Both the position numbers and the translations under genes were made by a program. Below are positions 1 through 64,000 of a DNA stretch of 64,000 nt, piece after piece. The stretch's first letter is position 1, and every line of letters begins with the position of its first letter. Source of the stretch: Pseudanabaena sp. UWO311 (lineage in GTDB: Bacteria > Cyanobacteriota > Cyanobacteriia > Pseudanabaenales > Pseudanabaenaceae); contig NZ_SJEE01000003.1 in NCBI RefSeq assembly GCF_006937785.1, positions 186,001 to 250,000 of the forward strand. Reading direction: 5' to 3'. The notes beneath the pieces are model-generated. The model saw only the letters and a list, made by a program, of their open reading frames with translations. It had not been told where the DNA came from and did not search any database.

Positions 1-301
1 GGTATGCCCAGAGTAAAACGCGGCGATCGCTAAAGCGAGTGGGAATTACAGAGAGATATTCTCGCAGAGCGATAAAACTGAGAAACATAAAGAAGATGAT
101 AGATGCGGGATGTTTCAGCAATATGGCGAGACTGAAAATAGTCACCATCACCCACCAAGATTTGATACGGGCATTTAGTTCGCTATAGTCTGTTTCCCAA
201 TGGCTTAAGGCTAAACCGAGGACGATAAGGGTGGCGATCGCAAGTAGTCCAAAAATTCCCGCGAGGGTATATAGCACTGGTGCAGCTAAATTTATTTCCA
301 T
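1..301 (-). CDS. Phosphatidate cytidylyltransferase-like membrane protein (C-terminus outside window)
   Basis: The reading frame starts at an ATG at 301 on the minus strand and stays open to the window edge (about 100 residues). It begins MEINLAAPVLYTLAGIFGLL, a hydrophobic helix, then a charged stretch and a second hydrophobic stretch with FMFLSFIALREYLS. The early pattern (helix, then F-F-M-F-x-S-x-x-A-L-R-E) resembles the start of CdsA-type CDP-diacylglycerol synthases, which make CDP-diacylglycerol from phosphatidate and CTP in the membrane. Its start overlaps the end of the upstream CDP-alcohol phosphatidyltransferase gene by 10 bp, so the two are probably co-translated; an equivalent pairing occurs in the ynbA-ynbB genes of E. 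coli. The catalytic C-terminal signature is outside the window, so the assignment rests on the N-terminus and context. Confidence 0.6.
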   Translation of the reverse strand, partial: MEINLAAPVLYTLAGIFGLLAIATLIVLGLALSHWETDYSELNARIKSWWVMVTIFSLAILLKHPASIIFFMFLSFIALREYLSVIPTRFSDRRVLLWAY

Positions 302-930
302 GATTCAACCTCCTGTAACATCCCTTGAATGCGATTAATAATTGTCCAAATTTGTAGAAAAATCACTCCAATTAAAAGGATGGTGAGCCATTGAGAAGGA
401 GCAACTCCTAAGCCGAGGAGCAAACCAATTAAGCCAAATACAAAGGCGCGATCGCTTTTGCCCATTGGACCTTCGTAATGTCGTATATGGTCAATCTCAT
501 AGCCTAAGACCCCGACCATTTCCGAAGTGATCGCCAATATTACAATTCCAACAATCAAGGGAGCGGAAATACCAGCTATTAGCGCAAATGGTAGATAGAG
601 AAAAACATCAGATATGACATCTCCCATCTCATTGAGAATGCAGCCCAAGGCTGATTTCTGATCATGTTCGCGAGCTAGCATTCCATCGATCGCATTTAGT
701 CCCATGCGTACCAATAAAGTGATCGGTAGAGAGCATAGAACCTGTTGTGTTGTAGGCAAAAATGAATATGCAAATTGTGTACTTTGCACAAGTGCTAGTC
801 CAGTTAATCCAGACAACAAAATCGCCGCTCCCGTAACTTGGTTAGGAGAAATTTGCCATGCTGCCAATTGGGCTACGAATGGGCGGAGCAGATTTTGAAA
901 GGCTGATTTGCATTGGTAGATTGAAATCAT
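292..930 (-). CDS. CDP-alcohol phosphatidyltransferase family membrane protein
   Basis: 212 residues with several hydrophobic segments. Members of this family swap CMP of a CDP-alcohol or CDP-diacylglycerol for another alcohol to make phospholipid. The signature is visible at residues 79-104: N79-x2-D82-G83-x2-A86-R87-x8-G96-x3-N100-x3-D104. The family pattern has Asp at all four metal-site positions; here the first and third are Asn, while D82 and the last (catalytic base) D104 are kept. The ATG at 930 is preceded by GGAG at a good distance. It overlaps the CdsA-like gene by 10 bp, which suggests a small operon that activates phosphatidate and then uses the CDP-lipid. The substrate alcohol cannot be told from sequence. 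Confidence 0.8.
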   Translation of the reverse strand: MISIYQCKSAFQNLLRPFVAQLAAWQISPNQVTGAAILLSGLTGLALVQSTQFAYSFLPTTQQVLCSLPITLLVRMGLNAIDGMLAREHDQKSALGCILNEMGDVISDVFLYLPFALIAGISAPLIVGIVILAITSEMVGVLGYEIDHIRHYEGPMGKSDRAFVFGLIGLLLGLGVAPSQWLTILLIGVIFLQIWTIINRIQGMLQEVESWK

Positions 931-1092
931 TAGCTTCTCCGAAAACTCATGAGCTAATCATGCAACCTTTACCACTGTAATGAGAATGACTTGATCGAGC
1001 AGACTGCGATCTCCTCGAAGTTTATAGAAGTAGATCGAAGTAGGGCGAAGTTTTTTGAAAAAGCTTGTTATATTAGATTAATAAATTCCAAT

Positions 1093-1119
1093 AGTTTTTT
1101 TGCCTTCGGCAAAAAAACT
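1093..1119. terminator. Hairpin with 12-bp arms upstream of the next gene
   Basis: Perfect inverted repeat AGTTTTTTTGCC - TTC - GGCAAAAAAACT. It has A/T tracts on both sides, so it could terminate in either direction. It lies 25 bp before the start at 1145, in the leader between divergent genes. Confidence 0.5.
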
Positions 1120-1144
1120 TGGATCTCCAGCTAATTGGTAACTT

Positions 1145-2167
1145 ATGTTAGGTTCGCCAGCAATTCGTCCTGAAGCCCTTGAGCAATGGCTTTCAGAAAC
1201 AATCCAACAACATTATGTAGTGCTGCTACTTAAAAGAATCGGGATGACTCGGCGCAGAGCCGATTGTTTTGTACGACTAGCGCTCTACTTATTTTTAAAA
1301 GATTGCCAAGCGCGAAAAGTTCTCCCGAAACCACCACTGGCTGAGTTATCTTTTCCACAAGGATGGGTTGAATGTAGTTGCCTTGAAGCATCAGAAGTAT
1401 TTTATAGCGACAAAGATCGTGGAGGCGATCGCTCAGCGGGGATGATGCTCAATAAGCTGGTTGATCTGGGGCTAATTCAAAAGCAGTTTGATGGCAACTG
1501 CACCCAAATCAAAATTCAACCACTGCCAGATCTGCTGAAAAGTGATACTCAAGACTCCAATATAAGCTTTGCGATCGATGCTTTTGACCCGCGCAGTGAT
1601 GCGATTCCGATCGCAAATTTGTTAGCTAGCAACTACAACTGGCTCAATCGCAATAACGATGCAGTCACCTATCGCATTGCCAATATCCTCCGCGATTGGG
1701 CTAGTCAATATGCGGCAGGCTTACGGGTATTACGTCGTAGTGACAATCAAAACCCTGTCGGGTTTTATGCTTTCTATCCGACTAAACGGGAATCAGAAAT
1801 AAAGTTTTTTGAACCTCCTAGTCGCGGACTGCATTTGAGTCAAGTTTCTGATATTGATCCTTTTCAGATGGCTTTGGCAGGAGATGAAACTTGTCAGTCT
1901 ATTTTTGTGAGGAGTTGGGTGATTGATAGTGAATATCGACAGGCATCCCAGCCTAGCCTTTTACTGGATTCTCAACAAACTCTCCAGAGAATGCAACAAG
2001 ATTTCCCAAATCTCTGGGATATGTATACTTTAATCATTCATCCCAATTACGCAGCGTTAGCAGGAGCCTTAGGATTTCAGAAAACTAGTTCTGATCCGAA
2101 GATGCCTCTCTATTGGATGTATCAAGCGGTGGATCGCTTTCTCAAACTTGATATGCAAAAGTTATAA
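1145..2167 (+). CDS. Conserved cyanobacterial-type protein, possible winged-helix plus GNAT-like fold
   Basis: 340 residues, soluble, no signal peptide. I do not recognise a named family. The N-terminal ~120 residues are helical and include a segment (about 95-115, SAGMMLNKLVDLGLIQKQ) resembling the recognition and wing region of a winged helix. The C-terminal part (about 195-330) contains VGFYAFYPT and HPNYAALAGALGFQ, reminiscent of the strand-and-loop pattern of GNAT acetyltransferases (a beta-strand ending in a pantetheine loop, later a 'neighbour, G-F' helix). Both fold suggestions are inference. It is divergent from the phospholipid genes and convergent with the J-domain gene, sharing a hairpin terminator with it. 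Confidence 0.75.
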   Translation: MLGSPAIRPEALEQWLSETIQQHYVVLLLKRIGMTRRRADCFVRLALYLFLKDCQARKVLPKPPLAELSFPQGWVECSCLEASEVFYSDKDRGGDRSAGMMLNKLVDLGLIQKQFDGNCTQIKIQPLPDLLKSDTQDSNISFAIDAFDPRSDAIPIANLLASNYNWLNRNNDAVTYRIANILRDWASQYAAGLRVLRRSDNQNPVGFYAFYPTKRESEIKFFEPPSRGLHLSQVSDIDPFQMALAGDETCQSIFVRSWVIDSEYRQASQPSLLLDSQQTLQRMQQDFPNLWDMYTLIIHPNYAALAGALGFQKTSSDPKMPLYWMYQAVDRFLKLDMQKL

Positions 2168-2204
2168 AAGATAATTGCGGCGCGAAGCGCAACAATTATC
2201 TTTT
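2166..2204. terminator. Bidirectional hairpin between convergent genes
   Basis: Arms AAAAGATAATTG (2166-2177) and CAATTATCTTTT (2193-2204) are perfect complements around a GC-rich loop containing GCGAAGCGC. It lies between the ends of the genes at 2167 and 2210 and overlaps the last bases of the first. Confidence 0.7.
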
Positions 2205-2209
2205 GGGCT

Positions 2210-3229
2210 TTACCGCTGAAATTGCGATAAAAACTCTAACATCAACTCCTCTTCCGTTATTTGCTGCTGCATCAAATCTGTAGGTCCCCTCAAAAACTCT
2301 TGAATCGTGATGCGGCGATCGCGAAAATCAAGCACAAATTTATGAAGTTGTTCAACGACTTCGACATGAGCCTCAACCTCAAATAGAGCTTCACCAATAG
2401 GATCGCCGCCATATTTAGTGATCTTTTTAAAAACAGCAGTCATTTCACCCTGTTGAGTTTTCTTTGTGAGTTTAAGTTGCTGCTTGAGCGTAGCAAGCTG
2501 TTCTTTGAGAAAAGAATTTTCTGACTCCACCTTCGCGCAATGTCGGGTCAGATCATCGGAACTATCGCGATCAATAAATGCTTCTAGTTCTTGCTGCTTC
2601 TCGATTTCCAACAGCCTTGCCAAATCACCATTTTGATATGCTAGATTGATTTCCTTCATCACCTCAGTCCGAAAAGCTTTTTCCACTTCATCGGTAACTT
2701 TGTCAGGGTGAAAGCGATCGGCTAGGCGCAAAAAAAGCTGGCGAATCTTTTTTAGATCATCTCGATCGGGTCTTGCAATATCTTCCATAACTTCTTGATG
2801 CGATCGCCTCTCATAGCCTCTCCATTCCGACCCTTCATCAGAATCATCATCTTCTACTTCAGCGCTAGAGGGTAACTTTTGCGGACTGATCAGCCCATCT
2901 GCTTGGAGATGATAGTAAACTGACTCAATATCTTTTCGAGATTTCTTCCCCAACTTTCGACCAGCGAAGATTTCCTTAAATACTTCATGGATTTGGCGAT
3001 CGAGTTCCAATATTTTTTGACGAAAAGGAGCGACGCGCTGAGCGATCTGAATCCCCACGTCTTTAATGCTATCGTTAAGCTTATTTAATTTAGAACGGTT
3101 TGACTCAATTTGCTTGAGTAATTTCTCATTTTCTTGCTCCAAAAAATTAAGCCGATTCCGCAAGTCAGATAGCCCAAGAGTCCCTTGGGAAGATGCAGCA
3201 GGACGAGTAGATTTAGATTGTCGCGCCAT
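2210..3229 (-). CDS. J-domain protein with N-terminal coiled coil
   Basis: 339 residues. Residues 20-85 form a Leu/Glu/Lys-rich predicted coiled coil; 125-150 is acidic linker. A J domain follows: an RQLFLRLADRFHPDKV segment with the HPD tripeptide at 174-176, then a helix ending near 210. HPD is the element that stimulates Hsp70 ATPase, so this is likely a DnaK co-chaperone. The glycine/phenylalanine and zinc-finger regions of classical DnaJ are absent, so it is a type III J protein. A second coiled coil lies at about 230-260. Client and partner are unknown. The next + strand gene starts about 210 bp away, divergently. Confidence 0.85.
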   Translation of the reverse strand: MARQSKSTRPAASSQGTLGLSDLRNRLNFLEQENEKLLKQIESNRSKLNKLNDSIKDVGIQIAQRVAPFRQKILELDRQIHEVFKEIFAGRKLGKKSRKDIESVYYHLQADGLISPQKLPSSAEVEDDDSDEGSEWRGYERRSHQEVMEDIARPDRDDLKKIRQLFLRLADRFHPDKVTDEVEKAFRTEVMKEINLAYQNGDLARLLEIEKQQELEAFIDRDSSDDLTRHCAKVESENSFLKEQLATLKQQLKLTKKTQQGEMTAVFKKITKYGGDPIGEALFEVEAHVEVVEQLHKFVLDFRDRRITIQEFLRGPTDLMQQQITEEELMLEFLSQFQR

Positions 3230-3437
3230 AGAGGTTATAAGGAGGAGGAGCTAAGTGTCAAAACTACCATTCAGTAAAATCCTACCATCAGTTATAAGTA
3301 CCTCAGCATAATTACAGCGCAAAGTTATTTCCCACCTAAAATTACTTCATCCAATTTGCTAACTCATTCGTATATCAAATAAGTAAACCTCGAAAGGATT
3401 ACTAAACATCAATTTTTTGGAAAGAGAGCTTACAACG

Positions 3438-3890
3438 ATGAACTACAGATTTCTTGGACTTATTGCTGGTTTGGCTTTGACTGCTGGAATTGTTTCGTGT
3501 TCTGCTACCCCCACTCCTCAAGCAACTCCCGCGACTCAATCCACTCCAGCCGCCAAGCCAGTTGATGCCATGAAAGGCGATGCTATGAAAGATAAAACTG
3601 GTGACGCGATGAAGAATGAAGCAAAGCCAGCTGATGCGATGAAAAATGACGCTATGAAGGGCGATGCCATGAAAGATGGTAAGCCGGCTGATGCGATGAA
3701 GAATGATGCCATGAAAGATAAAACTGGCGACGCGATGAAGAATGAGGCAAAGCCAGCTGATGCCATGAAAGATAAAACTGGCGACGCGATGAAGAATGAG
3801 GCAAAGCCAGCTGATGCGATGAAAAATGACGCAATGAAAGGCGATGCCATGAAAGATGGTAAGCCGCCAGCTGATGCGCCAAAACAATAG
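3438..3890 (+). CDS. Repetitive lipoprotein with DAMK repeats (MXKDX-like)
   Basis: 150 residues from the ATG at 3438 (an in-frame upstream ATG at 3417 would add seven residues; the later start gives a clean signal peptide). Residues 1-20 form a lipoprotein signal with Cys21 in a GIVSC box. A short Pro/Thr/Ala spacer follows, then 14 copies of the tetrapeptide DAMK separated by G, N, DKTG, NEAKPA or DGKPA. The longer units are themselves repeated, indicating tandem duplication. The composition matches the secreted 'pentapeptide MXKDX repeat' proteins, whose function is unknown. It is first in the + strand redox cluster, 160 bp before the DM13 lipoprotein. Antisense reading frames across it are by-products of the repeat. 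Confidence 0.8.
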   Translation: MNYRFLGLIAGLALTAGIVSCSATPTPQATPATQSTPAAKPVDAMKGDAMKDKTGDAMKNEAKPADAMKNDAMKGDAMKDGKPADAMKNDAMKDKTGDAMKNEAKPADAMKDKTGDAMKNEAKPADAMKNDAMKGDAMKDGKPPADAPKQ

Positions 3891-3898
3891 GCTCTCGT

Positions 3899-3932
3899 AT
3901 TTTGCAAATGAGTGTGTACTCATTTGCAAAAT
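3899..3932. terminator. Perfect 15-bp hairpin after the DAMK-repeat gene
   Basis: ATTTTGCAAATGAGT (3899-3913) pairs perfectly with ACTCATTTGCAAAAT (3918-3932) around GTGT. It starts 9 bp after the stop codon. A weaker dyad (TTTTGCC-ATA-GGCAAAA) follows at about 3978-3994. Confidence 0.65.
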
Positions 3933-4049
3933 AGATGCAAAACAAAAAACAATCAGAGTAAGGTTCTAGAACCTTGGTTTTGCCATAGGCAAAATCAAAA
4001 CTGCTCATTTAATCGTCTTTAGGATAAATTACCAGCACACCTAAAATTT

Positions 4050-4589
4050 ATGATTGCAAAAAATTTAAGTTTGGCTACTGCGGCAGTAATTTTAATATTG
4101 GGATGTGCCTCTGTTCCAACAAACAGCCAAAAAACCTCTCAAGCAGAAGCGGTTTCTTCAACACCCGCCGTTTCAACCCCAGCAACTTCTACAGCGATTT
4201 CTTCTACTCCAGTAGAAACAAATACTAAAGCCAGCACTAAATCGCGCTCGGGAAGTTTTATCAGTGCAGAACATGCTACTAACGGTAAAGCTAGCATTGT
4301 ACAAGAAAATGGAACTTATTTTATTGAACTTGATGAAGGTTTTAAGACTTCTGAAAATGGGCCAGATCTATTTGTGATTTTGCATCGATCGCCTAATATT
4401 CTGAATATATCCAAACCACCAGACTATGCGATCGCAGAGAATGATTATGCATTAATTGCTCCGCTCAAAAGCTTCAATGGTAAGCAGCGCTACGAGATTC
4501 CCAACAATGTCCAACCAGATAGCTTCAAGTCTATAGCCATTTGGTGTCGTAAGTTTAACGCTACTTTTGGTTTTGCTCCCCTGTCTTGA
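4050..4589 (+). CDS. DM13-domain lipoprotein
   Basis: 179 residues. A signal peptide with lipobox ILGC (Cys19) is followed by a Ser/Thr/Pro/Ala-rich linker to about residue 70, then a DM13 domain. Visible DM13 features are the opening GSFISAEH, the PDLFVIL strand, the YEIP segment, and the ending IWCRKFNATFGFAPL with Cys166. DM13 domains have been proposed to take part in extracytoplasmic redox reactions through this conserved Cys and neighbouring aromatics. Next to a thioredoxin-like protein, CcdA, a cytochrome b and a molybdoenzyme, a redox role on the outer face of a membrane is reasonable but unproven. It is followed 127 bp later by the thioredoxin-like gene. Confidence 0.85.
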   Translation: MIAKNLSLATAAVILILGCASVPTNSQKTSQAEAVSSTPAVSTPATSTAISSTPVETNTKASTKSRSGSFISAEHATNGKASIVQENGTYFIELDEGFKTSENGPDLFVILHRSPNILNISKPPDYAIAENDYALIAPLKSFNGKQRYEIPNNVQPDSFKSIAIWCRKFNATFGFAPLS

Positions 4590-4715
4590 GTCTAACAACA
4601 TTCAAGAACTAATCTTATTCTTAAGGGAAATCTAAGCGATTCCTCAATCAATTTTAATGTTGGCAATGTATATAAAGTTTAGCAATCATCAATAGTTTGA
4701 TTTGGAGACCATATT

Positions 4716-5342
4716 GTGAATGTAAGATTGCTGCGTCGTCGTCGTTTTTTAACTTACTTGAGCTTAGGCGCTTTAGGCATAGGGAGTGCTGCATGTGCTG
4801 CTCAAACTCCGATCGCTTCTAAAACATCAGTGAGTTCAACTCCGACAGCTGATACTACTAAACCAAATAGTTCTGAAGTTAATGCAGTGGATGAAAAATC
4901 TAAAGCTAGTAGTCAAAAATTACCAGAGTTCCAAGGCATTTCTCAATGGTTAAATTCTAATCCATTGACTATTCAGGAACTAAAGGGAAATGTCGTCTTG
5001 ATTCAGTTCTGGACTTTTAGCTGCATCAATTGTCAGCGCACATTACCCTATGTCACCAAATGGCACGATCGCTATGCTTCCAAAGGATTAAAAATTATTG
5101 GCGTGCATACCCCAGAGTTTGCCTTTGAACGCGATGCAAACAATATCAAAGATGCTATGCAAAAACACGGTATTCTTTATCCAGTTCCGATTGACAACGA
5201 GTTTAAAACTTGGAAAGCCTATGGGAATGAATATTGGCCGCATCTTTATTTAGCCGATCGCCAAGGCAATCTCGTCTATGACCACATTGGCGAAGGAGCT
5301 TACGATCGCACCGAGCAAACCATCAAGCAATTACTAGGCTAG
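4716..5342 (+). CDS. Exported thioredoxin-like (TlpA/redoxin) protein
   Basis: 208 residues from a GTG start at 4716, with GGAG about 9 bp upstream. The N-terminus RRRRFL (7-12), a hydrophobic stretch and a possible lipobox ending at Cys27 suggest Tat export and perhaps lipid anchoring. A low-complexity linker runs to about residue 65. The thioredoxin fold follows, with the active-site CINC (Cys103-Cys106) inside FWTFSCINCQRTLPY and later GVHTPEF and a Trp-Pro segment near residue 190, as in redoxin domains of the DipZ type. CcdA starts 11 bp downstream and would supply electrons across the membrane to reduce this disulfide. Its own target may be the DM13 protein or other exported proteins. 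Confidence 0.88.
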   Translation: MNVRLLRRRRFLTYLSLGALGIGSAACAAQTPIASKTSVSSTPTADTTKPNSSEVNAVDEKSKASSQKLPEFQGISQWLNSNPLTIQELKGNVVLIQFWTFSCINCQRTLPYVTKWHDRYASKGLKIIGVHTPEFAFERDANNIKDAMQKHGILYPVPIDNEFKTWKAYGNEYWPHLYLADRQGNLVYDHIGEGAYDRTEQTIKQLLG

Positions 5343-5353
5343 GACTTAAGCGC

Positions 5354-6061
5354 ATGTCGCTCTCACTTTCGCCACTATCAATTGGTTTAGCAATATTAGG
5401 TGGTTTGTTAACTGCTTTTTCACCATGCATTTTGCCAATTTTGCCGATTGTTGTTGGGAGGTCGTTGCAAACTCATCGATTTGGTCCGTTGGCTTTAGTA
5501 GCTGGATTAATTAGCGGATTTGCGATCGCAGGTAGTTTGTTAGGAATTGCGAGTAACTGGCTCACAGATTTAAGCAATATTATTCGGAACTTCGCGATTT
5601 TCTTTTTGCTAGCGTTAGGATTACTATCGATTTTCCCGAAATGGAGTTATCTCTTAATCAGCAAAATATCCAGTAAATTCCCTGCGTTTAAGGTCAAAGA
5701 GCCGAACAAGGCTAACTTATCAGGAGAATTTTGGTTGGGCGCACAATTAGGCTTGTTATGGACACCTTGTGCTGGGCCAGTACTCGGCAGCATTTTAATT
5801 CTTGCTGCCGCCGACAATGAGATCTTCACTGCTTTTATTTTGCTAGTTGTCTATGGATTTGGGACTGGATTGCCGATATTGTTACTTGCCTATGCGAGTC
5901 GTTACTTCAGTAAATCATTCTTGAAATTGCGATCGCGAAGCCAACTTTTGCAGAGAATTGGCGGCGCAATGATCTCTCTAACCGCGATCGCGATTCTATT
6001 GGGTTGGGATGTCAAGATCCAGCTTTGGTTAGCGCCATATTTCCCGACGTTACCTTTATAA
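5354..6061 (+). CDS. CcdA/DsbD-type thiol-disulfide membrane transporter
   Basis: 235 residues, about six transmembrane segments. Two conserved Pro-Cys elements are present: FSPCILPILP (Cys25, first helix) and TPCAGPVLGS (Cys139, fourth helix), the redox pair that relays electrons from cytoplasmic thioredoxin to exported thioredoxin-like partners. AGGA lies upstream of the ATG at 5354. The partner is most likely the thioredoxin-like gene 11 bp upstream. In cyanobacteria CcdA also serves cytochrome c maturation, but here no ccs gene is adjacent and the redox cluster context points to a dedicated copy. Confidence 0.9.
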   Translation: MSLSLSPLSIGLAILGGLLTAFSPCILPILPIVVGRSLQTHRFGPLALVAGLISGFAIAGSLLGIASNWLTDLSNIIRNFAIFFLLALGLLSIFPKWSYLLISKISSKFPAFKVKEPNKANLSGEFWLGAQLGLLWTPCAGPVLGSILILAAADNEIFTAFILLVVYGFGTGLPILLLAYASRYFSKSFLKLRSRSQLLQRIGGAMISLTAIAILLGWDVKIQLWLAPYFPTLPL

Positions 6062-6076
6062 AACTTTAAAATAAAC

Positions 6077-6109
6077 TGTTTGTGGCACAGCGAAGCTAAG
6101 CCACAAACA
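6077..6109. terminator. Hairpin after ccdA-like gene
   Basis: TGTTTGTGGC (6077-6086) pairs with GCCACAAACA (6100-6109); the loop holds GCGAAGC. It lies in the 79-bp gap between the CcdA and cytochrome b genes, so it may attenuate rather than end transcription. Confidence 0.5.
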
Positions 6110-6140
6110 ATTTGGTTCTTTATCAAATCTGTAACAAATT

Positions 6141-6725
6141 ATGAGTAAGAAACCTTCCCCTACGCCAAAACAAGCGATCATCGCCAAGTCGTTCCATTCC
6201 TTTAATTTGATCGCGCTGATTTTGATGACAGCTAGTGGTCTGCAAATTTATAATGCCAATCCAGTTTTTGGTGGGCGTGCAGGTTGGCGATTTCCCAAAG
6301 AATTACTTTTAGGCGGTTGGCTAGGCGCAGGCAGAAATTGGCATTTCGCCTCAATGTGGCTGTTTTCCATGAGCCTACTTATCTATGGCATCTACATTTT
6401 TATTACCCGCCGTTGGAAGCATCGATTTGCCTCTGACAAAGATATTCAAGCACTCCAAGCTAAAAATCCTAAGCGCAAAACCTATGCTTGGCATCGCATT
6501 GCTTATACAGCGATCGTGCCAATTTTGCTGTTAGCAATTCTTTCTGGTTTATGCATGTACAAGCCCGTGCAATTTGCATGGATTTCAGGCTTATTCGGCA
6601 GTTGGCAAAATCTCCGTGTTGCCCATTTTCTAACGATTCCGATTGTGCTAATTTTTGCGATCGCGCATATCTTTCTATCCTTTCGAGTAGGCGGATTAAA
6701 GATGATTCGGTCTATGTTTATTTAG
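6141..6725 (+). CDS. Four-helix cytochrome b (cytochrome b561 / formate-thiosulfate reductase type)
   Basis: 194 residues with four hydrophobic helices. Candidate haem ligands are His19 in helix 1, His68 at the start of helix 2, His118 at the start of helix 3, and His162 and His176 around helix 4, the arrangement of di-haem cytochrome b subunits of prokaryotic molybdoenzymes. It is immediately upstream of a molybdopterin oxidoreductase, so it most likely passes electrons between the quinone pool and that enzyme. It is not the flavocytochrome-type YedZ/MsrQ partner usual for MsrP. The gene pair is separated by a short GCGAAGC hairpin. Confidence 0.85.
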   Translation: MSKKPSPTPKQAIIAKSFHSFNLIALILMTASGLQIYNANPVFGGRAGWRFPKELLLGGWLGAGRNWHFASMWLFSMSLLIYGIYIFITRRWKHRFASDKDIQALQAKNPKRKTYAWHRIAYTAIVPILLLAILSGLCMYKPVQFAWISGLFGSWQNLRVAHFLTIPIVLIFAIAHIFLSFRVGGLKMIRSMFI

Positions 6726-6734
6726 TTAAAAATG

Positions 6735-6757
6735 TGGACAGCGCGAAGCGCTGTCCA
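6735..6757. terminator. 10-bp hairpin TGGACAGCGC-GAA-GCGCTGTCCA
   Basis: Perfect arms with a GAA loop in the 56-bp gap between the cytochrome b and molybdoenzyme genes. No T-tract follows directly, so an RNA-processing or attenuation role is as likely as termination. Confidence 0.45.
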
Positions 6758-6781
6758 ACAATTCTATAAAGGTTATAAAAA

Positions 6782-7543
6782 ATGCAATTTGATAAACATC
6801 TGCACCATCGGTTTTCGCGTCGTCAGCTCATGCAATATGCTAGCTTGTCGGGAATGGGATTGTTTTTGGGAAGCTGCTCTAGTGATTCCAGTAGAGTAAG
6901 TCCGATTTTTAAGCCGCTCAACCAACAATCTGGAAATGTGAGAGCTTTATTTGAGCCACTCAACCAAAGTATTGAAGAGTTGATTTTTCAAGCAAAAACG
7001 CCTAGCCCAGAATATCCAATTAGTGCGATTGAACCTAATGCATTATTGATTAACTCTTTCGATACTACACCTGTCATCAATCCCAATATATTCAAATTAA
7101 TAGTTGACGGTGCTGTGGAACGTCCTATGCAATTGAGTATGAAAGATATTCAATCATTACCATTAGTCTCAATGGTGATTAGACATGTATGTGTGGAAGG
7201 TTGGGCTGCGATCGTGCAGTGGGGAGGTGTGCGCTTATATGATATTGCGAAGTTAGTTCAACCCAAAGCTGGGGCGCGTTATGTCTATTTTGAATCTGCC
7301 GATAATTATTATGAGAGTTGGGATATAGCTTCGGCTTTACATCCGCAAACTTTACTTGCTTATCAAAAAAATGGTCAAGATATTCCAATTGAGAATGGTG
7401 CGCCTTTACGTTTGGCTTCTCCAATTAAGCTGGGCTACAAGCAGTCAAAATGGGTGATTCGCGTGAGCTTCACTAATGAACTAGTCCAACAACGTCGAGG
7501 TTATTGGGTAGATGAGGGTTATGAATGGTTTGCAGGTTTGTAA
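6782..7543 (+). CDS. Sulfite-oxidase-fold molybdopterin oxidoreductase, Tat-exported
   Basis: 253 residues. The N-terminus has a twin-arginine motif (FSRRQLMQYA, Arg13-Arg14), a hydrophobic stretch and a lipobox LGSC (Cys32), so it is probably exported folded and lipid-anchored. The molybdenum-cofactor domain spans about 95-250: IRHVCVEGW contains Cys137, the expected Mo ligand; further family features are YYES, TLLAYQKNG, NGAPLRL and KLGYKQSKW. This is the catalytic domain of YedY/MsrP and sulfite-oxidase-like enzymes, without the dimerisation domain. Substrate is unknown: an S- or N-oxide, including methionine sulfoxide in proteins, is a reasonable guess. It ends the cluster that begins with the DAMK and DM13 lipoproteins. 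Confidence 0.88.
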   Translation: MQFDKHLHHRFSRRQLMQYASLSGMGLFLGSCSSDSSRVSPIFKPLNQQSGNVRALFEPLNQSIEELIFQAKTPSPEYPISAIEPNALLINSFDTTPVINPNIFKLIVDGAVERPMQLSMKDIQSLPLVSMVIRHVCVEGWAAIVQWGGVRLYDIAKLVQPKAGARYVYFESADNYYESWDIASALHPQTLLAYQKNGQDIPIENGAPLRLASPIKLGYKQSKWVIRVSFTNELVQQRRGYWVDEGYEWFAGL

Positions 7544-7569
7544 TTCATGGGTGCATTGAGCTGGCTACC

Positions 7570-7603
7570 TTGCCGTATCGCCCGCAATGCGGGCGGCGCG
7601 GCA
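7570..7603. terminator. GC-rich hairpin after the molybdoenzyme gene
   Basis: TTGCCG...CGCCCGC (7570-7585) faces GCGGGCG...CGGCAA (7589-7603) around AAT; arms are 15-16 bp with small imperfections. It is followed by TTTTATA, and is a likely end of the redox cluster transcript. Confidence 0.55.
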
Positions 7604-7628
7604 ATCTGGGTTTTATAGTATTAGAATT

Positions 7629-7770
7629 AGAAACTATTTAAGAATTACCTCTTGCATTCAAAAGCCCTAAGAGATCCCCCTCAATCCCCCTTAAAAAGGG
7701 GGAAGAATTTAATTCTCCCCCCTTTTTAAGGGGGGCTGGGGGGGATTTGGACAATTCTTAAATTGTTTCT
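7629..7770. repeat. MITE-like element, 142 bp, with 18-bp terminal inverted repeats (family C, copy 1)
   Basis: Left end 7629-7646 (AGAAACTATTTAAGAATT) and right end 7753-7770 (AATTCTTAAATTGTTTCT) are inverted repeats with one mismatch. Inside are GAGATCCCCCTCAATCCCCC and paired CCCCCTTTTTAAGGGGG blocks. It abuts the stop codon of the hybrid kinase. A related copy lies at 20216-20350, sharing the right end and the internal C-rich/G-rich blocks. Confidence 0.8.
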
Positions 7771-10700
7771 TAAGGCTTAGTCAAGTATCCGTTGATTTTC
7801 TTGACTAGCTGTTTTAGTGACACTGGTTTACTGAGATAGTCATTCGCCCCAATTTCGATGCACCGATCGCGATCGCCTGCCATCGCCAGTGCGGTCAATG
7901 CAATGATCGGCGTATCGGCTGACTCAGGCATTTGGCGAATTCGCTGGATCGCTTCCAATCCATCCATTTCTGGCATTTGAATATCCATTAAAATTACATC
8001 AGGGTGAGTTTGCTGAGCCAAGTCGATCGCTATGCGACCATTGCGGGCAATGACTAAGCGATAGCCCTTCAGACTTAAATAATCAGCAAACAGGTTAATA
8101 TTCTCCTCATTATCCTCGGCGAGTAAAATTACTGGCGCATCGGAGATCGCAGGTTGTGTCGCATCGGAGTCAGACGGCAGCTGAGATTCTGGCTCAGCGG
8201 ATAATTCACAGAATGGCGAGATCGGAATTGCGATCGTAAAGCAACTTCCCACCTCTAATTCACTGGTTAATCTGACTTCGCCGCCATGCAGCTCGACCAA
8301 GCGCTTGACGAGGGCTAAACCCAATCCCGAACCGTCGTAGTTACGATTGAGGGCACTCTCAACCTGCACAAACGGTTGGAATAACCGTTTGATCTGATCT
8401 GGCGCAATTCCAATGCCAGTATCAACGATGCTAATTTCTAGGGTGTCACATGCTCTGCCCTGCGCGTTCTCGGCATTATCCAGAACCTTTATATAGCTTA
8501 CCTTTAGGGTGATTTTGCCGCCGTTTGGCGTGAATTTGACGGCATTATTGAGCAGATTAATTAGAACTTGCCGAATTCGCCGTTCGTCAAGGTTGATGGG
8601 AGGGAGGTTGGCGGGAATCACTGACTCCAATTGAATATTTTTGCTGAAGGCTTGTTGCTTGATAAAGACCAAACTTGATTGACAAAGGGCTTCTATGTTA
8701 CAGGGTTGACAAGACAGTTTAATTTGTCCTGCTTCGATTTTTGCCACATCTAGAATATCGTTAATCAATTCCAGTAAATGATTGCTACTTTTTTCAATGG
8801 TTTGTAGGGATTGCATTTGCCGATCGTTTAAGTCACCAAAAATCTCCTCCTGAAGGATTTCCGTCATGCCTAAAATGGCGTTGAGAGGCGTGCGTAATTC
8901 GTGGCTCATATTGGCAAGAAACTCATCTTTCAGGCGAGTTGTTTTGATCAGTTCTTCATTAATGCGTTGCAGTTGTAGTTCCGCTTGTTTGCGATCGGTA
9001 ATATCAATGTTTAAACCAACCTTCTTTTGGATCTCACCTTGGGTATTGTATTGGTTGAAGGCATAAGAATCGATAAAGCGGATTGTGCCATCGGGTCGAA
9101 TAATCCGAAATTCGACGCGACATTCTCTATCCCCTTGAAAAGCAGCCTGTTGTTCCGCCTGCTTTACCACATCTCGATCATCAGGATGAACGCGCTGGAG
9201 CCAATCTTCATATTTACCAGAAAACTCCTCTGATGAAATTCCATAAAGTCTTAACATCCGCTCATCCCAGATCAAGCGCCCTTCATTTATTTGCCATTCC
9301 CAAATACCAATATTGGCTCCTTTAAGAGCAACTTCCAAACGATCTGATAGATCTTGAAGTGCAAGTTCAGTATTTTTGCGATCGCTAATATCAATATTCG
9401 CGCCTACCGCACGCACTAATTCTCCCTGAAGATTGCGCTGTTTGCAGGAGTACGACATAACCCATCGGACTGTACCATCGGGGCGAATGATGCGGAATTC
9501 TGTGTTGTAAATAGGTTGCTCCTCTGAAACGCCGGGCTGGGCTTTAAGCAAATCATCGGGATGCACACGACTGCTCCAGTCCTCGTAAGTACCATGAAAT
9601 GCTTCGGGCGATACGCCATGAATAGCCAGCATCCGCTCGTCCCAGAACAGCCGATTATTGGAGAAATCAAATTCCCAGATGCCAATTCGAGCGGATTGAA
9701 TCGCAAGTTCTAATCGTTCAGATAGCTCTTGCAATTTCTTTTCAGCAACTTTGCGATCGCTGATATCAATCACCACGCCATCCCAAATAATATCACCGTT
9801 TTCTTGGCGATCGGGCTGGGAACTAATCTGCATCCATTTCACCCTTTCATTTGGGAAGAGCAAACGTGCTTCAACAAAATAGGGTTGGAGGGAAGCAGCC
9901 GCATCCTGAACAGACCTTTGTATCATGGGAACATCGTCCACATGAATCCTTGCCCAGAGACAGCTAATATCCTGACGCACCTCTTCAGGGGTGAGTTCAT
10001 AAATCTGCTGTACTTGGGGACTGACATAGATGAATTCATCACGACCATCAGGATGCAAAACATAGCGAAAAATCATCCCTGGCAAACTTTCTGTCATGCG
10101 GCGGAATTTGGCTTCACTGGCTTGGAGGGCGAGTTCGATATTTTTGCGATCGGTAATATCGGTCAGCGTGCCGACGTATCCCACTACGTTGCCATCATTA
10201 TCCAATTCCTTCGCCACTTGGACATAAATCCACGTTGTAATGCCGTCTGGACGGAGATACCGACCTTCGCTGCCATGAATGACTAGACCCTCAGAATTAG
10301 ATTGGGCATAGTATTCAGTCCATTCGGCAAGGCATTGCTCTCTGTCGTAGGGATGTACTGATTCCAGCCAACCATGTCCCAAGGCTGATTCCATGGGTCG
10401 CCCACTCAGCTCACTCCAGCGCTCGTTGACATAGACACAGTTGAGTGGCTGCTCATCAAAGCGGAAAATAGCGACTGGAGCCGCCGATGCAAGACTGGCA
10501 TAGCGTCGCTCACTGGCTTTTAACGATAGTTCCATCGTTTTAATATCGGTAATATCCGCCGCAATCCCAACCGTTCCAGCAATGTTTAGCCGATCGTCCC
10601 TAAAGGGTGTTTTGGTCGTTTCAAACCACCCCAAAGTTCCATCAGCCAGTGCGCCTCGCTCCACCACTACCTTGCGTTTACCAGATTGCAATACCTCCGC

Positions 10701-12698
10701 ATCATCGTCATGATAAGCTTGAGCCAAGTCTGCTGGGAAAATATCATGAGCTGATTTACCGACTAATTCCTCAGATGAAACGCCAAAGGCTTGGGCAAAG
10801 GGTTCATTTACTGCAATAAACCGACCTTGCTCATCCTTAATCCAAGCAAGATGGGGAATATTGTTCATCAGCGCTTTGAGATGCTTTTGTTTAAGCATCA
10901 GTGCTTTCTCAGCAATTTTGCGATCGCTAATATCAATCAACACCCCATCCCAAATAATATCGCCATTCTCTTGGCGATCGGGCTGGGAACTAACTTGTAT
11001 CCATTTCACCCGTTCATTCGGCAGGAGCAAACGTCCTTCAACGAAAAAGGGTTGGAGGGAAGCAGCCGAATCCTGAATGGCACTTTGAATCATAGGAGCA
11101 TCTTCTGGGTGAAATCTCGCCCAGAGACAACTCATATCCTGAAGTACTGCTTCAGGAGTCAATTCAAAAATTTGCTGCACTTGGGGGCTGACATAAACCA
11201 ACTCATCACGACCATCAGGATGCAAAACATAGCGATAAATCATCCCTGGCACACTTTCGGTAATCCGTCGAAATTTGGCTTCACTGGCTTGTACTGCTAA
11301 TTCTGCGGCTTTGCGATCGCTGATATCTTGATAAGTCCCCAACACACCAATCACCTCACCTTGTAAATTGCGGAGGGGTAGTTTGTTAGTTTCCGCCCAA
11401 ATAGTCCGCCCATCAGCATGGTGTTGAATTTCCTCAATCCCCAGTTTGGCAGTTTGACTCTCGATCACTGCCCGATCATTGGCTCGGTAAAAATCAGCTT
11501 CCGTTTCCCCCCAAGTCAGTTCATCATCTGTCTTGCCAATAATCTGCGCGATCGTCTGAAGCCCTGCATCGTCCAGAAAATTCTGGTTACATCCCAGATA
11601 TACCGAATTGACATCTTTCCAGAACACCGAAAGGGGAAATGTATCGAGTACCGTCTGCAAAAATTGTTCCCGTTCTTGCAATTCCTGCGTTCGCACCTGC
11701 ACCCGATCTTCCAGTTCGTGATTTAGTTGCTGCAAAGCTTGTGTGGCTCGATCTCGCTCGATCGCAATACCTGCAATATTCGCAGCCTGAGCGATCCAGT
11801 CTAGCTCCTGCGCTTGGGGCGCTTTCTGCTCGCGAAAGTAAATGCCAAATGTACCTAATAAAGTGCGATCGCTGGCAAAAATCGGTATGGACGAACAGGC
11901 TTGTAAGCCATAGCAGAGGACAAAGGCTTTGTCATTCTGCCATATGGGATCATTCTCAATATCCGTCACCACGACCAACTCGCGCCGAAATGCCGCAGTC
12001 CCACAGCTACCTAAGCCTTCCGCAATTGGTAAGCCCATTTCAGAGACTATCCTTGCATAGTCTGGAGGCAGACTAGGGGCGATCACATCTCCCAGTCGTC
12101 CATCTCGACAGAGTGTAATCGAACAACTACTACCCCGCAGATAGGTTTCCATAGTTTGCAGCAAATCCACCAATACATCTTGCAGTGCTTCCGCTTTGGC
12201 AATTCGTTCATGAATCTTTTGTTGAATAGCAAAGAGCGAAGCAGTGGCTTCGTGAATGATGGAATCTCTCAGGCGTATGAGAGTTTCATGCTGGAATAAA
12301 CCAACCAGTTGTTCTTGCTCGTCCACGATCGCTAAATGCGTAATCTGTGACGACTCAAAGTAGGCGATCGCGGCGTTAATATTACGCAAATTCTTCAAGT
12401 CGGATTGTGAAATTATGAGGCTTGCTGATGGAGATCGGTACTGCCAGAATTGTCTCAGCGTTAATTGAGCGATCGGCTGCTGTTGGGTCACTAGACGCAT
12501 CACGTCTTGCTGTGTCAAGATACCTAAAACTTTTAGCTCATCCGATTCAACAATCACTACACAGGTTGATGGTGCATTGTCCCCATCTATCCCCTGCCTA
12601 CTCAGGTTACTCATCTGTTCTACTGCTGAAAGCACAGTTGCATCTGCCCGCGCAACTAAAGGGTTTTGCACAATCGCCGCTTCCAAATTGCTTAGCAT
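7770..12698 (-). CDS. Giant hybrid sensor histidine kinase: CBS-GAF-7xPAS-HisKA-HATPase-REC
   Basis: About 1642 residues from ATG 12698; a GTG start at 12755 would add 19 residues, but the later start begins cleanly at the CBS pair. Approximate domains: CBS pair 15-145; GAF 190-315 (ends before a coiled coil); PAS/PAC modules at 335-460, 465-590, 600-720, 725-850, 855-980, 990-1105 and 1115-1235, each ending in D-I-(S/T)-D-R-K; HisKA with phospho-acceptor in SHELRTP near 1265; HATPase 1365-1490 with GSGLGLAL; receiver 1520-1635 with phospho-Asp in LMDIQMPEMDG near 1570. No transmembrane segment, so a soluble sensor. PAS2/PAS5 and PAS6/PAS7 are recent duplicates, also visible in the DNA. The signal is unknown; no response-regulator gene is adjacent. 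Confidence 0.95.
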   Translation of the reverse strand: MLSNLEAAIVQNPLVARADATVLSAVEQMSNLSRQGIDGDNAPSTCVVIVESDELKVLGILTQQDVMRLVTQQQPIAQLTLRQFWQYRSPSASLIISQSDLKNLRNINAAIAYFESSQITHLAIVDEQEQLVGLFQHETLIRLRDSIIHEATASLFAIQQKIHERIAKAEALQDVLVDLLQTMETYLRGSSCSITLCRDGRLGDVIAPSLPPDYARIVSEMGLPIAEGLGSCGTAAFRRELVVVTDIENDPIWQNDKAFVLCYGLQACSSIPIFASDRTLLGTFGIYFREQKAPQAQELDWIAQAANIAGIAIERDRATQALQQLNHELEDRVQVRTQELQEREQFLQTVLDTFPLSVFWKDVNSVYLGCNQNFLDDAGLQTIAQIIGKTDDELTWGETEADFYRANDRAVIESQTAKLGIEEIQHHADGRTIWAETNKLPLRNLQGEVIGVLGTYQDISDRKAAELAVQASEAKFRRITESVPGMIYRYVLHPDGRDELVYVSPQVQQIFELTPEAVLQDMSCLWARFHPEDAPMIQSAIQDSAASLQPFFVEGRLLLPNERVKWIQVSSQPDRQENGDIIWDGVLIDISDRKIAEKALMLKQKHLKALMNNIPHLAWIKDEQGRFIAVNEPFAQAFGVSSEELVGKSAHDIFPADLAQAYHDDDAEVLQSGKRKVVVERGALADGTLGWFETTKTPFRDDRLNIAGTVGIAADITDIKTMELSLKASERRYASLASAAPVAIFRFDEQPLNCVYVNERWSELSGRPMESALGHGWLESVHPYDREQCLAEWTEYYAQSNSEGLVIHGSEGRYLRPDGITTWIYVQVAKELDNDGNVVGYVGTLTDITDRKNIELALQASEAKFRRMTESLPGMIFRYVLHPDGRDEFIYVSPQVQQIYELTPEEVRQDISCLWARIHVDDVPMIQRSVQDAAASLQPYFVEARLLFPNERVKWMQISSQPDRQENGDIIWDGVVIDISDRKVAEKKLQELSERLELAIQSARIGIWEFDFSNNRLFWDERMLAIHGVSPEAFHGTYEDWSSRVHPDDLLKAQPGVSEEQPIYNTEFRIIRPDGTVRWVMSYSCKQRNLQGELVRAVGANIDISDRKNTELALQDLSDRLEVALKGANIGIWEWQINEGRLIWDERMLRLYGISSEEFSGKYEDWLQRVHPDDRDVVKQAEQQAAFQGDRECRVEFRIIRPDGTIRFIDSYAFNQYNTQGEIQKKVGLNIDITDRKQAELQLQRINEELIKTTRLKDEFLANMSHELRTPLNAILGMTEILQEEIFGDLNDRQMQSLQTIEKSSNHLLELINDILDVAKIEAGQIKLSCQPCNIEALCQSSLVFIKQQAFSKNIQLESVIPANLPPINLDERRIRQVLINLLNNAVKFTPNGGKITLKVSYIKVLDNAENAQGRACDTLEISIVDTGIGIAPDQIKRLFQPFVQVESALNRNYDGSGLGLALVKRLVELHGGEVRLTSELEVGSCFTIAIPISPFCELSAEPESQLPSDSDATQPAISDAPVILLAEDNEENINLFADYLSLKGYRLVIARNGRIAIDLAQQTHPDVILMDIQMPEMDGLEAIQRIRQMPESADTPIIALTALAMAGDRDRCIEIGANDYLSKPVSLKQLVKKINGYLTKP

Positions 12699-12813
12699 AG
12701 TGAAGTGAACCCTTAAATTCAGACAAAAAAGATGGCGTTTAAACCTATTCTCCACTTATATCACAATTACGACATTTAAAAATTTTCTGTTAAGCACTGA
12801 TGGAGCTTGGTTC

Positions 12814-12855
12814 TTAATTCGCAAAAAGTGTGACAACGCTTCTGTGAATTGGTAT
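12814..12855. repeat. Partial family B element (hairpin part only)
   Basis: TTAATTCGCAAAAAGTGTGACAACGCTTCTGTGAATTGGTATA resembles one end of the ~103-bp family B element found at 33730, 38891, 38994 and 61266; only the hairpin and TTGGTAT terminus remain. It lies 50 bp upstream of cobL. Confidence 0.6.
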
Positions 12856-12905
12856 AACCTATACTCTAAAGCTGCAATAATCACGGTTAATTTGATTCAG
12901 CTTAT

Positions 12906-14117
12906 ATGACTTGCAATAAAAAATGGCTTACATTAATTGGTATTGGGGAAGATGGACTGTCAGGACTAAGCCCAGCCGCCCGATCGCTAATTGATACTGC
13001 CGAAATTTTAGTAGGTGGCGATCGCCATTTAGCCATGATTCCTGAAGATATGCGATCGCGATTAGTTTGGACTTCTCCAATTGAAGAAACTATTCAGCAA
13101 ATCATCAATTATCGTGGCAAATCAGTATGTGTCTTAGCCAGCGGTGATCCACTTTGGTTTGGAATTGGTACTACTCTTTTAAAAAGAATTCCCATAGAAG
13201 AAGTTTCGATTATTCCCTCACCTTCCACTTTTAGCTTGATTTGTGCGCGATTAGGATGGTCATTGAATGAAGTGGAAACTCTGAGCTTATGTGGTCGCCC
13301 TGCTTCACTATTGCAAACTTATATCTATCCAAATGCCAAACTTCTGATTCTTAGTTCTGGTAAAGCAACTCCTAAGATTGTTGCCGAAATGCTATGCGAT
13401 CGCAATTTCAGCAATAGCAAAATCATCGTATTAGAACATCTCAACGGCATAAAAGAACGTGTTATTTCTAGTGTTGCGAATCAATGGCAAACCCTTCCTG
13501 AATTTGCCGATCTTAATGCGATTGCAGTGGAATGTATTCCCGAACCTAAAGCAATAATTCTATCGCGAATGGTAGGACTTCCTGATGATGCTTATCACCA
13601 CGATGGACAATTAACTAAACGAGAAGTTAGAGCGATCACATTATCCGCACTTGCTCCAAATGCGAGTGAACTACTTTGGGATGTTGGCGCTGGTTGTGGT
13701 TCCATTGCGATCGAGTGGATGCGAAGTCATCCGCGCTGTCAAGCGATCGCGATCGAAAAATCTCGTACACATTTCATTGCGGAAAATGCAATTTCCCTCG
13801 GAACACCAAATCTCAAAATCATCGAAGGCAAAGCACCTGAGTCTCTCAAAGATTTACCAATACCTGAGGCAATTTTTATCGGCGGCGGCGCGACGATTCC
13901 CGATTTATTTGAGACTTGCTGGGCAAGCTTGCGATCGCAGGGGCGTTTAGTTGCCAACGTAGTTACTCTTGAGGGCGAACAAAAATTATTTCAGTGGCAG
14001 CAAAAATATGGCGGTACGCTTACCCAAATTTCGATTAGCCGCGCTGAAGCGATCGGCTCTTTTCTCGGCTGGAAGCCAATGCGACCTGTAACCCAATGGA
14101 AAATTATTAAGCCTTGA
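12906..14117 (+). CDS. cobL: Precorrin-6Y C5,15-methyltransferase (decarboxylating), CbiE-CbiT fusion
   Basis: 403 residues, the fused length. Residues 1-205 form a CbiE tetrapyrrole methylase domain (LTLIGIGEDGLSGLS at the start, LASGDPLWFGIG near 80). Residues 215-400 form a CbiT class I SAM methyltransferase with the glycine-rich motif DVGAGCGSIAIEW near 258. The enzyme methylates C5 and C15 of the corrin ring and removes the ring C acetate in cobalamin synthesis, in the cytoplasm. The N-terminus is unusual only in lacking other cob genes nearby. The stop codon is buried in a 29-bp terminator stem. Confidence 0.93.
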   Translation: MTCNKKWLTLIGIGEDGLSGLSPAARSLIDTAEILVGGDRHLAMIPEDMRSRLVWTSPIEETIQQIINYRGKSVCVLASGDPLWFGIGTTLLKRIPIEEVSIIPSPSTFSLICARLGWSLNEVETLSLCGRPASLLQTYIYPNAKLLILSSGKATPKIVAEMLCDRNFSNSKIIVLEHLNGIKERVISSVANQWQTLPEFADLNAIAVECIPEPKAIILSRMVGLPDDAYHHDGQLTKREVRAITLSALAPNASELLWDVGAGCGSIAIEWMRSHPRCQAIAIEKSRTHFIAENAISLGTPNLKIIEGKAPESLKDLPIPEAIFIGGGATIPDLFETCWASLRSQGRLVANVVTLEGEQKLFQWQQKYGGTLTQISISRAEAIGSFLGWKPMRPVTQWKIIKP

Positions 14118-14173
14118 AGCAAACTTTGGGTTAGTGTCGTCGGTACTAACCCAAAGTTCGCTTCAAGGCTTAA
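14107..14173. terminator. 29-bp hairpin overlapping the end of cobL
   Basis: Left arm 14107-14135 and right arm 14145-14173 are complementary with one mismatch; the loop is GTCGTCGGT. The left arm includes the last codons and stop (14115-14117) of cobL. Confidence 0.75.
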
Positions 14174-14195
14174 ATATGTTGCAACATATTTCAAT

Positions 14196-14252
14196 TAACC
14201 CGTTTTAACGGGTTTTAGCTTTTTAGCTCGCACTTGAGTGCAGGGCTACTGC
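14196..14252. repeat. Dispersed palindromic repeat, family A copy 1
   Basis: TTAACCCGTTTTAACGGGTT followed by TTAGCTTTTTAGCTCGCACTTGAGTGCAGGGCTACTGC: two small palindromes (ACCCGTT/AACGGGT and CACTTGAGTG). Other copies: 15541-15685 (interrupted), 21311-21510, 31762-31812. Confidence 0.75.
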
Positions 14253-14325
14253 ACCGCAACTATTTTTTGGTTTTGATTCTGTCCTAAAATAGGCAATAGC
14301 TACATTAAAAATACTAAGGACTATC

Positions 14326-14811
14326 TTGAGTAATTCAGCTAAAGGGCGAATGCTGCTCTCCCACAACTTTGATATTTCGACCAACATAGCACCAGCCATT
14401 AGTCGTGAAGAGTTTGCTGAAGTATTTCGGATTGGTTTAGGTGATCGCCCATCTTGCCAAACGCGATTGGTTAGCCATCCCCATTGGACTGTCGAAATTT
14501 TGTACGATCGCAACCAATTTTCACCCAAGCAAATTGGCGAGTTTTGTGCTCAGGCTCTTGCCGATCAACGCATCAGGCAAGGGCTAGATCGTCAATCTTT
14601 ACCAGAAATTTTAGTCTTAGGCGGTGTCAAAAATACGCCTCCCACCAGTGACTCGCCAGACGCTTTGCAAACTGGGGATTGGGGTGTAGATGTTGTTGAG
14701 ACATCAGTGGGGGCTACCTTTTTGCAGAGTATTTCTTGGGAATCGACGATCTCATCGAAACCCGTCGATGAGATCTTTAAGGTAGAACTAAAGGATTTCA
14801 CTTATGGATAG
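14326..14811 (+). CDS. Unknown protein, possibly a phycobilisome-linked cyanobacterial family (DUF2656-like)
   Basis: 161 residues from a TTG at 14326, which has AAGGA five bases upstream; an ATG at 14350 (protein beginning MLLSHNFDIS) is the alternative. Soluble, no signal peptide. The region REEFAEVFRIGLGDRP and RMLLSHNFD recall, from memory only, small cyanobacterial proteins of the DUF2656 type. Residues 110-130 are a Ser/Asp/Thr-rich linker and the C-terminus is a strand-rich tail. It overlaps the HEAT-repeat gene by 8 bp and lies 1.1 kb upstream of cpeC, so a role around phycobiliproteins is an inference from location. Confidence 0.6.
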   Translation: MSNSAKGRMLLSHNFDISTNIAPAISREEFAEVFRIGLGDRPSCQTRLVSHPHWTVEILYDRNQFSPKQIGEFCAQALADQRIRQGLDRQSLPEILVLGGVKNTPPTSDSPDALQTGDWGVDVVETSVGATFLQSISWESTISSKPVDEIFKVELKDFTYG

Positions 14812-15475
14812 CGATCGCTTTGCTCAACTAGAGTTGTTATTTCGCAGTGGTTCGATTTACGATCGCAAGTTAGCCCTTGACGAGTTGTCACAAGCTCCAT
14901 CTGACCAAGTTGTGCCATTTTTGCAAGGACTAACTATTAGTACTGATTTTTTATGTCGGCGCTTTGCCGTAATGGGTTTAGGAAACCATCGCACAGATCA
15001 ATCATTTCAAATTTTGATCAGACTGTTAGAGCAAGAGCAAGATGACAACGTACTTGCTGAGATTGCAAATACGCTGTTTGAATTTGGCGAGCGCTCCCTA
15101 CCATTTCTCCAAAATTTATTTGAACGTAATCAAAACTGGCTCACTCGTCAAACGATTTTGGCAATTTTGATGGAATGCGATCGCCCAGATATCTTGCTAA
15201 ATATAATTAATCTAGCGCTGCTCGATCCGACGCAGACTGTCAAAGAAACAGCAATCCTAGCCTTGGGCAGTCTGCTAAAAAGCAAATATGAATCTGAAGC
15301 CTTAGATTTACTGACCGAATTAGCTAGTGCCGAGTTTTGGCGCGATCGCTGGCGAGCTGCGACCACCCTCAGCATTTCTTCTAATCTCAGAGCAAAGCCA
15401 CTACTTGCTAAACTCCAGAAAGACGAAAACCACTATGTGGTTGCAGCAGCCCTAGAAGCAGGCTTACCTAAATAA
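14804..15475 (+). CDS. HEAT-repeat protein, possible E/F-type bilin lyase or phycobilisome chaperone
   Basis: 223 residues made almost wholly of paired amphipathic helices of about 30 residues (for example DFLCRRFAVMGLGNH, DNVLAEIANTLFEFG, QTVKETAILALGSLL, RDRWRAATTLSIS), the pattern of HEAT/PBS_HEAT repeats. Proteins of this size and fold in cyanobacteria include CpcF, CpeZ and NblB, which attach, chaperone or remove bilins and phycobiliproteins. Its position upstream of the phycoerythrin operon favours a CpeZ- or lyase-like role, but no diagnostic residue separates these options. Start at ATG 14804, overlapping the previous gene by 8 bp, so translation is probably coupled. Confidence 0.75.
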   Translation: MDSDRFAQLELLFRSGSIYDRKLALDELSQAPSDQVVPFLQGLTISTDFLCRRFAVMGLGNHRTDQSFQILIRLLEQEQDDNVLAEIANTLFEFGERSLPFLQNLFERNQNWLTRQTILAILMECDRPDILLNIINLALLDPTQTVKETAILALGSLLKSKYESEALDLLTELASAEFWRDRWRAATTLSISSNLRAKPLLAKLQKDENHYVVAAALEAGLPK

Positions 15476-15540
15476 ACCAAGAACTCAAGTTCTTTGCTAA
15501 AAGCTCAAGTCCACTGAAGTGGACTAAAGAATACTGTTAA

Positions 15541-15685
15541 TTAACCCGTTTCAACGGGTTTAAGCTTTTATAGCAATATCTAGAGATGAGTGGCAGCGCT
15601 TCGCGCCGCCACTCATCTTTTGGTTTTTATGTCCTGAGCAAAACTTACATTGCTATAGCTTGCACTTGAGTGTAGGGCTACTGCT
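15541..15685. repeat. Family A copy 2, interrupted by a second element
   Basis: Left part 15541-15568 (TTAACCCGTTTCAACGGGTT then TAAGCTTT) and right part 15658-15685 (GCTTGCACTTGAGTGTAGGG and CTACTGCT) together match the uninterrupted copy at 14196-14252. The 89 bp between them form a separate inverted-repeat element. Confidence 0.7.
15569..15657. mobile_element. 89-bp MITE-like element with TATAGCAAT/ATTGCTATA ends, nested in family A repeat
   Basis: TATAGCAAT at 15569-15577 is the inverse of ATTGCTATA at 15649-15657. Inside is a hairpin AGATGAGTGGC (15584-15594) / GCCACTCATCT (15608-15618). TA at the borders could be the target duplication. A 63-bp element at 30543-30605 also has TATAGC/GCTATA ends. 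Confidence 0.6.
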
Positions 15686-15699
15686 TGAATAAATTTGAT

Positions 15700-15717
15700 T
15701 GTGTAAATCTTGTGCAA
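15700..15717 (-). promoter_or_regulatory. Candidate L box (RcaC-type light-colour response site) upstream of cpeC
   Basis: On the minus strand the site reads TTGCACA-AGAT-TTACACA. The L box described for Fremyella diplosiphon RcaC is TTGCACA-N4-TTGCACA, so 13 of 14 fixed bases match. It is about 205 bp upstream of the cpeC start, within the 446-bp leader between the HEAT gene and cpeC. It is bracketed by an inverted repeat TTTGATTG (15694-15701) and CAATCAAA (15721-15728). It would fit red-light repression of the operon; whether an RcaC homologue exists cannot be seen here. Confidence 0.5.
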
Positions 15718-15748
15718 AACCAATCAAAATTCACAAATCTTGATAATT

Positions 15749-15813
15749 AAGGTTACGGACATATACGAAAATCGATTATAGCAAAGCGTATAAATTACTA
15801 CGCTAGTAACCTT
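15749..15813 (+). promoter_or_regulatory. Structured leader of the cpe operon
   Basis: AAGGTTAC (15749-15756) can pair with GTAACCTT (15806-15813), enclosing a smaller hairpin AGCGTA (15785-15790) / TACGCT (15799-15804). The region sits between the L-box candidate and cpeC. Transcript start is unknown, so this may be promoter DNA or 5' leader. The rest of the 15476-15922 gap holds the family A repeat and its nested element. Confidence 0.35.
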
Positions 15814-15922
15814 TGTCATTTAGAGGCAAAAGCAAGCATTATTTGCTTAGTCTAGCTTCTGAACTACGCAATTCATAAACACTTTTATTAAATCCTTTCG
15901 TTAAATCAGGAGATATTGTGTA

Positions 15923-16783
15923 ATGCCTTTTGGACCAGCTTCACGCTTGGGTGTCAGCCTGTTTGATGAAACTCCTCCTATTGAATCGGTACTCGGTCAA
16001 TCTTCAGGAGAAGCCGAAACGATCATTCTTGCCGTCTATCGTCAAGTACTAGGCAATGCCTATGTAATGGAGAGCGAAAGACTCGCCGTTCCTGAATCCC
16101 AATTCAAGCGCGGTGAATTGAGCGTGCGTGAATTTGTTAGAGCAGTTGCCAAATCTGATCTATACATGACACGTTTCTTCTCAAGCTGCCCTCGCTATCG
16201 TGCGATCGAACTTAACTTCCGCCATCTCCTAGGTCGCCCACCAGTAGATCTTGAAGAAATGCGTGGACATAGTACAACTCTTGATACCAAAGGGTTTGCT
16301 GCTGACATCGACACCTATATCGATAGCGATGAGTACCAAAGTACCTTTGGTGAAAACTTCGTTCCTTATATCCGTGGCTATAAGACCGAAGCTTGTCAGA
16401 CCATGGTGCAGTTTACGCATACTTTTGAATTGGTGCGCGGCGCATCTAGCAGTAGCCTCAAGGGCGATCTGTCAGGAATTACGCCTAAGCTTAATTCGTT
16501 AGTAATCAACCCCACTGCTACCGCAGTCATTTCGCCTTTTGGTAATGGCGCAACCTTCCGTAATCCTGCTGATGCACCTTTAACCCGTCGTGGTTCATTT
16601 GGTACTCCTACCAGCAAGGTTTACCGTATTGAAGTCACTGGCTACCGTGCTAAGAGCGTCAATAGCATTTCCAAGTTCCGTCGTAGCAACAAAGTTTATT
16701 TGGTGGCTTTCGACCAACTTTCTCAAGAATACCAACGCATCCACCAACAAGGCGGCGTAATTTCCAGCATCACTGCTGTGTAA
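15923..16783 (+). CDS. cpeC: Phycoerythrin-associated rod linker (CpeC type)
   Basis: 286 residues. Residues 30-165 form the phycobilisome linker domain (VYRQVLGNAYVMESERL, FVRAVAKSDLY, ELNFRHLLGRPP, YIDSDEYQSTFGE). Residues 230-284 form a CpcD-like capping domain (YRIEVTGY...YQRIHQQGGVISSI). Such two-domain proteins sit in the cavity of a hexamer and join hexamers within a rod. It is longer than the next two linkers and precedes them, matching cpeC in the cpeCDESTR operon of F. diplosiphon. AGGAG lies upstream of the ATG. A 13-bp hairpin follows the gene. The assignment to phycoerythrin rather than another rod protein rests on the downstream cpeS, cpeT and cpeR. Confidence 0.88.
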   Translation: MPFGPASRLGVSLFDETPPIESVLGQSSGEAETIILAVYRQVLGNAYVMESERLAVPESQFKRGELSVREFVRAVAKSDLYMTRFFSSCPRYRAIELNFRHLLGRPPVDLEEMRGHSTTLDTKGFAADIDTYIDSDEYQSTFGENFVPYIRGYKTEACQTMVQFTHTFELVRGASSSSLKGDLSGITPKLNSLVINPTATAVISPFGNGATFRNPADAPLTRRGSFGTPTSKVYRIEVTGYRAKSVNSISKFRRSNKVYLVAFDQLSQEYQRIHQQGGVISSITAV

Positions 16784-16792
16784 TTGTTCTTC

Positions 16793-16827
16793 ATTGAATA
16801 GTTAATGTAACGCGTTAACTATTCAAT
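16793..16827. terminator. 13-bp hairpin between cpeC and cpeD
   Basis: ATTGAATAGTTAA (16793-16805) / TTAACTATTCAAT (16815-16827), perfect. A second small dyad GGATTAG...CTAATCC lies at 16858-16886. Located inside the operon, these may set linker stoichiometry by attenuation or mRNA processing. Confidence 0.55.
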
Positions 16828-16921
16828 ATTTGATTAAAAACTTTTTTTCGGAATTCAGGATTAGTGAAGCTCAGCATCGCTAATCCTAGGTTCTAGTATC
16901 AATTTATTTAAAAGGAGATTT

Positions 16922-17671
16922 ATGGCAACTTTAACAGCTATCGAATTGTGGACAAATAGCAGCGCTGAAGATGTCCAAACTGTTATTCGTTCAGTTTATA
17001 AACAAGTTTTGGGCAATCCGCATGTTATGGAAAGTGAGCGCTTGACCTCAGCAGAGTCTAAGCTCGCCGATCGCTCGATCACCGTGCGTGAATTTGTACG
17101 CGCAGTTGCAAAATCTGATTTTTATCGCGATCGCTACTTCACCGCTTGTGCTCCATATAGATTTGTGGAACTCAACTTTATTCATATTTTGGGTCGCGCT
17201 CCTCAAGATCAGAACGAAGTTTCGGTACATATCGTTCGTACCGTAGCTGAAGGCTATGACGCAGAAATCGACTCCTATGTCGATAGCGATGAGTATCAAG
17301 CAGCCTTTGGTGAAAACGTTGTACCTTACAATCGCGGCACAAACAGCGCTAGTAATGCCAAGCAAATTGGCTATAACCGTATGTTTGCCCTCGATCGCGG
17401 TGCAGCCCAAATTGACAGCTCTGTCAAAGCCTCACAGCTTGTATATGCAGTCGCTACCAATAGCACCAGTGTCATTAAGCCTTCGACCTCAACCGTCATC
17501 GGTTCTGGCACTGAGAAGCGCTTCAAAATCTTGGTATCTGGTTCAAAATTTGATACTCGCCGTCGTGTCAGCACCACCGAGTACATCGTTTCGGCAAGCA
17601 AGATGACTCCCCAAATCCAACGGATTAATCGCACTTCTGGCAAGATCGTTAGTATTACCGAAGTTGCTTAA
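16922..17671 (+). CDS. cpeD: Phycoerythrin-associated rod linker (CpeD type)
   Basis: 249 residues. Linker domain at about 15-150 (VYKQVLGNPHVMESERL, FVRAVAKSDFYRDRYF, ELNFIHILGRAPQDQ, YVDSDEYQAAFGENVVPYNRG) and CpcD-like domain at 197-249 (KRFKILVSGSKF...KIVSITEVA). AGGAG is placed six bases before the ATG, a strong ribosome site. It belongs to the rod interior, joining phycoerythrin hexamers. The length equals that usual for CpeD. Strongly similar to the following gene, indicating tandem duplication of linker genes. Confidence 0.88.
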   Translation: MATLTAIELWTNSSAEDVQTVIRSVYKQVLGNPHVMESERLTSAESKLADRSITVREFVRAVAKSDFYRDRYFTACAPYRFVELNFIHILGRAPQDQNEVSVHIVRTVAEGYDAEIDSYVDSDEYQAAFGENVVPYNRGTNSASNAKQIGYNRMFALDRGAAQIDSSVKASQLVYAVATNSTSVIKPSTSTVIGSGTEKRFKILVSGSKFDTRRRVSTTEYIVSASKMTPQIQRINRTSGKIVSITEVA

Positions 17672-17683
17672 TTGCGACCTAAT

Positions 17684-17759
17684 TGTAAAGAGTTGCACTT
17701 TACTAATAAGCAAAGCACAACTCTTTACATCACATTATTTTGCACATAAAAATAATGTG
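17684..17759. terminator. Two consecutive hairpins between cpeD and cpeE
   Basis: TGTAAAGAGTTG (17684-17695) / CAACTCTTTACA (17718-17729) is followed at once by CACATTATTTT (17731-17741) / AAAATAATGTG (17749-17759). Within the 134-bp intercistronic gap. Confidence 0.55.
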
Positions 17760-17805
17760 CAAAATAACAAAAACCTATATAAACCTAATTTAAAAAATTA
17801 AAACT

Positions 17806-18564
17806 ATGTCACTTTGGATCGAATCAGAAACTATTGAATTGCGTCCTAACGCATCAGAAGATGATCTACAGTCTGTAATCCGTGCAGCATATCGCCAAGT
17901 ATTGGGCAATGCTCATGTGATGGAAAGCCAACGCCTAACTTCTGCCGAGTCTCAACTTCGCAACGGTGACATCTCTGTTGCTGGTTTTGTTAGAGCGATT
18001 GCCCAGTCTGAGCTATATCAATCTCTATTTTTCGAGAATTCTTCTCCCTATCGTTTTGTTGAGCTTAACTTTAAGCATTTGCTAGGTCGCGCACCTCAAG
18101 ATCAAGCTGAAATTGCTGCTCATGTGTTGACCTACAACACTCAAGGCTATGAAGCTGAAATCAATTCATACATCGATAGCGATGAGTATGTCAGCAGCTT
18201 TGGTGAAAATGTTGTACCTTCTGCTCGTGGCAATCGCACACAAGCTGGCAGCAAGAACGTTAACTTCAATCGCACCTTTGCTTTGATGCGTGGTTACGCT
18301 GCAAACGACACTGGCAAGTCCGCTAAACTGATTAGTGATCTCGCTGGCAACTTGTCTACCAAGATCGTTGCTCCTGCAAGTGGTTCTGGCTCTGCTAGCA
18401 GCCGTGGCAAGCGCTTCCGTATTTCCATCACCAAAGCTAACTTTGGTAGTCGCGTAACTCGCAGCGCAACAACCTTTGAGGTTAACTACAGTCAACTGTC
18501 TCAGAAGATCCAGAACATCCAAAAGACTGGCGGTAAAATCCTCAGCGTTACTGAAGTAGCTTAA
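17806..18564 (+). CDS. cpeE: Phycoerythrin-associated rod linker (CpeE type)
   Basis: 252 residues. Linker domain at about 15-155 (AYRQVLGNAHVMESQRL, FVRAIAQSELYQSLFF, ELNFKHLLGRAPQDQ, YIDSDEYVSSFGENVVPSARG), Ser/Gly-rich hinge near 190, CpcD-like domain 200-252 (KRFRISITKANF...KILSVTEVA). Third linker in the order expected for cpeC-cpeD-cpeE. No strong ribosome site is seen before the ATG (AT-rich leader), unlike cpeD. Two hairpins follow it, then the extra CpcD-domain gene. Confidence 0.87.
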   Translation: MSLWIESETIELRPNASEDDLQSVIRAAYRQVLGNAHVMESQRLTSAESQLRNGDISVAGFVRAIAQSELYQSLFFENSSPYRFVELNFKHLLGRAPQDQAEIAAHVLTYNTQGYEAEINSYIDSDEYVSSFGENVVPSARGNRTQAGSKNVNFNRTFALMRGYAANDTGKSAKLISDLAGNLSTKIVAPASGSGSASSRGKRFRISITKANFGSRVTRSATTFEVNYSQLSQKIQNIQKTGGKILSVTEVA

Positions 18565-18572
18565 GTTCAACA

Positions 18573-18609
18573 CTTAGCGCGTATGAATAGTTTCTACTAA
18601 CGCGCTAAG
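18573..18609. terminator. Hairpin after cpeE
   Basis: CTTAGCGCG (18573-18581) / CGCGCTAAG (18601-18609), nine base pairs with a 19-base loop. Starts 9 bp after the cpeE stop. Confidence 0.5.
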
Positions 18610-18646
18610 CAATTTTGCTAGGTTGTTTGGTAAGAAGTTGGCAAAG

Positions 18647-18685
18647 TATTTAAAGAAAGATTGTTAAGTAATCTTTCTTTAAATA
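18647..18685. terminator. 16-bp hairpin between cpeE and the CpcD-domain gene
   Basis: TATTTAAAGAAAGATT (18647-18662) / AATCTTTCTTTAAATA (18670-18685), perfect arms, seven-base loop. Possible partial terminator that lowers expression of the downstream lyase genes relative to the linkers. Confidence 0.55.
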
Positions 18686-18802
18686 TTGTTGGTTTAAAGG
18701 ACTTGTTCATAGAGACATCTTTACGGAATACTTGTATAGATTATTTAGATAAAATTTTTTGATGAGCGATCGCACTTTTATGATCGCTAGGATGAGTTTG
18801 AT

Positions 18803-19672
18803 ATGAAAGATTTAGATATTAATACTGCCAGCACAAATTTTGGTGCTTACAACAGTCGCCAATTCTTGATTGAGTTTACAGGCGGAAATTTTACAGAGAG
18901 ACTCCAAGGTTCTGCAACACATAAAGTTATTGTTCCCTATGGTTCACTTTCTAAAAAACTGAAAACAATCCAGAGACTTGGTAGCAAGGTTGTTAATGTA
19001 TCTATTCATCCTCAGTGCGAAGTATTAAAGGTCAATCTTGAAAATGCTTCTACTGAGCAAATCAATGAACCCATTCTTGAAATTCATCATGAGCTTTTAC
19101 CAAAAGAATCTGTTGAACAACCTATTGCTGAAACTTTAAAAAGTGAAGCTACGGAGGTTGATGAAATAACGGCAGGAGCCTTTCCCGAAGTCATTCTTCA
19201 GCCCGTCGTTGAGATTTCTCACAAAGAAGTTTCTGAAACTAATTCAGAAAATGTCTCAGCAGCACCCCAAGTAGTTATACCCAAAAAGGAAAAAGCCGTC
19301 TCTGAATCAACGCCTAGTTCCAAAAAGATAAAAGCATCTACTAAAGCCAGTCAAGGAATTAGTAAACAAAAAAGCAACTCTCAAGTTCAAGAACCGATCG
19401 CGATCGCTGAGACAGTTACAGCATCAGAGCAAGTTTTAGAGCCTGAGCCTGAAATTTTTGTTGAGACAATTAGTACGATTATTTCTGAGGCAAATGTCCA
19501 GCCAACACCTGAAGAAGTTTTGCCAACTCTTGCCAAAAACGAAGCTCAAGAACCAATCACATCATCGGTAAAGGCAAAAGCTCCCAGAAATCTGAGTAAA
19601 TCAGGTCATGGGTTTAACAAATCTAAAAGCGATGCCAAATCACCAAGATCGCCAAAGCAGCCAAAAAGTTAA
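18803..19672 (+). CDS. CpcD-domain protein with long low-complexity tail, in the cpe operon
   Basis: 289 residues. Residues 15-70 form a CpcD-like domain: SRQFLIEFTGG, then VIVPYGSLSKKLKTIQRLGS and VVNVSIHP, the same pattern as the C-termini of the three linkers upstream. There is no pfam00427-type linker domain. The remaining ~220 residues are rich in Glu, Pro, Val, Ser, Thr and Ala in the first part and Lys/Ser/Pro in the last 30, with no predicted fold and a basic end. The stop overlaps the cpeS start (TAATG), so translation is coupled. CpcD-type small linkers cap rod ends; the tail is unlike those known to me from the standard cpeCDESTR operon and may tether or bind something at the rod tip. 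Confidence 0.8.
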   Translation: MKDLDINTASTNFGAYNSRQFLIEFTGGNFTERLQGSATHKVIVPYGSLSKKLKTIQRLGSKVVNVSIHPQCEVLKVNLENASTEQINEPILEIHHELLPKESVEQPIAETLKSEATEVDEITAGAFPEVILQPVVEISHKEVSETNSENVSAAPQVVIPKKEKAVSESTPSSKKIKASTKASQGISKQKSNSQVQEPIAIAETVTASEQVLEPEPEIFVETISTIISEANVQPTPEEVLPTLAKNEAQEPITSSVKAKAPRNLSKSGHGFNKSKSDAKSPRSPKQPKS

Positions 19673-20205
19673 TGGATATTAAGGAATTTGTAGAAAGTTC
19701 GATTGGACATTGGCGATCGCAACGCAGTGCTCATCATTTAGCCTTTGGACACTTTGAATCTGTTCAATCTGAGATTGATATAATTTCACTCTCAATTGAT
19801 GCGCCAGAAGTGCTCGAGCTTTGCAAAGCTAATGATATCGATCCTAAGACAGCAGTATCACCTTTTCGGATGTCTTGGGAAGGGCAATCTGACTGGGAAG
19901 ATAGCGAAGCTATCAAAGGTAATTGCGTTTTGATCCCGATTCCCGATCGCGATCGCCCTAATTGTGGGAAGCTCATTCGCGAACTTGGATATGCAGAAGA
20001 AATGCCTGCCATTGGTGAATATAGCTTTACTGATGATGGCACATTTGTATTGGTCACCTCCTATGACCGAGCTTCAGCTGAGGAGAAAATCTGGTTTGTT
20101 AACCCAAATCTGCGTTGTCGAGTCTCATTGATTAAAACTGATACAGGAACTGGTGTTATTACTGCTTCCTTCTCTTCAGAAATTCGCCAAATATCTAAGA
20201 GTTGA
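19672..20205 (+). CDS. cpeS: CpcS/CpeS-type phycobiliprotein lyase
   Basis: 177 residues, the family length. CpeS/CpcS lyases attach phycoerythrobilin or phycocyanobilin to a specific Cys (equivalent to Cys82 of the beta subunit) of phycobiliproteins, in the cytoplasm. Family features visible: GHWRSQRSAHHLAFG at 12-26, a strand with FRMSWEG near 63, KLIRELGYAE near 103, EEKIWFVNPNLRCRVS near 140. These are parts of a lipocalin-like barrel. Translation starts inside the stop codon of the preceding gene. A MITE-like element separates it from cpeT. Confidence 0.92.
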   Translation: MDIKEFVESSIGHWRSQRSAHHLAFGHFESVQSEIDIISLSIDAPEVLELCKANDIDPKTAVSPFRMSWEGQSDWEDSEAIKGNCVLIPIPDRDRPNCGKLIRELGYAEEMPAIGEYSFTDDGTFVLVTSYDRASAEEKIWFVNPNLRCRVSLIKTDTGTGVITASFSSEIRQISKS

Positions 20206-20215
20206 CCCGTTCACG

Positions 20216-20350
20216 AATCCCTAAGAGATCCCCCCCAGCCCCCCTTTTTCAAGGGGGGAGAATTAAAATTTCTTCTTCCCCCTTTTTAAGGGGGATTGAG
20301 GGGATCTCTTAGGGATTTTAGCCGCAGAAAGTAATTCTTAAATGGTTTCT
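20216..20350. repeat. MITE-like element, family C copy 2, between cpeS and cpeT
   Basis: AATCCCTAAGAGATCCCC (20216-20233) is the exact inverse of GGGGATCTCTTAGGGATT (20300-20317). Internal C-rich/G-rich blocks match copy 1 at 7629-7770, and the right end AATTCTTAAATGGTTTCT (20333-20350) matches its right end with one change. The cpeT start lies 8 bp beyond it. Confidence 0.8.
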
Positions 20351-20357
20351 AAATCTG

Positions 20358-20972
20358 ATGGATAAATCTGAAGTGATCTCAAATGACTTGTTTACTCTCG
20401 CACAGTGGATGGCAGGAGATTTTAGCAATTATCAGCAAGCGTCGGCTAGCCCTAAGGATTATGCGCATATTCATGTATTTTTTCGTCCTTTGCCCTTTGA
20501 GTTTTTCTCAGGGATCGGTATGTATTCCGAGCAGGTTTATGACTATGACCTTTGGACTCCATATCGGCAAGGTGTGCATCGCCTAGTCGAGCGCGATGAT
20601 CATATCTATATCGAAAACTTCAGCCTCAAAAATGCCATGTTTTATGCAGGCTCAGGGCGCAATTTAGATATTCTCAAAACTATCTCAACTGATGTAATTG
20701 AGCGACGCTATAACTGCTCAATGGTATTTAAACGAGATGGCGATCGCTTTATCGGCGGAGTTGAGGGGAATAGCTGTTTCATTGAAAAAAATGGCTGTCA
20801 AACCTATCTCGATAGCTATGTTGAAGTTACAGAAACAACTTGGTTAAGTCTTGACAAAGGCTTAGATATTAATACCCACAAGCAAGTTTGGGGTTCTACT
20901 ACTGGTCCATTAAGATTTGAAAAAAGGGAGAGCTTTGCCAATGAAGTCCCAACTATCTTACAAACTTCCTGA
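20358..20972 (+). CDS. cpeT: CpcT/CpeT-type phycobiliprotein lyase or chromophore chaperone
   Basis: 204 residues. The family is a calyx-shaped barrel that binds bilin; CpcT attaches it to Cys153 of beta-phycocyanin, CpeT serves phycoerythrin. Recognisable elements are LAQWMAGDFSNYQQA near 12, HIHVFFRPLPFEFF near 39, YSEQVYDYDLWTPYRQGVHR near 56, NCSMVFKRDGDRFIGGVEGN near 117, and WGSTTGPLRFEKR near the end. Order after cpeS matches cpeCDESTR. The 3' end overlaps cpeR by 32 bp. The MITE-like element just upstream could alter its expression. Confidence 0.92.
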   Translation: MDKSEVISNDLFTLAQWMAGDFSNYQQASASPKDYAHIHVFFRPLPFEFFSGIGMYSEQVYDYDLWTPYRQGVHRLVERDDHIYIENFSLKNAMFYAGSGRNLDILKTISTDVIERRYNCSMVFKRDGDRFIGGVEGNSCFIEKNGCQTYLDSYVEVTETTWLSLDKGLDINTHKQVWGSTTGPLRFEKRESFANEVPTILQTS

Positions 20973-21306
20973 AATCCTATTAGAGTCGAATGAAGCCAAA
21001 ATGCTGCCACCAGAAGCACAAAAGAAAATGCAATGCTGGATTCGCAGCCGACATTTAATTTGTTCGGGAAATTTCTTTGTATTTGAAAGCGTTGACTACA
21101 GTGCCGTTGAGCGGTTTGGAGAGTCTGTTGCTGCTCTGGGTGGGACTGTAATATCCGTCGATCCAGTCGGTAAGATTTGGATGGGCGATCACCGTCAAGT
21201 ACTACTCTATCGTTCCAAAGCTAGTTTGCATACTCCTCATCACCAACTAAAGCAATATTGGATCAAATATGGCAATTTTCGGACTAGATTTGACGATCAA
21301 GCCTAA
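20941..21306 (+). CDS. cpeR: CpeR-type activator of phycoerythrin genes
   Basis: 121 residues from the ATG at 20941, overlapping cpeT by 32 bp; an upstream in-frame start at 20917 is possible but the operon overlap and sequence favour MKSQLSYKLP. In F. diplosiphon CpeR, last gene of cpeCDESTR, is required to express cpeBA in green light. The family pattern is visible: QKKMQCWIRSRHLICSGNFF, SVDYSAVERFGE, SVDPVGKIWMG. It has a PP2C-phosphatase-like resemblance in some descriptions but no metal-binding motif is evident. cpeBA itself is not in this window. A family A repeat cluster follows the stop. Confidence 0.88.
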   Translation: MKSQLSYKLPEILLESNEAKMLPPEAQKKMQCWIRSRHLICSGNFFVFESVDYSAVERFGESVAALGGTVISVDPVGKIWMGDHRQVLLYRSKASLHTPHHQLKQYWIKYGNFRTRFDDQA

Positions 21307-21310
21307 AACG

Positions 21311-21510
21311 CTAGCCCTGCACTCAAGTGCGGGCTAAGAGCTAAAACCCGTTGAAACGGGTTAAATTCCTTCAGTCGGTTTCAAACACTCATATCTTCAC
21401 TCCAGTCTCTTGCAGGTCAAAGTTGAAACGGGTTAAATTTCTTCAGTCGGTTTCAACCGACTGAAGAAATTTAGCCCGCACTTGAGTGCAGGGCTTGAGT
21501 GCAGGGCTAA
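21311..21510. repeat. Family A repeat cluster with a perfect 19-bp hairpin
   Basis: Several copies of the family A palindromes arranged head to head: CTAGCCCTGCACTCAAGTGC (21311-) and inverse copies at 21473-21510, where CTTGAGTGCAGGGCT occurs twice in tandem. In the centre TAAATTTCTTCAGTCGGTT (21434-21452) pairs with AACCGACTGAAGAAATTTA (21455-21473). It fills the gap between convergent cpeR and gcvP and may end both transcripts. Confidence 0.7.
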
Positions 21511-21529
21511 AAGCTTCTTAAACAAGTTC

Positions 21530-24517
21530 CTATTCGTAAGCTTCTATCGGTAAACAAGAACAGACAAAATTGCGATCGCCAAAAGCATTGTCAATGCGTC
21601 CAACACTTGTCCAGAACTTATGATCCTTGAGCCAAGGTGCAGGGTAAGCAGCTTGATTGCGTGTATAGGGATGGTTCCACAAATCTGCAAGAAGCGTCTC
21701 AGCAGTGTGAGGAGCATTTTTTAGCGGATTATCGAGTTTATCCATATCTCCAGAAGCGATCTCATTGACTTCTTCCTTGATGGAAATCATCGCATCACAG
21801 AAGCGATCAAGTTCCGCTTTCGATTCGCTTTCCGTTGGCTCGATCATCATTGTTCCTGCAACTGGCCAAGACATCGTTGGTGCGTGAAACCCGTAATCCA
21901 TGAGACGCTTAGCGACATCATCGACCTCAATCCCTGCGATCGCTTTGCAGTCATGTAGATCAATAATACATTCATGAGCAACCAAGCCATTTTTGCCCGT
22001 GTAGAGAATTGGATAGTGTGGTGCAAGCCGTTGAGCCATATAGTTAGCATTCAAGATCGCGACTTCAGTAGCAAGTTTTAATCCCTTGGCTCCCATCAGC
22101 GCAATGTATACCCATGAAATTGTGAGAATACTAGCACTACCCCAAGGAGCAGCTGAAATTGTGGTTTGCTCAGTCTCTCCATTGAAAGGATGTTTTGGTA
22201 GAAATGGAACTAGTTGGGGAGCAACACAAATTGGTCCCATTCCAGGGCCACCACCACCATGAGGGATACAGAAAGTCTTGTGCAAGTTGAGATGGCAAAC
22301 ATCTGCACCGATATCTCCTGGGCGACAGATACCAACTTGGGCATTCATGTTTGCTCCATCCATATACACCTGTCCACCGTAATAGTGAATAAGATCGCAA
22401 ATATCCTTAATTGCTTCTTCAAACACCCCATGAGTAGAAGGATAGGTGACCATCAGCGCGGCAAGTTCATGCTGATACTTTTCGGCTTTAGACTTTAAAT
22501 CATCAATATCAATATTCCCTTCATTATCACAGTTCACGGTGACGACTTTCATCCCAGCCATGACTGCACTAGCAGGATTTGTGCCATGTGCCGAAGTTGG
22601 TATTAGGCAAATATGACGATTAGTTTGACCTCGATGTTGGTGATATTCGCGAATTGTAAGCAGCCCTGCATATTCACCTTGTGAGCCTGCGTTAGGCTGG
22701 AGCGATACCCCTGCAAAGCCCGTGATTTCTGCTAGCCAATTTTCTAACTGTGCAAATAGAATCTGATAGCCTTGAGTTTGTTCTAAAGGAGCGAACGGAT
22801 GAATATTGCCAAACTCTGCCCAAGTAACTGGCAGCATTTCTGAAGTTGCGTTCAACTTCATCGTGCAGGAACCCAGAGGAATCATGGATGTAGTCAGCGA
22901 TAAATCTTTCGATTGGAGACGATAAATATAGCGCAGTAGTTCTGATTCGGAGTGGTAGGAATTAAATACGGGATGGGTGAGATAGGGTGAATTACGAAGT
23001 AGGGAATTGGGAATTACGAATTGAGAATCAGGAATTCGTAATTCGTAATTCGTAATTTCTAATTTGTCCACAGAAAATATAGCAATTAGATCAAGTAAAT
23101 CTTGCTTAGAGACAGTTTCATCTAAACTAATCGCGATCGCACCATCGGCGAAGTAACGCAAATTAATCTGTTTAGCAGAGGCTCTAGTTCTGATTGCATC
23201 ACTAGAGATTCCTTTTAGCTCAACGCGAATCGTATCGAAAAAGGCTTGATGGGAAACAGTATGACCTAGTTGCTCTAGAGATTGGGCAAGAGTTGCCGCT
23301 AACAGATTGACTCGCTTAGCAATTCGCTGTAGGCTTTCTGCCCCGTGATAAACAGCGTACATACTTGCCATGATCGCTAGCAATACTTGAGCTGTACAAA
23401 TGTTGCTAGTTGCCTTGTCGCGGCGGATATGCTGCTCGCGAGTTTGTAACGCCAAACGTAGAGCAGGAAGACCATGCACATCTTTGGAAACTCCTATCAT
23501 GCGCCCTGGCATTTGACGTTTATAAGCTTCCTTGGTTGCCATGTAAGCGGCATGGGGTCCACCATAGCCAAAGGGAACTCCAAATCTTTGAGCACTGCCG
23601 ATCGCAATATCTGCGCCAAACTCGGCAGGAGCCTTAATCAAGGTTAGGGCGAGTAAATCCGCTGCCACGATCGCTAAGCCACCATGCGTATGAACTTGAG
23701 TAATACATTCGCTGTAGTCATAGATTGCACCATCGCTAGCGGGGTATTGCAACAAAGCCCCAAAATATTGTTTGTCAAATTCAAGCTGATCGTGTTTAGC
23801 AACTACTACTTCAATTCCTAAGGGAATCGCACGAGTTTTAACCACTGCGATCGTCTGCGGATGACAATCAACGGAAACAAAGAATTTATTACCCTTGTTT
23901 TTGGCTAATCCTGCTGCCATAGTCATGGCTTCGGCGGCAGCAGTTCCTTCATCTAACAGCGAAGCATTAGCAATTTCTAAACCTGTCAAATCAATAATCA
24001 TGGTTTGGAAATTAAGCAGAGCTTCCAAACGTCCTTGGGCAATCTCGGCTTGGTAAGGGGTGTACTGTGTGTACCAACCAGGGTTTTCCAAAATATTACG
24101 CTGAATAATTGGCGGCGTAATGCAATTGTAATAACCTGTCCCAATATAGGATCGCCATACTTTATTTTTGGAGGCGATCGCTTTCAGTTCTTGCAAAAGC
24201 TCATATTCTCCTCTTGCTTCCCCTAGATCCAATGGTTGTTTAATTCTGATCGCATCGGGCACAGTCTTAGCTATCATCTCATCGATAGAATCACAACCAA
24301 TTGCCATAAGCATTTGCTGAATTTCCAAAGAGCTTGCGCCAATGTGACGGCTAATAAAACTATCGGTTGGCGCAAAATCGGCATCGCTAAGAGTCTCGCC
24401 AATATAGTCTTGATTTGTTTTCGCTAAAGAAAGATCTGGAACCTTCAATGATGGTGTTTCGGTGGTTTCTGCAATGGTCGAGTCTTGAGTTATCACGGCT
24501 AGAGAAGGTTCCAACAT
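21530..24517 (-). CDS. gcvP: Glycine dehydrogenase (decarboxylating), P-protein
   Basis: 995 residues, slightly longer than usual (about 950-980). The PLP enzyme decarboxylates glycine and passes the aminomethyl group to the H-protein; in cyanobacteria it recovers photorespiratory glycine. The two fused halves are visible: N-terminal half with DSFISRHIG at the start and [16 protein letters not shown]-terminal half with [13 protein letters not shown], and the PLP lysine Lys747 in LNLHKTF just before a glycine run. Residues ~485-509 ([17 protein letters not shown] and flanks) are encoded by a GAATTACGAATT-type repeat, interpreted as an in-frame repeat insertion at the hinge between the halves. 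The N-terminal ~30 residues ahead of the core are also extra. Confidence 0.96.
22989..23066. repeat. In-frame GAATTACGAATT repeat inserted in gcvP
   Basis: The tract holds repeated (G)GAATTACGAA and TTCGTAATTCGTAATTCGTAA units and a dyad GAATTACGAATT (23011-23022) / AATTCGTAATTC (23033-23044). It codes for about 25 residues with no stop. Confidence 0.75.
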
Positions 24518-24662
24518 AGGGGTTATTGGTTATTGTGTAGAGTTAAGCCCTATGCTATTACAAATTCATTACAGAGTGTTAAGCATAACCAAGATTAGTT
24601 ATATCCATGCCCCAAAAGAGTATAGCTATAATCTAAATAATTAGGCTCACCAAGAGGCAGTT

Positions 24663-25001
24663 ATGCAAAGCAAAAAAGTACCAAGCATTGCAGGGCACAC
24701 TAAGCAATTTCAACAGCTTCAGAAATTTGATGAATCTGAGCTAATCCCGATCGCAACTCAAGTATCCTTTGATGCCCTGCTGAATGTGATAAAGGCTTTG
24801 CCAATAGAGCAAAAATGGCAAATTTATCAAGTACTTGGTGTAGAGCTTTATCCTCAACCTCCTCAAGCTAAGGTAATTGAAGAGAAAGCGGACGAAGAAA
24901 GCAAAGCTAAATTGCTTACAGTGGTTGAAGAAGATACTCAAACTGATGAAGAGGCATTGAATACATGGTTAACTGCGCGTGGCTATCAAAAAGCAGAATG
25001 A
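24663..25001 (+). CDS. Small hypothetical protein
   Basis: 112 residues, acidic C-terminal half. The N-terminal half contains a helical stretch SFDALLNVIKALPIEQKWQIYQVL, of the kind seen in small cyanobacterial proteins that precede toxins, but no toxin gene follows (the next gene starts 130 bp away and is a permease). The last 20 residues, EEALNTWLTARGYQKAE, look like a short helix. No known domain is recognised. AGAGGCAG precedes the ATG. A 26-bp hairpin terminates it, so it is probably a single-gene transcript. Confidence 0.6.
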   Translation: MQSKKVPSIAGHTKQFQQLQKFDESELIPIATQVSFDALLNVIKALPIEQKWQIYQVLGVELYPQPPQAKVIEEKADEESKAKLLTVVEEDTQTDEEALNTWLTARGYQKAE

Positions 25002-25030
25002 TAAGGCTATAGGCAATCATTTTGGAATAA

Positions 25031-25091
25031 AATAAAGAACTAATTTTTTGTGGCGCAGTGAAGCCGCGCCACAAAAAATTAGTTCTTTATT
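25031..25091. terminator. Perfect 26-bp hairpin after the small hypothetical gene
   Basis: Arms 25031-25056 and 25066-25091 are exact complements, loop AGTGAAGCC. A/T-rich outer ends on both sides. Confidence 0.7.
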
Positions 25092-25133
25092 AAATCATAA
25101 AACCTTTACTGCTCATAACTTTTGAGATTTTCT

Positions 25134-26045
25134 ATGCAGCCGAATGCCAAGCTCAATTTAAAAAAGCAAAATTTCGGCAAGAAGTTTTCTTGGACTCCAT
25201 ATTTATTTCTGTTGCCTGCGATCGCATTTCTTTGCTTGACTTCTTTTTTACCAGTATTCCAAGCCATATATTTAAGTTTTACCAATTATGATTTTGTTGG
25301 TAGTCCTGAATTTATTGGATGGAAGAATTATCTAAATCTCTGGAAAGATCAAACTTTTTGGAAGACATTAAGTAACACTTTAACCTATCTCATTTTTGCC
25401 GTTCCTAGTCTCGTAATTTTGCCACTTGCTTTAGCGATATTAGTGAATCAGAAATTACGTAGTATTAAATTTTTTCGAGCTGTTTATTATTTCCCTGTCA
25501 TTGTCTCGGTTGTGGTTGCAGGAATTGCTTGGAAATGGGTCTACGCAGAGAATGGGCTCTTAAATTATTTTCTATCAATTATCTCTTGGCAATCCGTCAA
25601 AATCCCTTGGTTAACTGATCCTAAAACTGCCATCTTTGCAATTATTGCAGTCGTAATTTGGCGTGGTGTTGGTTACTATATGGTGATTTATCTAGCAGGG
25701 TTACAGGCAATTCCCGCAGATTTATATGAAGCGGCGGCGATAGATGGTTCTGATGGCTGGCAGAAGCATTGGGATATCACAATTCCATTAATGCAGCCCT
25801 ATATTATTCTCGTAGCCGTGATTTCTTCGATTGGGGCAATGAAGGTCTTTGAAGAGGTGTATATCATGTCTCAGGGTGGCCCCGCCAATAGTACAAAAAC
25901 CGTAGTTTATTATTTGTATGATAAAGGTTTTACAAGTTTAGAAATGGGATATGCTTCTGCGATCGGAGTATTTTTGTTTTTAATTATTTTTGTTGTCTCA
26001 ATTCTAACTTTCAAATTTATTAATCCTGCACAAACAATTTCTTAG
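25134..26045 (+). CDS. Sugar-type ABC transporter permease, MalF/UgpA family
   Basis: 303 residues from ATG 25134 (a TTG at 25122 would add four). Six transmembrane helices and the periplasmic-face start SWTPYLFLLPAIAFL typical of the family. The EAA loop that contacts the ATPase is at about 195-215: YEAAAIDGSDGWQKHWDITIPLMQP. Works with the MalG-type permease at 26960 to import a carbohydrate or polyol; neither a binding protein nor an ATPase gene is in the neighbourhood, so substrate is open (trehalose, glucosylglycerol and glycerol phosphate are known cyanobacterial options). The beta-lactamase gene starts only 5 bp after the stop. Confidence 0.92.
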   Translation: MQPNAKLNLKKQNFGKKFSWTPYLFLLPAIAFLCLTSFLPVFQAIYLSFTNYDFVGSPEFIGWKNYLNLWKDQTFWKTLSNTLTYLIFAVPSLVILPLALAILVNQKLRSIKFFRAVYYFPVIVSVVVAGIAWKWVYAENGLLNYFLSIISWQSVKIPWLTDPKTAIFAIIAVVIWRGVGYYMVIYLAGLQAIPADLYEAAAIDGSDGWQKHWDITIPLMQPYIILVAVISSIGAMKVFEEVYIMSQGGPANSTKTVVYYLYDKGFTSLEMGYASAIGVFLFLIIFVVSILTFKFINPAQTIS

Positions 26046-26050
26046 CAGCT

Positions 26051-26896
26051 ATGCTTAAAAATTTTGCATTTATATTGGGGCTTTCTTTAGCAATCACCCC
26101 ATCAGTTTTGGCTCAAAACCCTCAAAACACTTCGCCCACAACCAACCTTATATTTCAATCAAAATTCTCTCGAAATCTTGATAAAAACTTCCAAGAAGCA
26201 AAATCTGAGGGTTGTTTTGTTCTGTATGATTTAAAACGCGATCGCTATATTCACTACAACTCAAACCACTGCAAAAAACTCTTTATTCCTGCTTCGACAT
26301 TTAAGATTTTTAACTCATTAGTTGCCCTCGAAACTAAAGCGATCGCCGATGAAAATACCGTAATTGCTTGGGATGGAGTAAATCGCACATTTCCAATCTG
26401 GAATCAAGATCAAAACATGCGAACTGCATTTACGCGATCGGTAGTCTGGTTTTATCAAGACTTAGCGCGGCGCATTGGCAAGGAAAGAATGACCAAGTAT
26501 ATTCAAGCCGCTAGTTATGGCAATCAAGATATAGAAGATAAAATTGATACTTTTTGGTTGAATGGCAAGCTAAGAATTTCACCTGAGGAGCAGATTAAGT
26601 TTTTAGTCAAACTTTATAAAGAAGATTTGCCCTTCTCTTCTGCGGTGATCAAAACGGTTAAAGACATCATGATCATTGAGCGTCAAGATACTTACACACT
26701 CAGAGGGAAGACAGGCTGGGGTACTAATGTTGATGGATTACAAAATATTGGTTGGTACGTTGGCTATGTTGAAAAAGGTGACAATGTCTATTTTTATGCT
26801 TTGAATATGACAAATCAAGATCCAAAGTTTGACATGATTCCTATTCGCAAAAAGATTTTGTTTGATACTTTGAAAGATTTACAACTCTTTTATTAG
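26051..26896 (+). CDS. Class D (OXA-type) beta-lactamase
   Basis: 281 residues with a signal peptide ending near residue 21 (SVLAQ). All class D active-site elements are present in order: S82-T-F-K85 (nucleophile and the Lys that is carbamylated in the family), S130-V-V132, Y156-G-N158, the FWLNGKLRIS segment with the Trp that stabilises the carbamate (about 173), and K220-T-G222. Length is close to the usual 265-280. It probably hydrolyses beta-lactams or acts on a related cell-wall peptide in the periplasm. Position is odd: it sits between the two permease genes of one ABC importer, 5 bp after the first. A short hairpin follows. Confidence 0.92.
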   Translation: MLKNFAFILGLSLAITPSVLAQNPQNTSPTTNLIFQSKFSRNLDKNFQEAKSEGCFVLYDLKRDRYIHYNSNHCKKLFIPASTFKIFNSLVALETKAIADENTVIAWDGVNRTFPIWNQDQNMRTAFTRSVVWFYQDLARRIGKERMTKYIQAASYGNQDIEDKIDTFWLNGKLRISPEEQIKFLVKLYKEDLPFSSAVIKTVKDIMIIERQDTYTLRGKTGWGTNVDGLQNIGWYVGYVEKGDNVYFYALNMTNQDPKFDMIPIRKKILFDTLKDLQLFY

Positions 26897-26928
26897 AGAA
26901 GAACTGCGCAAAGCGCATCTCTTCTCTA
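26894..26928. terminator. Hairpin after the beta-lactamase gene
   Basis: TAGAGAAGA (26894-26902) / TCTTCTCTA (26920-26928) with inner GCGC-AAA-GCGC. Overlaps the stop codon region; may attenuate the downstream permease. Confidence 0.5.
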
Positions 26929-26959
26929 GAAATACTATGAAATCACATTGCCCTTAATC

Positions 26960-27808
26960 ATGAATAAGAAAAATCCAAAATCATCATTTAATCTCCTAAA
27001 AAATATTCCGCAATTTATACTTTTAATTGCGATCGCAACTTTAACAGTGTTTCCTTTACTCTGGCTGATCAGTACTGCTTTTAAATCGCCTAGTGAAAAT
27101 ATTTTTCAATCCGTACCACAGCTATTACCTGCCCAACCCACCTTTGATAACTTCATCAAGGTCTGGAAAAATTCCCGTTTCGATCTTTATCTCTGGAATA
27201 GCTTTTTTGTCTCCAGTATCACCGTCATTTTAAACTTGCTATTTTGCTCTCTTGCTGCCTTTCCCCTCGCCAGACTAGAGTTTAAAGGACGCGATCCGAT
27301 TTTTTGGGCGATTGTGGGTACAACGATGATTCCGTTTCAAATCACGATGATTCCCTTGTATATCTTGGCAGTTCAGCTAAATCTCAAGAACACATATGCG
27401 GGCTTGATTTTCCCCTATGTAATTTCTGCTTTTGGCATATTTCTTCTTCGTCAAGCCTTTCAAAGCGTCCCGAAGGAGATGGAAGAAGCGGCGCGAATGG
27501 ATGGCTGCTCTAGCTTAGGGATTTGGTGGCACATTATGTTGCCTGCGGCACGTCCTGCCCTTACAACTCTTGCCGTATTTACTTTTGTGGCAATGTGGGG
27601 CGATTTTTTATGGCCATTAGCGATCGTTGATAAGGCTGAGCTTTATACCCTACCGCGTGGGATTGCCAGTCTTGCTAGTGCCTTTTCTGAAGATTGGCGT
27701 TTAATTGCCGCAGGTTCAGCGATTTCAATGCTTCCAGTATTTATTGTGTTTGTATTTCTGCAACGTTACATCATTCCTACCGAAGCTAGTATTGGAGTCA
27801 AAGGATAA
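26960..27808 (+). CDS. Sugar-type ABC transporter permease, MalG/UgpE family
   Basis: 282 residues from ATG 26960 (a TTG at 26948 would add four). Six transmembrane helices; LLWLISTAFKSPSEN near the start and the EAA loop at about 177-200 (EMEEAARMDGCSSLGIWWHIMLPAARP) are typical of MalG-type subunits. It is the natural partner of the permease at 25134, from which it is separated by the beta-lactamase gene. The stop codon lies within a perfect 20-bp hairpin. Confidence 0.92.
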   Translation: MNKKNPKSSFNLLKNIPQFILLIAIATLTVFPLLWLISTAFKSPSENIFQSVPQLLPAQPTFDNFIKVWKNSRFDLYLWNSFFVSSITVILNLLFCSLAAFPLARLEFKGRDPIFWAIVGTTMIPFQITMIPLYILAVQLNLKNTYAGLIFPYVISAFGIFLLRQAFQSVPKEMEEAARMDGCSSLGIWWHIMLPAARPALTTLAVFTFVAMWGDFLWPLAIVDKAELYTLPRGIASLASAFSEDWRLIAAGSAISMLPVFIVFVFLQRYIIPTEASIGVKG

Positions 27809-27840
27809 AGAAGACGCAAAGCGTCTTCTTTATCCTTTGA
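27798..27840. terminator. Perfect 20-bp hairpin at the end of the MalG-type gene
   Basis: Arms 27798-27817 and 27821-27840, loop AAA, with GACGC-AAA-GCGTC at the top. The arm contains the stop codon of the permease. Confidence 0.75.
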
Positions 27841-27989
27841 CTTGTTGCTCTTGCCATAGTTTTGAACTTAGGGTAGTTTATGATTCTTAAGACTTAGGTT
27901 TTAAATTTAATCTAGATTTAATATTTCCAGTCACTCTGCCCACTATCCTATTCAGCAACTTCAGCAAATTTAAGGGAAGCAATTAGTCC

Positions 27990-29645
27990 ATGAAAATGAG
28001 CATCTGTAAGACATTTCAAGGCTTTATTTTTCAAAACCTTATTTATTTGCTTCCGATCGCAATCTTTTCACCAAGCATAGCGATCGCAACGCCAGCCATC
28101 GCCCAATCACAAAATATCATCTATGTAAATCCGCTAACAGGTAGCGATCGCGCTGATCAAGGTAGCAATACTGCACCTTTTAAGACAATCACCTATGCCA
28201 TTAGCCGCGCTGAGACTGGACAGATTATTCAGCTAGCCTATGGAACCTACAGCAGCGCTACGGGTGAGCAGTTTCCCTTAAAATTGCGATCAGATGTGAC
28301 TTTACGAGGCAATGAAGCTAATAAAGGTAAAGATATCGTCATTTTGGGTGGCGGAACCTTACGGACAGGATCAGGATTTCCGCAAAATGTGGCGATCGCA
28401 GTTGGCGATCGCGCCGAACTGCGAGGCGTGACCGTGACCAATCCTAATCCCAGAGGCTATGGACTATGGATTGAGAATGCTAGTCCTGCGATCGCTAATA
28501 ATACTTTTCTGGATAATAAGCAAGATGGCGGCTTAATCACAGGCAAATCAACAGCGATCATCTCGACAAATCAATTTTTTCGGAATGGCACAAGTGGCTT
28601 AGCGATCGAAGGTGAGGCTAGTCCAGATATTCGTGGCAATCTCTTTCAGCAAACTACTTTTGGCATGAGTATTCGCCAAGCTGCCGCACCGCAAATCACG
28701 GAAAATACTTTTACGCAAAATCAAAATGGAATCTTAATTCAAGCTAATGCTAAACCAGTTTTGCGTGGCAATGCGATTGTCAATAATCGCAATTACGGCT
28801 TAACTATTTCTGATATGGCGAGCCCAGATTTGGGCAAACCTAATGATGAGGGCAACAATACTTTTCAGGGAAATGGCACATTTGATTTGCAGAATGTCAG
28901 CCGTAATGCTGTTGCTGTGAATGGCAATCAATTGGACAGTAAAAGAGTGAAGGGAAATTTACAGTTGTCGGGTGTGCGTCTGCCATCCAATCTATTTGTT
29001 AATAATCCTTCAGCAAATGCGACAACTACAAATGCTGTGGCTGTAAGTAAGGCTTCGCCAAGCATTACACCAAAAAGTGATCGCTTTGCCAACATCAACC
29101 AACAACTAGAACAACAGATAGCCAGCAGTCAGCCCATGAATCTTGCGCCTAATCTTGATACTCCACCAGCATTGGTTAGAACGAACTCTTCAAGTCAAAG
29201 CAATAGTTTTATTCCAACCAATCAAGCAAATCAAGCAAATAATCCTTTCTGGTACGAGCCTGTTACTTCTGTGATCGTCAGAATTACGCCCAAGAGCTTT
29301 AGTTCCCCGATCCCCGCTAATTCTGAAATTAGTACTAGTTTGCCGCCTGTGCGATCGCGTCCACCCAGCGGAGAGCCAGTTAATCAACCGATCCAAATCG
29401 CTCCTCTTGCCAATACTAGTTTTAAGCCCCAAAATCCACCACGCTATCGTGTGGTTGTGCCTGTGTCTTCAGCAAATGCTGTTGCTCAAATACGTCAAAT
29501 AGTGCCAAACTCCTTTGCATCTCGACTTAATGGCTATTTAGTAGTCCAGATTGGAGCCTATAGCGATCGCAATATCGCTGAAGTCCAAGTTTCTCGTCTC
29601 GCACAACAAGGTTTATCCGCAAGAATTGAGTCGATTAATCCATAG
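27990..29645 (+). CDS. Exported beta-helix (DUF1565-type) protein with C-terminal SPOR domain
   Basis: 551 residues. A signal peptide ends near residue 40 (AIAQ). Residues 43-330 form a right-handed parallel beta-helix: IYVNPLTGSDRADQG at the start is the DUF1565 opening, followed by repeated N-x-F and G-x-x-I turns (NTFLDN, NQFFRNG, NLFQQT, NTFTQN, NAIVNN). Residues 340-470 are a Ser/Pro/Asn-rich linker. Residues 480-551 (YRVVVPVSS...GYLVVQIGAYSDRNIAEVQVSRLAQQG) resemble a SPOR peptidoglycan-binding domain. A cell-wall-anchored, carbohydrate-handling or adhesive protein is likely. Single gene with a hairpin after it. Confidence 0.85.
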   Translation: MKMSICKTFQGFIFQNLIYLLPIAIFSPSIAIATPAIAQSQNIIYVNPLTGSDRADQGSNTAPFKTITYAISRAETGQIIQLAYGTYSSATGEQFPLKLRSDVTLRGNEANKGKDIVILGGGTLRTGSGFPQNVAIAVGDRAELRGVTVTNPNPRGYGLWIENASPAIANNTFLDNKQDGGLITGKSTAIISTNQFFRNGTSGLAIEGEASPDIRGNLFQQTTFGMSIRQAAAPQITENTFTQNQNGILIQANAKPVLRGNAIVNNRNYGLTISDMASPDLGKPNDEGNNTFQGNGTFDLQNVSRNAVAVNGNQLDSKRVKGNLQLSGVRLPSNLFVNNPSANATTTNAVAVSKASPSITPKSDRFANINQQLEQQIASSQPMNLAPNLDTPPALVRTNSSSQSNSFIPTNQANQANNPFWYEPVTSVIVRITPKSFSSPIPANSEISTSLPPVRSRPPSGEPVNQPIQIAPLANTSFKPQNPPRYRVVVPVSSANAVAQIRQIVPNSFASRLNGYLVVQIGAYSDRNIAEVQVSRLAQQGLSARIESINP

Positions 29646-29688
29646 CCAAAAAATAGAGGCGACACTTCTTCTCACCTCTATTTTTTGG
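29646..29688. terminator. 14-bp hairpin after the beta-helix gene
   Basis: CCAAAAAATAGAGG (29646-29659) / CCTCTATTTTTTGG (29675-29688), then TTTTG. Upstream of ssb. Confidence 0.6.
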
Positions 29689-29735
29689 TTTTGCTATAAA
29701 ATGCAGATGTCTAAATCTTTTTTGAAACTTGTCCT

Positions 29736-30107
29736 ATGACCTTAAACAAAGTTCACCTAGTCGGACGCGCAGGACGTGATCCTGAAGTTAAATATTTTGA
29801 GTCTGGCAAAGTGGTCTGCAACTTCACGATCGCAGTTAATCGAAATACCAGCAATCGTGACGATCCACCCGATTGGTTTGACTTAGAAATGTGGGATAAA
29901 ACCGCCGAAGTTGCGAAGAACTTTGTCAGAAAAGGAAGCTTAATTGGCATATCAGGATCGCTTAAATTTGATCGTTGGAACGATCGCACTACTGGTGATG
30001 AGCGCCAAAAACCAGTAATTCGTGTGGAGCGACTAGATCTACTTGGCTCTCGTAAAGATAATGAAGCAGCTAGCAGTAGTAGCGGCAGCTATGACGACGA
30101 TTTTTAA
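29736..30107 (+). CDS. ssb: Single-stranded DNA-binding protein
   Basis: 123 residues with an OB fold: MTLNKVHLVGRAGRDPEVKY at the start, CNFTIAVNR, WFDLEMWDKTAEVAKNFVRKGS, GISGSLKFDRW. The acidic tail is short, ending SYDDDF, close to the D-D-D-(I/F)-P-F partner-binding tip but lacking the final Pro-Phe order. Binds single-stranded DNA in replication, repair and recombination. Monocistronic, between a hairpin and the DUF760 gene. Confidence 0.93.
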   Translation: MTLNKVHLVGRAGRDPEVKYFESGKVVCNFTIAVNRNTSNRDDPPDWFDLEMWDKTAEVAKNFVRKGSLIGISGSLKFDRWNDRTTGDERQKPVIRVERLDLLGSRKDNEAASSSSGSYDDDF

Positions 30108-30247
30108 GTACAATAGCTTTGATAACCAAGGCTCTTGTACTTTTCTATTCGGTTGAAATACGGTTTCCCTACTCAAAACTTAGCGATCGCATCAGTAAGA
30201 ATGTATGTAGATATTCTTAGCGAATCCAAGATTCGAGGAACCTACAT

Positions 30248-30547
30248 ATGTTTAACCTAGGCGAACTCAACTCCAGCAGCAGCAATCTTTTACTTGATTA
30301 TCTCAAAAATCAATCACCTGAAACCTTAGCCACGGTTGCGCAGTCCGTCACCCCTGAAGCGCAACAAATTATCAACCAAAATATTCAAAACTTGCTGGGT
30401 ATATTGCCACCACAGCATTTCAACGTCAGCATCACCACTGATCGCGAAAACTTAGCTGGACTAATAGGCTCAGCGATGATGACAGGTTATTTCATTCGGC
30501 AAATGGAAACGAGAATGCAGCTAGACCATTCCTTAGAAACACTATAG
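30248..30547 (+). CDS. DUF760-family protein
   Basis: 99 residues, helical, no signal peptide. NLLLDYLKNQSPETLATVAQSVTPEAQQIINQ and LIGSAMMTGYFIRQMETRMQL fit the DUF760 family of cyanobacteria and plastids, whose function is not established. GAGGAA lies six bases before the ATG. The stop codon is inside the terminal inverted repeat of a 63-bp element. Confidence 0.8.
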   Translation: MFNLGELNSSSSNLLLDYLKNQSPETLATVAQSVTPEAQQIINQNIQNLLGILPPQHFNVSITTDRENLAGLIGSAMMTGYFIRQMETRMQLDHSLETL

Positions 30548-30605
30548 CTGTCGCCAACCAATTCTTGGACTTTGATTTGTCCTAAGACAAGTGAAAGTAG
30601 CTATA
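30543..30605. repeat. 63-bp element with TATAGC/GCTATA ends
   Basis: TATAGC (30543-30548) / GCTATA (30600-30605), with GTCCTAAGACAAG inside. Related TGTCCTAA...AGCTATA ends recur at 59142-59172 and near 14275-14305. Its left end supplies the stop codon of the DUF760 gene. Confidence 0.45.
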
Positions 30606-30645
30606 AATAAAAAAGGGAGCGCTTAGCGCTCCCTTTTTTATTTAT
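30603..30645. terminator. Perfect 20-bp bidirectional terminator
   Basis: Arms 30603-30622 and 30626-30645, loop TTA, GGGAGCGC at the top and A/T tracts at the base. It overlaps the crtR stop codon and serves both convergent genes. Confidence 0.8.
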
Positions 30646-31519
30646 GTTTATGACCGTGAAACCGAATACCTAAGAAAACGTCGTATATAAAACCAGCTAG
30701 ATCTGGCATCTTTAAAAGCCCTAAGGTCTGAGGTGAGCCATTAGCATCGAGCAGAGGCTTCATTTGATAATATGCTTTCTCGTAATAATACCAAGGCACA
30801 TTTGGCCAAAGATGATGAACTAAGTGATAGTTCTGACCTAATAGCAAGATATTTAAAAATCGTCCTGGGTAAACTCTGGCATTCTTCCAGCGCGATCGCT
30901 CAACAAAAGGACGATGAGGCAAATAGTCAAAGAATAAGCCTAATAAAAGACCCATAACGGCTGCTGGTACAAACCAGAAGTTCATCATGTATCCTAGGAA
31001 CCCATAATGATAACCAATAAACAATGTGGCGACTACAATCAACCTGCTAATTGCCCATTCTAAAAGCTCGTAATTTCTCCATAGCCGACGCTGGAAAAAG
31101 AAAACTTCGTGATAGAAAAAGCGAGCTGCTATCAACCACAATGGGCCACCTGTGGAAACGAAGTGGTCTGGGTCATCTTCTTCATCATTCACATGGGCGT
31201 GGTGCTGCATGTGGACACGAGTAAATACGGGAAACACAAATCCTTGCAAGATTGCTGCAATATGTCCGATCGCTGCATTAACAATACGATTGGGATGTGC
31301 AACATTATGGCAAGCATCATGAATTACTGTCCCTAGTACATAGAGCGCCGAAAAATTACAAACAAATACGAGCCAGTGCGCCCAGCCCCATACCCAATAC
31401 CCTGTTGTCGATGCAGTTCCTAAAATGATCGAACCCAGTAGCAGTAGTATCGTCGGATTAAATCCCTGTGCTGCGCCCATCACACCGATTGGAACAGTTA
31501 GGGCTTTGCCCTGCTGCAT
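30638..31519 (-). CDS. crtR: Beta-carotene hydroxylase (fatty-acid-desaturase superfamily)
   Basis: 293 residues, several transmembrane segments. Di-iron histidine boxes are visible: H67-D-A-C-H71-N, H103-M-Q-H106-H107, and the distal NYHLVHHLWP with further His. These match CrtR, which hydroxylates beta-carotene to zeaxanthin and deoxymyxol precursors in cyanobacterial membranes. Length fits CrtR (about 300). Histidine-rich C-terminus (HGHKHK). Monocistronic, convergent with the DUF760 gene. Confidence 0.9.
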   Translation of the reverse strand: MQQGKALTVPIGVMGAAQGFNPTILLLLGSIILGTASTTGYWVWGWAHWLVFVCNFSALYVLGTVIHDACHNVAHPNRIVNAAIGHIAAILQGFVFPVFTRVHMQHHAHVNDEEDDPDHFVSTGGPLWLIAARFFYHEVFFFQRRLWRNYELLEWAISRLIVVATLFIGYHYGFLGYMMNFWFVPAAVMGLLLGLFFDYLPHRPFVERSRWKNARVYPGRFLNILLLGQNYHLVHHLWPNVPWYYYEKAYYQMKPLLDANGSPQTLGLLKMPDLAGFIYDVFLGIRFHGHKHK

Positions 31520-31573
31520 TGTGTCACTCCTTACTCAAATTTCCTATCTTTAATCTAGTATGCGTTTTTGGTT

Positions 31574-31587
31574 TGTCAATTGACAAA
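31574..31587. promoter_or_regulatory. 14-bp perfect palindrome upstream of crtR
   Basis: TTGTCAATTGACAA, 55-68 bp upstream of the crtR start, could be an operator for a dimeric regulator. No factor can be named. Confidence 0.35.
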
Positions 31588-31761
31588 CTCAAATATATTG
31601 GAAAAATATATTTGATTGTTGCGTTTTATTACATTTTTTATTATCCCCTATGCTACCGATAATAGGGCGAGATTGCAACTTTGATTTTGAGCTGATCTTG
31701 CCCATTAGTTATTTATGTTGGCGATCGCTATTGCACAAACTTACACATTAGTCCTGAAGTC

Positions 31762-31812
31762 AAGCCTTGCAATCAAGTGCGGGCTAAAAGCTCTAACCTG
31801 TTGAACTGGTTT
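31762..31812. repeat. Degenerate family A repeat, copy 4
   Basis: AAGCCTTGCAATCAAGTGCGGGCTAAAAGC and TCTAACCTGTTGAACTGGTT match the family A pattern in inverse order with several changes. Confidence 0.5.
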
Positions 31813-31888
31813 GGCAAAAGTGTTTTTCGTCAATTGTTTAGATGAATTTAGCGTTTAGCCCAAAACTTCAGTTGTTGGGTTACTTGCG

Positions 31889-33601
31889 CTATTTTTCAAA
31901 ACATTTATCACTGTTATATCTATCAAAAATATTTACAATATCCTCAATCTGAATAGGCTTAGTAATAAAGTCATTCATTCCTACATCTAAGCATAACTGA
32001 CGATCTTCAGGTAAAGCATTAGCAGTTAAAGCTACAATCCAAGGCTGTTGACTACAATCCTGACGAATCTGCTTAGTAGCCATAATCCCATCCATTTTCG
32101 GCATTTGCATATCCATAAAAATCACATCATATTTTTGATTTTTGATAGCCTCTAAAGCCTCTAAGCCATTGTTGGCGATCGTCGGACTATAGCCAAGTGT
32201 TTCTAGACATAGTTGGAGCACTCTTTGATTAACGAAATTATCTTCAACAATAAGAACTTCTATACTAGATGATGTAGTAGTTTCTTGAGCTACAGGAGAT
32301 AAAATTGGTTGAGTAATGCTAGGTATTTGAGAATTAGCAATTTCTGTAGGTAAAGTTCTCAACACAAGAGTAAAGTAGAATACAGAACCGCTGGTATGGA
32401 TCGTTTCTGGATCAAATGTCCAATTGTTAGGAGGAATACCACCAATTCTTCCAAGACTCTCGACCCAGATTGTACCTCCCATTAACTCAACTAAACGCTT
32501 ACTAATGGCAAGCCCTAATCCTGTTCCACCATACTGACGACTGATAGAAGAATCAGCTTGAGTAAATGGTTGAAACAATAAATTTAACTGATTAATTTCA
32601 ATACCAATACCGGTATCTTCAACTGCAAAGACTAATTCGCATTCATCACTATTTACGTTTAACCGAGGCTCGATCGAGATCGCCACATTGCCTTGTAGAG
32701 TAAATTTAATCGCATTACCTAAGAGATTGATTAAAACTTGACGTATCCTTGCGGCATCACCTAATAAATCATGAGGAATATCTGGATGCATTGAATATTG
32801 AATGCTGAGATTTTTATCGCTTGCTTGTTTACCTAAAAGTTCAAAGACAGACCTGACGATATCTTCCAGCACGAGCGATCGACTTTCTATTTTTAGCATT
32901 CCAGATTCAATCTTAGAAAAATCAAGAATGTCATTAATAATTGTTAGAAGTAAATCGCCGCTATCACGAATGATCTGTACATAATCTCTCTGTTCTTCTG
33001 TCAAATCGGTGGTTGACAATAAATCCGTCATTCCAATTACTCCATTCATCGGTGTACGGATTTCATGACTCATATTAGCTAAGAACGCACTCTTAGCACG
33101 ATTTGCTGCTTCGGCAAGTTCTTTACCATGGGCTAAAGCTATTTCCTTCAGTTCAAGTACTCTCACCTGTGCAAGAGTTTCCTCAAGTTGTTTTTGTTGT
33201 TCCCGTAAATGAGAAACAAAAGCAAATGTTCTATCAATTGTTATTTCTAAATCATCAAAATCGATAGGTTTTGTTACAAAATCAAAAGCTCCACAGTTCA
33301 TTGCCATCCGAATATTTTGGATGTCTCCATAGGCTGAGACTACTACTGCTTTTATGTTTTGATTAATTTCAGCTAATTTTGAAATTAAGGATAACCCATC
33401 CATTTTAGGCATCCTAATATCAGTAAGGATCATTGAGATACAATTTATTTCTTTCAGGATTTCCAAAGCTTCTATTCCATTTGAAGCAAATATGAAATCC
33501 AGCTCTTTAGATAGAATTCTTTTTCTAAATCTCTGCTTAAAGAGTCTTTGAATTTCAATTTCGTCATCAACTACTAAAACTAAATTTGTATCTTTTTGCA
33601 T
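31889..33601 (-). CDS. Hybrid histidine kinase: REC-HisKA-HATPase-REC
   Basis: 570 residues, soluble. N-terminal receiver 8-130 with phospho-Asp in [11 protein letters not shown] near 60 and SAYGD/KPID motifs; coiled coil 135-175; HisKA with [13 protein letters not shown] near 183; HATPase with [18 protein letters not shown] near 375; C-terminal receiver 445-565 with [11 protein letters not shown] near 496. Input is through phosphorylation of the first receiver, so it acts inside a phosphorelay rather than sensing directly. No linked sensor or output gene; the neighbour across 745 bp is a polysaccharide-export kinase. Confidence 0.94.
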
Positions 33602-33729
33602 AATTTAAAACTGACTGCTGTTTTCAAAATCTAGCACTTTTCTTTAGCGTATGGCAATTTTAAATTATTCATAGGCTATTACCCCTGTGGAGCCGATTTT
33701 CATAATTTTATAGTTATAGTTACTGATTA

Positions 33730-33833
33730 TACCAAAGCACAAAATGGCTACGCCATTTTGTGCTTTTAAAACCCTTACAGGGTTTGGGGTTTAATTCACA
33801 GAAGTGTTGCCTCACTTTTGTGAATTGGTATTA
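33730..33833 (-). repeat. Family B element, inverse orientation
   Basis: TACCAAAGCACAAAATGGCT...CTTTTGTGAATTGGTATTA. Two hairpins (AAAATGGC-TAC-GCCATTTT and the CACAAAAGTG-type) with TACCAA/TTGGTA ends; about 104 bp. Same family as 38891, 38994 and 61266. Confidence 0.8.
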
Positions 33834-33911
33834 TTTATGGATTGTAATATTTGTAGCAATCTGCTTGTTAGGGAGTGTTTCCATAACTGTAGCCAAGTGT
33901 ACTCGTACACA

Positions 33912-33964
33912 AAACGCAAGAATTGCTTAGCGGCGCAAAGTTTCGCCAATCAATTCTTGCGTTT
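33912..33964. terminator. Hairpin with 14-bp arms
   Basis: AAACGCAAGAATTG (33912-33925) / CAATTCTTGCGTTT (33951-33964); inside, GGCG...CGCC forms a second stem. A palindrome GTGTACTCGTACAC precedes it at 33897. Confidence 0.45.
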
Positions 33965-34232
33965 ACAAAACAATCGGCGACATCTATAAAAATTAGTCTC
34001 GTGGGCTCAGAAATCCCTAAATTTGTTTCATGATTAGAATTGCAACTTCTGCACTTACCGCAATTTGCTTTCAAACCCGCCCCGAAGAAGAATATAAAGC
34101 CAATTGCGGGATTTCTTGTGGTCAGTTTGGTCGAATACTGCTGTACATACTCTTTGCGGCAGCTAAAGGTTTTTATAAAATTGGCTGACTACATAAGTGT
34201 AGGAGCTTAAAAAATAGTAATGAAAACTAGTA

Positions 34233-34334
34233 AGGAATGAAAATTAATTAAAACCAAAATTTGTTGGGGGCGGGCAAAGCCCGCCCCCAACAAATTTTGG
34301 TTTTAATTGCACAAGTTAATTAATTTTCATTCCT
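34233..34334. repeat. Large inverted repeat downstream of the wzc-like gene
   Basis: Inner perfect 30-bp arms 34246-34275 / 34279-34308 around AAA, with GGGGGCGGGC-AAA-GCCCGCCCCC at the top. Outer arms AGGAATGAAAATTAATTA (34233-34250) / TAATTAATTTTCATTCCT (34317-34334). Acts as a strong terminator or is a palindromic mobile element; it lies just downstream of the stop at 34348. Confidence 0.7.
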
Positions 34335-34347
34335 AAGTCATGGGAAT

Positions 34348-36573
34348 TTACACGACTCTTTCGACTATTTCACCTTCTGAATCAGATTCCTCTTCTGAAT
34401 CAGAATCTGATTCTACAGTATCTGATGGGTTTAAATAATAGCGATCGTAGTATCCATAGTGATACTCGCTATCAGATGAGCCAATCATATTAATCAACAG
34501 CCCAGAAACATTAGCCCTAGCTGTCGATAAAATCTCTAAAGCACGGGAAATTCCACTTCTTGTCGAGCGATTAATCGCAGCTACCAAAATAAATGTATCA
34601 ACCTTAGAAGTCAAGCACTGAGCATCAGTTATGCCAATTACAGGCGGAGTATCAACCAATACATAATCATACTCTTGTCGCCATTCCTGTAGGAGAGCCG
34701 CCATCTTATTAGACTCTAGCAATAGCATTGGATTGGGAGGGAGAGAACCCGAAGTTAAAATATGCAAACGATCATGATCATCCCCTGCCTGAATCAGATC
34801 TTGCCATGGACTAGGAGTAGCTAGAGCCGTAGACAACCCAACTTTATTGCTCAGTCCAGCCAACTTATGAACCGTTGGCTTTCGCATATCTGCATCTACT
34901 AACAGAATTCTGTATCCTAGAGCCGATAAAATGATGGCAAGATTATAAGTCATTGTACTCTTGCCTTCAGACGGTACAGACGAGGTGAAAGCAATTACTT
35001 TCATCATGTTGTCCGTACCAAGATATCGCAAATTTAATGCTAGAGAACCTAACGCTTCTTTAAAAGCATAGTAGCTACTAGTTGGTAATATCCCTTGACT
35101 ACTGATTGCAGACAAAGAGGCTGTTTCTGTCATCGGAATTGAGGCAAGTAAAGGAATATCAATTATTTCTCTTACTTCTCCCACCTCACGAATACGCTGA
35201 TCTAGTCGATTGAGTAGGAGAGCTAATAAAATACCTAGTACTAAGCCAGAAATTGCTCCAGTAATCAAACTTCTCTCGATATCTGGAGAAGATGGTCTGA
35301 TGGGAATAAGAGGTGGCTCTAAAACCTTCCATGATGAAATCTCTTGAGCCTCAGAAATCCTTAATTCCTCTAGCTTTTCACTAAGCTTATTATAGGTAGA
35401 GCTATCAAGAGCTAGTTGTCTTTGGATTTCTACATACTTTTGTTGAATTTGGGGGATCTTAGAAAAAGCTGTAGATACTTCTGTTTGGGCATTGCGGATG
35501 CTTTCTAGCTGAGCTTGACTCACAGCAAGAGTAGTTTGAGCATCAAATAACTGAGATGCTAGGTTTTGTTGAATCGCGCTATTGGGCTCATTAGTAATAT
35601 TTGCTGTATTGCCTTTCACCCCGACTACTGACTGAGCGCGAGTTTCTAGAAGTCGATAGAGCTCATCACGTCGATCTTTAAGGGCGACAACACTAGGGTG
35701 ATCGCCTCGAAATCGAGTTCGCTCTAAGAAGTAGTTAGTTTCAACTTCTTGGAATTGCTTAACCAATGATTGGTACGGAGCATCTTGCTGCAAAATTGCG
35801 CTGCCGATCGCAGCTTCTGGGGATTTACCAACTTGACGACTAAGAGCTTCATATTGCTGTTGGACTTGGGCAATTTTGATTTGTAAGTCTTGAGCTTGAT
35901 TTTCTAAAGCCTCGCGCATTTTATAAACAGAGGCAGCATAAGTATCAGGATCGACGATGTTGTAGGTCTTACGAAATTGGGTAACTGCTAGAGCCGACTT
36001 ATCCAGTTGTTGCTTGACTTGTGGCAGCTTGTCTTGAATAAATTTAATTGCAGTACTAGATTTAGTGCGGCGATCCTTTAAGCTATATTCGACATAGGTT
36101 TGAGCTAACGCATTTAAAACTCCCTGTGCTCGTTTGGGATTGCTATCTGTATAAGTGAGACGCAAAACCATCGTGTCTTTTTCGGGTCGGATGTCCAATC
36201 CGCTCATGATCGTTAGTGCATCAATATCTTTGTATGCTGCTGAGGGAGATTGATGCATTTTGGAAACAGCAATTTCAATCAAAGGTCGGCTCTTCAGAAT
36301 AGCGATTTCTGTTCCGAGATTAACTGTAGAGCTGGAGGGCAAGCCTGGGAGCTGGATATCTGATACTGCGATCGTTGAGTTTACTAGGAGTGAGGCACTT
36401 GAGCGATATTGGGGAGTTCTGGTAAATGTATAGTAAGTATTGCCAGCAAATACTGTGACCGAGACAGCTACGATGACGATCCATCGCTTGCGGAGCACTC
36501 TGAAGAATTTGGCAAGCTTAAATGAATCATCGACATACTTGCCTACATAGGTAGCTTTAGGATATTCAGTCAT
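34348..36573 (-). CDS. Wzc/GumC-type polysaccharide chain-length protein with BY-kinase domain
   Basis: 741 residues. A Wzz-type N-terminus with one transmembrane helix at about 30-50, a long periplasmic coiled-coil region 180-430, a second helix near 435-455, then a cytoplasmic bacterial tyrosine kinase domain: Walker A TSSVPSEGKSTMTYN near 530, Walker A' ILLVDADMRKP near 557, Walker B YVLVDTPPV near 640. The C-terminus has a tyrosine cluster (YHYGYYDRYY) followed by an acidic Ser/Asp/Glu tail. Tyr phosphorylation there is known to control export of capsule or exopolysaccharide. No linked wza or glycosyltransferase genes. Confidence 0.93.
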   Translation of the reverse strand: MTEYPKATYVGKYVDDSFKLAKFFRVLRKRWIVIVAVSVTVFAGNTYYTFTRTPQYRSSASLLVNSTIAVSDIQLPGLPSSSTVNLGTEIAILKSRPLIEIAVSKMHQSPSAAYKDIDALTIMSGLDIRPEKDTMVLRLTYTDSNPKRAQGVLNALAQTYVEYSLKDRRTKSSTAIKFIQDKLPQVKQQLDKSALAVTQFRKTYNIVDPDTYAASVYKMREALENQAQDLQIKIAQVQQQYEALSRQVGKSPEAAIGSAILQQDAPYQSLVKQFQEVETNYFLERTRFRGDHPSVVALKDRRDELYRLLETRAQSVVGVKGNTANITNEPNSAIQQNLASQLFDAQTTLAVSQAQLESIRNAQTEVSTAFSKIPQIQQKYVEIQRQLALDSSTYNKLSEKLEELRISEAQEISSWKVLEPPLIPIRPSSPDIERSLITGAISGLVLGILLALLLNRLDQRIREVGEVREIIDIPLLASIPMTETASLSAISSQGILPTSSYYAFKEALGSLALNLRYLGTDNMMKVIAFTSSVPSEGKSTMTYNLAIILSALGYRILLVDADMRKPTVHKLAGLSNKVGLSTALATPSPWQDLIQAGDDHDRLHILTSGSLPPNPMLLLESNKMAALLQEWRQEYDYVLVDTPPVIGITDAQCLTSKVDTFILVAAINRSTRSGISRALEILSTARANVSGLLINMIGSSDSEYHYGYYDRYYLNPSDTVESDSDSEEESDSEGEIVERVV

Positions 36574-36710
36574 CGTTGTTTTTACCTAAGTAGCTTTAAT
36601 CGTTACGCCCTTAATCGTTAATCTTTATATCAAAATCAGGATAATATATCAAATTAAAAATTTTTGTGCTTATGCATTTCTAAAGTTGCTACCTATAATA
36701 AGTGATTATT

Positions 36711-36812
36711 AAGTAACTAGGCATAATTAAATAACAGACCCAAAATCTGTACCGCCTGCTACGCGGGCGGTACAGATTTTGGGGTTTTATATTTAATTAT
36801 GCCCAGTTACTT
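36711..36812. repeat. MITE-like element, family E copy 1
   Basis: 102 bp. Ends AAGTAACTAGGCATAATTAA / TTAATTATGCCCAGTTACTT are inverted repeats with one extra base; inner stem CCAAAATCTGTACCGCC / GGCGGTACAGATTTTGG around TGCTACGCG. A diverged copy is at 54945-55040. Confidence 0.75.
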
Positions 36813-36847
36813 AGACTATATCTAAAGCCAATAACATCTCAGATCGA

Positions 36848-37369
36848 ATGCCTGAAACTATTCCGACAGTATATTCCACCCTATTCTTAACAATCCTGTT
36901 GTTTTATGGGTTAGTTTCTTTTTTGCGTGGTTCAATCCGCGATCGCACAACTGATGCATTGTTCGCTGTAGGAAACCTTACGGATGATCACCTCTTGAAA
37001 CAAGTTCGCGATCATTTTCAACAAAGAGCATACAAAGTAGTTGAGATTGATCCAGAACGGGATGTTGCCAATCTATCGGGGCAAGTCAAACCAAGTCTTT
37101 TTTTGGCAATATTTCTGACAATACTAGCGGCTGTTGGTTTAATTTGTCTGGGTGTAGTTTTAGGCATTTTAATCCCTGATTTAGAAAATCTTTGGTTATG
37201 GTTGACGATCTTGTCGCCGATCGCTGGAGTTTTTTATTGGCAAGGTACTCCGCGCGAGCGTAAAGTTAGTTTGCAACTTCTGCCTGAAACAAGACTTAAG
37301 GTTCGTGCCCACAAAGACGAGATCGAAGAATTGCAGCGATCGCTAAAACTAGAAAAAATAGATCACTAA
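36848..37369 (+). CDS. CCB-type protein (cofactor assembly of complex C, subunit B)
   Basis: 173 residues. One N-terminal membrane helix (8-25), a soluble stretch with DHLLKQVRDHFQQRAYKVVEI, two more helices (about 80-135), and a C-terminal helical tail with HKDEIEELQRSL. The layout fits the CCB2/CCB4-like proteins that attach haem c(i) to cytochrome b6 in oxygenic phototrophs. The assignment is from recall of the family pattern and is moderately sure. It is separated from lysA by about 110 bp. Confidence 0.7.
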   Translation: MPETIPTVYSTLFLTILLFYGLVSFLRGSIRDRTTDALFAVGNLTDDHLLKQVRDHFQQRAYKVVEIDPERDVANLSGQVKPSLFLAIFLTILAAVGLICLGVVLGILIPDLENLWLWLTILSPIAGVFYWQGTPRERKVSLQLLPETRLKVRAHKDEIEELQRSLKLEKIDH

Positions 37370-37483
37370 AAGTAGTGGGTAATTCCCCCCTTAACTCCTG
37401 CTAATAAAAATAGCGACAAATAAAATTGCCGCTATTTTTTATAATAGATATTAGAAAGTCTTACAAAAAATCATTGGTACTTC

Positions 37484-38911
37484 ATGACTACTGTTTTAAC
37501 CAGTCAAAAATCAGAGACTGTTGTGACGAATTCACTGAAAAATACTACTTCAAGTTTAGATAGTTTGTCCCCAAATCAACAGCTTTTGCCTTTAACTGCG
37601 ATCGTTAATTCTAATGATCATCTCGAAATAGGTGGTTGTGATGTGGTGGACTTAGTTAGCCAATATGGTTCACCGCTTTATATTTTGGATGAGGTCAGCC
37701 TCAGAACTGCTTGTCAGCAATATCGGGATGCCTTTTCTAAGCATTATCAAGGACAGTCACAAGTTTTATATGCTTCAAAAGCTTGGAGCTGTCTGGCTGT
37801 TTGTGCGATCGTTGGCTCTGAAGGGCTAGGGATTGATGTTGTATCGGCAGGTGAAATATTGACCGCACTTCGGGCTGGTGTTTCGCCAAGTTTGATTTAT
37901 TTTCATGGCAATAATAAATCTGCTGATGAACTGAGCTACTCCCTAGAGTTTGGCTGCACGATTGTGGTTGATAACTGGAATGAGCTCCAAACTTTGGATC
38001 TTCTTGCCAAAGAGCAATCCATTGCAATGAGTCTAGCACCACGCATTATGTTGCGTCTGACTCCTGGGATCGAATGTCATACCCATGAATATATTCAGAC
38101 TGGACATATTGATAGTAAGTTTGGCTTTGATCCCAATGAAATCGAAGCCGTATTTGCATTTGTAGCAAAGTCCAGCCTTAACTGCATTGGTATCCATGCC
38201 CATATTGGTTCTCAAATTTTTGAACTGCAACCACATCAAGATATTGGTGGTGTGATGGTGCAATGGTTTAAACTTGCGATTGAAAAATATGGTTTGAAGT
38301 TTTCAGAGCTAAATATTGGCGGTGGTCTGGGAATTCGCTACGTGGAATCAGACGATCCACCTAGCATTGAAGATTGGGTACAAACAGTAAGTGCTGGTGT
38401 AACTGATGCATTTATTGCATCAGGTTTACCCTTACCCAAACTGCTTTGTGAACCAGGGCGATCGCTAGTGGGCGCGACTTGTGTAACTGCTTATACAATT
38501 GGTGGTAGCAAGACCGTGCCTGATATTCGCACCTACATAACCGTAGATGGCGGAATGTCAGACAATCCTCGTCCAATCACCTATCAGTCGAAATATCGGG
38601 CTGTGGTGGCAAATCACATGAGTGCATCCTTGTCCCAAACTGTGACGATCGCGGGTAAGCATTGCGAATCAGGTGATATTTTAATAAAGGATATTCAACT
38701 GCCCGAAACTAATGTTGGCGATATTTTGGTTGTATTTGGAACGGGCGCATACAATTACAGCATGGCCTCAAATTACAATCGTTTGCCAAAGCCTGCGGCT
38801 GTGGTTGTGGGGACTGGCGACTCTAGTTTAATTATTAAACGAGAAACTCGTGAGGATCTATTGCGTCAAGATTGTCTGCCAGAGAGATTATACCAATCCA
38901 CAAAAGTGTGA
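37484..38911 (+). CDS. lysA: Diaminopimelate decarboxylase
   Basis: 475 residues. A PLP enzyme of the alanine-racemase fold making lysine from meso-diaminopimelate. The first 55 residues are an extra Ser/Thr-rich stretch. The PLP lysine is Lys99 in YASKAW; HAHIGSQIF near 240, GGGLGIRY near 280, CEPGRSLVG near 323 and DGGMSDNPRP near 352 are the family motifs. The last six codons and the TGA stop come from a family B repeat (TACCAATCCACAAAAGTGTGA begins at 38891), so the native C-terminus may have been altered by insertion. It is followed by cdaA-uppS, with two repeats in between. Confidence 0.96.
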   Translation: MTTVLTSQKSETVVTNSLKNTTSSLDSLSPNQQLLPLTAIVNSNDHLEIGGCDVVDLVSQYGSPLYILDEVSLRTACQQYRDAFSKHYQGQSQVLYASKAWSCLAVCAIVGSEGLGIDVVSAGEILTALRAGVSPSLIYFHGNNKSADELSYSLEFGCTIVVDNWNELQTLDLLAKEQSIAMSLAPRIMLRLTPGIECHTHEYIQTGHIDSKFGFDPNEIEAVFAFVAKSSLNCIGIHAHIGSQIFELQPHQDIGGVMVQWFKLAIEKYGLKFSELNIGGGLGIRYVESDDPPSIEDWVQTVSAGVTDAFIASGLPLPKLLCEPGRSLVGATCVTAYTIGGSKTVPDIRTYITVDGGMSDNPRPITYQSKYRAVVANHMSASLSQTVTIAGKHCESGDILIKDIQLPETNVGDILVVFGTGAYNYSMASNYNRLPKPAAVVVGTGDSSLIIKRETREDLLRQDCLPERLYQSTKV

Positions 38912-38993
38912 CGACACTTTTGTGAATTAAAAACCAAAACCAGTAAGAGTTTTAAAACATAAAATGGCTACGCCGTTTTATGTTTTGGTATTA
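38891..38993 (+). repeat. Family B element, copy fused to lysA 3' end
   Basis: TACCAATCCACAAAAGTGTG...ATGTTTTGGTATTA, 103 bp; hairpins CACAAAAGTG/CACTTTTGTG and AAAATGGC-TAC-GCCGTTTT. It overlaps the last 21 bp of lysA. Confidence 0.85.
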
Positions 38994-39096
38994 TACCAAT
39001 TTCCAAAAGTGTGACAACACTTGTGGAAATTAAAAATCAAACCCAGTAAGGGTTTTAAAACATAAAACGGTTACACCGTTTTATGTTTTGGTATTA
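38994..39096 (+). repeat. Family B element, tandem second copy
   Basis: TACCAATTTCCAAAAGTGTG...ATGTTTTGGTATTA directly follows copy 1 in the same orientation. Compensated changes keep the hairpin stems (CCAAAAGTG / CACTTGTGG, CGG-TTACA-CCG). Confidence 0.85.
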
Positions 39097-39134
39097 CGGA
39101 AGTTGTATTACAGTTGTGAATGAGAGGATTATGA

Positions 39135-40022
39135 ATGCAGTGGTTTAATATCAACTCAATTGCATTCATTATGAGGGCGATCGATATCCTTGCGGTATTG
39201 GGATTGATCTACTTCATGCTGTCTCTCAGCAATGATCGCCGCACGTTATTGATGGTGCGGGGGATCATCTTTTTACTAATAGCTAGCGTATTGAGCGATC
39301 GCCTTGGTATGCGATTGCTCAATTTTGTCTTAGATAAATTATTGATTGGCGCAGCCGTGGCGATGGCAGTGATTTTGCAGCCAGAGCTACGTCGATTTCT
39401 AGAACGGCTGGGACGTGGAGACTTACTTTCGTTAATTCAACCTTCAACGAATCGGCGAGCCCCTGTTGAGGCTGACTCAGTAATTGAAGAAATTAATGAT
39501 GCTGTGATAGAACTATCACAAAACCGTACTGGCGCATTAATGATTATTGAGACGGGTGAACCCATCGATGATCGTGATTTTTCAGTGCCAGGGGTGAAAC
39601 TTAACGCCTTATTATCAAAAGAGCTATTGCATACAATATTTCAGACTTCGACGCTTTTGCATGATGGAGCAATCCTGATTCGAGAAGATCGGATTCTGGC
39701 TGCTGGTGTAATTTTACCCATTTCAGAACGAGCCGCCTCGCGAGAAATCGGAACTAGACACCGTGCCGCGATGGGTATTACCGATCGCGTCAGAAATTGT
39801 TTTTGTATCGTGGTTTCGGAAGAAACAGGATCGATTGCGATCGCTGAAAATGGCATATTAGATCGTCCAATTTCTAGTAGTCGTTTGCGAGAAATATTAG
39901 AAACTAAACTAGGTAATTATCGTCCAACGACACTAGGAAGAACAGTACCACGCTTTAATTGGCTCTGGTCAAACTCAATTCTCAAAAATATGGTAAGTCG
40001 AAAATCGTCAGAAAAGAAATGA
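39135..40022 (+). CDS. cdaA: Diadenylate cyclase, CdaA type
   Basis: 295 residues. Two or three N-terminal membrane helices (10-30, 38-55, 65-85) followed by a DisA_N-type cyclase domain: LLHDGAILI with D-G-A near 176 and GTRHRAAMG with R-H-R near 208, the ATP-binding and catalytic elements. It makes c-di-AMP, a second messenger controlling potassium and osmotic balance. The ATG at 39135 is right, because a nearby ATG at 39131 is stopped at once. The stop overlaps the uppS start (ATGA), giving coupled translation. Confidence 0.94.
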
Positions 40023-40762
40023 CTGCTAAGCTATTACAAACTTTGCCACTAGACCTCGATCACCAACGCTTGCCCAAACATGTAGCCGTAATTATGGACG
40101 GTAACGGACGTTGGGCAAAGCAAAAGGGTATGCCAAGAATTGCGGGACATCGACAGGGTGTAGATGCTCTGAAGGATTTATTGCGCTGCTGCAAAGATTG
40201 GGGAATTGCGGCATTAACGGTCTATGCTTTTTCTACGGAAAATTGGAGCCGCCCCGCGCAAGAAGTTGATTTCTTGATGGTTTTATTTGAGCGGATGTTG
40301 CGCCGTGAATTGGAGGAAATGTGTCGAGAAGGAGTACGCATTTCCTTTGTAGGCGATCTAGATTCTTTGTCAAAATCTTTGCGAAATGAGATTGAGCGAT
40401 CGCAAACTGCGACGGCAAATAATCAGGCGATTCACTTTACGGTGGCGATCAATTATGGTAGTCGGCGCGAAATTGTGAAGGTATGTCGTCAAATTGCGGA
40501 AGCAACTTTGGCTGGTGATGTTAACCCTGAAAATATTGATGAAAATCTCTTTGAGCAACATCTCTATACGGCAGGAAATCATAACCCTGATCTATTGATT
40601 CGCACTAGTGGCGAAATGCGCTTGAGTAATTTTCTGCTCTGGCAAATGGCGTATACGGAAATGTATTTTACAAATACACTTTGGCCAGATTTTAATCGTA
40701 GTGAGTTTCACCGAGCGCTGATTGATTATCAAGAACGCGATCGCCGCTTTGGGAAAGTCTAA
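40019..40762 (+). CDS. uppS: Isoprenyl transferase (undecaprenyl diphosphate synthase)
   Basis: 247 residues from the ATG at 40019, which overlaps the cdaA stop. Cis-prenyltransferase motifs are present: [17 protein letters not shown] with the catalytic Asp, [20 protein letters not shown], and [15 protein letters not shown] near the end. It makes the C55 carrier lipid for peptidoglycan and glycan synthesis. An upstream in-frame start at 39959 would lie inside cdaA and is not used here. A 16-bp terminator follows. Confidence 0.95.
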
Positions 40763-40772
40763 AAAATATCTA

Positions 40773-40807
40773 AAGAATAAAATCTCACGTAGTGAGATTT
40801 TATTCTT
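40773..40807. terminator. Perfect 16-bp terminator between uppS and HPP gene
   Basis: AAGAATAAAATCTCAC - GTA - GTGAGATTTTATTCTT (40773-40788 / 40792-40807). Between convergent genes. Confidence 0.8.
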
Positions 40808-41369
40808 ACAACCAATGTTTCGGATAAGTACGATCTTCAGAAAGATTATTAAAAATCACTGCACACATTACTAAAATTATTGAGCCTTCTAATGTCGGTG
40901 TCACTAGAAATTGCCAGTTAGGTTTAGTCATCATGACTACTAGAGCGACTGCTCCTGATGGAGGGTGTAATGTGCTCGTAAGCTGCATCATACCGATCAC
41001 CGTGGCAACAGCTATTCCCATAGACAAAGGCGAAGAACCAAAAATACTTAAAATTGTCAAAGCAATGAGTGCTGCTAAGAGATTCCCCCCGATGACATTG
41101 CGTGGCTGGGCAAAAGGGCTTTCAGGTATACCAAAGATTAAAACGCTAGTCGCTCCAAAGGGAGCCATGATCAAAGGTGTATTAGCGATTGTCGATAGAT
41201 AAGCGGTGGCAGCGATCGCTAAACAGCTACCTAACCAACTCCAAAAAACATGTTTGCGATGCGGTCTTTCAATTGGACAGGTGAGGGGACACGATCGCCA
41301 TCTGCCAAAGAGTTTAAACCAGTAAGTTTGCCATTTTGATCGCGCTTTTCGGAAATTCAACATGAACAA
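40806..41369 (-). CDS. HPP-family membrane protein
   Basis: 187 residues, four to five transmembrane helices. The HPP signature TSTLHPPSGAVALVVM is visible near residue 135, with LIMAPFGATSVLIFG and QPRNVIGGN ahead of it, all typical of HPP proteins, some of which transport nitrite into chloroplasts or cyanobacteria. The start could be the ATG at 41369 or at 41363. An 18-bp perfect hairpin lies just upstream (41377-41420). Confidence 0.88.
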   Translation of the reverse strand: MFMLNFRKARSKWQTYWFKLFGRWRSCPLTCPIERPHRKHVFWSWLGSCLAIAATAYLSTIANTPLIMAPFGATSVLIFGIPESPFAQPRNVIGGNLLAALIALTILSIFGSSPLSMGIAVATVIGMMQLTSTLHPPSGAVALVVMMTKPNWQFLVTPTLEGSIILVMCAVIFNNLSEDRTYPKHWL

Positions 41370-41376
41370 ATAAAAA

Positions 41377-41420
41377 ATTGGGGGTAGAATGTCAAGAATC
41401 TATGACATTCTACCCCCAAT
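41377..41420. terminator. Perfect 18-bp hairpin in the gap upstream of the HPP gene
   Basis: ATTGGGGGTAGAATGTCA (41377-41394) / TGACATTCTACCCCCAAT (41403-41420), 8 bp upstream of the HPP start. Confidence 0.55.
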
Positions 41421-41485
41421 GATGAGAGTTTGGCTTTTAAAATGTAGCCAAATTTACAGATATTTCAACCTTGACTGCTTCTTAA

Positions 41486-41528
41486 ATTACTAAAAAATAG
41501 GGCGCTTCGCACCCTGTTTTTTAGTAAT
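41486..41528. terminator. Terminator at the end of the flavodiiron gene
   Basis: ATTACTAAAAAATAGGG (41486-41502) / CCCTGTTTTTTAGTAAT (41512-41528), one mismatch, loop CGCTTCGCA. It overlaps the stop codon of the minus-strand gene. Confidence 0.7.
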
Positions 41529-43269
41529 GATTACCAATTTTGCGATGGTGTGCGGCGGTGAGAGATTCAGGTTTAGAAACTCTGCCTTCCTCCGCGATCG
41601 CATAGATGATCCAGTGATCGCTGCATTCCATCCGACTTGTTACCTCACATTCCATAAATGCTAGAGCATCGGTGAGGATCGGTGCGCCAAATGACGATAA
41701 CTGGGTTTTGACACCCTCAAAACGATCGGCACCAGGAGTAAATCTTTTTAAGAAATGCTGCATCAGTTTTGAATAATTACCATCCTCAAGGACGTTTAGG
41801 ACAAAGCGATCGCCTACTTGCATAAACGACTCGATCGCCCGATCCTTTGCAACGGCAACGGTAAAGCCAAGAGGTTTGAAACTAGCTTGGGCAACCCAAG
41901 ATGCTAGCATTGCACTGCGAGCGCCACCCTTTGCGGCGGAGATGATGTACAAACCGCCAGCTAAGCGTCCTAAAGCTTTGTCTAGATCGGCATCGATTGC
42001 CTTTAGCTGTTTGATATTTTGTTTGCGAGTGAGCAATTGTCCCAAGTCAGTACCTGCTTCATCACAGGTTTGGTAGGTTGCTTCGTTAGGATTTTCGCGG
42101 ACGCGAATAGCTGGAAATGCTGTGACAACGCCCAGATCTTTAAACCTGTTATTTAACAAATCGATAGAGGAATCTTGATCTCCATGTGGTTCATACAAAC
42201 CAATTACTTGCTTTTCACTTGCTGCCGCTAAAATTGCGCCGATCGCAGTTTCTACATGACTATTGGATGCTGGCGGTGTGCAGACGACCAGCCCGGAAGC
42301 ATGACCGACGAGTTCGCGCAATTCCTGCAAGTCGATCGCCTTTAAATCCGCCATTTCCACAGCCACACCAGTTTTAGCGATGCCACGGGCAATTGCCTGC
42401 GATAGGCGATCGCAATAGCCATAGTCAGATACATAACAAACAACTACATTCGTTTCCCCCTTCGTTTGTGCTTGGCTCCATTGGCGATAGTTTTCTGTTA
42501 GTTCTTTGATGTTGTAGCGCAGCAAGGGTCCATGTCCATTGGCGACTATTTCCGCCTGTGGTAGGTCATCCATCCGTTTCATCGCCGCAATTACTGACCT
42601 CGCATTAGGAGCCATCAAGCATTCGTAATAAAAGCGATAGTCGGGCGTAATTCTCTTTAAATCCTCATCGTAAACAGCATCACTGCAATAATGCATTCCA
42701 AAAATATCGCAGGTATATAAAATCGAGGTGCCGAGATCAAAGGTCATCATTGTGTCTGGCCAATGCAAATTTGGCGCGTTCACAAATTGCAAAATATGAC
42801 CATTTCCCAGATCGACCTGATCGCCATTTTTAACAGCTTGCTGCTTAAACGGCTGATTGATCAGCTCGGCGAGAAATTGCAAAGCTACTTTGGTTGCCAC
42901 CACGGTAACATTGGGAGCTAAGGCTAGTATTTCCTTTACCAAGCCACTATGGTCTGGCTCTGTATGACTAATTACCAAATAATCAATCTCTGCGGGATTG
43001 ATTAACCCCTGCAAGGTTTTGAGATATAGTTCACGAAACTTGGCGTGAGATGTATCGACTAGCGCCAGTTTTTCACCACGAATGATAAAGGAGTTATAGG
43101 TTGTACCATTTTGCAAGCCAAACTCGATATCAAAGCGATCTCGATCCCAGTCAAGCGATCGGATCGTGGTCGTGTCAGCCGCAATTTCGGCTACTTGTAT
43201 AGTGAGTCGGCGTTCAATCGGCTTCTCTATAACATTTACAATAGAAGGACTCTCAACAGCAGCAACCAC
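41521..43269 (-). CDS. flv3: Flavodiiron protein with flavin reductase domain (Flv3-like)
   Basis: 582 residues: metallo-beta-lactamase domain to ~250, flavodoxin ~265-410, flavin-reductase domain ~425-582, the three-domain layout of cyanobacterial flavodiiron proteins. Di-iron ligands look complete: H-T-E-P-D-H near 105, NLHWPD, CDIFGMHYC, and GHGPLL. Flv1 and Flv2 are reported to have lost several ligands, so this belongs with Flv3/Flv4; the stretch RSLDWDRDRFDIEFGLQNGT recalls Flv3, which with Flv1 reduces O2 to water using photosynthetic electrons. No flv1 gene is adjacent. The exact paralogue is a moderate-confidence call. Confidence 0.9.
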   Translation of the reverse strand: MVAAVESPSIVNVIEKPIERRLTIQVAEIAADTTTIRSLDWDRDRFDIEFGLQNGTTYNSFIIRGEKLALVDTSHAKFRELYLKTLQGLINPAEIDYLVISHTEPDHSGLVKEILALAPNVTVVATKVALQFLAELINQPFKQQAVKNGDQVDLGNGHILQFVNAPNLHWPDTMMTFDLGTSILYTCDIFGMHYCSDAVYDEDLKRITPDYRFYYECLMAPNARSVIAAMKRMDDLPQAEIVANGHGPLLRYNIKELTENYRQWSQAQTKGETNVVVCYVSDYGYCDRLSQAIARGIAKTGVAVEMADLKAIDLQELRELVGHASGLVVCTPPASNSHVETAIGAILAAASEKQVIGLYEPHGDQDSSIDLLNNRFKDLGVVTAFPAIRVRENPNEATYQTCDEAGTDLGQLLTRKQNIKQLKAIDADLDKALGRLAGGLYIISAAKGGARSAMLASWVAQASFKPLGFTVAVAKDRAIESFMQVGDRFVLNVLEDGNYSKLMQHFLKRFTPGADRFEGVKTQLSSFGAPILTDALAFMECEVTSRMECSDHWIIYAIAEEGRVSKPESLTAAHHRKIGNHY

Positions 43270-43442
43270 GATCTTGTCTCCCTATCTGATTTTCAACTAT
43301 CTCTAGTCTAATGCTTACTTTTGGACAAGTCCAATTGAATGTGCTAATTGATACTATAAGTAACTTACCAAAAACCAAAAATTAGGTAGTTGCACGAAGT
43401 GCCGCCACTTAATTTCTGGGCTATAAACCCAAATCCCCTACT

Positions 43443-43937
43443 ATGTCAGATCTTTACGTTTCATGGGAAGAATATCACGCCAACATCGAGAGATTGGCAG
43501 CCCAAATTTATCAATCTCAATGGGAATTCGATCAAATTCTTTGTCTTGCTAGGGGCGGCTTACGTATTGGTGATGCTCTTTCGCGGATTTACGACAAGCC
43601 CCTTGCCATTCTCTCGACCTCTTCCTATGGTGGAAAAGATTTTCAGGAAAGGGGCAACTTGACGATCGCTAGTAATATCACTATGACTACAGAGACACTT
43701 GGCAAAAGGATTTTGCTAGTGGATGATTTAGTAGATTCGGGCGTGACTCTTGCGCGGATCTTGGAATGGTTGCAACAACACGAAGAATTTGCAATTACCG
43801 AAGTGCGATCAGCAGTTTTGTGGTTTAAGGCTTGCTCTGTGGCTAAGCCAGACTATTATGTGGATTTCTTGGCGGACAATCCTTGGATTCATCAGCCTTT
43901 TGAGAAGTATGAAAAGCTAAATCCTGGTGATCTATAA
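43443..43937 (+). CDS. Phosphoribosyltransferase-domain protein
   Basis: 164 residues. The PRPP-binding loop is RILLVDDLVDSGVTL near 88, and CLARGGLRIGDAL near 37 is a second family element. Resembles small hypoxanthine/xanthine-type or 'uncharacterised' phosphoribosyltransferases; the substrate base cannot be told. Start at ATG 43443. Monocistronic. Confidence 0.88.
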   Translation: MSDLYVSWEEYHANIERLAAQIYQSQWEFDQILCLARGGLRIGDALSRIYDKPLAILSTSSYGGKDFQERGNLTIASNITMTTETLGKRILLVDDLVDSGVTLARILEWLQQHEEFAITEVRSAVLWFKACSVAKPDYYVDFLADNPWIHQPFEKYEKLNPGDL

Positions 43938-43981
43938 ATTTTTAAGCCTTTACTACCATCGACATACGGTCAAACAACCTA

Positions 43982-44437
43982 TCATTTAGCAAGTGTTTTA
44001 GCTGCTATTAGTTGTTGGGCTTGCTTGATCCAGATGGACATCTCACTAATATCAGGGCATAAATCAGCACGGTTAAAATTCTGCACTTGTAAACGCATAA
44101 TGTGTTTGTGGAGTTTGTCGAGTGGAGTTTGGGAAAGCTGCTCCAGTGAGACAATGCCGCTATGTACAATCACACCACAATGCTGACAGCCCACCGCAGG
44201 GATTTGTGCTAAATCAGCAAAAGCTAACCATTTGGTTAATAGCTGAACTCTCACACCGAGCGCGATCGCAAGAGCTTCTTTTTGGGCTTTGCTACGCCCT
44301 GCTTTTTGCAGCAAAGCGTGAGTTGTCGTAACGCCTTTCTTCTTGAGGTTGTTGCAGTCTTCGGCGTTTAATCCTGGTAGCAGCTCAATGGCAAAGTTCA
44401 AGGCTAAAAAAGACTGAGAAGTAGTCAAGGATTTCAT
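43982..44437 (-). CDS. DUF4332-type helix-hairpin-helix protein
   Basis: 151 residues. LPGLNAEDCNNLKKKGVTTTHALLQKA and LLTKWLAFADLAQIPAVGCQHCGVIVHSGIVSLEQLSQ are two helix-hairpin-helix-like units of the DUF4332 kind, with C-x-x-C in the middle (GCQHCG). No function is known; in other proteins such units bind nucleic acid or act as scaffolds. Convergent with the phosphoribosyltransferase gene, only 45 bp away. Confidence 0.72.
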   Translation of the reverse strand: MKSLTTSQSFLALNFAIELLPGLNAEDCNNLKKKGVTTTHALLQKAGRSKAQKEALAIALGVRVQLLTKWLAFADLAQIPAVGCQHCGVIVHSGIVSLEQLSQTPLDKLHKHIMRLQVQNFNRADLCPDISEMSIWIKQAQQLIAAKTLAK

Positions 44438-44603
44438 TTCGTTAGGTTTTTAAGAATAATATCTTAGAAGCTTGTATTAAGAGCAGAATCTGTTGCACTG
44501 CCATCATCAATGGAACAACCAAGACTGCCTTAAGTCATAATTGATGTTAATACATCAGATCCTCAGCCCCCCATATATTTGCTTCACCTCTACTAAAGCT
44601 ATC

Positions 44604-44951
44604 ATGATGAAAACTATATCTGTTGTAACAATTTCTCTTGTTGCTGCTCTAGCAGTGCCCTTCTCAGCACAGGCTGATACGAGAAAAGCATTCTGTCAAT
44701 ATTTCCCTAATGGCGATTCTAAGCCGAAGGTCTCTATGCCTTGCACATTTTCGATGCGTCAAGGGTTTATTGATGTAATTTGGCAAGATGGAGTAAGAGA
44801 TAGCTTTCGACCCATATCAGGTCGTCCCATGGTCTACACTGATGATCGTGGCGGTATCGTCTATCAACAACGTGGTGAAGAGCAAGCGGATGGAACTAGT
44901 GCCAGAATCATGAAAATGGAGAATGGCTCGATTTATATCTGGGGAAGCTAA
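44604..44951 (+). CDS. Small exported protein
   Basis: 115 residues from ATG 44604 (or 44607). Signal peptide ends at AQA near residue 24. The mature part has two Cys (FCQYF, MPCTF) which may form a disulfide, and strand-rich repeats (FIDVIWQDGVRDSFRPI, GGIVYQQRGEE, GSIYIWGS). Not a family I can name. A 10-bp hairpin (44966-44994) follows. Confidence 0.65.
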   Translation: MMKTISVVTISLVAALAVPFSAQADTRKAFCQYFPNGDSKPKVSMPCTFSMRQGFIDVIWQDGVRDSFRPISGRPMVYTDDRGGIVYQQRGEEQADGTSARIMKMENGSIYIWGS

Positions 44952-44965
44952 GTTTGTTCTCTAAG

Positions 44966-44994
44966 TTCTCAAAATAGCAACGCCATTTTGAGAA
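44966..44994. terminator. Hairpin after the small exported protein gene
   Basis: TTCTCAAAAT (44966-44975) / ATTTTGAGAA (44985-44994), followed by GTTTTTGTTGCTTTTT. Confidence 0.55.
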
Positions 44995-45067
44995 GATGTT
45001 TTTGTTGCTTTTTCTTGCACTTTATAAATTTTGGTGTTCCTAGAAAATCACTAAATTCAACTATTAT

Positions 45068-47068
45068 TTAATCTACAGGCTTGCCAACAGAGTAATTGAG
45101 AGCATAGCTCCAACTTAGTAAGCGTAACCACAGACGGGGATTTGACGGCTCTAACCAAGTTTGACAACTACGTATGAGTTGAGGCAACCATCCACCTAAT
45201 AAAGCATTGGCAAAGGAACTGCGGGTAAAGGCTCCATAACTAGAAAGCCATTTCAACAGATCTTTTGTACCTGCCATTTCAATAATCCAGAGAATAAGCT
45301 TTGGATTTTTAAAAGCGGCAATTAGGGCAAGGCGATTGAACATCAACCAATTGAGGCGATCTTTGATAAAGAGATCGCTTACGGGTTGCGGCTCATCGGC
45401 AAGTAGTCCAAAGAAAGTATTTAGCATTGAATTTACTCGCTCTGGCGGCAAGTGCATCCCCGTCGGAACCATCATCCCCTTAGAAAATAGCCAAGTAACG
45501 GCGATATTGCTTTGATAGGCATTAATTTGCTTGAGGTCATCAGCACTTAGCAAATCATGTTTCAATGCAGTATCAAGTAAGGTCGCTAGGCGTGGCAAGT
45601 TGCGAACGAGTGATCCAAAGCCAGTAAATACAAGGGGCGATTGCAAAGAGGCAGCATCACCGATCGCTAAGATCCGATTAAAAGCACATTTTTTAGAATC
45701 TTCATTGAGACTGTAATGTCCTGTAATGTAACCGAAAGTTGCTTTCTTCCAAGTCAGCTTTTCCATATCACAACGTCGATATTCGGGCAAAATCGTGAAG
45801 AAGTCCTCATACATTTCTAGCAGCGATCCTGCGTTCTCTGGATGCACTTGGTGATAATGGAATAGATAAATTGTCAGTTCATCTTTTTCCGCAGGAAAGA
45901 GTTCCCAAATCAACTGCCTTCCCCTTGAGATATCTCCATGACTAAACAGCACATCCCCATATTGGGAATCCCATACATGCTTATCAATTCCTTCTAAAAC
46001 TGCACCTACAGTCGGACAAACACTATCAAAAGCTTGACCTGCGTTAATTTGCTGCGCGATCGCAGAAGCCGAGCCCATCGCGTCAATTACTAACCGAGAA
46101 GTAATAATTACTTCTGCTTCTGTTTCTAGATTCTTTGCAAAGATAGTCGCGCTATTGTTATCAATGACAACCTTTTGGAACTCAGTGCGATCGCAAATTA
46201 CTGCACCATATTGATGTAATTTCTTACTGCAAATTTCTAACAATCGATTAGTATCGATCGCAATATTTAAGACCGTTGGCGTATGTAGCACCTTAGCCTT
46301 AAGATGTGCTGGATTATTGCTATCAAAAAACTTGTTAAAGCCATCGACATATTCCGCCGTAATCATTAATTCAAATTCTTCTTTAGTGAAGAGCCCGAAA
46401 TCAATAAGATTCTGAAATTCCGCACGAGAAATATTCCATTCGCGGTTCATTCTTCCAAAAGGGATTCGTTCCACTAGACAAACGCGATATCCCAATTTCG
46501 CCATCATCGCCGCATGGATTGCCCCCAATGCACCTCCTAAATAGACAATATCGTATTGCAAATCTTGCTTTGGAGAATTTGCTTCTGTAAAGATCACCTT
46601 CTTCGGAGTTTCAGGTGATTTCACACTTTCGCGCCAGCGCTTTTCCCACCAATAGACACGATTGAGATCGTATTCGCCATTAGGAATGCGTTGAAAGAAT
46701 TTAACTGTAAGCGGATATTCCGCAGCTAATGCTTCAAAAATAGATTGATTAGGCGCGATCGCAGGTGGCTGCTTATATTCATAAGGAAATGCCTGACGGG
46801 CAGCTTTAGTCAAATGATCGAGAAAATCTTTTTCGCCATCCATCGCCTCATCCGACCAGCGAAACACTTTTAGATAAGTAGTACGTTGTAATGTCCAGAG
46901 AAATACTGATAATTGCGCGATCTCACCTGAACGATTTTGGCGATCGAGGATAAAGCCATGCTTAGCAACGGATTTTTTCCCAAAGGGAGGTTGGTACTCA
47001 GTCTGGAGCCATGTTTTCACGGCTGCAACTTGAGGTGTAGGGATTTCAATGTAAAGTAACTGCTGCAT
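45068..47068 (-). CDS. CruA/CruP-type lycopene cyclase (FAD-dependent)
   Basis: 666 residues. FAD-binding fold starts near 173 (YDIVYLGGALGAIHAAM, then VCLVERIPFGRMNREWNISR), with RLVIDAMGSAS near 330 and RILAIGDAASLQSPLVFTGFG near 470. The REWNISR element and the flavoprotein motifs are characteristic of the CruA/CruP family, which cyclises lycopene to gamma- or beta-carotene. Which of the two it is cannot be decided here. The first ~170 residues are an N-terminal domain before the flavin fold. Together with CrtR at 30638 it would supply hydroxylated carotenoids. Downstream is the ATPase/DUF4276 pair, on the same strand. Confidence 0.82.
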   Translation of the reverse strand: MQQLLYIEIPTPQVAAVKTWLQTEYQPPFGKKSVAKHGFILDRQNRSGEIAQLSVFLWTLQRTTYLKVFRWSDEAMDGEKDFLDHLTKAARQAFPYEYKQPPAIAPNQSIFEALAAEYPLTVKFFQRIPNGEYDLNRVYWWEKRWRESVKSPETPKKVIFTEANSPKQDLQYDIVYLGGALGAIHAAMMAKLGYRVCLVERIPFGRMNREWNISRAEFQNLIDFGLFTKEEFELMITAEYVDGFNKFFDSNNPAHLKAKVLHTPTVLNIAIDTNRLLEICSKKLHQYGAVICDRTEFQKVVIDNNSATIFAKNLETEAEVIITSRLVIDAMGSASAIAQQINAGQAFDSVCPTVGAVLEGIDKHVWDSQYGDVLFSHGDISRGRQLIWELFPAEKDELTIYLFHYHQVHPENAGSLLEMYEDFFTILPEYRRCDMEKLTWKKATFGYITGHYSLNEDSKKCAFNRILAIGDAASLQSPLVFTGFGSLVRNLPRLATLLDTALKHDLLSADDLKQINAYQSNIAVTWLFSKGMMVPTGMHLPPERVNSMLNTFFGLLADEPQPVSDLFIKDRLNWLMFNRLALIAAFKNPKLILWIIEMAGTKDLLKWLSSYGAFTRSSFANALLGGWLPQLIRSCQTWLEPSNPRLWLRLLSWSYALNYSVGKPVD

Positions 47069-47120
47069 GGCTAAATCAATATCTTCAGTGTTCTAATTTT
47101 GGCATATATCGTGATTTGGA

Positions 47121-47801
47121 TCAGACTTGCAAGTTTTCTAACCGCGTAATCCATTGATTAAAGTGCGGACATTTTTCTCTAATTTTTGCTAACCCAATCT
47201 TTTCAACTACTTGAGGCGCTAAACTCGTTTTTAGTTTTTTATATTTTGGAATAACTTTTTCAAGCCTCTTAGAAGGAGCCGTAGTTACACCTTGGTTGAT
47301 TAATTCTGGAGAAGAATACCTTCTACATTCTGCTAATAGACGATCAATACCTTTCTTATATTGATCATTGTCAGGAAAGTCTTTATACAATTCTTCTAGA
47401 TCAGTAAATATTAAAGCTTCAAATTCATGTAATTGAATATAGGGTATAAATCGATAATGATTAATATCCTTTGCAAAAGCAAATTCTAATGCTTTAACTT
47501 TGAGACAAGGATCTAATATTTTACTAGCTTGTTCAAATTTCGGAAAATCATTTGGTAATGCATATAGATCAAACATTGTTGTAAGTATTAATGGTTGACT
47601 ATTTCTCTCTTTCAATAAACGATTAATTTCATTTTTAACTTTTGCATAGTTAGCTATTCCTCCTCCTATGCCCTTAGATCTATTTGTTGGTACTAAACTA
47701 TATTTAGTATTAATATTTAGACATTTTAAATGTTGACGCAAAATATTTTTAACAAAGGCTTCTTCTGTTGGCCCTTCTACAAGAATATTTAGAACAACCA
47801 T
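47121..47801 (-). CDS. DUF4276-family TOPRIM-like protein
   Basis: 226 residues. The N-terminus MVVLNILVEGPTEEAFVKNIL has the TOPRIM-type strand-EG-x-x-EE pattern (Glu9, Glu13, Glu14). MFDLYALP contains Asp78 at the position of the second metal-binding acid, and YIQLHEFEALIFTDLEEL (about 115-132) is typical of the DUF4276 family. It probably binds metal and cuts or acts on nucleic acid, as in OLD-family nucleases. The start is 3 bp after the stop of the ATPase gene, so the two act together. AT-rich coding sequence compared with neighbours. Confidence 0.8.
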   Translation of the reverse strand: MVVLNILVEGPTEEAFVKNILRQHLKCLNINTKYSLVPTNRSKGIGGGIANYAKVKNEINRLLKERNSQPLILTTMFDLYALPNDFPKFEQASKILDPCLKVKALEFAFAKDINHYRFIPYIQLHEFEALIFTDLEELYKDFPDNDQYKKGIDRLLAECRRYSSPELINQGVTTAPSKRLEKVIPKYKKLKTSLAPQVVEKIGLAKIREKCPHFNQWITRLENLQV

Positions 47802-47804
47802 TAG

Positions 47805-49004
47805 TTATGGTCTCCCGCCAATTACATTTTTATTCCATAGCTCAGATAATGAGTATTCTTCTAGCCAATCTTCTAACTCTTCCACAATTAATCTTTTAAA
47901 AGAAGATTCTCGACCATTTCTTTCAACAACAATTATGTCTTCTGGCTCAAAACAATCCACTAATAATGGTGATTGAGTTGCTAAAATTACTTGACAACGA
48001 TTAGAAACACTATTAATTAAGCTACCGATAATATTAATAGCATAGGGATGTAAGCCTAACTCTGGTTCATCTAAAATTAAAACATCAGGCAGACTATCAG
48101 GAGGTTGTAATAAAAGCGTTACTAAAGCCATTGCTCTTAATGTTCCATCCGATGCTTGATATGGACTAAATATCAAATCAGTTCCCTTTTCTCTCCATTG
48201 CAAAAGAATTGTATTTCCCACTGGTGCTAGTACAAAATCATCAAAAAATGGTGCAATTTGCGAAAGCGTTTCTACGATTCTTTGATAATAACGAGGCTCA
48301 TTATCTCTAACCTTTAGAAGAAATGGTGCTAAATTACCAGCATCTTCTTTAAGTCGTTGGTTATCATCAATACTCCATCGCTGCTTAAATCGTGCAGTTT
48401 GAGATGTGTCATGAAACTGGTGAGTCTCAAAGCTTTGTATTAGATAAAATATATCTGTAGAAATCTGATTACCTAAGTTTATATCATCAATTAATCGTGA
48501 TTCTTTATGCCCAGCATCTAATGATTTCCAAGTTGCTAAGCCACTAAAAGGACTTATATCTATATTTCCTGAATTATCAGAATAGTTTCTTTGTATGGCA
48601 GTTCTTAGATTATTACTCCTGACATTTAATAACCCCTGACCTGTCGAATTACTATAAATATTACGTCGATACTTTTCTTCAGCAAATATAAATGTATCTG
48701 ATGCAGCGTAAAAAAGTCTAAAGAAATAATCATTTTTGCCTGAAGTAGTCTCAAAGTTAAGCTCAGCTTCTATCTGTGGAGTAACAGCAGATCCGTCAAA
48801 AAGAAAAGAGCTTGCCCCCCCTGATTGCCCAACAAAAAACTGCAATTGTCCAGTGCGTTGTATCATCCAACGCAACAATTTAAAAAAGGAAATAAAATTA
48901 GATTTACCTGAACCGTTCGCGCCGATTAAAACGTTGATGGGAAATAAATCTAAATCTAATTCTTTAATTGATTTATAGCCTTTAATGCTGATGTGTTTAA
49001 GCAT
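47805..49004 (-). CDS. AAA15/RecF-like ATPase paired with DUF4276
   Basis: 399 residues from ATG 49004; a GTG at 49025 would add seven and abut the peptidase stop. ABC-ATPase fold as in RecF, SbcC and OLD proteins: Walker A GANGSGKSN (28-36), Q-loop region with GQSGGASSF near 65, signature-like SDGTLRAMALVTLLLQ near 285, Walker B DVLILDEPELGLHP near 310, and the H-loop ATQSPLLVD near 345. It lacks its own TOPRIM domain; the separate DUF4276 protein supplies it. Such split ATPase/TOPRIM pairs occur in phage-defence systems (for example PARIS, with a different nuclease). Defence is an inference. Confidence 0.88.
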   Translation of the reverse strand: MLKHISIKGYKSIKELDLDLFPINVLIGANGSGKSNFISFFKLLRWMIQRTGQLQFFVGQSGGASSFLFDGSAVTPQIEAELNFETTSGKNDYFFRLFYAASDTFIFAEEKYRRNIYSNSTGQGLLNVRSNNLRTAIQRNYSDNSGNIDISPFSGLATWKSLDAGHKESRLIDDINLGNQISTDIFYLIQSFETHQFHDTSQTARFKQRWSIDDNQRLKEDAGNLAPFLLKVRDNEPRYYQRIVETLSQIAPFFDDFVLAPVGNTILLQWREKGTDLIFSPYQASDGTLRAMALVTLLLQPPDSLPDVLILDEPELGLHPYAINIIGSLINSVSNRCQVILATQSPLLVDCFEPEDIIVVERNGRESSFKRLIVEELEDWLEEYSLSELWNKNVIGGRP

Positions 49005-49025
49005 GACGATCGCACAATTGCGCAC

Positions 49026-50357
49026 TTAGGGTTTGACAATCAAAATTCCATAAGCATCAGGATTGAGATATTTGCGAACAGCGGCTTGAATGTCCTCTTT
49101 AGTGATCGATTTCATGAGATCGGGATAGTTTAAGGCTGGCTCTAACGAACCGACAATGCGATCGTAATAGCCATAGATACCTGCACGTTCTTTGGGTGAC
49201 TCATTACCAAAGATAAAGCGATTGCTAACTTGGGTGCGAATTTTGGCTAGTTCCTCATCAGTGACGGGAGTTTCGTGCAATTTGATGATATGTTCACGAA
49301 TTGCTTGCTCAACTATTTCCACATCTTCTACGTTCAACTTGGCAAATACTTGGAATGTGCCTTGCCAACGCATCGCTGAATTGCTTACAGAAATGCGATC
49401 GACGATGCGACGATTTTCTCGCAAGTCTTGTACCATCCGCGAAGTACGCCCACTGCCGAGAATATTCGCCAGAATACTTAAGGGATAAGTTTCTGATAAG
49501 TCCCGCAAACTGGCGACGCGCCAACTCATACTCAGCCTTGCTTGCTTGAGACTAGGATCGGTCACTTCCCGACGAACAATCGACTCAAAAGGCTTTTCTG
49601 CTGTAAAGGTGTGCGGTTTAGGCTTAGCTGCGATCGCAATTTCTTGATTGCCTGCCTCAAAATAATTTGCAATCACACCGATCATCTCGCTCACGGGTAA
49701 ATTACCCACAACGGCGATCGTCATATTTTGTGGCGCATACCATTGGCGATGAAACGATCGCATTTGCTCTGAGGTGACGTTTTCAATCACATCTACGGGA
49801 CCCAAAACAGCACGACGATAGGGTAACTGCTCATACACTAATTCCGAAATATGACGATAAATACGGCGATCAGGATTATCTTCACTGCGGCGAATTTCTT
49901 CTAACACCACATGCCGTTCGCGCTGAAACTCTTCATCGGGAATACTTGACTTCAACACAATATCTAGTTGTAATGGCGCAAGCTTAGCAAAGTCCTTGGG
50001 CGCAACATTGATATAAAAATGAGTGTAGTCTTGACTAGTTGCCGCATTAGTATTACCACCATGAGACTCGATCGCCTGTTCAAATTCTCCTAAACCAAGG
50101 CGCTCACTACCTTTAAACACCATATGTTCTAGGAAATGCGCCATACCGTTGATGTCATCGCTTTCAACAGCAGAGCCAACATCAACCCAAATACTAAGGT
50201 TAACCGCATCAACAGGAACCTGTTCGGCAATAATCTTGATCCCATTGGGAAGAATATATTGAGTGGGCGCAGATAATTGCGCTTTAGTTGCTAGATCATT
50301 GAGATCATGATCAGGAGCAGCTACATCTAACCGACGCGGAATGACGATCGCTGGCAT
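49026..50357 (-). CDS. M16 family zinc peptidase
   Basis: 443 residues. The inverted zinc motif HFLEHMVFKG (H-x-x-E-H) is near residue 80, and EEIRRSEDNPDR near 155 supplies the distal Glu. RTSRMVQDLRENR near 317 belongs to the second, inactive half of the M16 fold. Similar to processing-peptidase-like proteins of bacteria. It has no signal peptide, so cytoplasmic or exported by another path. It is upstream of, and adjacent to, the ATPase gene on the same strand. Confidence 0.9.
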   Translation of the reverse strand: MPAIVIPRRLDVAAPDHDLNDLATKAQLSAPTQYILPNGIKIIAEQVPVDAVNLSIWVDVGSAVESDDINGMAHFLEHMVFKGSERLGLGEFEQAIESHGGNTNAATSQDYTHFYINVAPKDFAKLAPLQLDIVLKSSIPDEEFQRERHVVLEEIRRSEDNPDRRIYRHISELVYEQLPYRRAVLGPVDVIENVTSEQMRSFHRQWYAPQNMTIAVVGNLPVSEMIGVIANYFEAGNQEIAIAAKPKPHTFTAEKPFESIVRREVTDPSLKQARLSMSWRVASLRDLSETYPLSILANILGSGRTSRMVQDLRENRRIVDRISVSNSAMRWQGTFQVFAKLNVEDVEIVEQAIREHIIKLHETPVTDEELAKIRTQVSNRFIFGNESPKERAGIYGYYDRIVGSLEPALNYPDLMKSITKEDIQAAVRKYLNPDAYGILIVKP

Positions 50358-50443
50358 GGCAAGTTTAAGGATTTTACTAAATTTTAAATAAAAAGCGCTT
50401 TTATATTCAATCCGAGGTGATGCAATGCACCACCTCGCAAAAC

Positions 50444-51472
50444 TTACAATCTTTCTAGTGTCTGCAATTTGTAATAAGCTTCTCGCAGTTGCAAGCTAGA
50501 AGTATCTTCTAGCATAGCAGCAAAATCATAGGATTCTTGGTAAGCAGCGCGTGATTTTGGCAGATTTCCAAAAGATAAGTACAAATCACCCAAATATCGC
50601 TGCACGATCGCGGCTGTTTCGCGATCGCCCATGACCAAAGCCAAGCTAGAACGATTTTGCAACAATTCCTCAATGCGATAAAAGTTAGGGACTTCGAGAT
50701 AAGCAGCAATCAAGCGATCACTAGCTACTGCCATCAATGGATAATTGCGATATTGACGAGCAATTGTCAGAGCCATGCCGTAGTCTTTGATCGCGGCTTT
50801 GTAGTTATCCAATGCCATCAAGCTGTCACCGCTATTGACATAGACATATCCTTCACCGAGCGCTTCACGGATGGGATATTGTTTGATCGATGCGTAATAA
50901 AGCTTGATCGCCGCCATATGATCGCCATATCGCCCTGCAATTAGCCCTTTGTTATTCAACGCGATCGCGGTATTCAGTCCTTGATCATTTTGAATAGCTA
51001 GATCAAGGGATTCTGTGTTGAGTTTTGCGGCGGACTCTAGTTTGTTTTGGGCGATCTCAAAACTGACTAAGTTATTTGAGCTTTCTAACTTAGCGCCATT
51101 ATCCTTCAGAGTATTGGCGTAACGTATTCTCTGCCGAGTTGTGTCTTGAGCCGCATTAGCTGACCCCATCATTTCATAGGCATCGCTCACCCGAGCCAAA
51201 GTGTAGGAAATTGCAGATTGATCATTGACGCGGCGGTAATAACCGATTGCATAGAGCCAAGTCTTGATTGCTTCGCGATGTTTACCATCTTTGAGTTGAC
51301 CGTAGCCAAGATCGAGTAAGCGATCGGCTTCATCTCTAACTGAACGATTTGCGGGGTTGACAGTTGCCTGTTGCGCCTGTATCGGCATCGGCACAACGAT
51401 CACTCCTACAAAAGCAGCTAAGATTGTTGCTCCTAGACTTGCAACGGACATTTTCTGACGCTTTCTATACAT
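50444..51472 (-). CDS. Exported tetratricopeptide-repeat protein
   Basis: 342 residues. Signal peptide MYRKRQKMSVASLGATILAA..., ending near residue 34 (QAQQ). The remainder consists of about seven TPR-like helix pairs of 34-40 residues (DRLLDLGYGQLKDGKHREAIKTW, GSANAAQDTTRQRIRYA, IALNNKGLIAGRYGDHMAAIKLY, NSGDSLMALDNYKAAIKDY, VQRYLGDLYLSFGNLPKSRAAYQ). Likely a periplasmic protein-interaction scaffold. Start may also be the internal Met at residue 8. Single gene. Confidence 0.82.
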   Translation of the reverse strand: MYRKRQKMSVASLGATILAAFVGVIVVPMPIQAQQATVNPANRSVRDEADRLLDLGYGQLKDGKHREAIKTWLYAIGYYRRVNDQSAISYTLARVSDAYEMMGSANAAQDTTRQRIRYANTLKDNGAKLESSNNLVSFEIAQNKLESAAKLNTESLDLAIQNDQGLNTAIALNNKGLIAGRYGDHMAAIKLYYASIKQYPIREALGEGYVYVNSGDSLMALDNYKAAIKDYGMALTIARQYRNYPLMAVASDRLIAAYLEVPNFYRIEELLQNRSSLALVMGDRETAAIVQRYLGDLYLSFGNLPKSRAAYQESYDFAAMLEDTSSLQLREAYYKLQTLERL

Positions 51473-51678
51473 ATCCCTACATCCTCACCAAAAAGGTGCA
51501 CACATTGTAGCGACATAAAAGCAATTTTCTCTAGAAGTTTTCTGACTTTTTCTGACATTTTTACAATTAAAGCTGCAAAGTGCGGTGCGAATCACTACTG
51601 CACTTTGCGGCTTTTTTGAACTAGAGAGGCTTTGATAGGGGTTTGATATAATTTAGACTACGCATTTTGAGGAAATCT

Positions 51679-52311
51679 ATGATTACACTCACTCAACCAA
51701 AATCTGGCTCAGAACTAGAACAAAAGCTAGATCTAAGTTTTGATAAATTTTTGGAGCAATGTCCTGAAGATGGTCGCTATGAACTTGTGGATGGCAAAAT
51801 GGTAAAAATTTTAGCAACAAGAATTCATTACGATGTCGCTTGGCTAATTTTAAAAAGCTTTGATCGAGAGGTTGAGCGATTGAGTTTAAACTATGTAGTC
51901 AATGATGTTGCTGCGGTTTTAACCACAAATAAAAACGGCAAAGAACAGGGCCGACATCCAGATGTAAGTGTAATTAATCGGGATGTTTGGCGGAGCGATC
52001 GCCAGAATCATCGAGGTATTCGCGAACCAATTCAGATTGCTGTTGAGGTGGTGTCCACTAATTGGGAAGATGATTACATTGATAAACTCGCAGAATACGA
52101 ACGTTTAGGGATTCCTGAGTATTGGATTGTTGATTATTTAGCGATTGGTTCTCGCGACTATCTAGGCGATCCTAAGCTCCCATCTGTTTTCATATTTACC
52201 TTAGATACAGAAGGTAAGTACCAACTAACAAGGTTTCAAAATAGCGATCGCCTAGTTTCGCCAACCTTTCCAGAATTAAATCTCACTGTTGCGCAAATTA
52301 TGGCTGCTTAG
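51679..52311 (+). CDS. Uma2-family (DUF820) putative nuclease
   Basis: 210 residues from ATG 51679, with GAGGAAA before it (a TTG at 51667 would add four). The Uma2 family has a PD-(D/E)xK fold. Visible: YELVDGKMVKI, RHPDVSVINRD, VEVVSTNWEDDYIDKLAEYERLGIPEYWIVDY, the last giving D-x-E-type and Lys residues of the active site. These proteins are abundant in cyanobacteria, often near mobile DNA, with unclear roles. It is convergent with the methyltransferase gene, overlapping it by 4 bp at their ends. Confidence 0.88.
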   Translation: MITLTQPKSGSELEQKLDLSFDKFLEQCPEDGRYELVDGKMVKILATRIHYDVAWLILKSFDREVERLSLNYVVNDVAAVLTTNKNGKEQGRHPDVSVINRDVWRSDRQNHRGIREPIQIAVEVVSTNWEDDYIDKLAEYERLGIPEYWIVDYLAIGSRDYLGDPKLPSVFIFTLDTEGKYQLTRFQNSDRLVSPTFPELNLTVAQIMAA

Positions 52312-53507
52312 ATAACGCTCAAAACTAAGCCCTTAAGATACGCGCCTTCTGGATGAAAAATACTCGTAGGATGATCCGCAGGATGCGTTAGATGATGTAA
52401 AACTTGAATCGTCCGCCCTGACTCGATCGCAGCAGCCGTCACTGCTCCTGTAAAATTCTCCACATTCACTACCTGAGAACAGGAGAAAGTGAACAACAAC
52501 CCGCCACTTTTTAATTTAGACATAGCCTGCAAATTCAAACGCCGATAAGCTTGCATTGCTGAATGTCGTGCTGATAAGCTTTTGGCAAAAGCAGGTGGAT
52601 CAAGCACGATCGCATCGTAATCGCGATCGCATTGCTTCAGAAAATCAAAGACATCGCCTGTAAAGGAAGTATGAGTGGCTTGACGCTCCGCATCAAAATT
52701 TGCAGCAATATTCCGATCTGTCCATTCCATCGCCTTGACTGAGCTATCAATAGAATGTACTTCTCGCGCTCCTGCTGCCACTGCATAAACAGAGAATCCG
52801 CCCGAATAGCAGAAGGTATTTAAAACTTTTTTGCCTGTGGCATATTTACCAAACAAGCGGCGATTTTCGCGTTGATCTAGGAAAAAACCTGTCTTTTGCC
52901 CCCTTTCCCAATCAACAATAAAGCGTTGTCCATATTCTAAAACTTCAGCACTATCAGTAGATTTTTCACCAATTAATAGCCCATCCTGAGACTGAGTTTG
53001 TGATTTGCGCGAAAGAGTGGCCGAGCTTTTATCGTAAACAGCTTGCAATCGATCGCCGTAAATTTCTTTCAATATCTCCGCAATATCCTGACGATAGCGA
53101 TAGGTTCCCAATGAATGACATTGCAAAACCGCTGTACCACCATACACATCAATAATTAATCCTGCTAAACCATCCCCTTCAGAGTTAATCAAGCGATAGC
53201 AATTTGTCTTTGGATTATCGATTAATCCTAGTTGTTTTCTTAAAGTAAATGCTTGATGTAGGCGATCGCGAAGCAACAACTGCATCGACTCTACAGCCTG
53301 AAATGACAGCACCTTAATCGCAATACTGCCCATACCCCACAAGCCGATCGCTAAAAACTTGCCATCTTCGCTATAGGCTTCTACCAAGTCACCATCACTG
53401 ACTTCACCATGCATTTTAGCGATCGCGCCCGAAAAAATCCAAGGGTGAAAACGCTGAACCGCATCGACTTTTTTACGATGAATAATCGCACGGGGCAACG
53501 ATGACAT
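52308..53507 (-). CDS. RlmI-like rRNA (cytosine) methyltransferase
   Basis: 399 residues from ATG 53507 (an upstream ATG at 53543 would add 12). PUA domain at 5-85 (HRKKVDAVQRFHPWIFSGAI, GDLVEAYSEDGKFLAIG), then a Rossmann methyltransferase with FCYSGGFSVYAVAAGA near 240 (SAM-binding), IVLDPPAFAKS near 312, and FSCSQVVNVENF near 355. Corresponds to RlmI (23S rRNA m5C1962) and relatives. Single gene; the stop overlaps the Uma2 gene end. Confidence 0.9.
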   Translation of the reverse strand: MSSLPRAIIHRKKVDAVQRFHPWIFSGAIAKMHGEVSDGDLVEAYSEDGKFLAIGLWGMGSIAIKVLSFQAVESMQLLLRDRLHQAFTLRKQLGLIDNPKTNCYRLINSEGDGLAGLIIDVYGGTAVLQCHSLGTYRYRQDIAEILKEIYGDRLQAVYDKSSATLSRKSQTQSQDGLLIGEKSTDSAEVLEYGQRFIVDWERGQKTGFFLDQRENRRLFGKYATGKKVLNTFCYSGGFSVYAVAAGAREVHSIDSSVKAMEWTDRNIAANFDAERQATHTSFTGDVFDFLKQCDRDYDAIVLDPPAFAKSLSARHSAMQAYRRLNLQAMSKLKSGGLLFTFSCSQVVNVENFTGAVTAAAIESGRTIQVLHHLTHPADHPTSIFHPEGAYLKGLVLSVI

Positions 53508-53647
53508 AAGTAATAACTTTTGAGGGGATAGGCTGCTAAACATAACATAGAAAGGAGTATGGTGGGCAATGTCACTCTCCTCTCAGCGTGTCAAGAACAA
53601 TGTTTCAGCATCAAAAACAGCAACATTTTGTAGCATTTCTCATTATG

Positions 53648-53702
53648 AAACCAATTTTGTGATTTTCAGAGACTGCGGCTCTGAAAATCACAAAATTGGT
53701 TT
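53648..53702. terminator. Perfect 24-bp hairpin upstream of the Fur-family gene
   Basis: Arms 53648-53671 / 53679-53702, loop ACTGCGG. The intergenic region also contains CATTTCTCATTAT and AAATGAGAATTAC copies, and CCAATTTT is repeated after the hairpin. Confidence 0.55.
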
Positions 53703-53801
53703 TAGGAAAGCGATTTGCTGGCTGACTTTCCAAAAACCAATTTTTTAAATGAGAATTACTGCCTTGCTAATGACATTTATGTTATTCTCAAGAAGCTACC
53801 G

Positions 53802-53813
53802 TTATTGATAATG
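53802..53813. promoter_or_regulatory. Possible Fur/PerR box in front of the Fur-family gene
   Basis: TTATTGATAATG ends 2 bp before the start codon (53816) and resembles half of a Fur/PerR operator. It would allow autoregulation; the match is short and AT-rich. Confidence 0.25.
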
Positions 53814-53815
53814 CT

Positions 53816-54277
53816 ATGACTTCTGCGGAGCCTACCTATTCACCTGAGGCACTCAAAGCTGAACTCAACTCAAAGGGTTGTCGCATGACACCGCAGCGCG
53901 AGGTGATTTTAAGTACATTTCAAACCCTACCCGAAGGTGAGCATCTCAGTGCTGAGGATCTTTACGAACGGTTAAAAGTGCTAGGTGAAAATATTAGTCT
54001 TTCGACAATTTATCGTACTGTGAAGATGATGGCAAGAATGGGGATATTACGTGAATTAGAACTCACCGAAGATCATAAACATTATGAAATTAATCAGCCC
54101 AAGCCTCACCATCATCACCATCTAGTCTGCGTCAAAACTAACCGTGTTATTGAATTCAAAAATGACCAGATCCTTACGATTAGTAAAAAAGTAGCTGATA
54201 AGTATGGCTTCTCAGTACTAGATTGCCAACTCACCATCATTGGGGTAAGCCCTGAAGGACAACGATCCATCTTTTAA
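53816..54277 (+). CDS. Fur-family metal or peroxide regulator
   Basis: 153 residues. Winged helix at 10-90 with MTPQREVILSTFQTLPEGEHLSAEDLYERL and SLSTIYRTVKMM, then the metal-binding/dimerisation domain with HKHYEIN, a run PHHHHHLVC, and VLDCQLTIIGVSPEG. The usual first CxxC is not there (CVKT: one Cys only) and a second CxxC near the C-terminus is absent (D-C-Q then no pair). This argues against the structural zinc site of FurA-type proteins and is more like cyanobacterial PerR-type members that lack it. Which metal or signal it senses cannot be told. Confidence 0.85.
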   Translation: MTSAEPTYSPEALKAELNSKGCRMTPQREVILSTFQTLPEGEHLSAEDLYERLKVLGENISLSTIYRTVKMMARMGILRELELTEDHKHYEINQPKPHHHHHLVCVKTNRVIEFKNDQILTISKKVADKYGFSVLDCQLTIIGVSPEGQRSIF

Positions 54278-54343
54278 GCAATAAGGCAATGACAAGCGAT
54301 TCTTTTAGCTATTTCCGTATTTGTTATGGCGCAATCCAAACCC

Positions 54344-54388
54344 AATATAGAAATTGGCGACGCAAGATGCCGCCAATTTCTATATTGC
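54344..54388. terminator. 17-bp hairpin after the Fur-family gene
   Basis: CAATATAGAAATTGGCG (54344-54360) / CGCCAATTTCTATATTG (54372-54388), perfect. Confidence 0.6.
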
Positions 54389-54424
54389 GTGTTATGTCCT
54401 AATACATTGGGCTACAGCACAAAG

Positions 54425-54475
54425 AACCAATTAAATAAAAAAGAGCGCATTGCGCTCTTTTTTATTTAATTGGTT
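54425..54475. terminator. 25-bp hairpin, end of SRPBCC gene
   Basis: Arms 54425-54449 / 54451-54475 complementary, GAGCGCA-T-TGCGCTC at the top. It overlaps the stop of the SRPBCC gene (54466). Confidence 0.75.
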
Positions 54476-54912
54476 TTTGCAAAATCTTCTTGGGCATAAA
54501 TTCTGAATCTATCTAAATCAGCCTGCAAAGTGGACTCAACAACTTGCCCCAAAAATAAATTATCCATAATTTGCCCAATTGCAGGAATCGCATAAGAAAT
54601 GCTTAACTTCACGATTGTCATATTGTTTGGACGACCATAAAACCTCACAGCCCCACGATTTGGCAGACCACCAATCGATTCCCACTGAATAATTTGATTG
54701 GGAATTTGTTTGAGAATTCGTGACTTCCAAGTAAAAGTTAAACCGTTTGTGCCTAGTTTCCATGCTGATATTTCAGGATCGGCTGTGACTACCACGGAGT
54801 CAATCCACTTCATCCAACGGGGCATAGCCTGTAAATCTGACCATAACGACCATGCATATTCTACGGGAATAGCTACTTCAGTCTGGACAGTATGTTCGAG
54901 CCAATCACTCAT
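54466..54912 (-). CDS. SRPBCC-family (START-like) lipid- or polyketide-binding protein
   Basis: 148 residues. Pattern of the cyclase/dehydrase (Polyketide_cyc) group: VQTEVAIPVEYAWSLWSDLQAMPRWMKWIDSV at the start, WKSRILKQIPNQIIQWESIGGLPNRGAVRF in the middle, and a C-terminal amphipathic helix. Usually a hydrophobic ligand pocket. Similar small proteins are common in cyanobacteria; no ligand is known. The start is 308 bp from mreB, divergent. Confidence 0.83.
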   Translation of the reverse strand: MSDWLEHTVQTEVAIPVEYAWSLWSDLQAMPRWMKWIDSVVVTADPEISAWKLGTNGLTFTWKSRILKQIPNQIIQWESIGGLPNRGAVRFYGRPNNMTIVKLSISYAIPAIGQIMDNLFLGQVVESTLQADLDRFRIYAQEDFAKTN

Positions 54913-54944
54913 CGGATAATCGTTAGTTTGTTACAAAGTTTTAC

Positions 54945-55040
54945 TTATTAAGTACCTCGGCAAAATTAAAAAAATAGCCAAAATCTACGCGGACGGTAAA
55001 GATTCTTGAGCTTTATATTTAATCGTGCGTATCTACTTAC
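54945..55040. repeat. Diverged family E element, copy 2
   Basis: Begins TTATTAAGTACCTCGGCAAA and ends ATCGTGCGTATCTACTTA, with AGCCAAAATCTACGCGGACG in the middle, matching 36711-36812 with many changes. It fills the left half of the 308-bp gap between the SRPBCC gene and mreB. Confidence 0.6.
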
Positions 55041-55058
55041 CCATCATAATAACAAAGC

Positions 55059-55123
55059 TGTCTTTATAAATAAAAGTGAAAAGCATTGCTTTGCAATGCT
55101 TTTCACTTTTATTTATAAAGACA
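55059..55123. terminator. Perfect 31-bp hairpin upstream of mreB
   Basis: Arms 55059-55089 / 55093-55123, loop TTT; top GCATTGC-TTT-GCAATGC. The longest perfect stem in the window. It is 99 bp before mreB, so it either ends a small upstream transcript or forms part of the mreB leader. Confidence 0.65.
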
Positions 55124-55221
55124 AGACTTTCGGAATAGTTAAGAAGACTAGACTAAGTGACAACAATCGTAATAAAATATTAAGGTGATGTAGCTAGTTT
55201 GACCACTGGAAGAGTTTTACT

Positions 55222-56247
55222 GTGGGTTTATTCCGCCATTTTACTAAAGACATCGGCATTGACCTCGGTACTGCCAACACGCTTATTTATGTGTCTGGTG
55301 AAGGTATTGTTCTGCAAGAGCCATCAGTTGTCGCAATCGATCAACGAGATAAGACTGCCTATGCAGTCGGAAATGAAGCTAACAAAATGATCGGACGCAC
55401 TCCTGGTGACATCATCGCAGTGCGTCCCCTTAAAGATGGAGTAATTGCTGACTTTGACTCGGCTGAGTTGATGCTGCGTTCGTTTATTCAGAAAGTTAAA
55501 AAAGGGGTTTTTAATCCACGTATTGCCATCGGCATTCCTAGTGGCGTAACAGGCGTAGAATGGCGAGCCGTCATGGATGCAGCTCGTCGTGCTGGGGCAA
55601 GTGAAGTTTACCCAATTGACGAGCCGATTGCCGCAGCGATCGGCGCAGGATTGCCTGTGACTGAAGCCACAGGTAATATGATCATCGACATCGGTGGTGG
55701 TACTACCGAAGTTGCGGTGATGAGTTTACAAGGAATTGTCTTGAGTGAGTCGGTGCGCGTTGCAGGCGACGAGCTCAGCGAAGCGATTATGAAATACATG
55801 AAGACTGTACATAACCTCGTTGTTGGGGAACGGACTTCAGAAGAAATCAAAATCAAAATTGGTTCAGCTTATCCAATTAAAGAAGAGACTTCGATGGAGG
55901 TAAGAGGATTGCACTTATTATCGGGATTGCCTCGTACAGTGACAGTTAAATCTTCAGAAATTCGAGAAAGTATGAGTGAGCCACTCTCAGTAATTATTGA
56001 AGCAGTGAAGCGTACACTCGAACGAACACCTCCCGAACTAGCTGCCGATATTATTGATCGAGGCATCATGTTAGCTGGTGGCGGAGCAATGCTAAATGGT
56101 ATTGACACCTTGATTAGCCATGAGACAGGAATTATTACTCATATAGCTCCAGCCCCATTGGACTGTGTAGTTATCGGTGCTGGTCGCGTCTTAGAAGATT
56201 ACAAGAATCTTGGTCGAGTTCTAACCAGCCGTTTGAAAAGTTTATAG
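55222..56247 (+). CDS. mreB: Rod-shape-determining actin-like protein MreB
   Basis: 341 residues from a GTG at 55222. Actin-fold phosphate loops are visible: IGIDLGTANTLIY near 11, MIIDIGGGTTEVAVMS near 155, and LAGGGAMLNGIDTL near 290. Forms filaments under the membrane that guide cell-wall synthesis and shape. Followed by mreC (11 bp gap) and mreD (17 bp gap), the conserved mreBCD operon. Confidence 0.97.
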   Translation: MGLFRHFTKDIGIDLGTANTLIYVSGEGIVLQEPSVVAIDQRDKTAYAVGNEANKMIGRTPGDIIAVRPLKDGVIADFDSAELMLRSFIQKVKKGVFNPRIAIGIPSGVTGVEWRAVMDAARRAGASEVYPIDEPIAAAIGAGLPVTEATGNMIIDIGGGTTEVAVMSLQGIVLSESVRVAGDELSEAIMKYMKTVHNLVVGERTSEEIKIKIGSAYPIKEETSMEVRGLHLLSGLPRTVTVKSSEIRESMSEPLSVIIEAVKRTLERTPPELAADIIDRGIMLAGGGAMLNGIDTLISHETGIITHIAPAPLDCVVIGAGRVLEDYKNLGRVLTSRLKSL

Positions 56248-56258
56248 GTAAATTTTTC

Positions 56259-57005
56259 ATGGATTCAATCCGTAGTTGGTGGGAGCGATATCGCTTTCAG
56301 AGTGTTGTTGTTGCTGCTGGAATTAGTTTGGCTTGGTTAATCCGTCAAACTCAAGGTGTAGCAATTATGGAGACTTATCAGTTTCTCAGCCGCCCTTTCC
56401 AATCAAATGTATCTAAGCAAGAGATATTGCAAGATGCTCAAGTACGTGAACTCCGTTATCGCCTAACTGAGCTAGAGTCACAAAACCAACGGATGAAAGA
56501 GCTTTTAAAGGTGAAAGTATCTTCTAATGGTTCTGGTATTTGGGCAGCTGTAATTGGTCGTGGTGCCGACTCCTGGTGGAATCAAATTTTAATTGCTAAG
56601 GGTAGTAATGATGGGATTAAGTCTGGGGCGTATGTAATAGCTCCAGGGGGATTAGTGGGTCGCGTTACTCATGTATCCCCAAATAGTAGTCAAATTTTGC
56701 TAATTAGCGATCCTAACAGTCAAGTCGGTGTTGTAATTAGTCGCAGCCGCATTAGTGGAATGCTCAAAGGGCAAAGCCAAAATATTGCTACCTTAGAGTT
56801 TTTTGAACGTGACCCAGATGTAAAAGTGGGCGATATTGTGAGTACTTCACAATTTAGTACTTTATTTCCCGAAAATCTCCCTGTTGGTAGGATTAAATCT
56901 ATAAATCTTGATAAGCAACCTGCACCTGAAGCTGTTGTTGAGTTCTCTACTCCTCTAGGATTACTCGATTATGTTGAGGTATATGCTTTTCAAGAGAGGC
57001 GATAA
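56259..57005 (+). CDS. mreC: Cell-shape protein MreC
   Basis: 248 residues. One N-terminal membrane helix (13-28), a coiled coil (45-75, with the pattern RYRLTELESQNQRMKELL), then a beta-rich periplasmic region with GRGADSWWNQILIAKGSNDGI, GLVGRVTHVSPNSSQILLISD and SGMLKGQ, typical of MreC. Links MreB/MreD to cell-wall synthases. Confidence 0.94.
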   Translation: MDSIRSWWERYRFQSVVVAAGISLAWLIRQTQGVAIMETYQFLSRPFQSNVSKQEILQDAQVRELRYRLTELESQNQRMKELLKVKVSSNGSGIWAAVIGRGADSWWNQILIAKGSNDGIKSGAYVIAPGGLVGRVTHVSPNSSQILLISDPNSQVGVVISRSRISGMLKGQSQNIATLEFFERDPDVKVGDIVSTSQFSTLFPENLPVGRIKSINLDKQPAPEAVVEFSTPLGLLDYVEVYAFQERR

Positions 57006-57022
57006 CCTAATCAAAAAGAAGA

Positions 57023-57568
57023 ATGCTCGATCGCAAAGTTCCTCTATCAAAAAAGTTCTTAAACTGGGTGGTAACCATTGGTTCCCTGCTAGTTTGCATT
57101 TTATCGATGTATACCAGATTCCCTGGAATGACCTTGATGGGAATTGCTCCTAACTGGCTACTAATCTGGCTAGTGGCTTGGAGCGTCAATCGTCCTGTAC
57201 TTTTGTCTGTGATGGTGGGTATTGCGCTGGGATTTATACAAGATAGTATGACTTTTGCTGGTATGAGTATTGCGCCAACTCATGCTCTTGGTCTTGCGAT
57301 CGCAGGTGGACTTACCTCACTTTTGCAAAAACAGAGATATGTCCAAGAGGATTTTATTTCGATCGCTTTAATTGTGTTTGGAATGGCAGTAATTGTTGAG
57401 ACTATGCACGCAGTGCAACTGACCGTGATGGGCTCTGGTATGGATAATGTTTGGATTCTCCAACAACGAATTGCTCTTAGCTCCGCAATTTTGAGTAGCT
57501 TGTGGTCTCCTGTAATTTACTTTCCTCTCAGCCGTTGGTGGCGATCTCTAGAGAGAAAAGAGGATTAA
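57023..57568 (+). CDS. mreD: Cell-shape membrane protein MreD
   Basis: 181 residues with five transmembrane helices; PNWLLIWLVAWSVNRP and GIALGFIQDSM are typical of MreD. Third gene of the mreBCD operon. A hairpin TTTAAAATCT...AGATTTTAAA (57569-57599, one mismatch) directly follows the stop. Confidence 0.9.
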   Translation: MLDRKVPLSKKFLNWVVTIGSLLVCILSMYTRFPGMTLMGIAPNWLLIWLVAWSVNRPVLLSVMVGIALGFIQDSMTFAGMSIAPTHALGLAIAGGLTSLLQKQRYVQEDFISIALIVFGMAVIVETMHAVQLTVMGSGMDNVWILQQRIALSSAILSSLWSPVIYFPLSRWWRSLERKED

Positions 57569-57599
57569 TTTAAAATCTGAGCAAAGCTTAGATTTTAAA
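57569..57599. terminator. Hairpin after mreD
   Basis: TTTAAAATCTGAGC / GCTTAGATTTTAAA around AAA with one mismatch, in the 42-bp gap before the PiT-family gene. Confidence 0.55.
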
Positions 57600-57610
57600 A
57601 CCATAAAAAA

Positions 57611-59071
57611 ATGGAATATCTTTTTTTAGGTTTGGCAGTTTCTCTTGTAATTGGATTCGAGTTTGTTAATGGATTTCATGACACCGCTAACGCAGTAGCG
57701 ACTGTCATTTACACAAATTCTCTCAAGCCGACTTACGCGGTGATATGGTCAGGGCTTTGCAACTTTCTGGGTGTCTTGACCTCTAGTGGTGTGGTTGCCT
57801 TCTCAATTGTGGCTTTATTGCCTGTGGAATTGATGGTAAACGCAACTTTATGGCAAAGTTTTATGATGGTTGCTGCCTTATTAATCTCAGCAATTATCTG
57901 GAATTTGGGAACTTGGTATTTGGGAATACCTGTATCGAGTACACATACTCTCATTGGAGCAATTATAGGAATTGGTATAGCAAATTCAGTATTCGCAACT
58001 GGGGTCAATTGGTGGGATGGTATAAATTGGCTTAAATTACAGGAAGTATTAATTTCACTTTTCGTTTCTCCATTCATAGGTTTTTGTGGAGTATTAATTC
58101 TATTTCTAATTGTTAAATCTGTAATTAAACAAGAGGATCTATATAACGCTCCCAAGGATAATATTCCGCCTTTCAAAGTTCGGGCAGCCTTGATTTTGAC
58201 CTGTACAGGTGTGAGCTTTGCCCATGGCTCTAATGATGGACAGAAGGGCATGGGTTTAATGATGTTGGTTTTGGTGGGTATTTTGCCAAGTATGTTTTCT
58301 TTGAATATGCATACAAGCAATCAGTCGATCGCCCAATTAGTTGAGATATCTCAAGCAGTCATACCAGTATTTGCTTCGCAGTTACAGCAATCTTCCAGTC
58401 ATAATTTTATGTTTGAGGATAAGCAATTTGAGAATGGACAAATAGAACTTACTAATTTCTTAAAACCTCAAGGTCAGATGGATGAGAATACTTGGCGCTC
58501 ACTACTATCTGAAAGTCAGTTAATAGTGAATAATTTATCGAAGCATAGTGACTTTATTGATATTGCAAATAGCGATCGCTATCAAATCAGAGCAGAGATC
58601 TATCTTGTCGCTAATACAATTACTAAATTAGAAAAACAACAAAAATTAGCTAATTTGGATCAGCAATCTTTACTAATTGACTATCGAAATCAATTAGATA
58701 AAACTATCAATTATATTCCCTATTGGGTGAAAATTACAGTTGCTATTGCTCTTTGCTTGGGGACAATGATTGGATGGAAGAGAGTCGTCGTCACCGTCGG
58801 TGAAAAGATTGGTCAAGAGCCACTTAACTATGCTCAAGGTGCGATCGCAGAAATAGTCACCATGACCACAATCGTAACAGCAGATTATTTCGGGATGCCA
58901 GTTAGCACCACCCATATACTTTCATCAGGTATTGCTGGATCGATGGTTGCAAATCGCTCAGGTGTACAGATTGAGACTTTAAAAAACTTGTTACTAGCTT
59001 GGTTGTTAACATTACCAGTCTGCATTCTACTTGGCTTCATTACATATTCCATTGGAATTTTGCTTGTATAG
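57611..59071 (+). CDS. PiT-family inorganic phosphate transporter
   Basis: 486 residues. Two PiT signature repeats: GFHDTANAVATVIYTNSL near 20 and FAHGSNDGQKGMGLMML near 205, the Na+ or H+-coupled phosphate-binding regions. About ten transmembrane helices with a ~140-residue hydrophilic loop (235-375) between the two halves, rich in Gln, Asn and Leu, longer than in many family members. Low-affinity phosphate (perhaps metal-phosphate) uptake at the plasma membrane. It is on the same strand as, and 42 bp after, mreD, but functionally unrelated. Confidence 0.93.
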   Translation: MEYLFLGLAVSLVIGFEFVNGFHDTANAVATVIYTNSLKPTYAVIWSGLCNFLGVLTSSGVVAFSIVALLPVELMVNATLWQSFMMVAALLISAIIWNLGTWYLGIPVSSTHTLIGAIIGIGIANSVFATGVNWWDGINWLKLQEVLISLFVSPFIGFCGVLILFLIVKSVIKQEDLYNAPKDNIPPFKVRAALILTCTGVSFAHGSNDGQKGMGLMMLVLVGILPSMFSLNMHTSNQSIAQLVEISQAVIPVFASQLQQSSSHNFMFEDKQFENGQIELTNFLKPQGQMDENTWRSLLSESQLIVNNLSKHSDFIDIANSDRYQIRAEIYLVANTITKLEKQQKLANLDQQSLLIDYRNQLDKTINYIPYWVKITVAIALCLGTMIGWKRVVVTVGEKIGQEPLNYAQGAIAEIVTMTTIVTADYFGMPVSTTHILSSGIAGSMVANRSGVQIETLKNLLLAWLLTLPVCILLGFITYSIGILLV

Positions 59072-59383
59072 ATTCAGACACACACATCAAAACCCAAAAA
59101 GAGAATAGCAGCGCAAAGCGTCGCCATTCTCTTTTTGAGTTTGTCCTAACACAAGCGGAAGAAAGCTATAAGTGATGAGCAGAGATTTGCAGCAATCATC
59201 ACTTATATGTATATGGGTTTAAAAGTCTGAAAATAAATCGGCTCCATACATTCTCGATTTTTAATTGTGCAGCTTTCGATCAAAACTGCTAAATTTAATT
59301 AATAATTAAGGTAAGACTGTAGTTAAAACTACCTTTATCTGCTGTTTTTTAGATCTTTGTAAAGCTAAGCCCCCGTAAATCAT
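59072..59383. other. 312-bp intergenic region before rpe
   Basis: Contains an imperfect hairpin at 59091-59142 (CAAAAAGAGAAT / ATTCTCTTTTTG, GC-AAA-GC type loop), a fragment with GTCCTAACACAAGC...AGCTATA (59142-59172) related to the element at 30543, and an AT-rich stretch that is probably the rpe promoter. No small gene was found. Confidence 0.6.
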
Positions 59384-60073
59384 ATGCCTAAAAAGTCCAC
59401 AGTTATTTCCCCTTCAATCTTGTCTGCTGACTTTAGCCGTTTAGGTGACGACATTCGTGCAGTTGATGCGGCGGGTGCAGATTGGATTCACGTTGATGTT
59501 ATGGACGGTCACTTTGTTCCAAATATCACTATTGGGCCATTGATCGTTTCCGCAATTCGTCCTGTGACGACCAAAATTTTAGATGTGCATTTGATGATTA
59601 CTGAGCCAGAAAGATATGTTCCTGACTTTGCAAAAGCTGGTGCAGATATCATCACTGTTCATGCAGAGCATACTGCTTGCCCTCACTTACATCGCAATCT
59701 TTGCCAAATCAAGGAACTCGGCAAACTTGCTGGTGTTTCCCTCAATCCTTCGACTCCTTTGAGCTTTATTGAGTATGTTCTCGATCTATGCGACTTGGTT
59801 TTGATCATGAGTGTAAACCCTGGCTTTGGTGGTCAAAGCTTTATTCCTAACGTAATTCCTAAAATTGCTAAGCTGCGTCAAATGTGTGACGATCGCGGAC
59901 TTGATCCTTGGATCGAGGTTGATGGTGGTCTGAAAGCTAATAACACTTGGCAAGTTTTAGAAGCTGGTGCTAATGCGATCGTTGCTGGTTCAGCAGTATT
60001 TAATGCGCCCGACTATGCTGAAGCAATCAAAGGTATTCGCAACAGCAAGCGTCCTGATCTGGTCACTGCTTAA
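59384..60073 (+). CDS. rpe: Ribulose-phosphate 3-epimerase
   Basis: 229 residues. TIM barrel with [17 protein letters not shown] at the start, [19 protein letters not shown] (His-Asp metal site), [36 protein letters not shown], and VDGGLKANN near the end. Converts ribulose 5-phosphate and xylulose 5-phosphate in the Calvin and pentose phosphate cycles. Terminated by a strong 17-bp hairpin. Confidence 0.97.
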
Positions 60074-60079
60074 TTAATC

Positions 60080-60116
60080 AAAAAGAAAGGCGGCGCTTAG
60101 CGCCGCCTTTCTTTTT
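60080..60116 (+). terminator. Rho-independent terminator of rpe
   Basis: AAAAAGAAAGGCGGCGC / GCGCCGCCTTTCTTTTT, 17 bp perfect, loop TTA, T tract. Confidence 0.85.
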
Positions 60117-60162
60117 TGGTGGTAATTTAGAATCTCACGGGAAAGATGTTGCGATAAGAGAA

Positions 60163-61059
60163 ATGACAGAAACTAAAGCATTGAAATACGCTTATTATTC
60201 AGGATGCGTTGCTAAGGGTGCTTGCAAAGAGCTACATGCATCAACAACAGCGATCGCTAAAGCATTAGGGATTGAATTGGTGGAATTGACTAAGGCAACC
60301 TGCTGCGGTTCTGGCACATTCAAGGAAACTGACGAACTGGTGGAGGACGTGATCAATGCCCGCAATATTTCTCTTGCCGAAGAATTAAATCTCACAGTAA
60401 TGACGCAATGTAGCACCTGTCAGGGTGTACTCGGTCGTGTCAACGATAAACTTAAATGTACAGATTCCTCACGCAAAGACGAAGTAAATGCGTTGCTGAA
60501 TACTCAAGGACATAATTTCCAAGGTTCTACGGAAGTTTTGCATTTACTCTGGATTCTGATCCGCGACTATGGCTTAGAAAATATCGCCGCTAAAGTAACT
60601 CGTTCTTTAGCTAATCTTAAATGTGCTTCCTTTTATGGTTGCTACTTATTGCGATCGCAAACGGTCACTCGTTTCGACGATCCCTTCAAACCCGAATCTC
60701 TGGAAAATATTTTTCGTACTGTCGGCGCAACTCCTGTGTATTACGAAGGTCGGGTGCAATGTTGTGGTTGGCCAATTTCTAGCTATGCCCCCAAAGAATC
60801 TTTCTCAATGGCAGGACGACATCTAACGGCAGCGATCTCCGCAGGAGCAGATTGTATTGTCACGCCATGTCCTCTTTGTCATCTCAATCTCGATTCGCGC
60901 CAACCTGAAGTTGAAAAGGTGATTGGTCACAAATTAGGGATTCCGATTTTGCATTTACCACAGTTGATTGGACTAGCGATCGGTATTGAGCCAAAAGTTC
61001 TCGGCTTAGATCGCCACATCGTTTCCACAAATTCAGTCTTTCAAAAACTTTCCCTATAA
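60163..61059 (+). CDS. HdrB-like iron-sulfur oxidoreductase (double CCG domain)
   Basis: 298 residues. Two CCG-type Cys clusters: Cys15 in YYSGCVAKG, CCGSGTF near 48, CSTCQGVLG near 86; and FYGCYLLRS near 160, CCGWPISSYAPKESF near 200, TPCPLCHLNLD near 237. These bind iron-sulfur clusters in heterodisulfide-reductase subunit B, and in SdhE/SdhC-like subunits of some succinate dehydrogenases. Cyanobacteria have such a protein, which may be the membrane-anchor-like or electron-acceptor part of succinate dehydrogenase. It stands alone here, so the partner is not known. Confidence 0.87.
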   Translation: MTETKALKYAYYSGCVAKGACKELHASTTAIAKALGIELVELTKATCCGSGTFKETDELVEDVINARNISLAEELNLTVMTQCSTCQGVLGRVNDKLKCTDSSRKDEVNALLNTQGHNFQGSTEVLHLLWILIRDYGLENIAAKVTRSLANLKCASFYGCYLLRSQTVTRFDDPFKPESLENIFRTVGATPVYYEGRVQCCGWPISSYAPKESFSMAGRHLTAAISAGADCIVTPCPLCHLNLDSRQPEVEKVIGHKLGIPILHLPQLIGLAIGIEPKVLGLDRHIVSTNSVFQKLSL

Positions 61060-61091
61060 AAAAGACCTGCCACAAAGTGAGAGGTCTTTTT
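61059..61091 (+). terminator. Terminator after the HdrB-like gene
   Basis: AAAAAGACCT (61059-61068) / AGGTCTTTTT (61082-61091), then TTTTTT. Confidence 0.75.
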
Positions 61092-61100
61092 GTTTTTTAT

Positions 61101-61181
61101 GGGCAAAGAGAGAATCGAACTCTCATGACCGAAGTCGTCAGATTTTGAGTCTGATGCGTCTACCAATTCCGCCATTCGCCC
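61101..61181 (-). tRNA. tRNA-Leu (anticodon CAA)
   Basis: 81 nt. Acceptor GGGCGAA / TTTGCCC (one G-T pair), D arm with GGAATTGGTAGACGC, anticodon loop CTCAAAA in stem CAGA/TCTG, a long variable arm ACGACTTCGGTCAT (class II), and T arm GAGAG-TTCGATT-CTCTC. CCA is not encoded. Reads UUG codons. Confidence 0.93.
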
Positions 61182-61265
61182 TTTTTTTCAAGACTTACAT
61201 TCTACAACAAGAATGTTGCATCTTGTCAAATATTTTTTTTGATACTTTTTGCGGCGATCGCCTTA

Positions 61266-61369
61266 TACCAATTCACGAAAGTGTGACAACACTTTTGCGA
61301 ATTAAAAACTAAATCCAGTAAGGGTTTTCAAGTTAAGAAATGGCGTAGCCATTTCTTAACTTGGTATTA
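61266..61369 (+). repeat. Family B element between the tRNA and the next gene
   Basis: TACCAATTCACGAAAGTGTG...ATTTCTTAACTTGGTATTA, about 104 bp, with stems AGTTAAGAAATGGC-GTA-GCCATTTCTTAACT. TACCAA/TTGGTA ends. Confidence 0.8.
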
Positions 61370-61468
61370 CCTCTCTCCTTTTGGTAATTGCGATCGCGAT
61401 CGCTATGATGCTTAGATTGAGGAAATACGTAAAGTCCATCTCATTTAATTATCTCGATATATTTACCA

Positions 61469-61864
61469 ATGGCAAAGTTAGAGCGCTTAATCATGTTGGC
61501 TGAAGATGAGCTGGTGCAGTACAGCACCAACGCTCGCAAAATCGAAAAGTTACGCCAAAAAATTGGTCTATCTCTCAACAAGTCGGAACAAAAACAAGTA
61601 AAAGCTGAATTAGTAGCAGCAATGCCAACTGACGACATAAGTAAAATAGTAGAAAAAAACCGCCAGTCTGTCTCTTTACCTTTTTGGGGTATCGCTGGAC
61701 TGGGTTTGCTTTTAGGTATATCGATGGAGCAACCTTTAGATTTTATTGCCACAGTTGTTGGTACAGGAGCCGCGATCGCCTTACAGAAATGGGGTTGGAA
61801 ACTTCAAGCCAAGCGTCTAGTCCTACAAACCTTAGAAGACATCGAAGAGCGAGCTAAAGGCTAA
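61469..61864 (+). CDS. Unknown membrane-associated small protein
   Basis: 131 residues. N-terminal 60 residues are helical and charged (KLERLIMLAEDELVQYSTNARKIEKLRQKIG, coiled-coil-like). A hydrophobic region at about 73-105 (FWGIAGLGLLLGISM and FIATVVGTGAAIALQ) forms one or two membrane helices, and the C-terminus is charged (RLVLQTLEDIEERAKG). No family is recognised. A 16-bp hairpin follows the stop. Confidence 0.65.
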   Translation: MAKLERLIMLAEDELVQYSTNARKIEKLRQKIGLSLNKSEQKQVKAELVAAMPTDDISKIVEKNRQSVSLPFWGIAGLGLLLGISMEQPLDFIATVVGTGAAIALQKWGWKLQAKRLVLQTLEDIEERAKG

Positions 61865-61866
61865 GA

Positions 61867-61901
61867 AAAAGAATTGCGGCACGAAGTGCCGCAATTCTTT
61901 T
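61867..61901 (+). terminator. 16-bp hairpin after the small membrane protein gene
   Basis: AAAAGAATTGCGGCAC - GAA - GTGCCGCAATTCTTTT (61867-61882 / 61886-61901), perfect. Confidence 0.75.
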
Positions 61902-61951
61902 ATATTTAAAGACTGTGCTAACAACGCAGTTTTTAAATTTATTCATAGTCA

Positions 61952-62398
61952 ATGCTACAAGTCGCTCTCATCTATCCTGAAATCCCACCTAATACTGGCA
62001 ACATCGCTCGTACCTGTGCAGCAACGAACACGCAATTACATCTGGTAGAGCCTTTGGGCTTTGAAATTAGCGATCGTCAACTCAAACGCGCAGGCATAGA
62101 CTACTGGGAATATGTGGACGTAACTGTACATCCACATATTGAATCTTTACGCGAAGCCTCAAAAGGAGGACGATGGATTTGCTTTAGTGCTCGTGGTTCA
62201 CAAAGCTTTCGAGAATTTCAATACCAAGATGGGGACTGGCTCCTATTTGGCAGTGAATCGAGCGGACTGCCCGAAGAGATTATTGCCAACAATCTAACTG
62301 TCCAGATTCCTATGGAACACCCCAAAGTGCGTAGTCTCAATCTATCCGTAAGTGCAGCTCTGGGGCTGTTTGAAGCCAGACGACAATTAGGCTTATAA
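61952..62398 (+). CDS. trmL: tRNA (cytidine(34)-2'-O)-methyltransferase
   Basis: 148 residues, the family length. SPOUT methyltransferase with the deep trefoil knot: LIYPEIPPNTGNIARTCAAT near the start, LHLVEPLGFEISDRQLKRAGIDYW, LLFGSESSGLPEEI, and VRSLNLSVSAALGLFEARRQLG at the C-terminus. Methylates the wobble nucleotide of tRNA-Leu. Notably it lies 0.8 kb from a tRNA-Leu(CAA), a substrate of TrmL in E. coli; probably coincidence. Confidence 0.94.
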   Translation: MLQVALIYPEIPPNTGNIARTCAATNTQLHLVEPLGFEISDRQLKRAGIDYWEYVDVTVHPHIESLREASKGGRWICFSARGSQSFREFQYQDGDWLLFGSESSGLPEEIIANNLTVQIPMEHPKVRSLNLSVSAALGLFEARRQLGL

Positions 62399-62428
62399 AA
62401 TAAGTAATGCGCAAAGCCCCTCTCTTAT

Positions 62429-63808
62429 TTAAGTAACTAGTGCATCGTAAGTTGCTTTGAATCCTGCTTGCACTAAAGCTTTAACGGCAGTTTCTTCATC
62501 TTGCACCCAGAACTGATTGCCTAAGCGAACTAACTTCGGCATATACTCAATCGACGCGATTACAGGAATTTTGTTAGAAGTATCAGGCTCATTTCTACCA
62601 TAATTGGACTTGCCATAGCTGGAATTGCCATTACTGGTATGGCTGCTATAACTGGGGTTAGGATTTAAAGCTTTTTTGAGTTGTTCCAAAACCTGCCGAT
62701 CTCTTGCTTGCTCGCGAGTGAGTTCGACACGTACCATACGCACTGACTCAATCGGCTGCATATCATCAATAATTAATTGCGTTTGCTCGTCACGGCGATC
62801 AATTTTTCCCCATACCATTAGGCGTTTGTCCTTTTCCATTAAATGCTTGACCTTATCAAAGGTTTTTGGGAAAACGACGGCTTCAGTACTGCCTGTTAAG
62901 TCTTCGAGCTGTAAAATTGCCATGCGATCGCCTTTTTTTGTGACGACCTCTTTAATTTCCAGAATTAAAGCGATCGCAGTTACTACCTTCGTCTCTGAAG
63001 ATTCGGGTATATCACAGAGATTGATCGGAGCCATTAATTTTGCTGAACGACTGACCACACTAAGCGGATGATCAGAAATATAAAAACCTAACAGTTCTTT
63101 TTCAAGGCGAAGTTTGTCTTGAGAAGAATAGTCTTGAACGCGGGATGTAGTTGGGGCAGTATCAAAAGTTTTTGTATTACTACTTTCACCAAAGAAATCG
63201 AAGATATTACCTTGCCCTGAGGCAAGCTCCTTAGCACGTCGCGAAGCCCATTCCATCGTGATTTCAAGATCGTTCATTAATTGGTGGCGATTTGGCTCTA
63301 GTAAGTCTAATGCGCCAGTTTGAATTAATGCTTCTAAAGCTTTTTTGTTTAGCGATCGCGAATCGAGACGGCTACATAAATCTGCCAAAGATGTGAAAGA
63401 TCCCTCTTGACGGGCGTGTAAAATTGCTGCGATCGGTCCAGCTCCTAGATTTTTAATAGCAGCCAAGCCAAATACAATCTGATGCCCACGAGGAGTAAAG
63501 TCTTCACCAGAGCTATTGACATCAGGAGGAACAACAGGGATGCCCATACTGCGGCAATTAGCAATATATCGCTGAACCTTTTCTTGGTCACCACTAACTG
63601 AAGATAAAAGAGCCGCCATATATTCAACGGGATAATTTGCTTTAAGATATGCGGTTTGATACGTTACATATCCATAGGCGACGCTATGAGACTTATTAAA
63701 GCAATTTGAAGCTATATAGCCTTTATCTAATAAAAAATTATGATCCCGCTCTAAGCCGATATCGAAAACACATTGTATGCCCAACGATTTACGACTGATG
63801 ATTTTCAT
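62429..63808 (-). CDS. dnaE: Split DNA polymerase III alpha subunit, C-terminal part with split-intein C-half
   Basis: 459 residues. Residues 1-35 (starting MKIISRKSLGIQ, ending GYIASN35) are the C-half of the cyanobacterial DnaE split intein, with the D-H-N-F block and the terminal His/Asn region. Protein trans-splicing would release it and join the N-terminal DnaE to Cys36-Phe-Asn, the first residues of the extein. The extein (36-459) begins CFNKSHSVAYGYVTYQTAYLK, then helix-hairpin-helix (LGAGPIAAILHARQ), an OB-fold with tRNA-type KVVTAIALILEIKEV near 280 and the tau-binding C-terminus. The N-terminal gene is not in this window, as expected for a split dnaE. ATG at 63808. Confidence 0.95.
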   Translation of the reverse strand: MKIISRKSLGIQCVFDIGLERDHNFLLDKGYIASNCFNKSHSVAYGYVTYQTAYLKANYPVEYMAALLSSVSGDQEKVQRYIANCRSMGIPVVPPDVNSSGEDFTPRGHQIVFGLAAIKNLGAGPIAAILHARQEGSFTSLADLCSRLDSRSLNKKALEALIQTGALDLLEPNRHQLMNDLEITMEWASRRAKELASGQGNIFDFFGESSNTKTFDTAPTTSRVQDYSSQDKLRLEKELLGFYISDHPLSVVSRSAKLMAPINLCDIPESSETKVVTAIALILEIKEVVTKKGDRMAILQLEDLTGSTEAVVFPKTFDKVKHLMEKDKRLMVWGKIDRRDEQTQLIIDDMQPIESVRMVRVELTREQARDRQVLEQLKKALNPNPSYSSHTSNGNSSYGKSNYGRNEPDTSNKIPVIASIEYMPKLVRLGNQFWVQDEETAVKALVQAGFKATYDALVT

Positions 63809-63840
63809 TTTTATTGCCTATTAAAAATTAATTTAAAAAC

Positions 63841-63883
63841 AAATAAAATAGAGGTGGCGCAAAGCACCACCTCTATTTTATTT
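63841..63883. terminator. Hairpin between dnaE-C and the upstream gene
   Basis: AAATAAAATAGAGGTGG (63841-63857) / CCACCTCTATTTTATTT (63867-63883), 17 bp, with GC-AAA-GC in the loop. It ends the partial gene at 63898 on the minus strand. Confidence 0.7.
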
Positions 63884-63897
63884 TCATTGAATAAAAT

Positions 63898-64000
63898 TTA
63901 TGGTTCAAATCCTTCGAGTTCAGGTACTTCAGCCACTAGATGTACACCTTGAATATAGAGAGAGCGACCATATTTGCCGACGTTCTCTAGGCGCAACTTA
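63898..64000 (-). CDS. Partial gene, C-terminal end only (unknown)
   Basis: Open from the window edge to a TAA at 63898-63900. The last residues read NVGKYGRSLYIQGVHLVAEV and end in PELEGFEP, acidic and preceded by KLRLE. Too short to assign. It is on the same strand as, and upstream of, the dnaE-C gene. Confidence 0.6.
   Translation of the reverse strand, partial: KLRLENVGKYGRSLYIQGVHLVAEVPELEGFEP

Follow-up and report, generated by a model that had tools for sequence, protein, structure and literature searches.

Known L-box systems and the phycoerythrin operon of Pseudanabaena sp. UWO311

In the type 3 chromatic acclimation of Fremyella diplosiphon, cpeCDESTR, cpc2 and pcyA are reportedly controlled by RcaC through the L box (Li et al. 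2008, cited in PMC8256508). Another OmpR-family regulator, PhoB, acts on the 7-bp direct repeats of the pho box, which recur with an 11-bp period, and Cgi-type attenuation is a further mode of control that has been proposed for cpeC. In red light RcaC is phosphorylated, and it then activates genes with direct boxes and represses those whose box has the opposite orientation; the upstream L box of pebAB in Synechococcus PCC 7335, a green-light operon repressed in red light, has this opposite orientation (PMC8256508). Within Pseudanabaena itself, strain SR411 carries out type 3 acclimation, and its phycoerythrin content rises 11-fold in green light (PMC11377992).

We analyzed a 64-kb stretch of the Pseudanabaena sp. 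UWO311 genome (hereafter the window) in which an L box precedes a group of phycoerythrin genes.

15700-15717, minus strand: inverted L box, a predicted RcaC-binding site (from sequence and conservation)
15711-15717, minus strand: half-site TTGCACA
15700-15706, minus strand: half-site TTACACA
15923-16783, plus strand: cpeC, phycoerythrin rod linker (Pfam PBS_linker_poly and CpcD)
16922-17671, plus strand: second rod linker, cpeD by position (Pfam)
17806-18564, plus strand: third rod linker, cpeE by position (Pfam)
18803-19672, plus strand: 289-aa protein, N-terminal CpcD domain followed by a long tail (Pfam)
19672-20205, plus strand: cpeS, bilin lyase family (Pfam CpeS)
20358-20972, plus strand: cpeT (Pfam CpeT)
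20917-21306, plus strand: candidate cpeR at the operon end (by position and size; start codon uncertain)

Counterparts of cpeC that are 75-97% identical occur in 13 congeners. The candidate cpeR has no Pfam match; from gene position and what is generally known of such operons, we presume that the last gene is cpeR and that its product drives cpeBA. The open reading frame at 18803-19672 is an extra gene between cpeE and cpeS, with a rod-cap (CpcD) domain followed by a tail rich in Glu, Pro, Ser and Lys.

On the minus strand the box reads TTGCACA-AGAT-TTACACA (plus strand TGTGTAAATCTTGTGCAA), and it matches the consensus TTGCACA-N4-TTGCACA at 13 of the 14 fixed positions and lies 205 bp before the cpeC ATG at 15923; the coordinates, strand, match and distance given in the preliminary description all proved exact on re-reading. 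The site belongs to an already known kind of RcaC site. It shares with the Fremyella system the same repeat, the 7-4-7 architecture, the RcaE, RcaF and RcaC proteins, and the pairing of direct boxes at red-light genes with an inverted box at the green-light operon, and it differs in the TTACACA half-site and in the location of rcaE and rcaFC on different contigs. With pebAB of PCC 7335 it has in common the opposite orientation and the predicted repression in red light, although the target operon is a different one. Judged from sequence, the site is very probably a true L box through which RcaC represses cpeC in red light as part of type 3 chromatic acclimation, which would place this Pseudanabaena strain in that type.

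Occurrence of L boxes in the genome and among cpeC leaders

By a third-order Markov model built on the window, chance would yield about 0.016 L boxes with no more than one mismatch per 64 kb and 1.3 per 5.2-Mb genome. The 5.21-Mb genome contains four, three of which lie at cpeC, pcyA and cpc2; the pcyA box is exact, the cpc2 box has at most one mismatch, and both are in direct orientation beside rcaFC on contig C22. When two mismatches are allowed the count falls to background (38 observed vs about 52 expected), so the weight of the argument rests on the sites with at most one mismatch, and an extended regulon drawn from two-mismatch boxes across the genome was ruled out.

The fourth of these boxes, on contig C59 (L022:5528-5545), repeats the 18-mer of the cpeC box letter for letter but is directly oriented; 166 bp further on begins a PAP/fibrillin gene, and after it comes a gene for an MscS-type channel. 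It is kept with one or two mismatches in three close relatives, and because about one such site per genome is expected by chance, and this one is present only in this genome and those three, we rejected it as a firm member of the regulon; the PAP/fibrillin gene is a possible red-light target. No L box within two mismatches was found near cpeBA on contig C3, and that contig carries none at all at this threshold except one at its very end.

Across the class, 28 of 102 distinct cpeC leaders contain a box with at most two mismatches, as against 0.1 expected from shuffles, and all 28 are inverted, with none direct. The half-sites are kept while their flanks diverge. Boxes at pcyA and cpc2 in these clades are direct, the exception being one Chamaesiphon locus with two inverted boxes besides direct ones. 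An alignment of related cpeC leaders, a check that the preliminary description had proposed, thus found the site conserved and inverted. The reverse orientation that it had noted is real, yet it is no peculiarity of the strain but the rule in every box-bearing cpeC leader examined. Conservation of this orientation across distant orders suggests that it is tied to repression.

Fourteen Pseudanabaena genomes have cpeC. In nine of them an inverted box with at most three mismatches stands in register with the promoter; each of the nine also has an RcaC orthologue, which in one genome contains an internal stop codon. Two genomes (G009 and G013) have neither orthologue nor box, two (G003 and G011) have RcaC and no clear cpeC box, and one incomplete assembly (G024) shows only a weak three-mismatch site. 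The association between box and RcaC is significant but incomplete: in a 68-genome sample of the class the box was found in 8 of 20 RcaC-positive genomes vs 3 of 48 others (Fisher p 0.0016), with orthologues defined by a cut-off of about 60% identity that was chosen by eye and by which three box-bearing genomes lack an RcaC orthologue. The remaining 12 RcaC-bearing genomes of the sample have no recognizable cpeC box, which indicates that RcaC does not always act at cpeC.

Core promoter, flanking dyads and spacing of the box

Downstream of the box the cpeC leader contains the following elements.

15723-15744, no strand: imperfect dyad ATCAAAATTC-AC-AAATCTTGAT overlapping the -35, kept in cpeC leaders
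15740-15745, plus strand: predicted -35 TTGATA, kept across cpeC leaders
15762-15767, plus strand: predicted -10 TATACG, kept 16 bp after the -35 (TATAAG, TGTAAG or CATAAG in relatives)
15774-15794, plus strand: conserved GATTATAGCAAAGCGTATAAA block just 3' of the -10 (from alignments)

A strict consensus promoter scan missed the TTGATA element at 15740-15745; many cpeC leaders, however, conserve a -35 (TTGATA or TTGACG) with a -10 (TATACG, TATAAG or CATAAG) 16 bp further on. A transcription start upstream of 15700 with no light-colour effect had been named in the preliminary description as a result that would speak against the box; the predicted promoter lies downstream of it.

That description had also pointed to an 8-bp inverted repeat flanking the box (15694-15701, TTTGATTG; 15721-15728, CAATCAAA). 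The repeat exists, and it can be extended to 11 nt with 91% complementarity, but it is not conserved: three of the five leaders of the same spacing class disrupt it, which makes a functional dyad unlikely, and we ruled out TTTGATTG/CAATCAAA as part of the RcaC site. Its right arm partly overlaps the 15723-15744 dyad, which may be part of the core promoter or of another regulator's site.

Just upstream of the promoter region, at 15480-15570, lies a dispersed repeat of about 91 bp with paired short palindromes. About 40 copies are scattered through the genome, most of them 81-96% identical, and by its appearance it is a small non-coding element of mobile or REP-like type.

The gap between box and -35 is 22 bp in UWO311, 11 bp in the other Pseudanabaena clade (SR411 included), 21 bp in one filamentous lineage, 10 bp in one genome, and 31-33 bp in several Leptolyngbya-like genomes and most Nostocales, the majority of the latter that were examined having 31 bp. 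These values group at 10-11, 21-22 and 31-33 bp, that is, at whole helical turns before the conserved -35. Taking one value per genus or clade, we obtained a helical phase R of 0.93 for a 10.5-bp period, and the Rayleigh p of about 4e-5 overstates independence because the clades were our own choice and the 11-bp step in Pseudanabaena stems from an exchange of half-sites. There the middle half-site (TTGTGCA) is fixed, and its partner is on the upstream side in one clade but on the downstream side in the other; the box has been shifted by swapping one 11-bp half-site.

The direct box at cpc2, by contrast, has a single spacing at all loci where a box was found, with a -10-like TTTAAT element about 11 bp beyond its end. 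In this, in the 7-bp repeats at an 11-bp period and in the OmpR-family regulator, the system resembles PhoB and the pho box, from which the cpeC box differs in being inverted, in lying upstream of the -35 and in its presumed repressive role. We lean, by a small measure, toward the view that the inverted cpeC box evolves in whole helical turns and that repression by RcaC needs a set face of the helix and not a set distance, while activation at cpc2 keeps one spacing. If this is true, helical-turn spacing would offer a rule, open to test, by which a single regulator can be an activator at some promoters and a repressor at another. In the literature consulted we met no earlier description of the phasing or of its contrast with the fixed cpc2 spacing, and both may already have been reported.

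These data also bear on whether the cpeC box might be a chance match or a relic, with control exerted by other factors such as the -35 dyad or a leader attenuator. Many cpeC leaders do share the core promoter and lack a box, and the 15723-15744 dyad is kept in Pseudanabaena and Nostocales leaders both with and without one, as such a reading would have it. It is nevertheless improbable given the large excess of boxes over the shuffled expectation, their one orientation throughout, their fixed helical phase and the persistence of the half-sites amid diverging flanks. An attenuator, such as one of the Cgi type, was set aside as less likely, since a terminator scan found no terminator-like hairpin in the cpeC leader; the leader folds moderately better than shuffles (z -2.3).

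Rca proteins and the proposed mechanism

The search for RcaE, RcaF and RcaC homologues that the preliminary description had called for recovered all three in the genome. Of the refuting outcomes that it had listed, neither a missing RcaC homologue nor an unconserved site came about, and its proposal of RcaC-type light-colour control is supported. On one strand of contig C22 the order is rcaF, rcaC and, directly downstream, pcyA, which RcaC orthologues adjoin in many genomes. RcaC has the domain order REC-OmpR DBD-HPt-REC. RcaE is encoded on contig C28; it is 94% identical to the ULC068 RcaE, whose gene lies directly before rcaFC, and 7CKV, a solved structure of RcaE, is matched by its GAF domain at E 4e-79. 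The separation of rcaE from rcaFC (L021:12354-12728; L222:9842-11650) contrasts with the adjacent trio of ULC068 and lw0831, and a very close relative likewise lacks rcaE beside rcaF.

From these components we infer a relay in which phosphate would pass in red light from RcaE to RcaF and on to RcaC, whose OmpR/PhoB-type DNA-binding domain is predicted to read the L box as two 7-bp half-sites repeated directly with an 11-bp period. Phosphorylated RcaC would bind the direct boxes at pcyA and cpc2 and activate both, and on the inverted box it would repress the genes from cpeC through cpeD, cpeE, the extra open reading frame, cpeS and cpeT to cpeR, presumably transcribed as one operon. In green light repression would be lifted and phycoerythrin rods assembled; cpeBA, itself lacking an L box, would respond via CpeR. 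The direction of the light response is drawn by analogy with the scheme of PMC8256508 and with SR411, which has an inverted box of this kind at cpeC. We put the probability of the whole scheme, with the L box read by RcaC, direct boxes activated and the inverted cpeC box repressed in red light, at about 0.87.

A second relay is encoded on contig C3 (L223:1302-6331), consisting of a REC-GAF-PAS histidine kinase, two RcaF-like receivers and an RcaC-like regulator that is 42% identical to RcaC over its length. Such a paralogue, driven by its own cyanobacteriochrome-type kinase, might bind the box in place of RcaC. However, the closest L-box matches adjoin rcaFC, at pcyA and cpc2, and several box-bearing genomes have no paralogue above the search cut-off, which makes this even less probable than a chance match.

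The motif CTTTNCNATTT, taken here as that of CcaR, does not occur in the cpeC leader, and in the 64-kb window it stands at background level. This speaks against the least probable alternative, in which the type 2 pair CcaS/CcaR mainly controls cpeC and RcaC serves only pcyA and cpc2, even though PMC11377992 cites reports of CA1-3 in Pseudanabaena species and a cpeC box is missing from some genomes with RcaC.

Two further patterns were seen among RcaC proteins. Six congeners encode a full-length RcaC orthologue (73-94% identical), and no cpeC orthologue was found in them; in these strains RcaC may thus control phycocyanin in the absence of phycoerythrin. Five other genomes encode RcaC-like proteins of about 400 aa that match RcaC at 77-87% identity but only over residues ~5-256, a pattern that loss or replacement of the HPt domain and the second receiver would produce.
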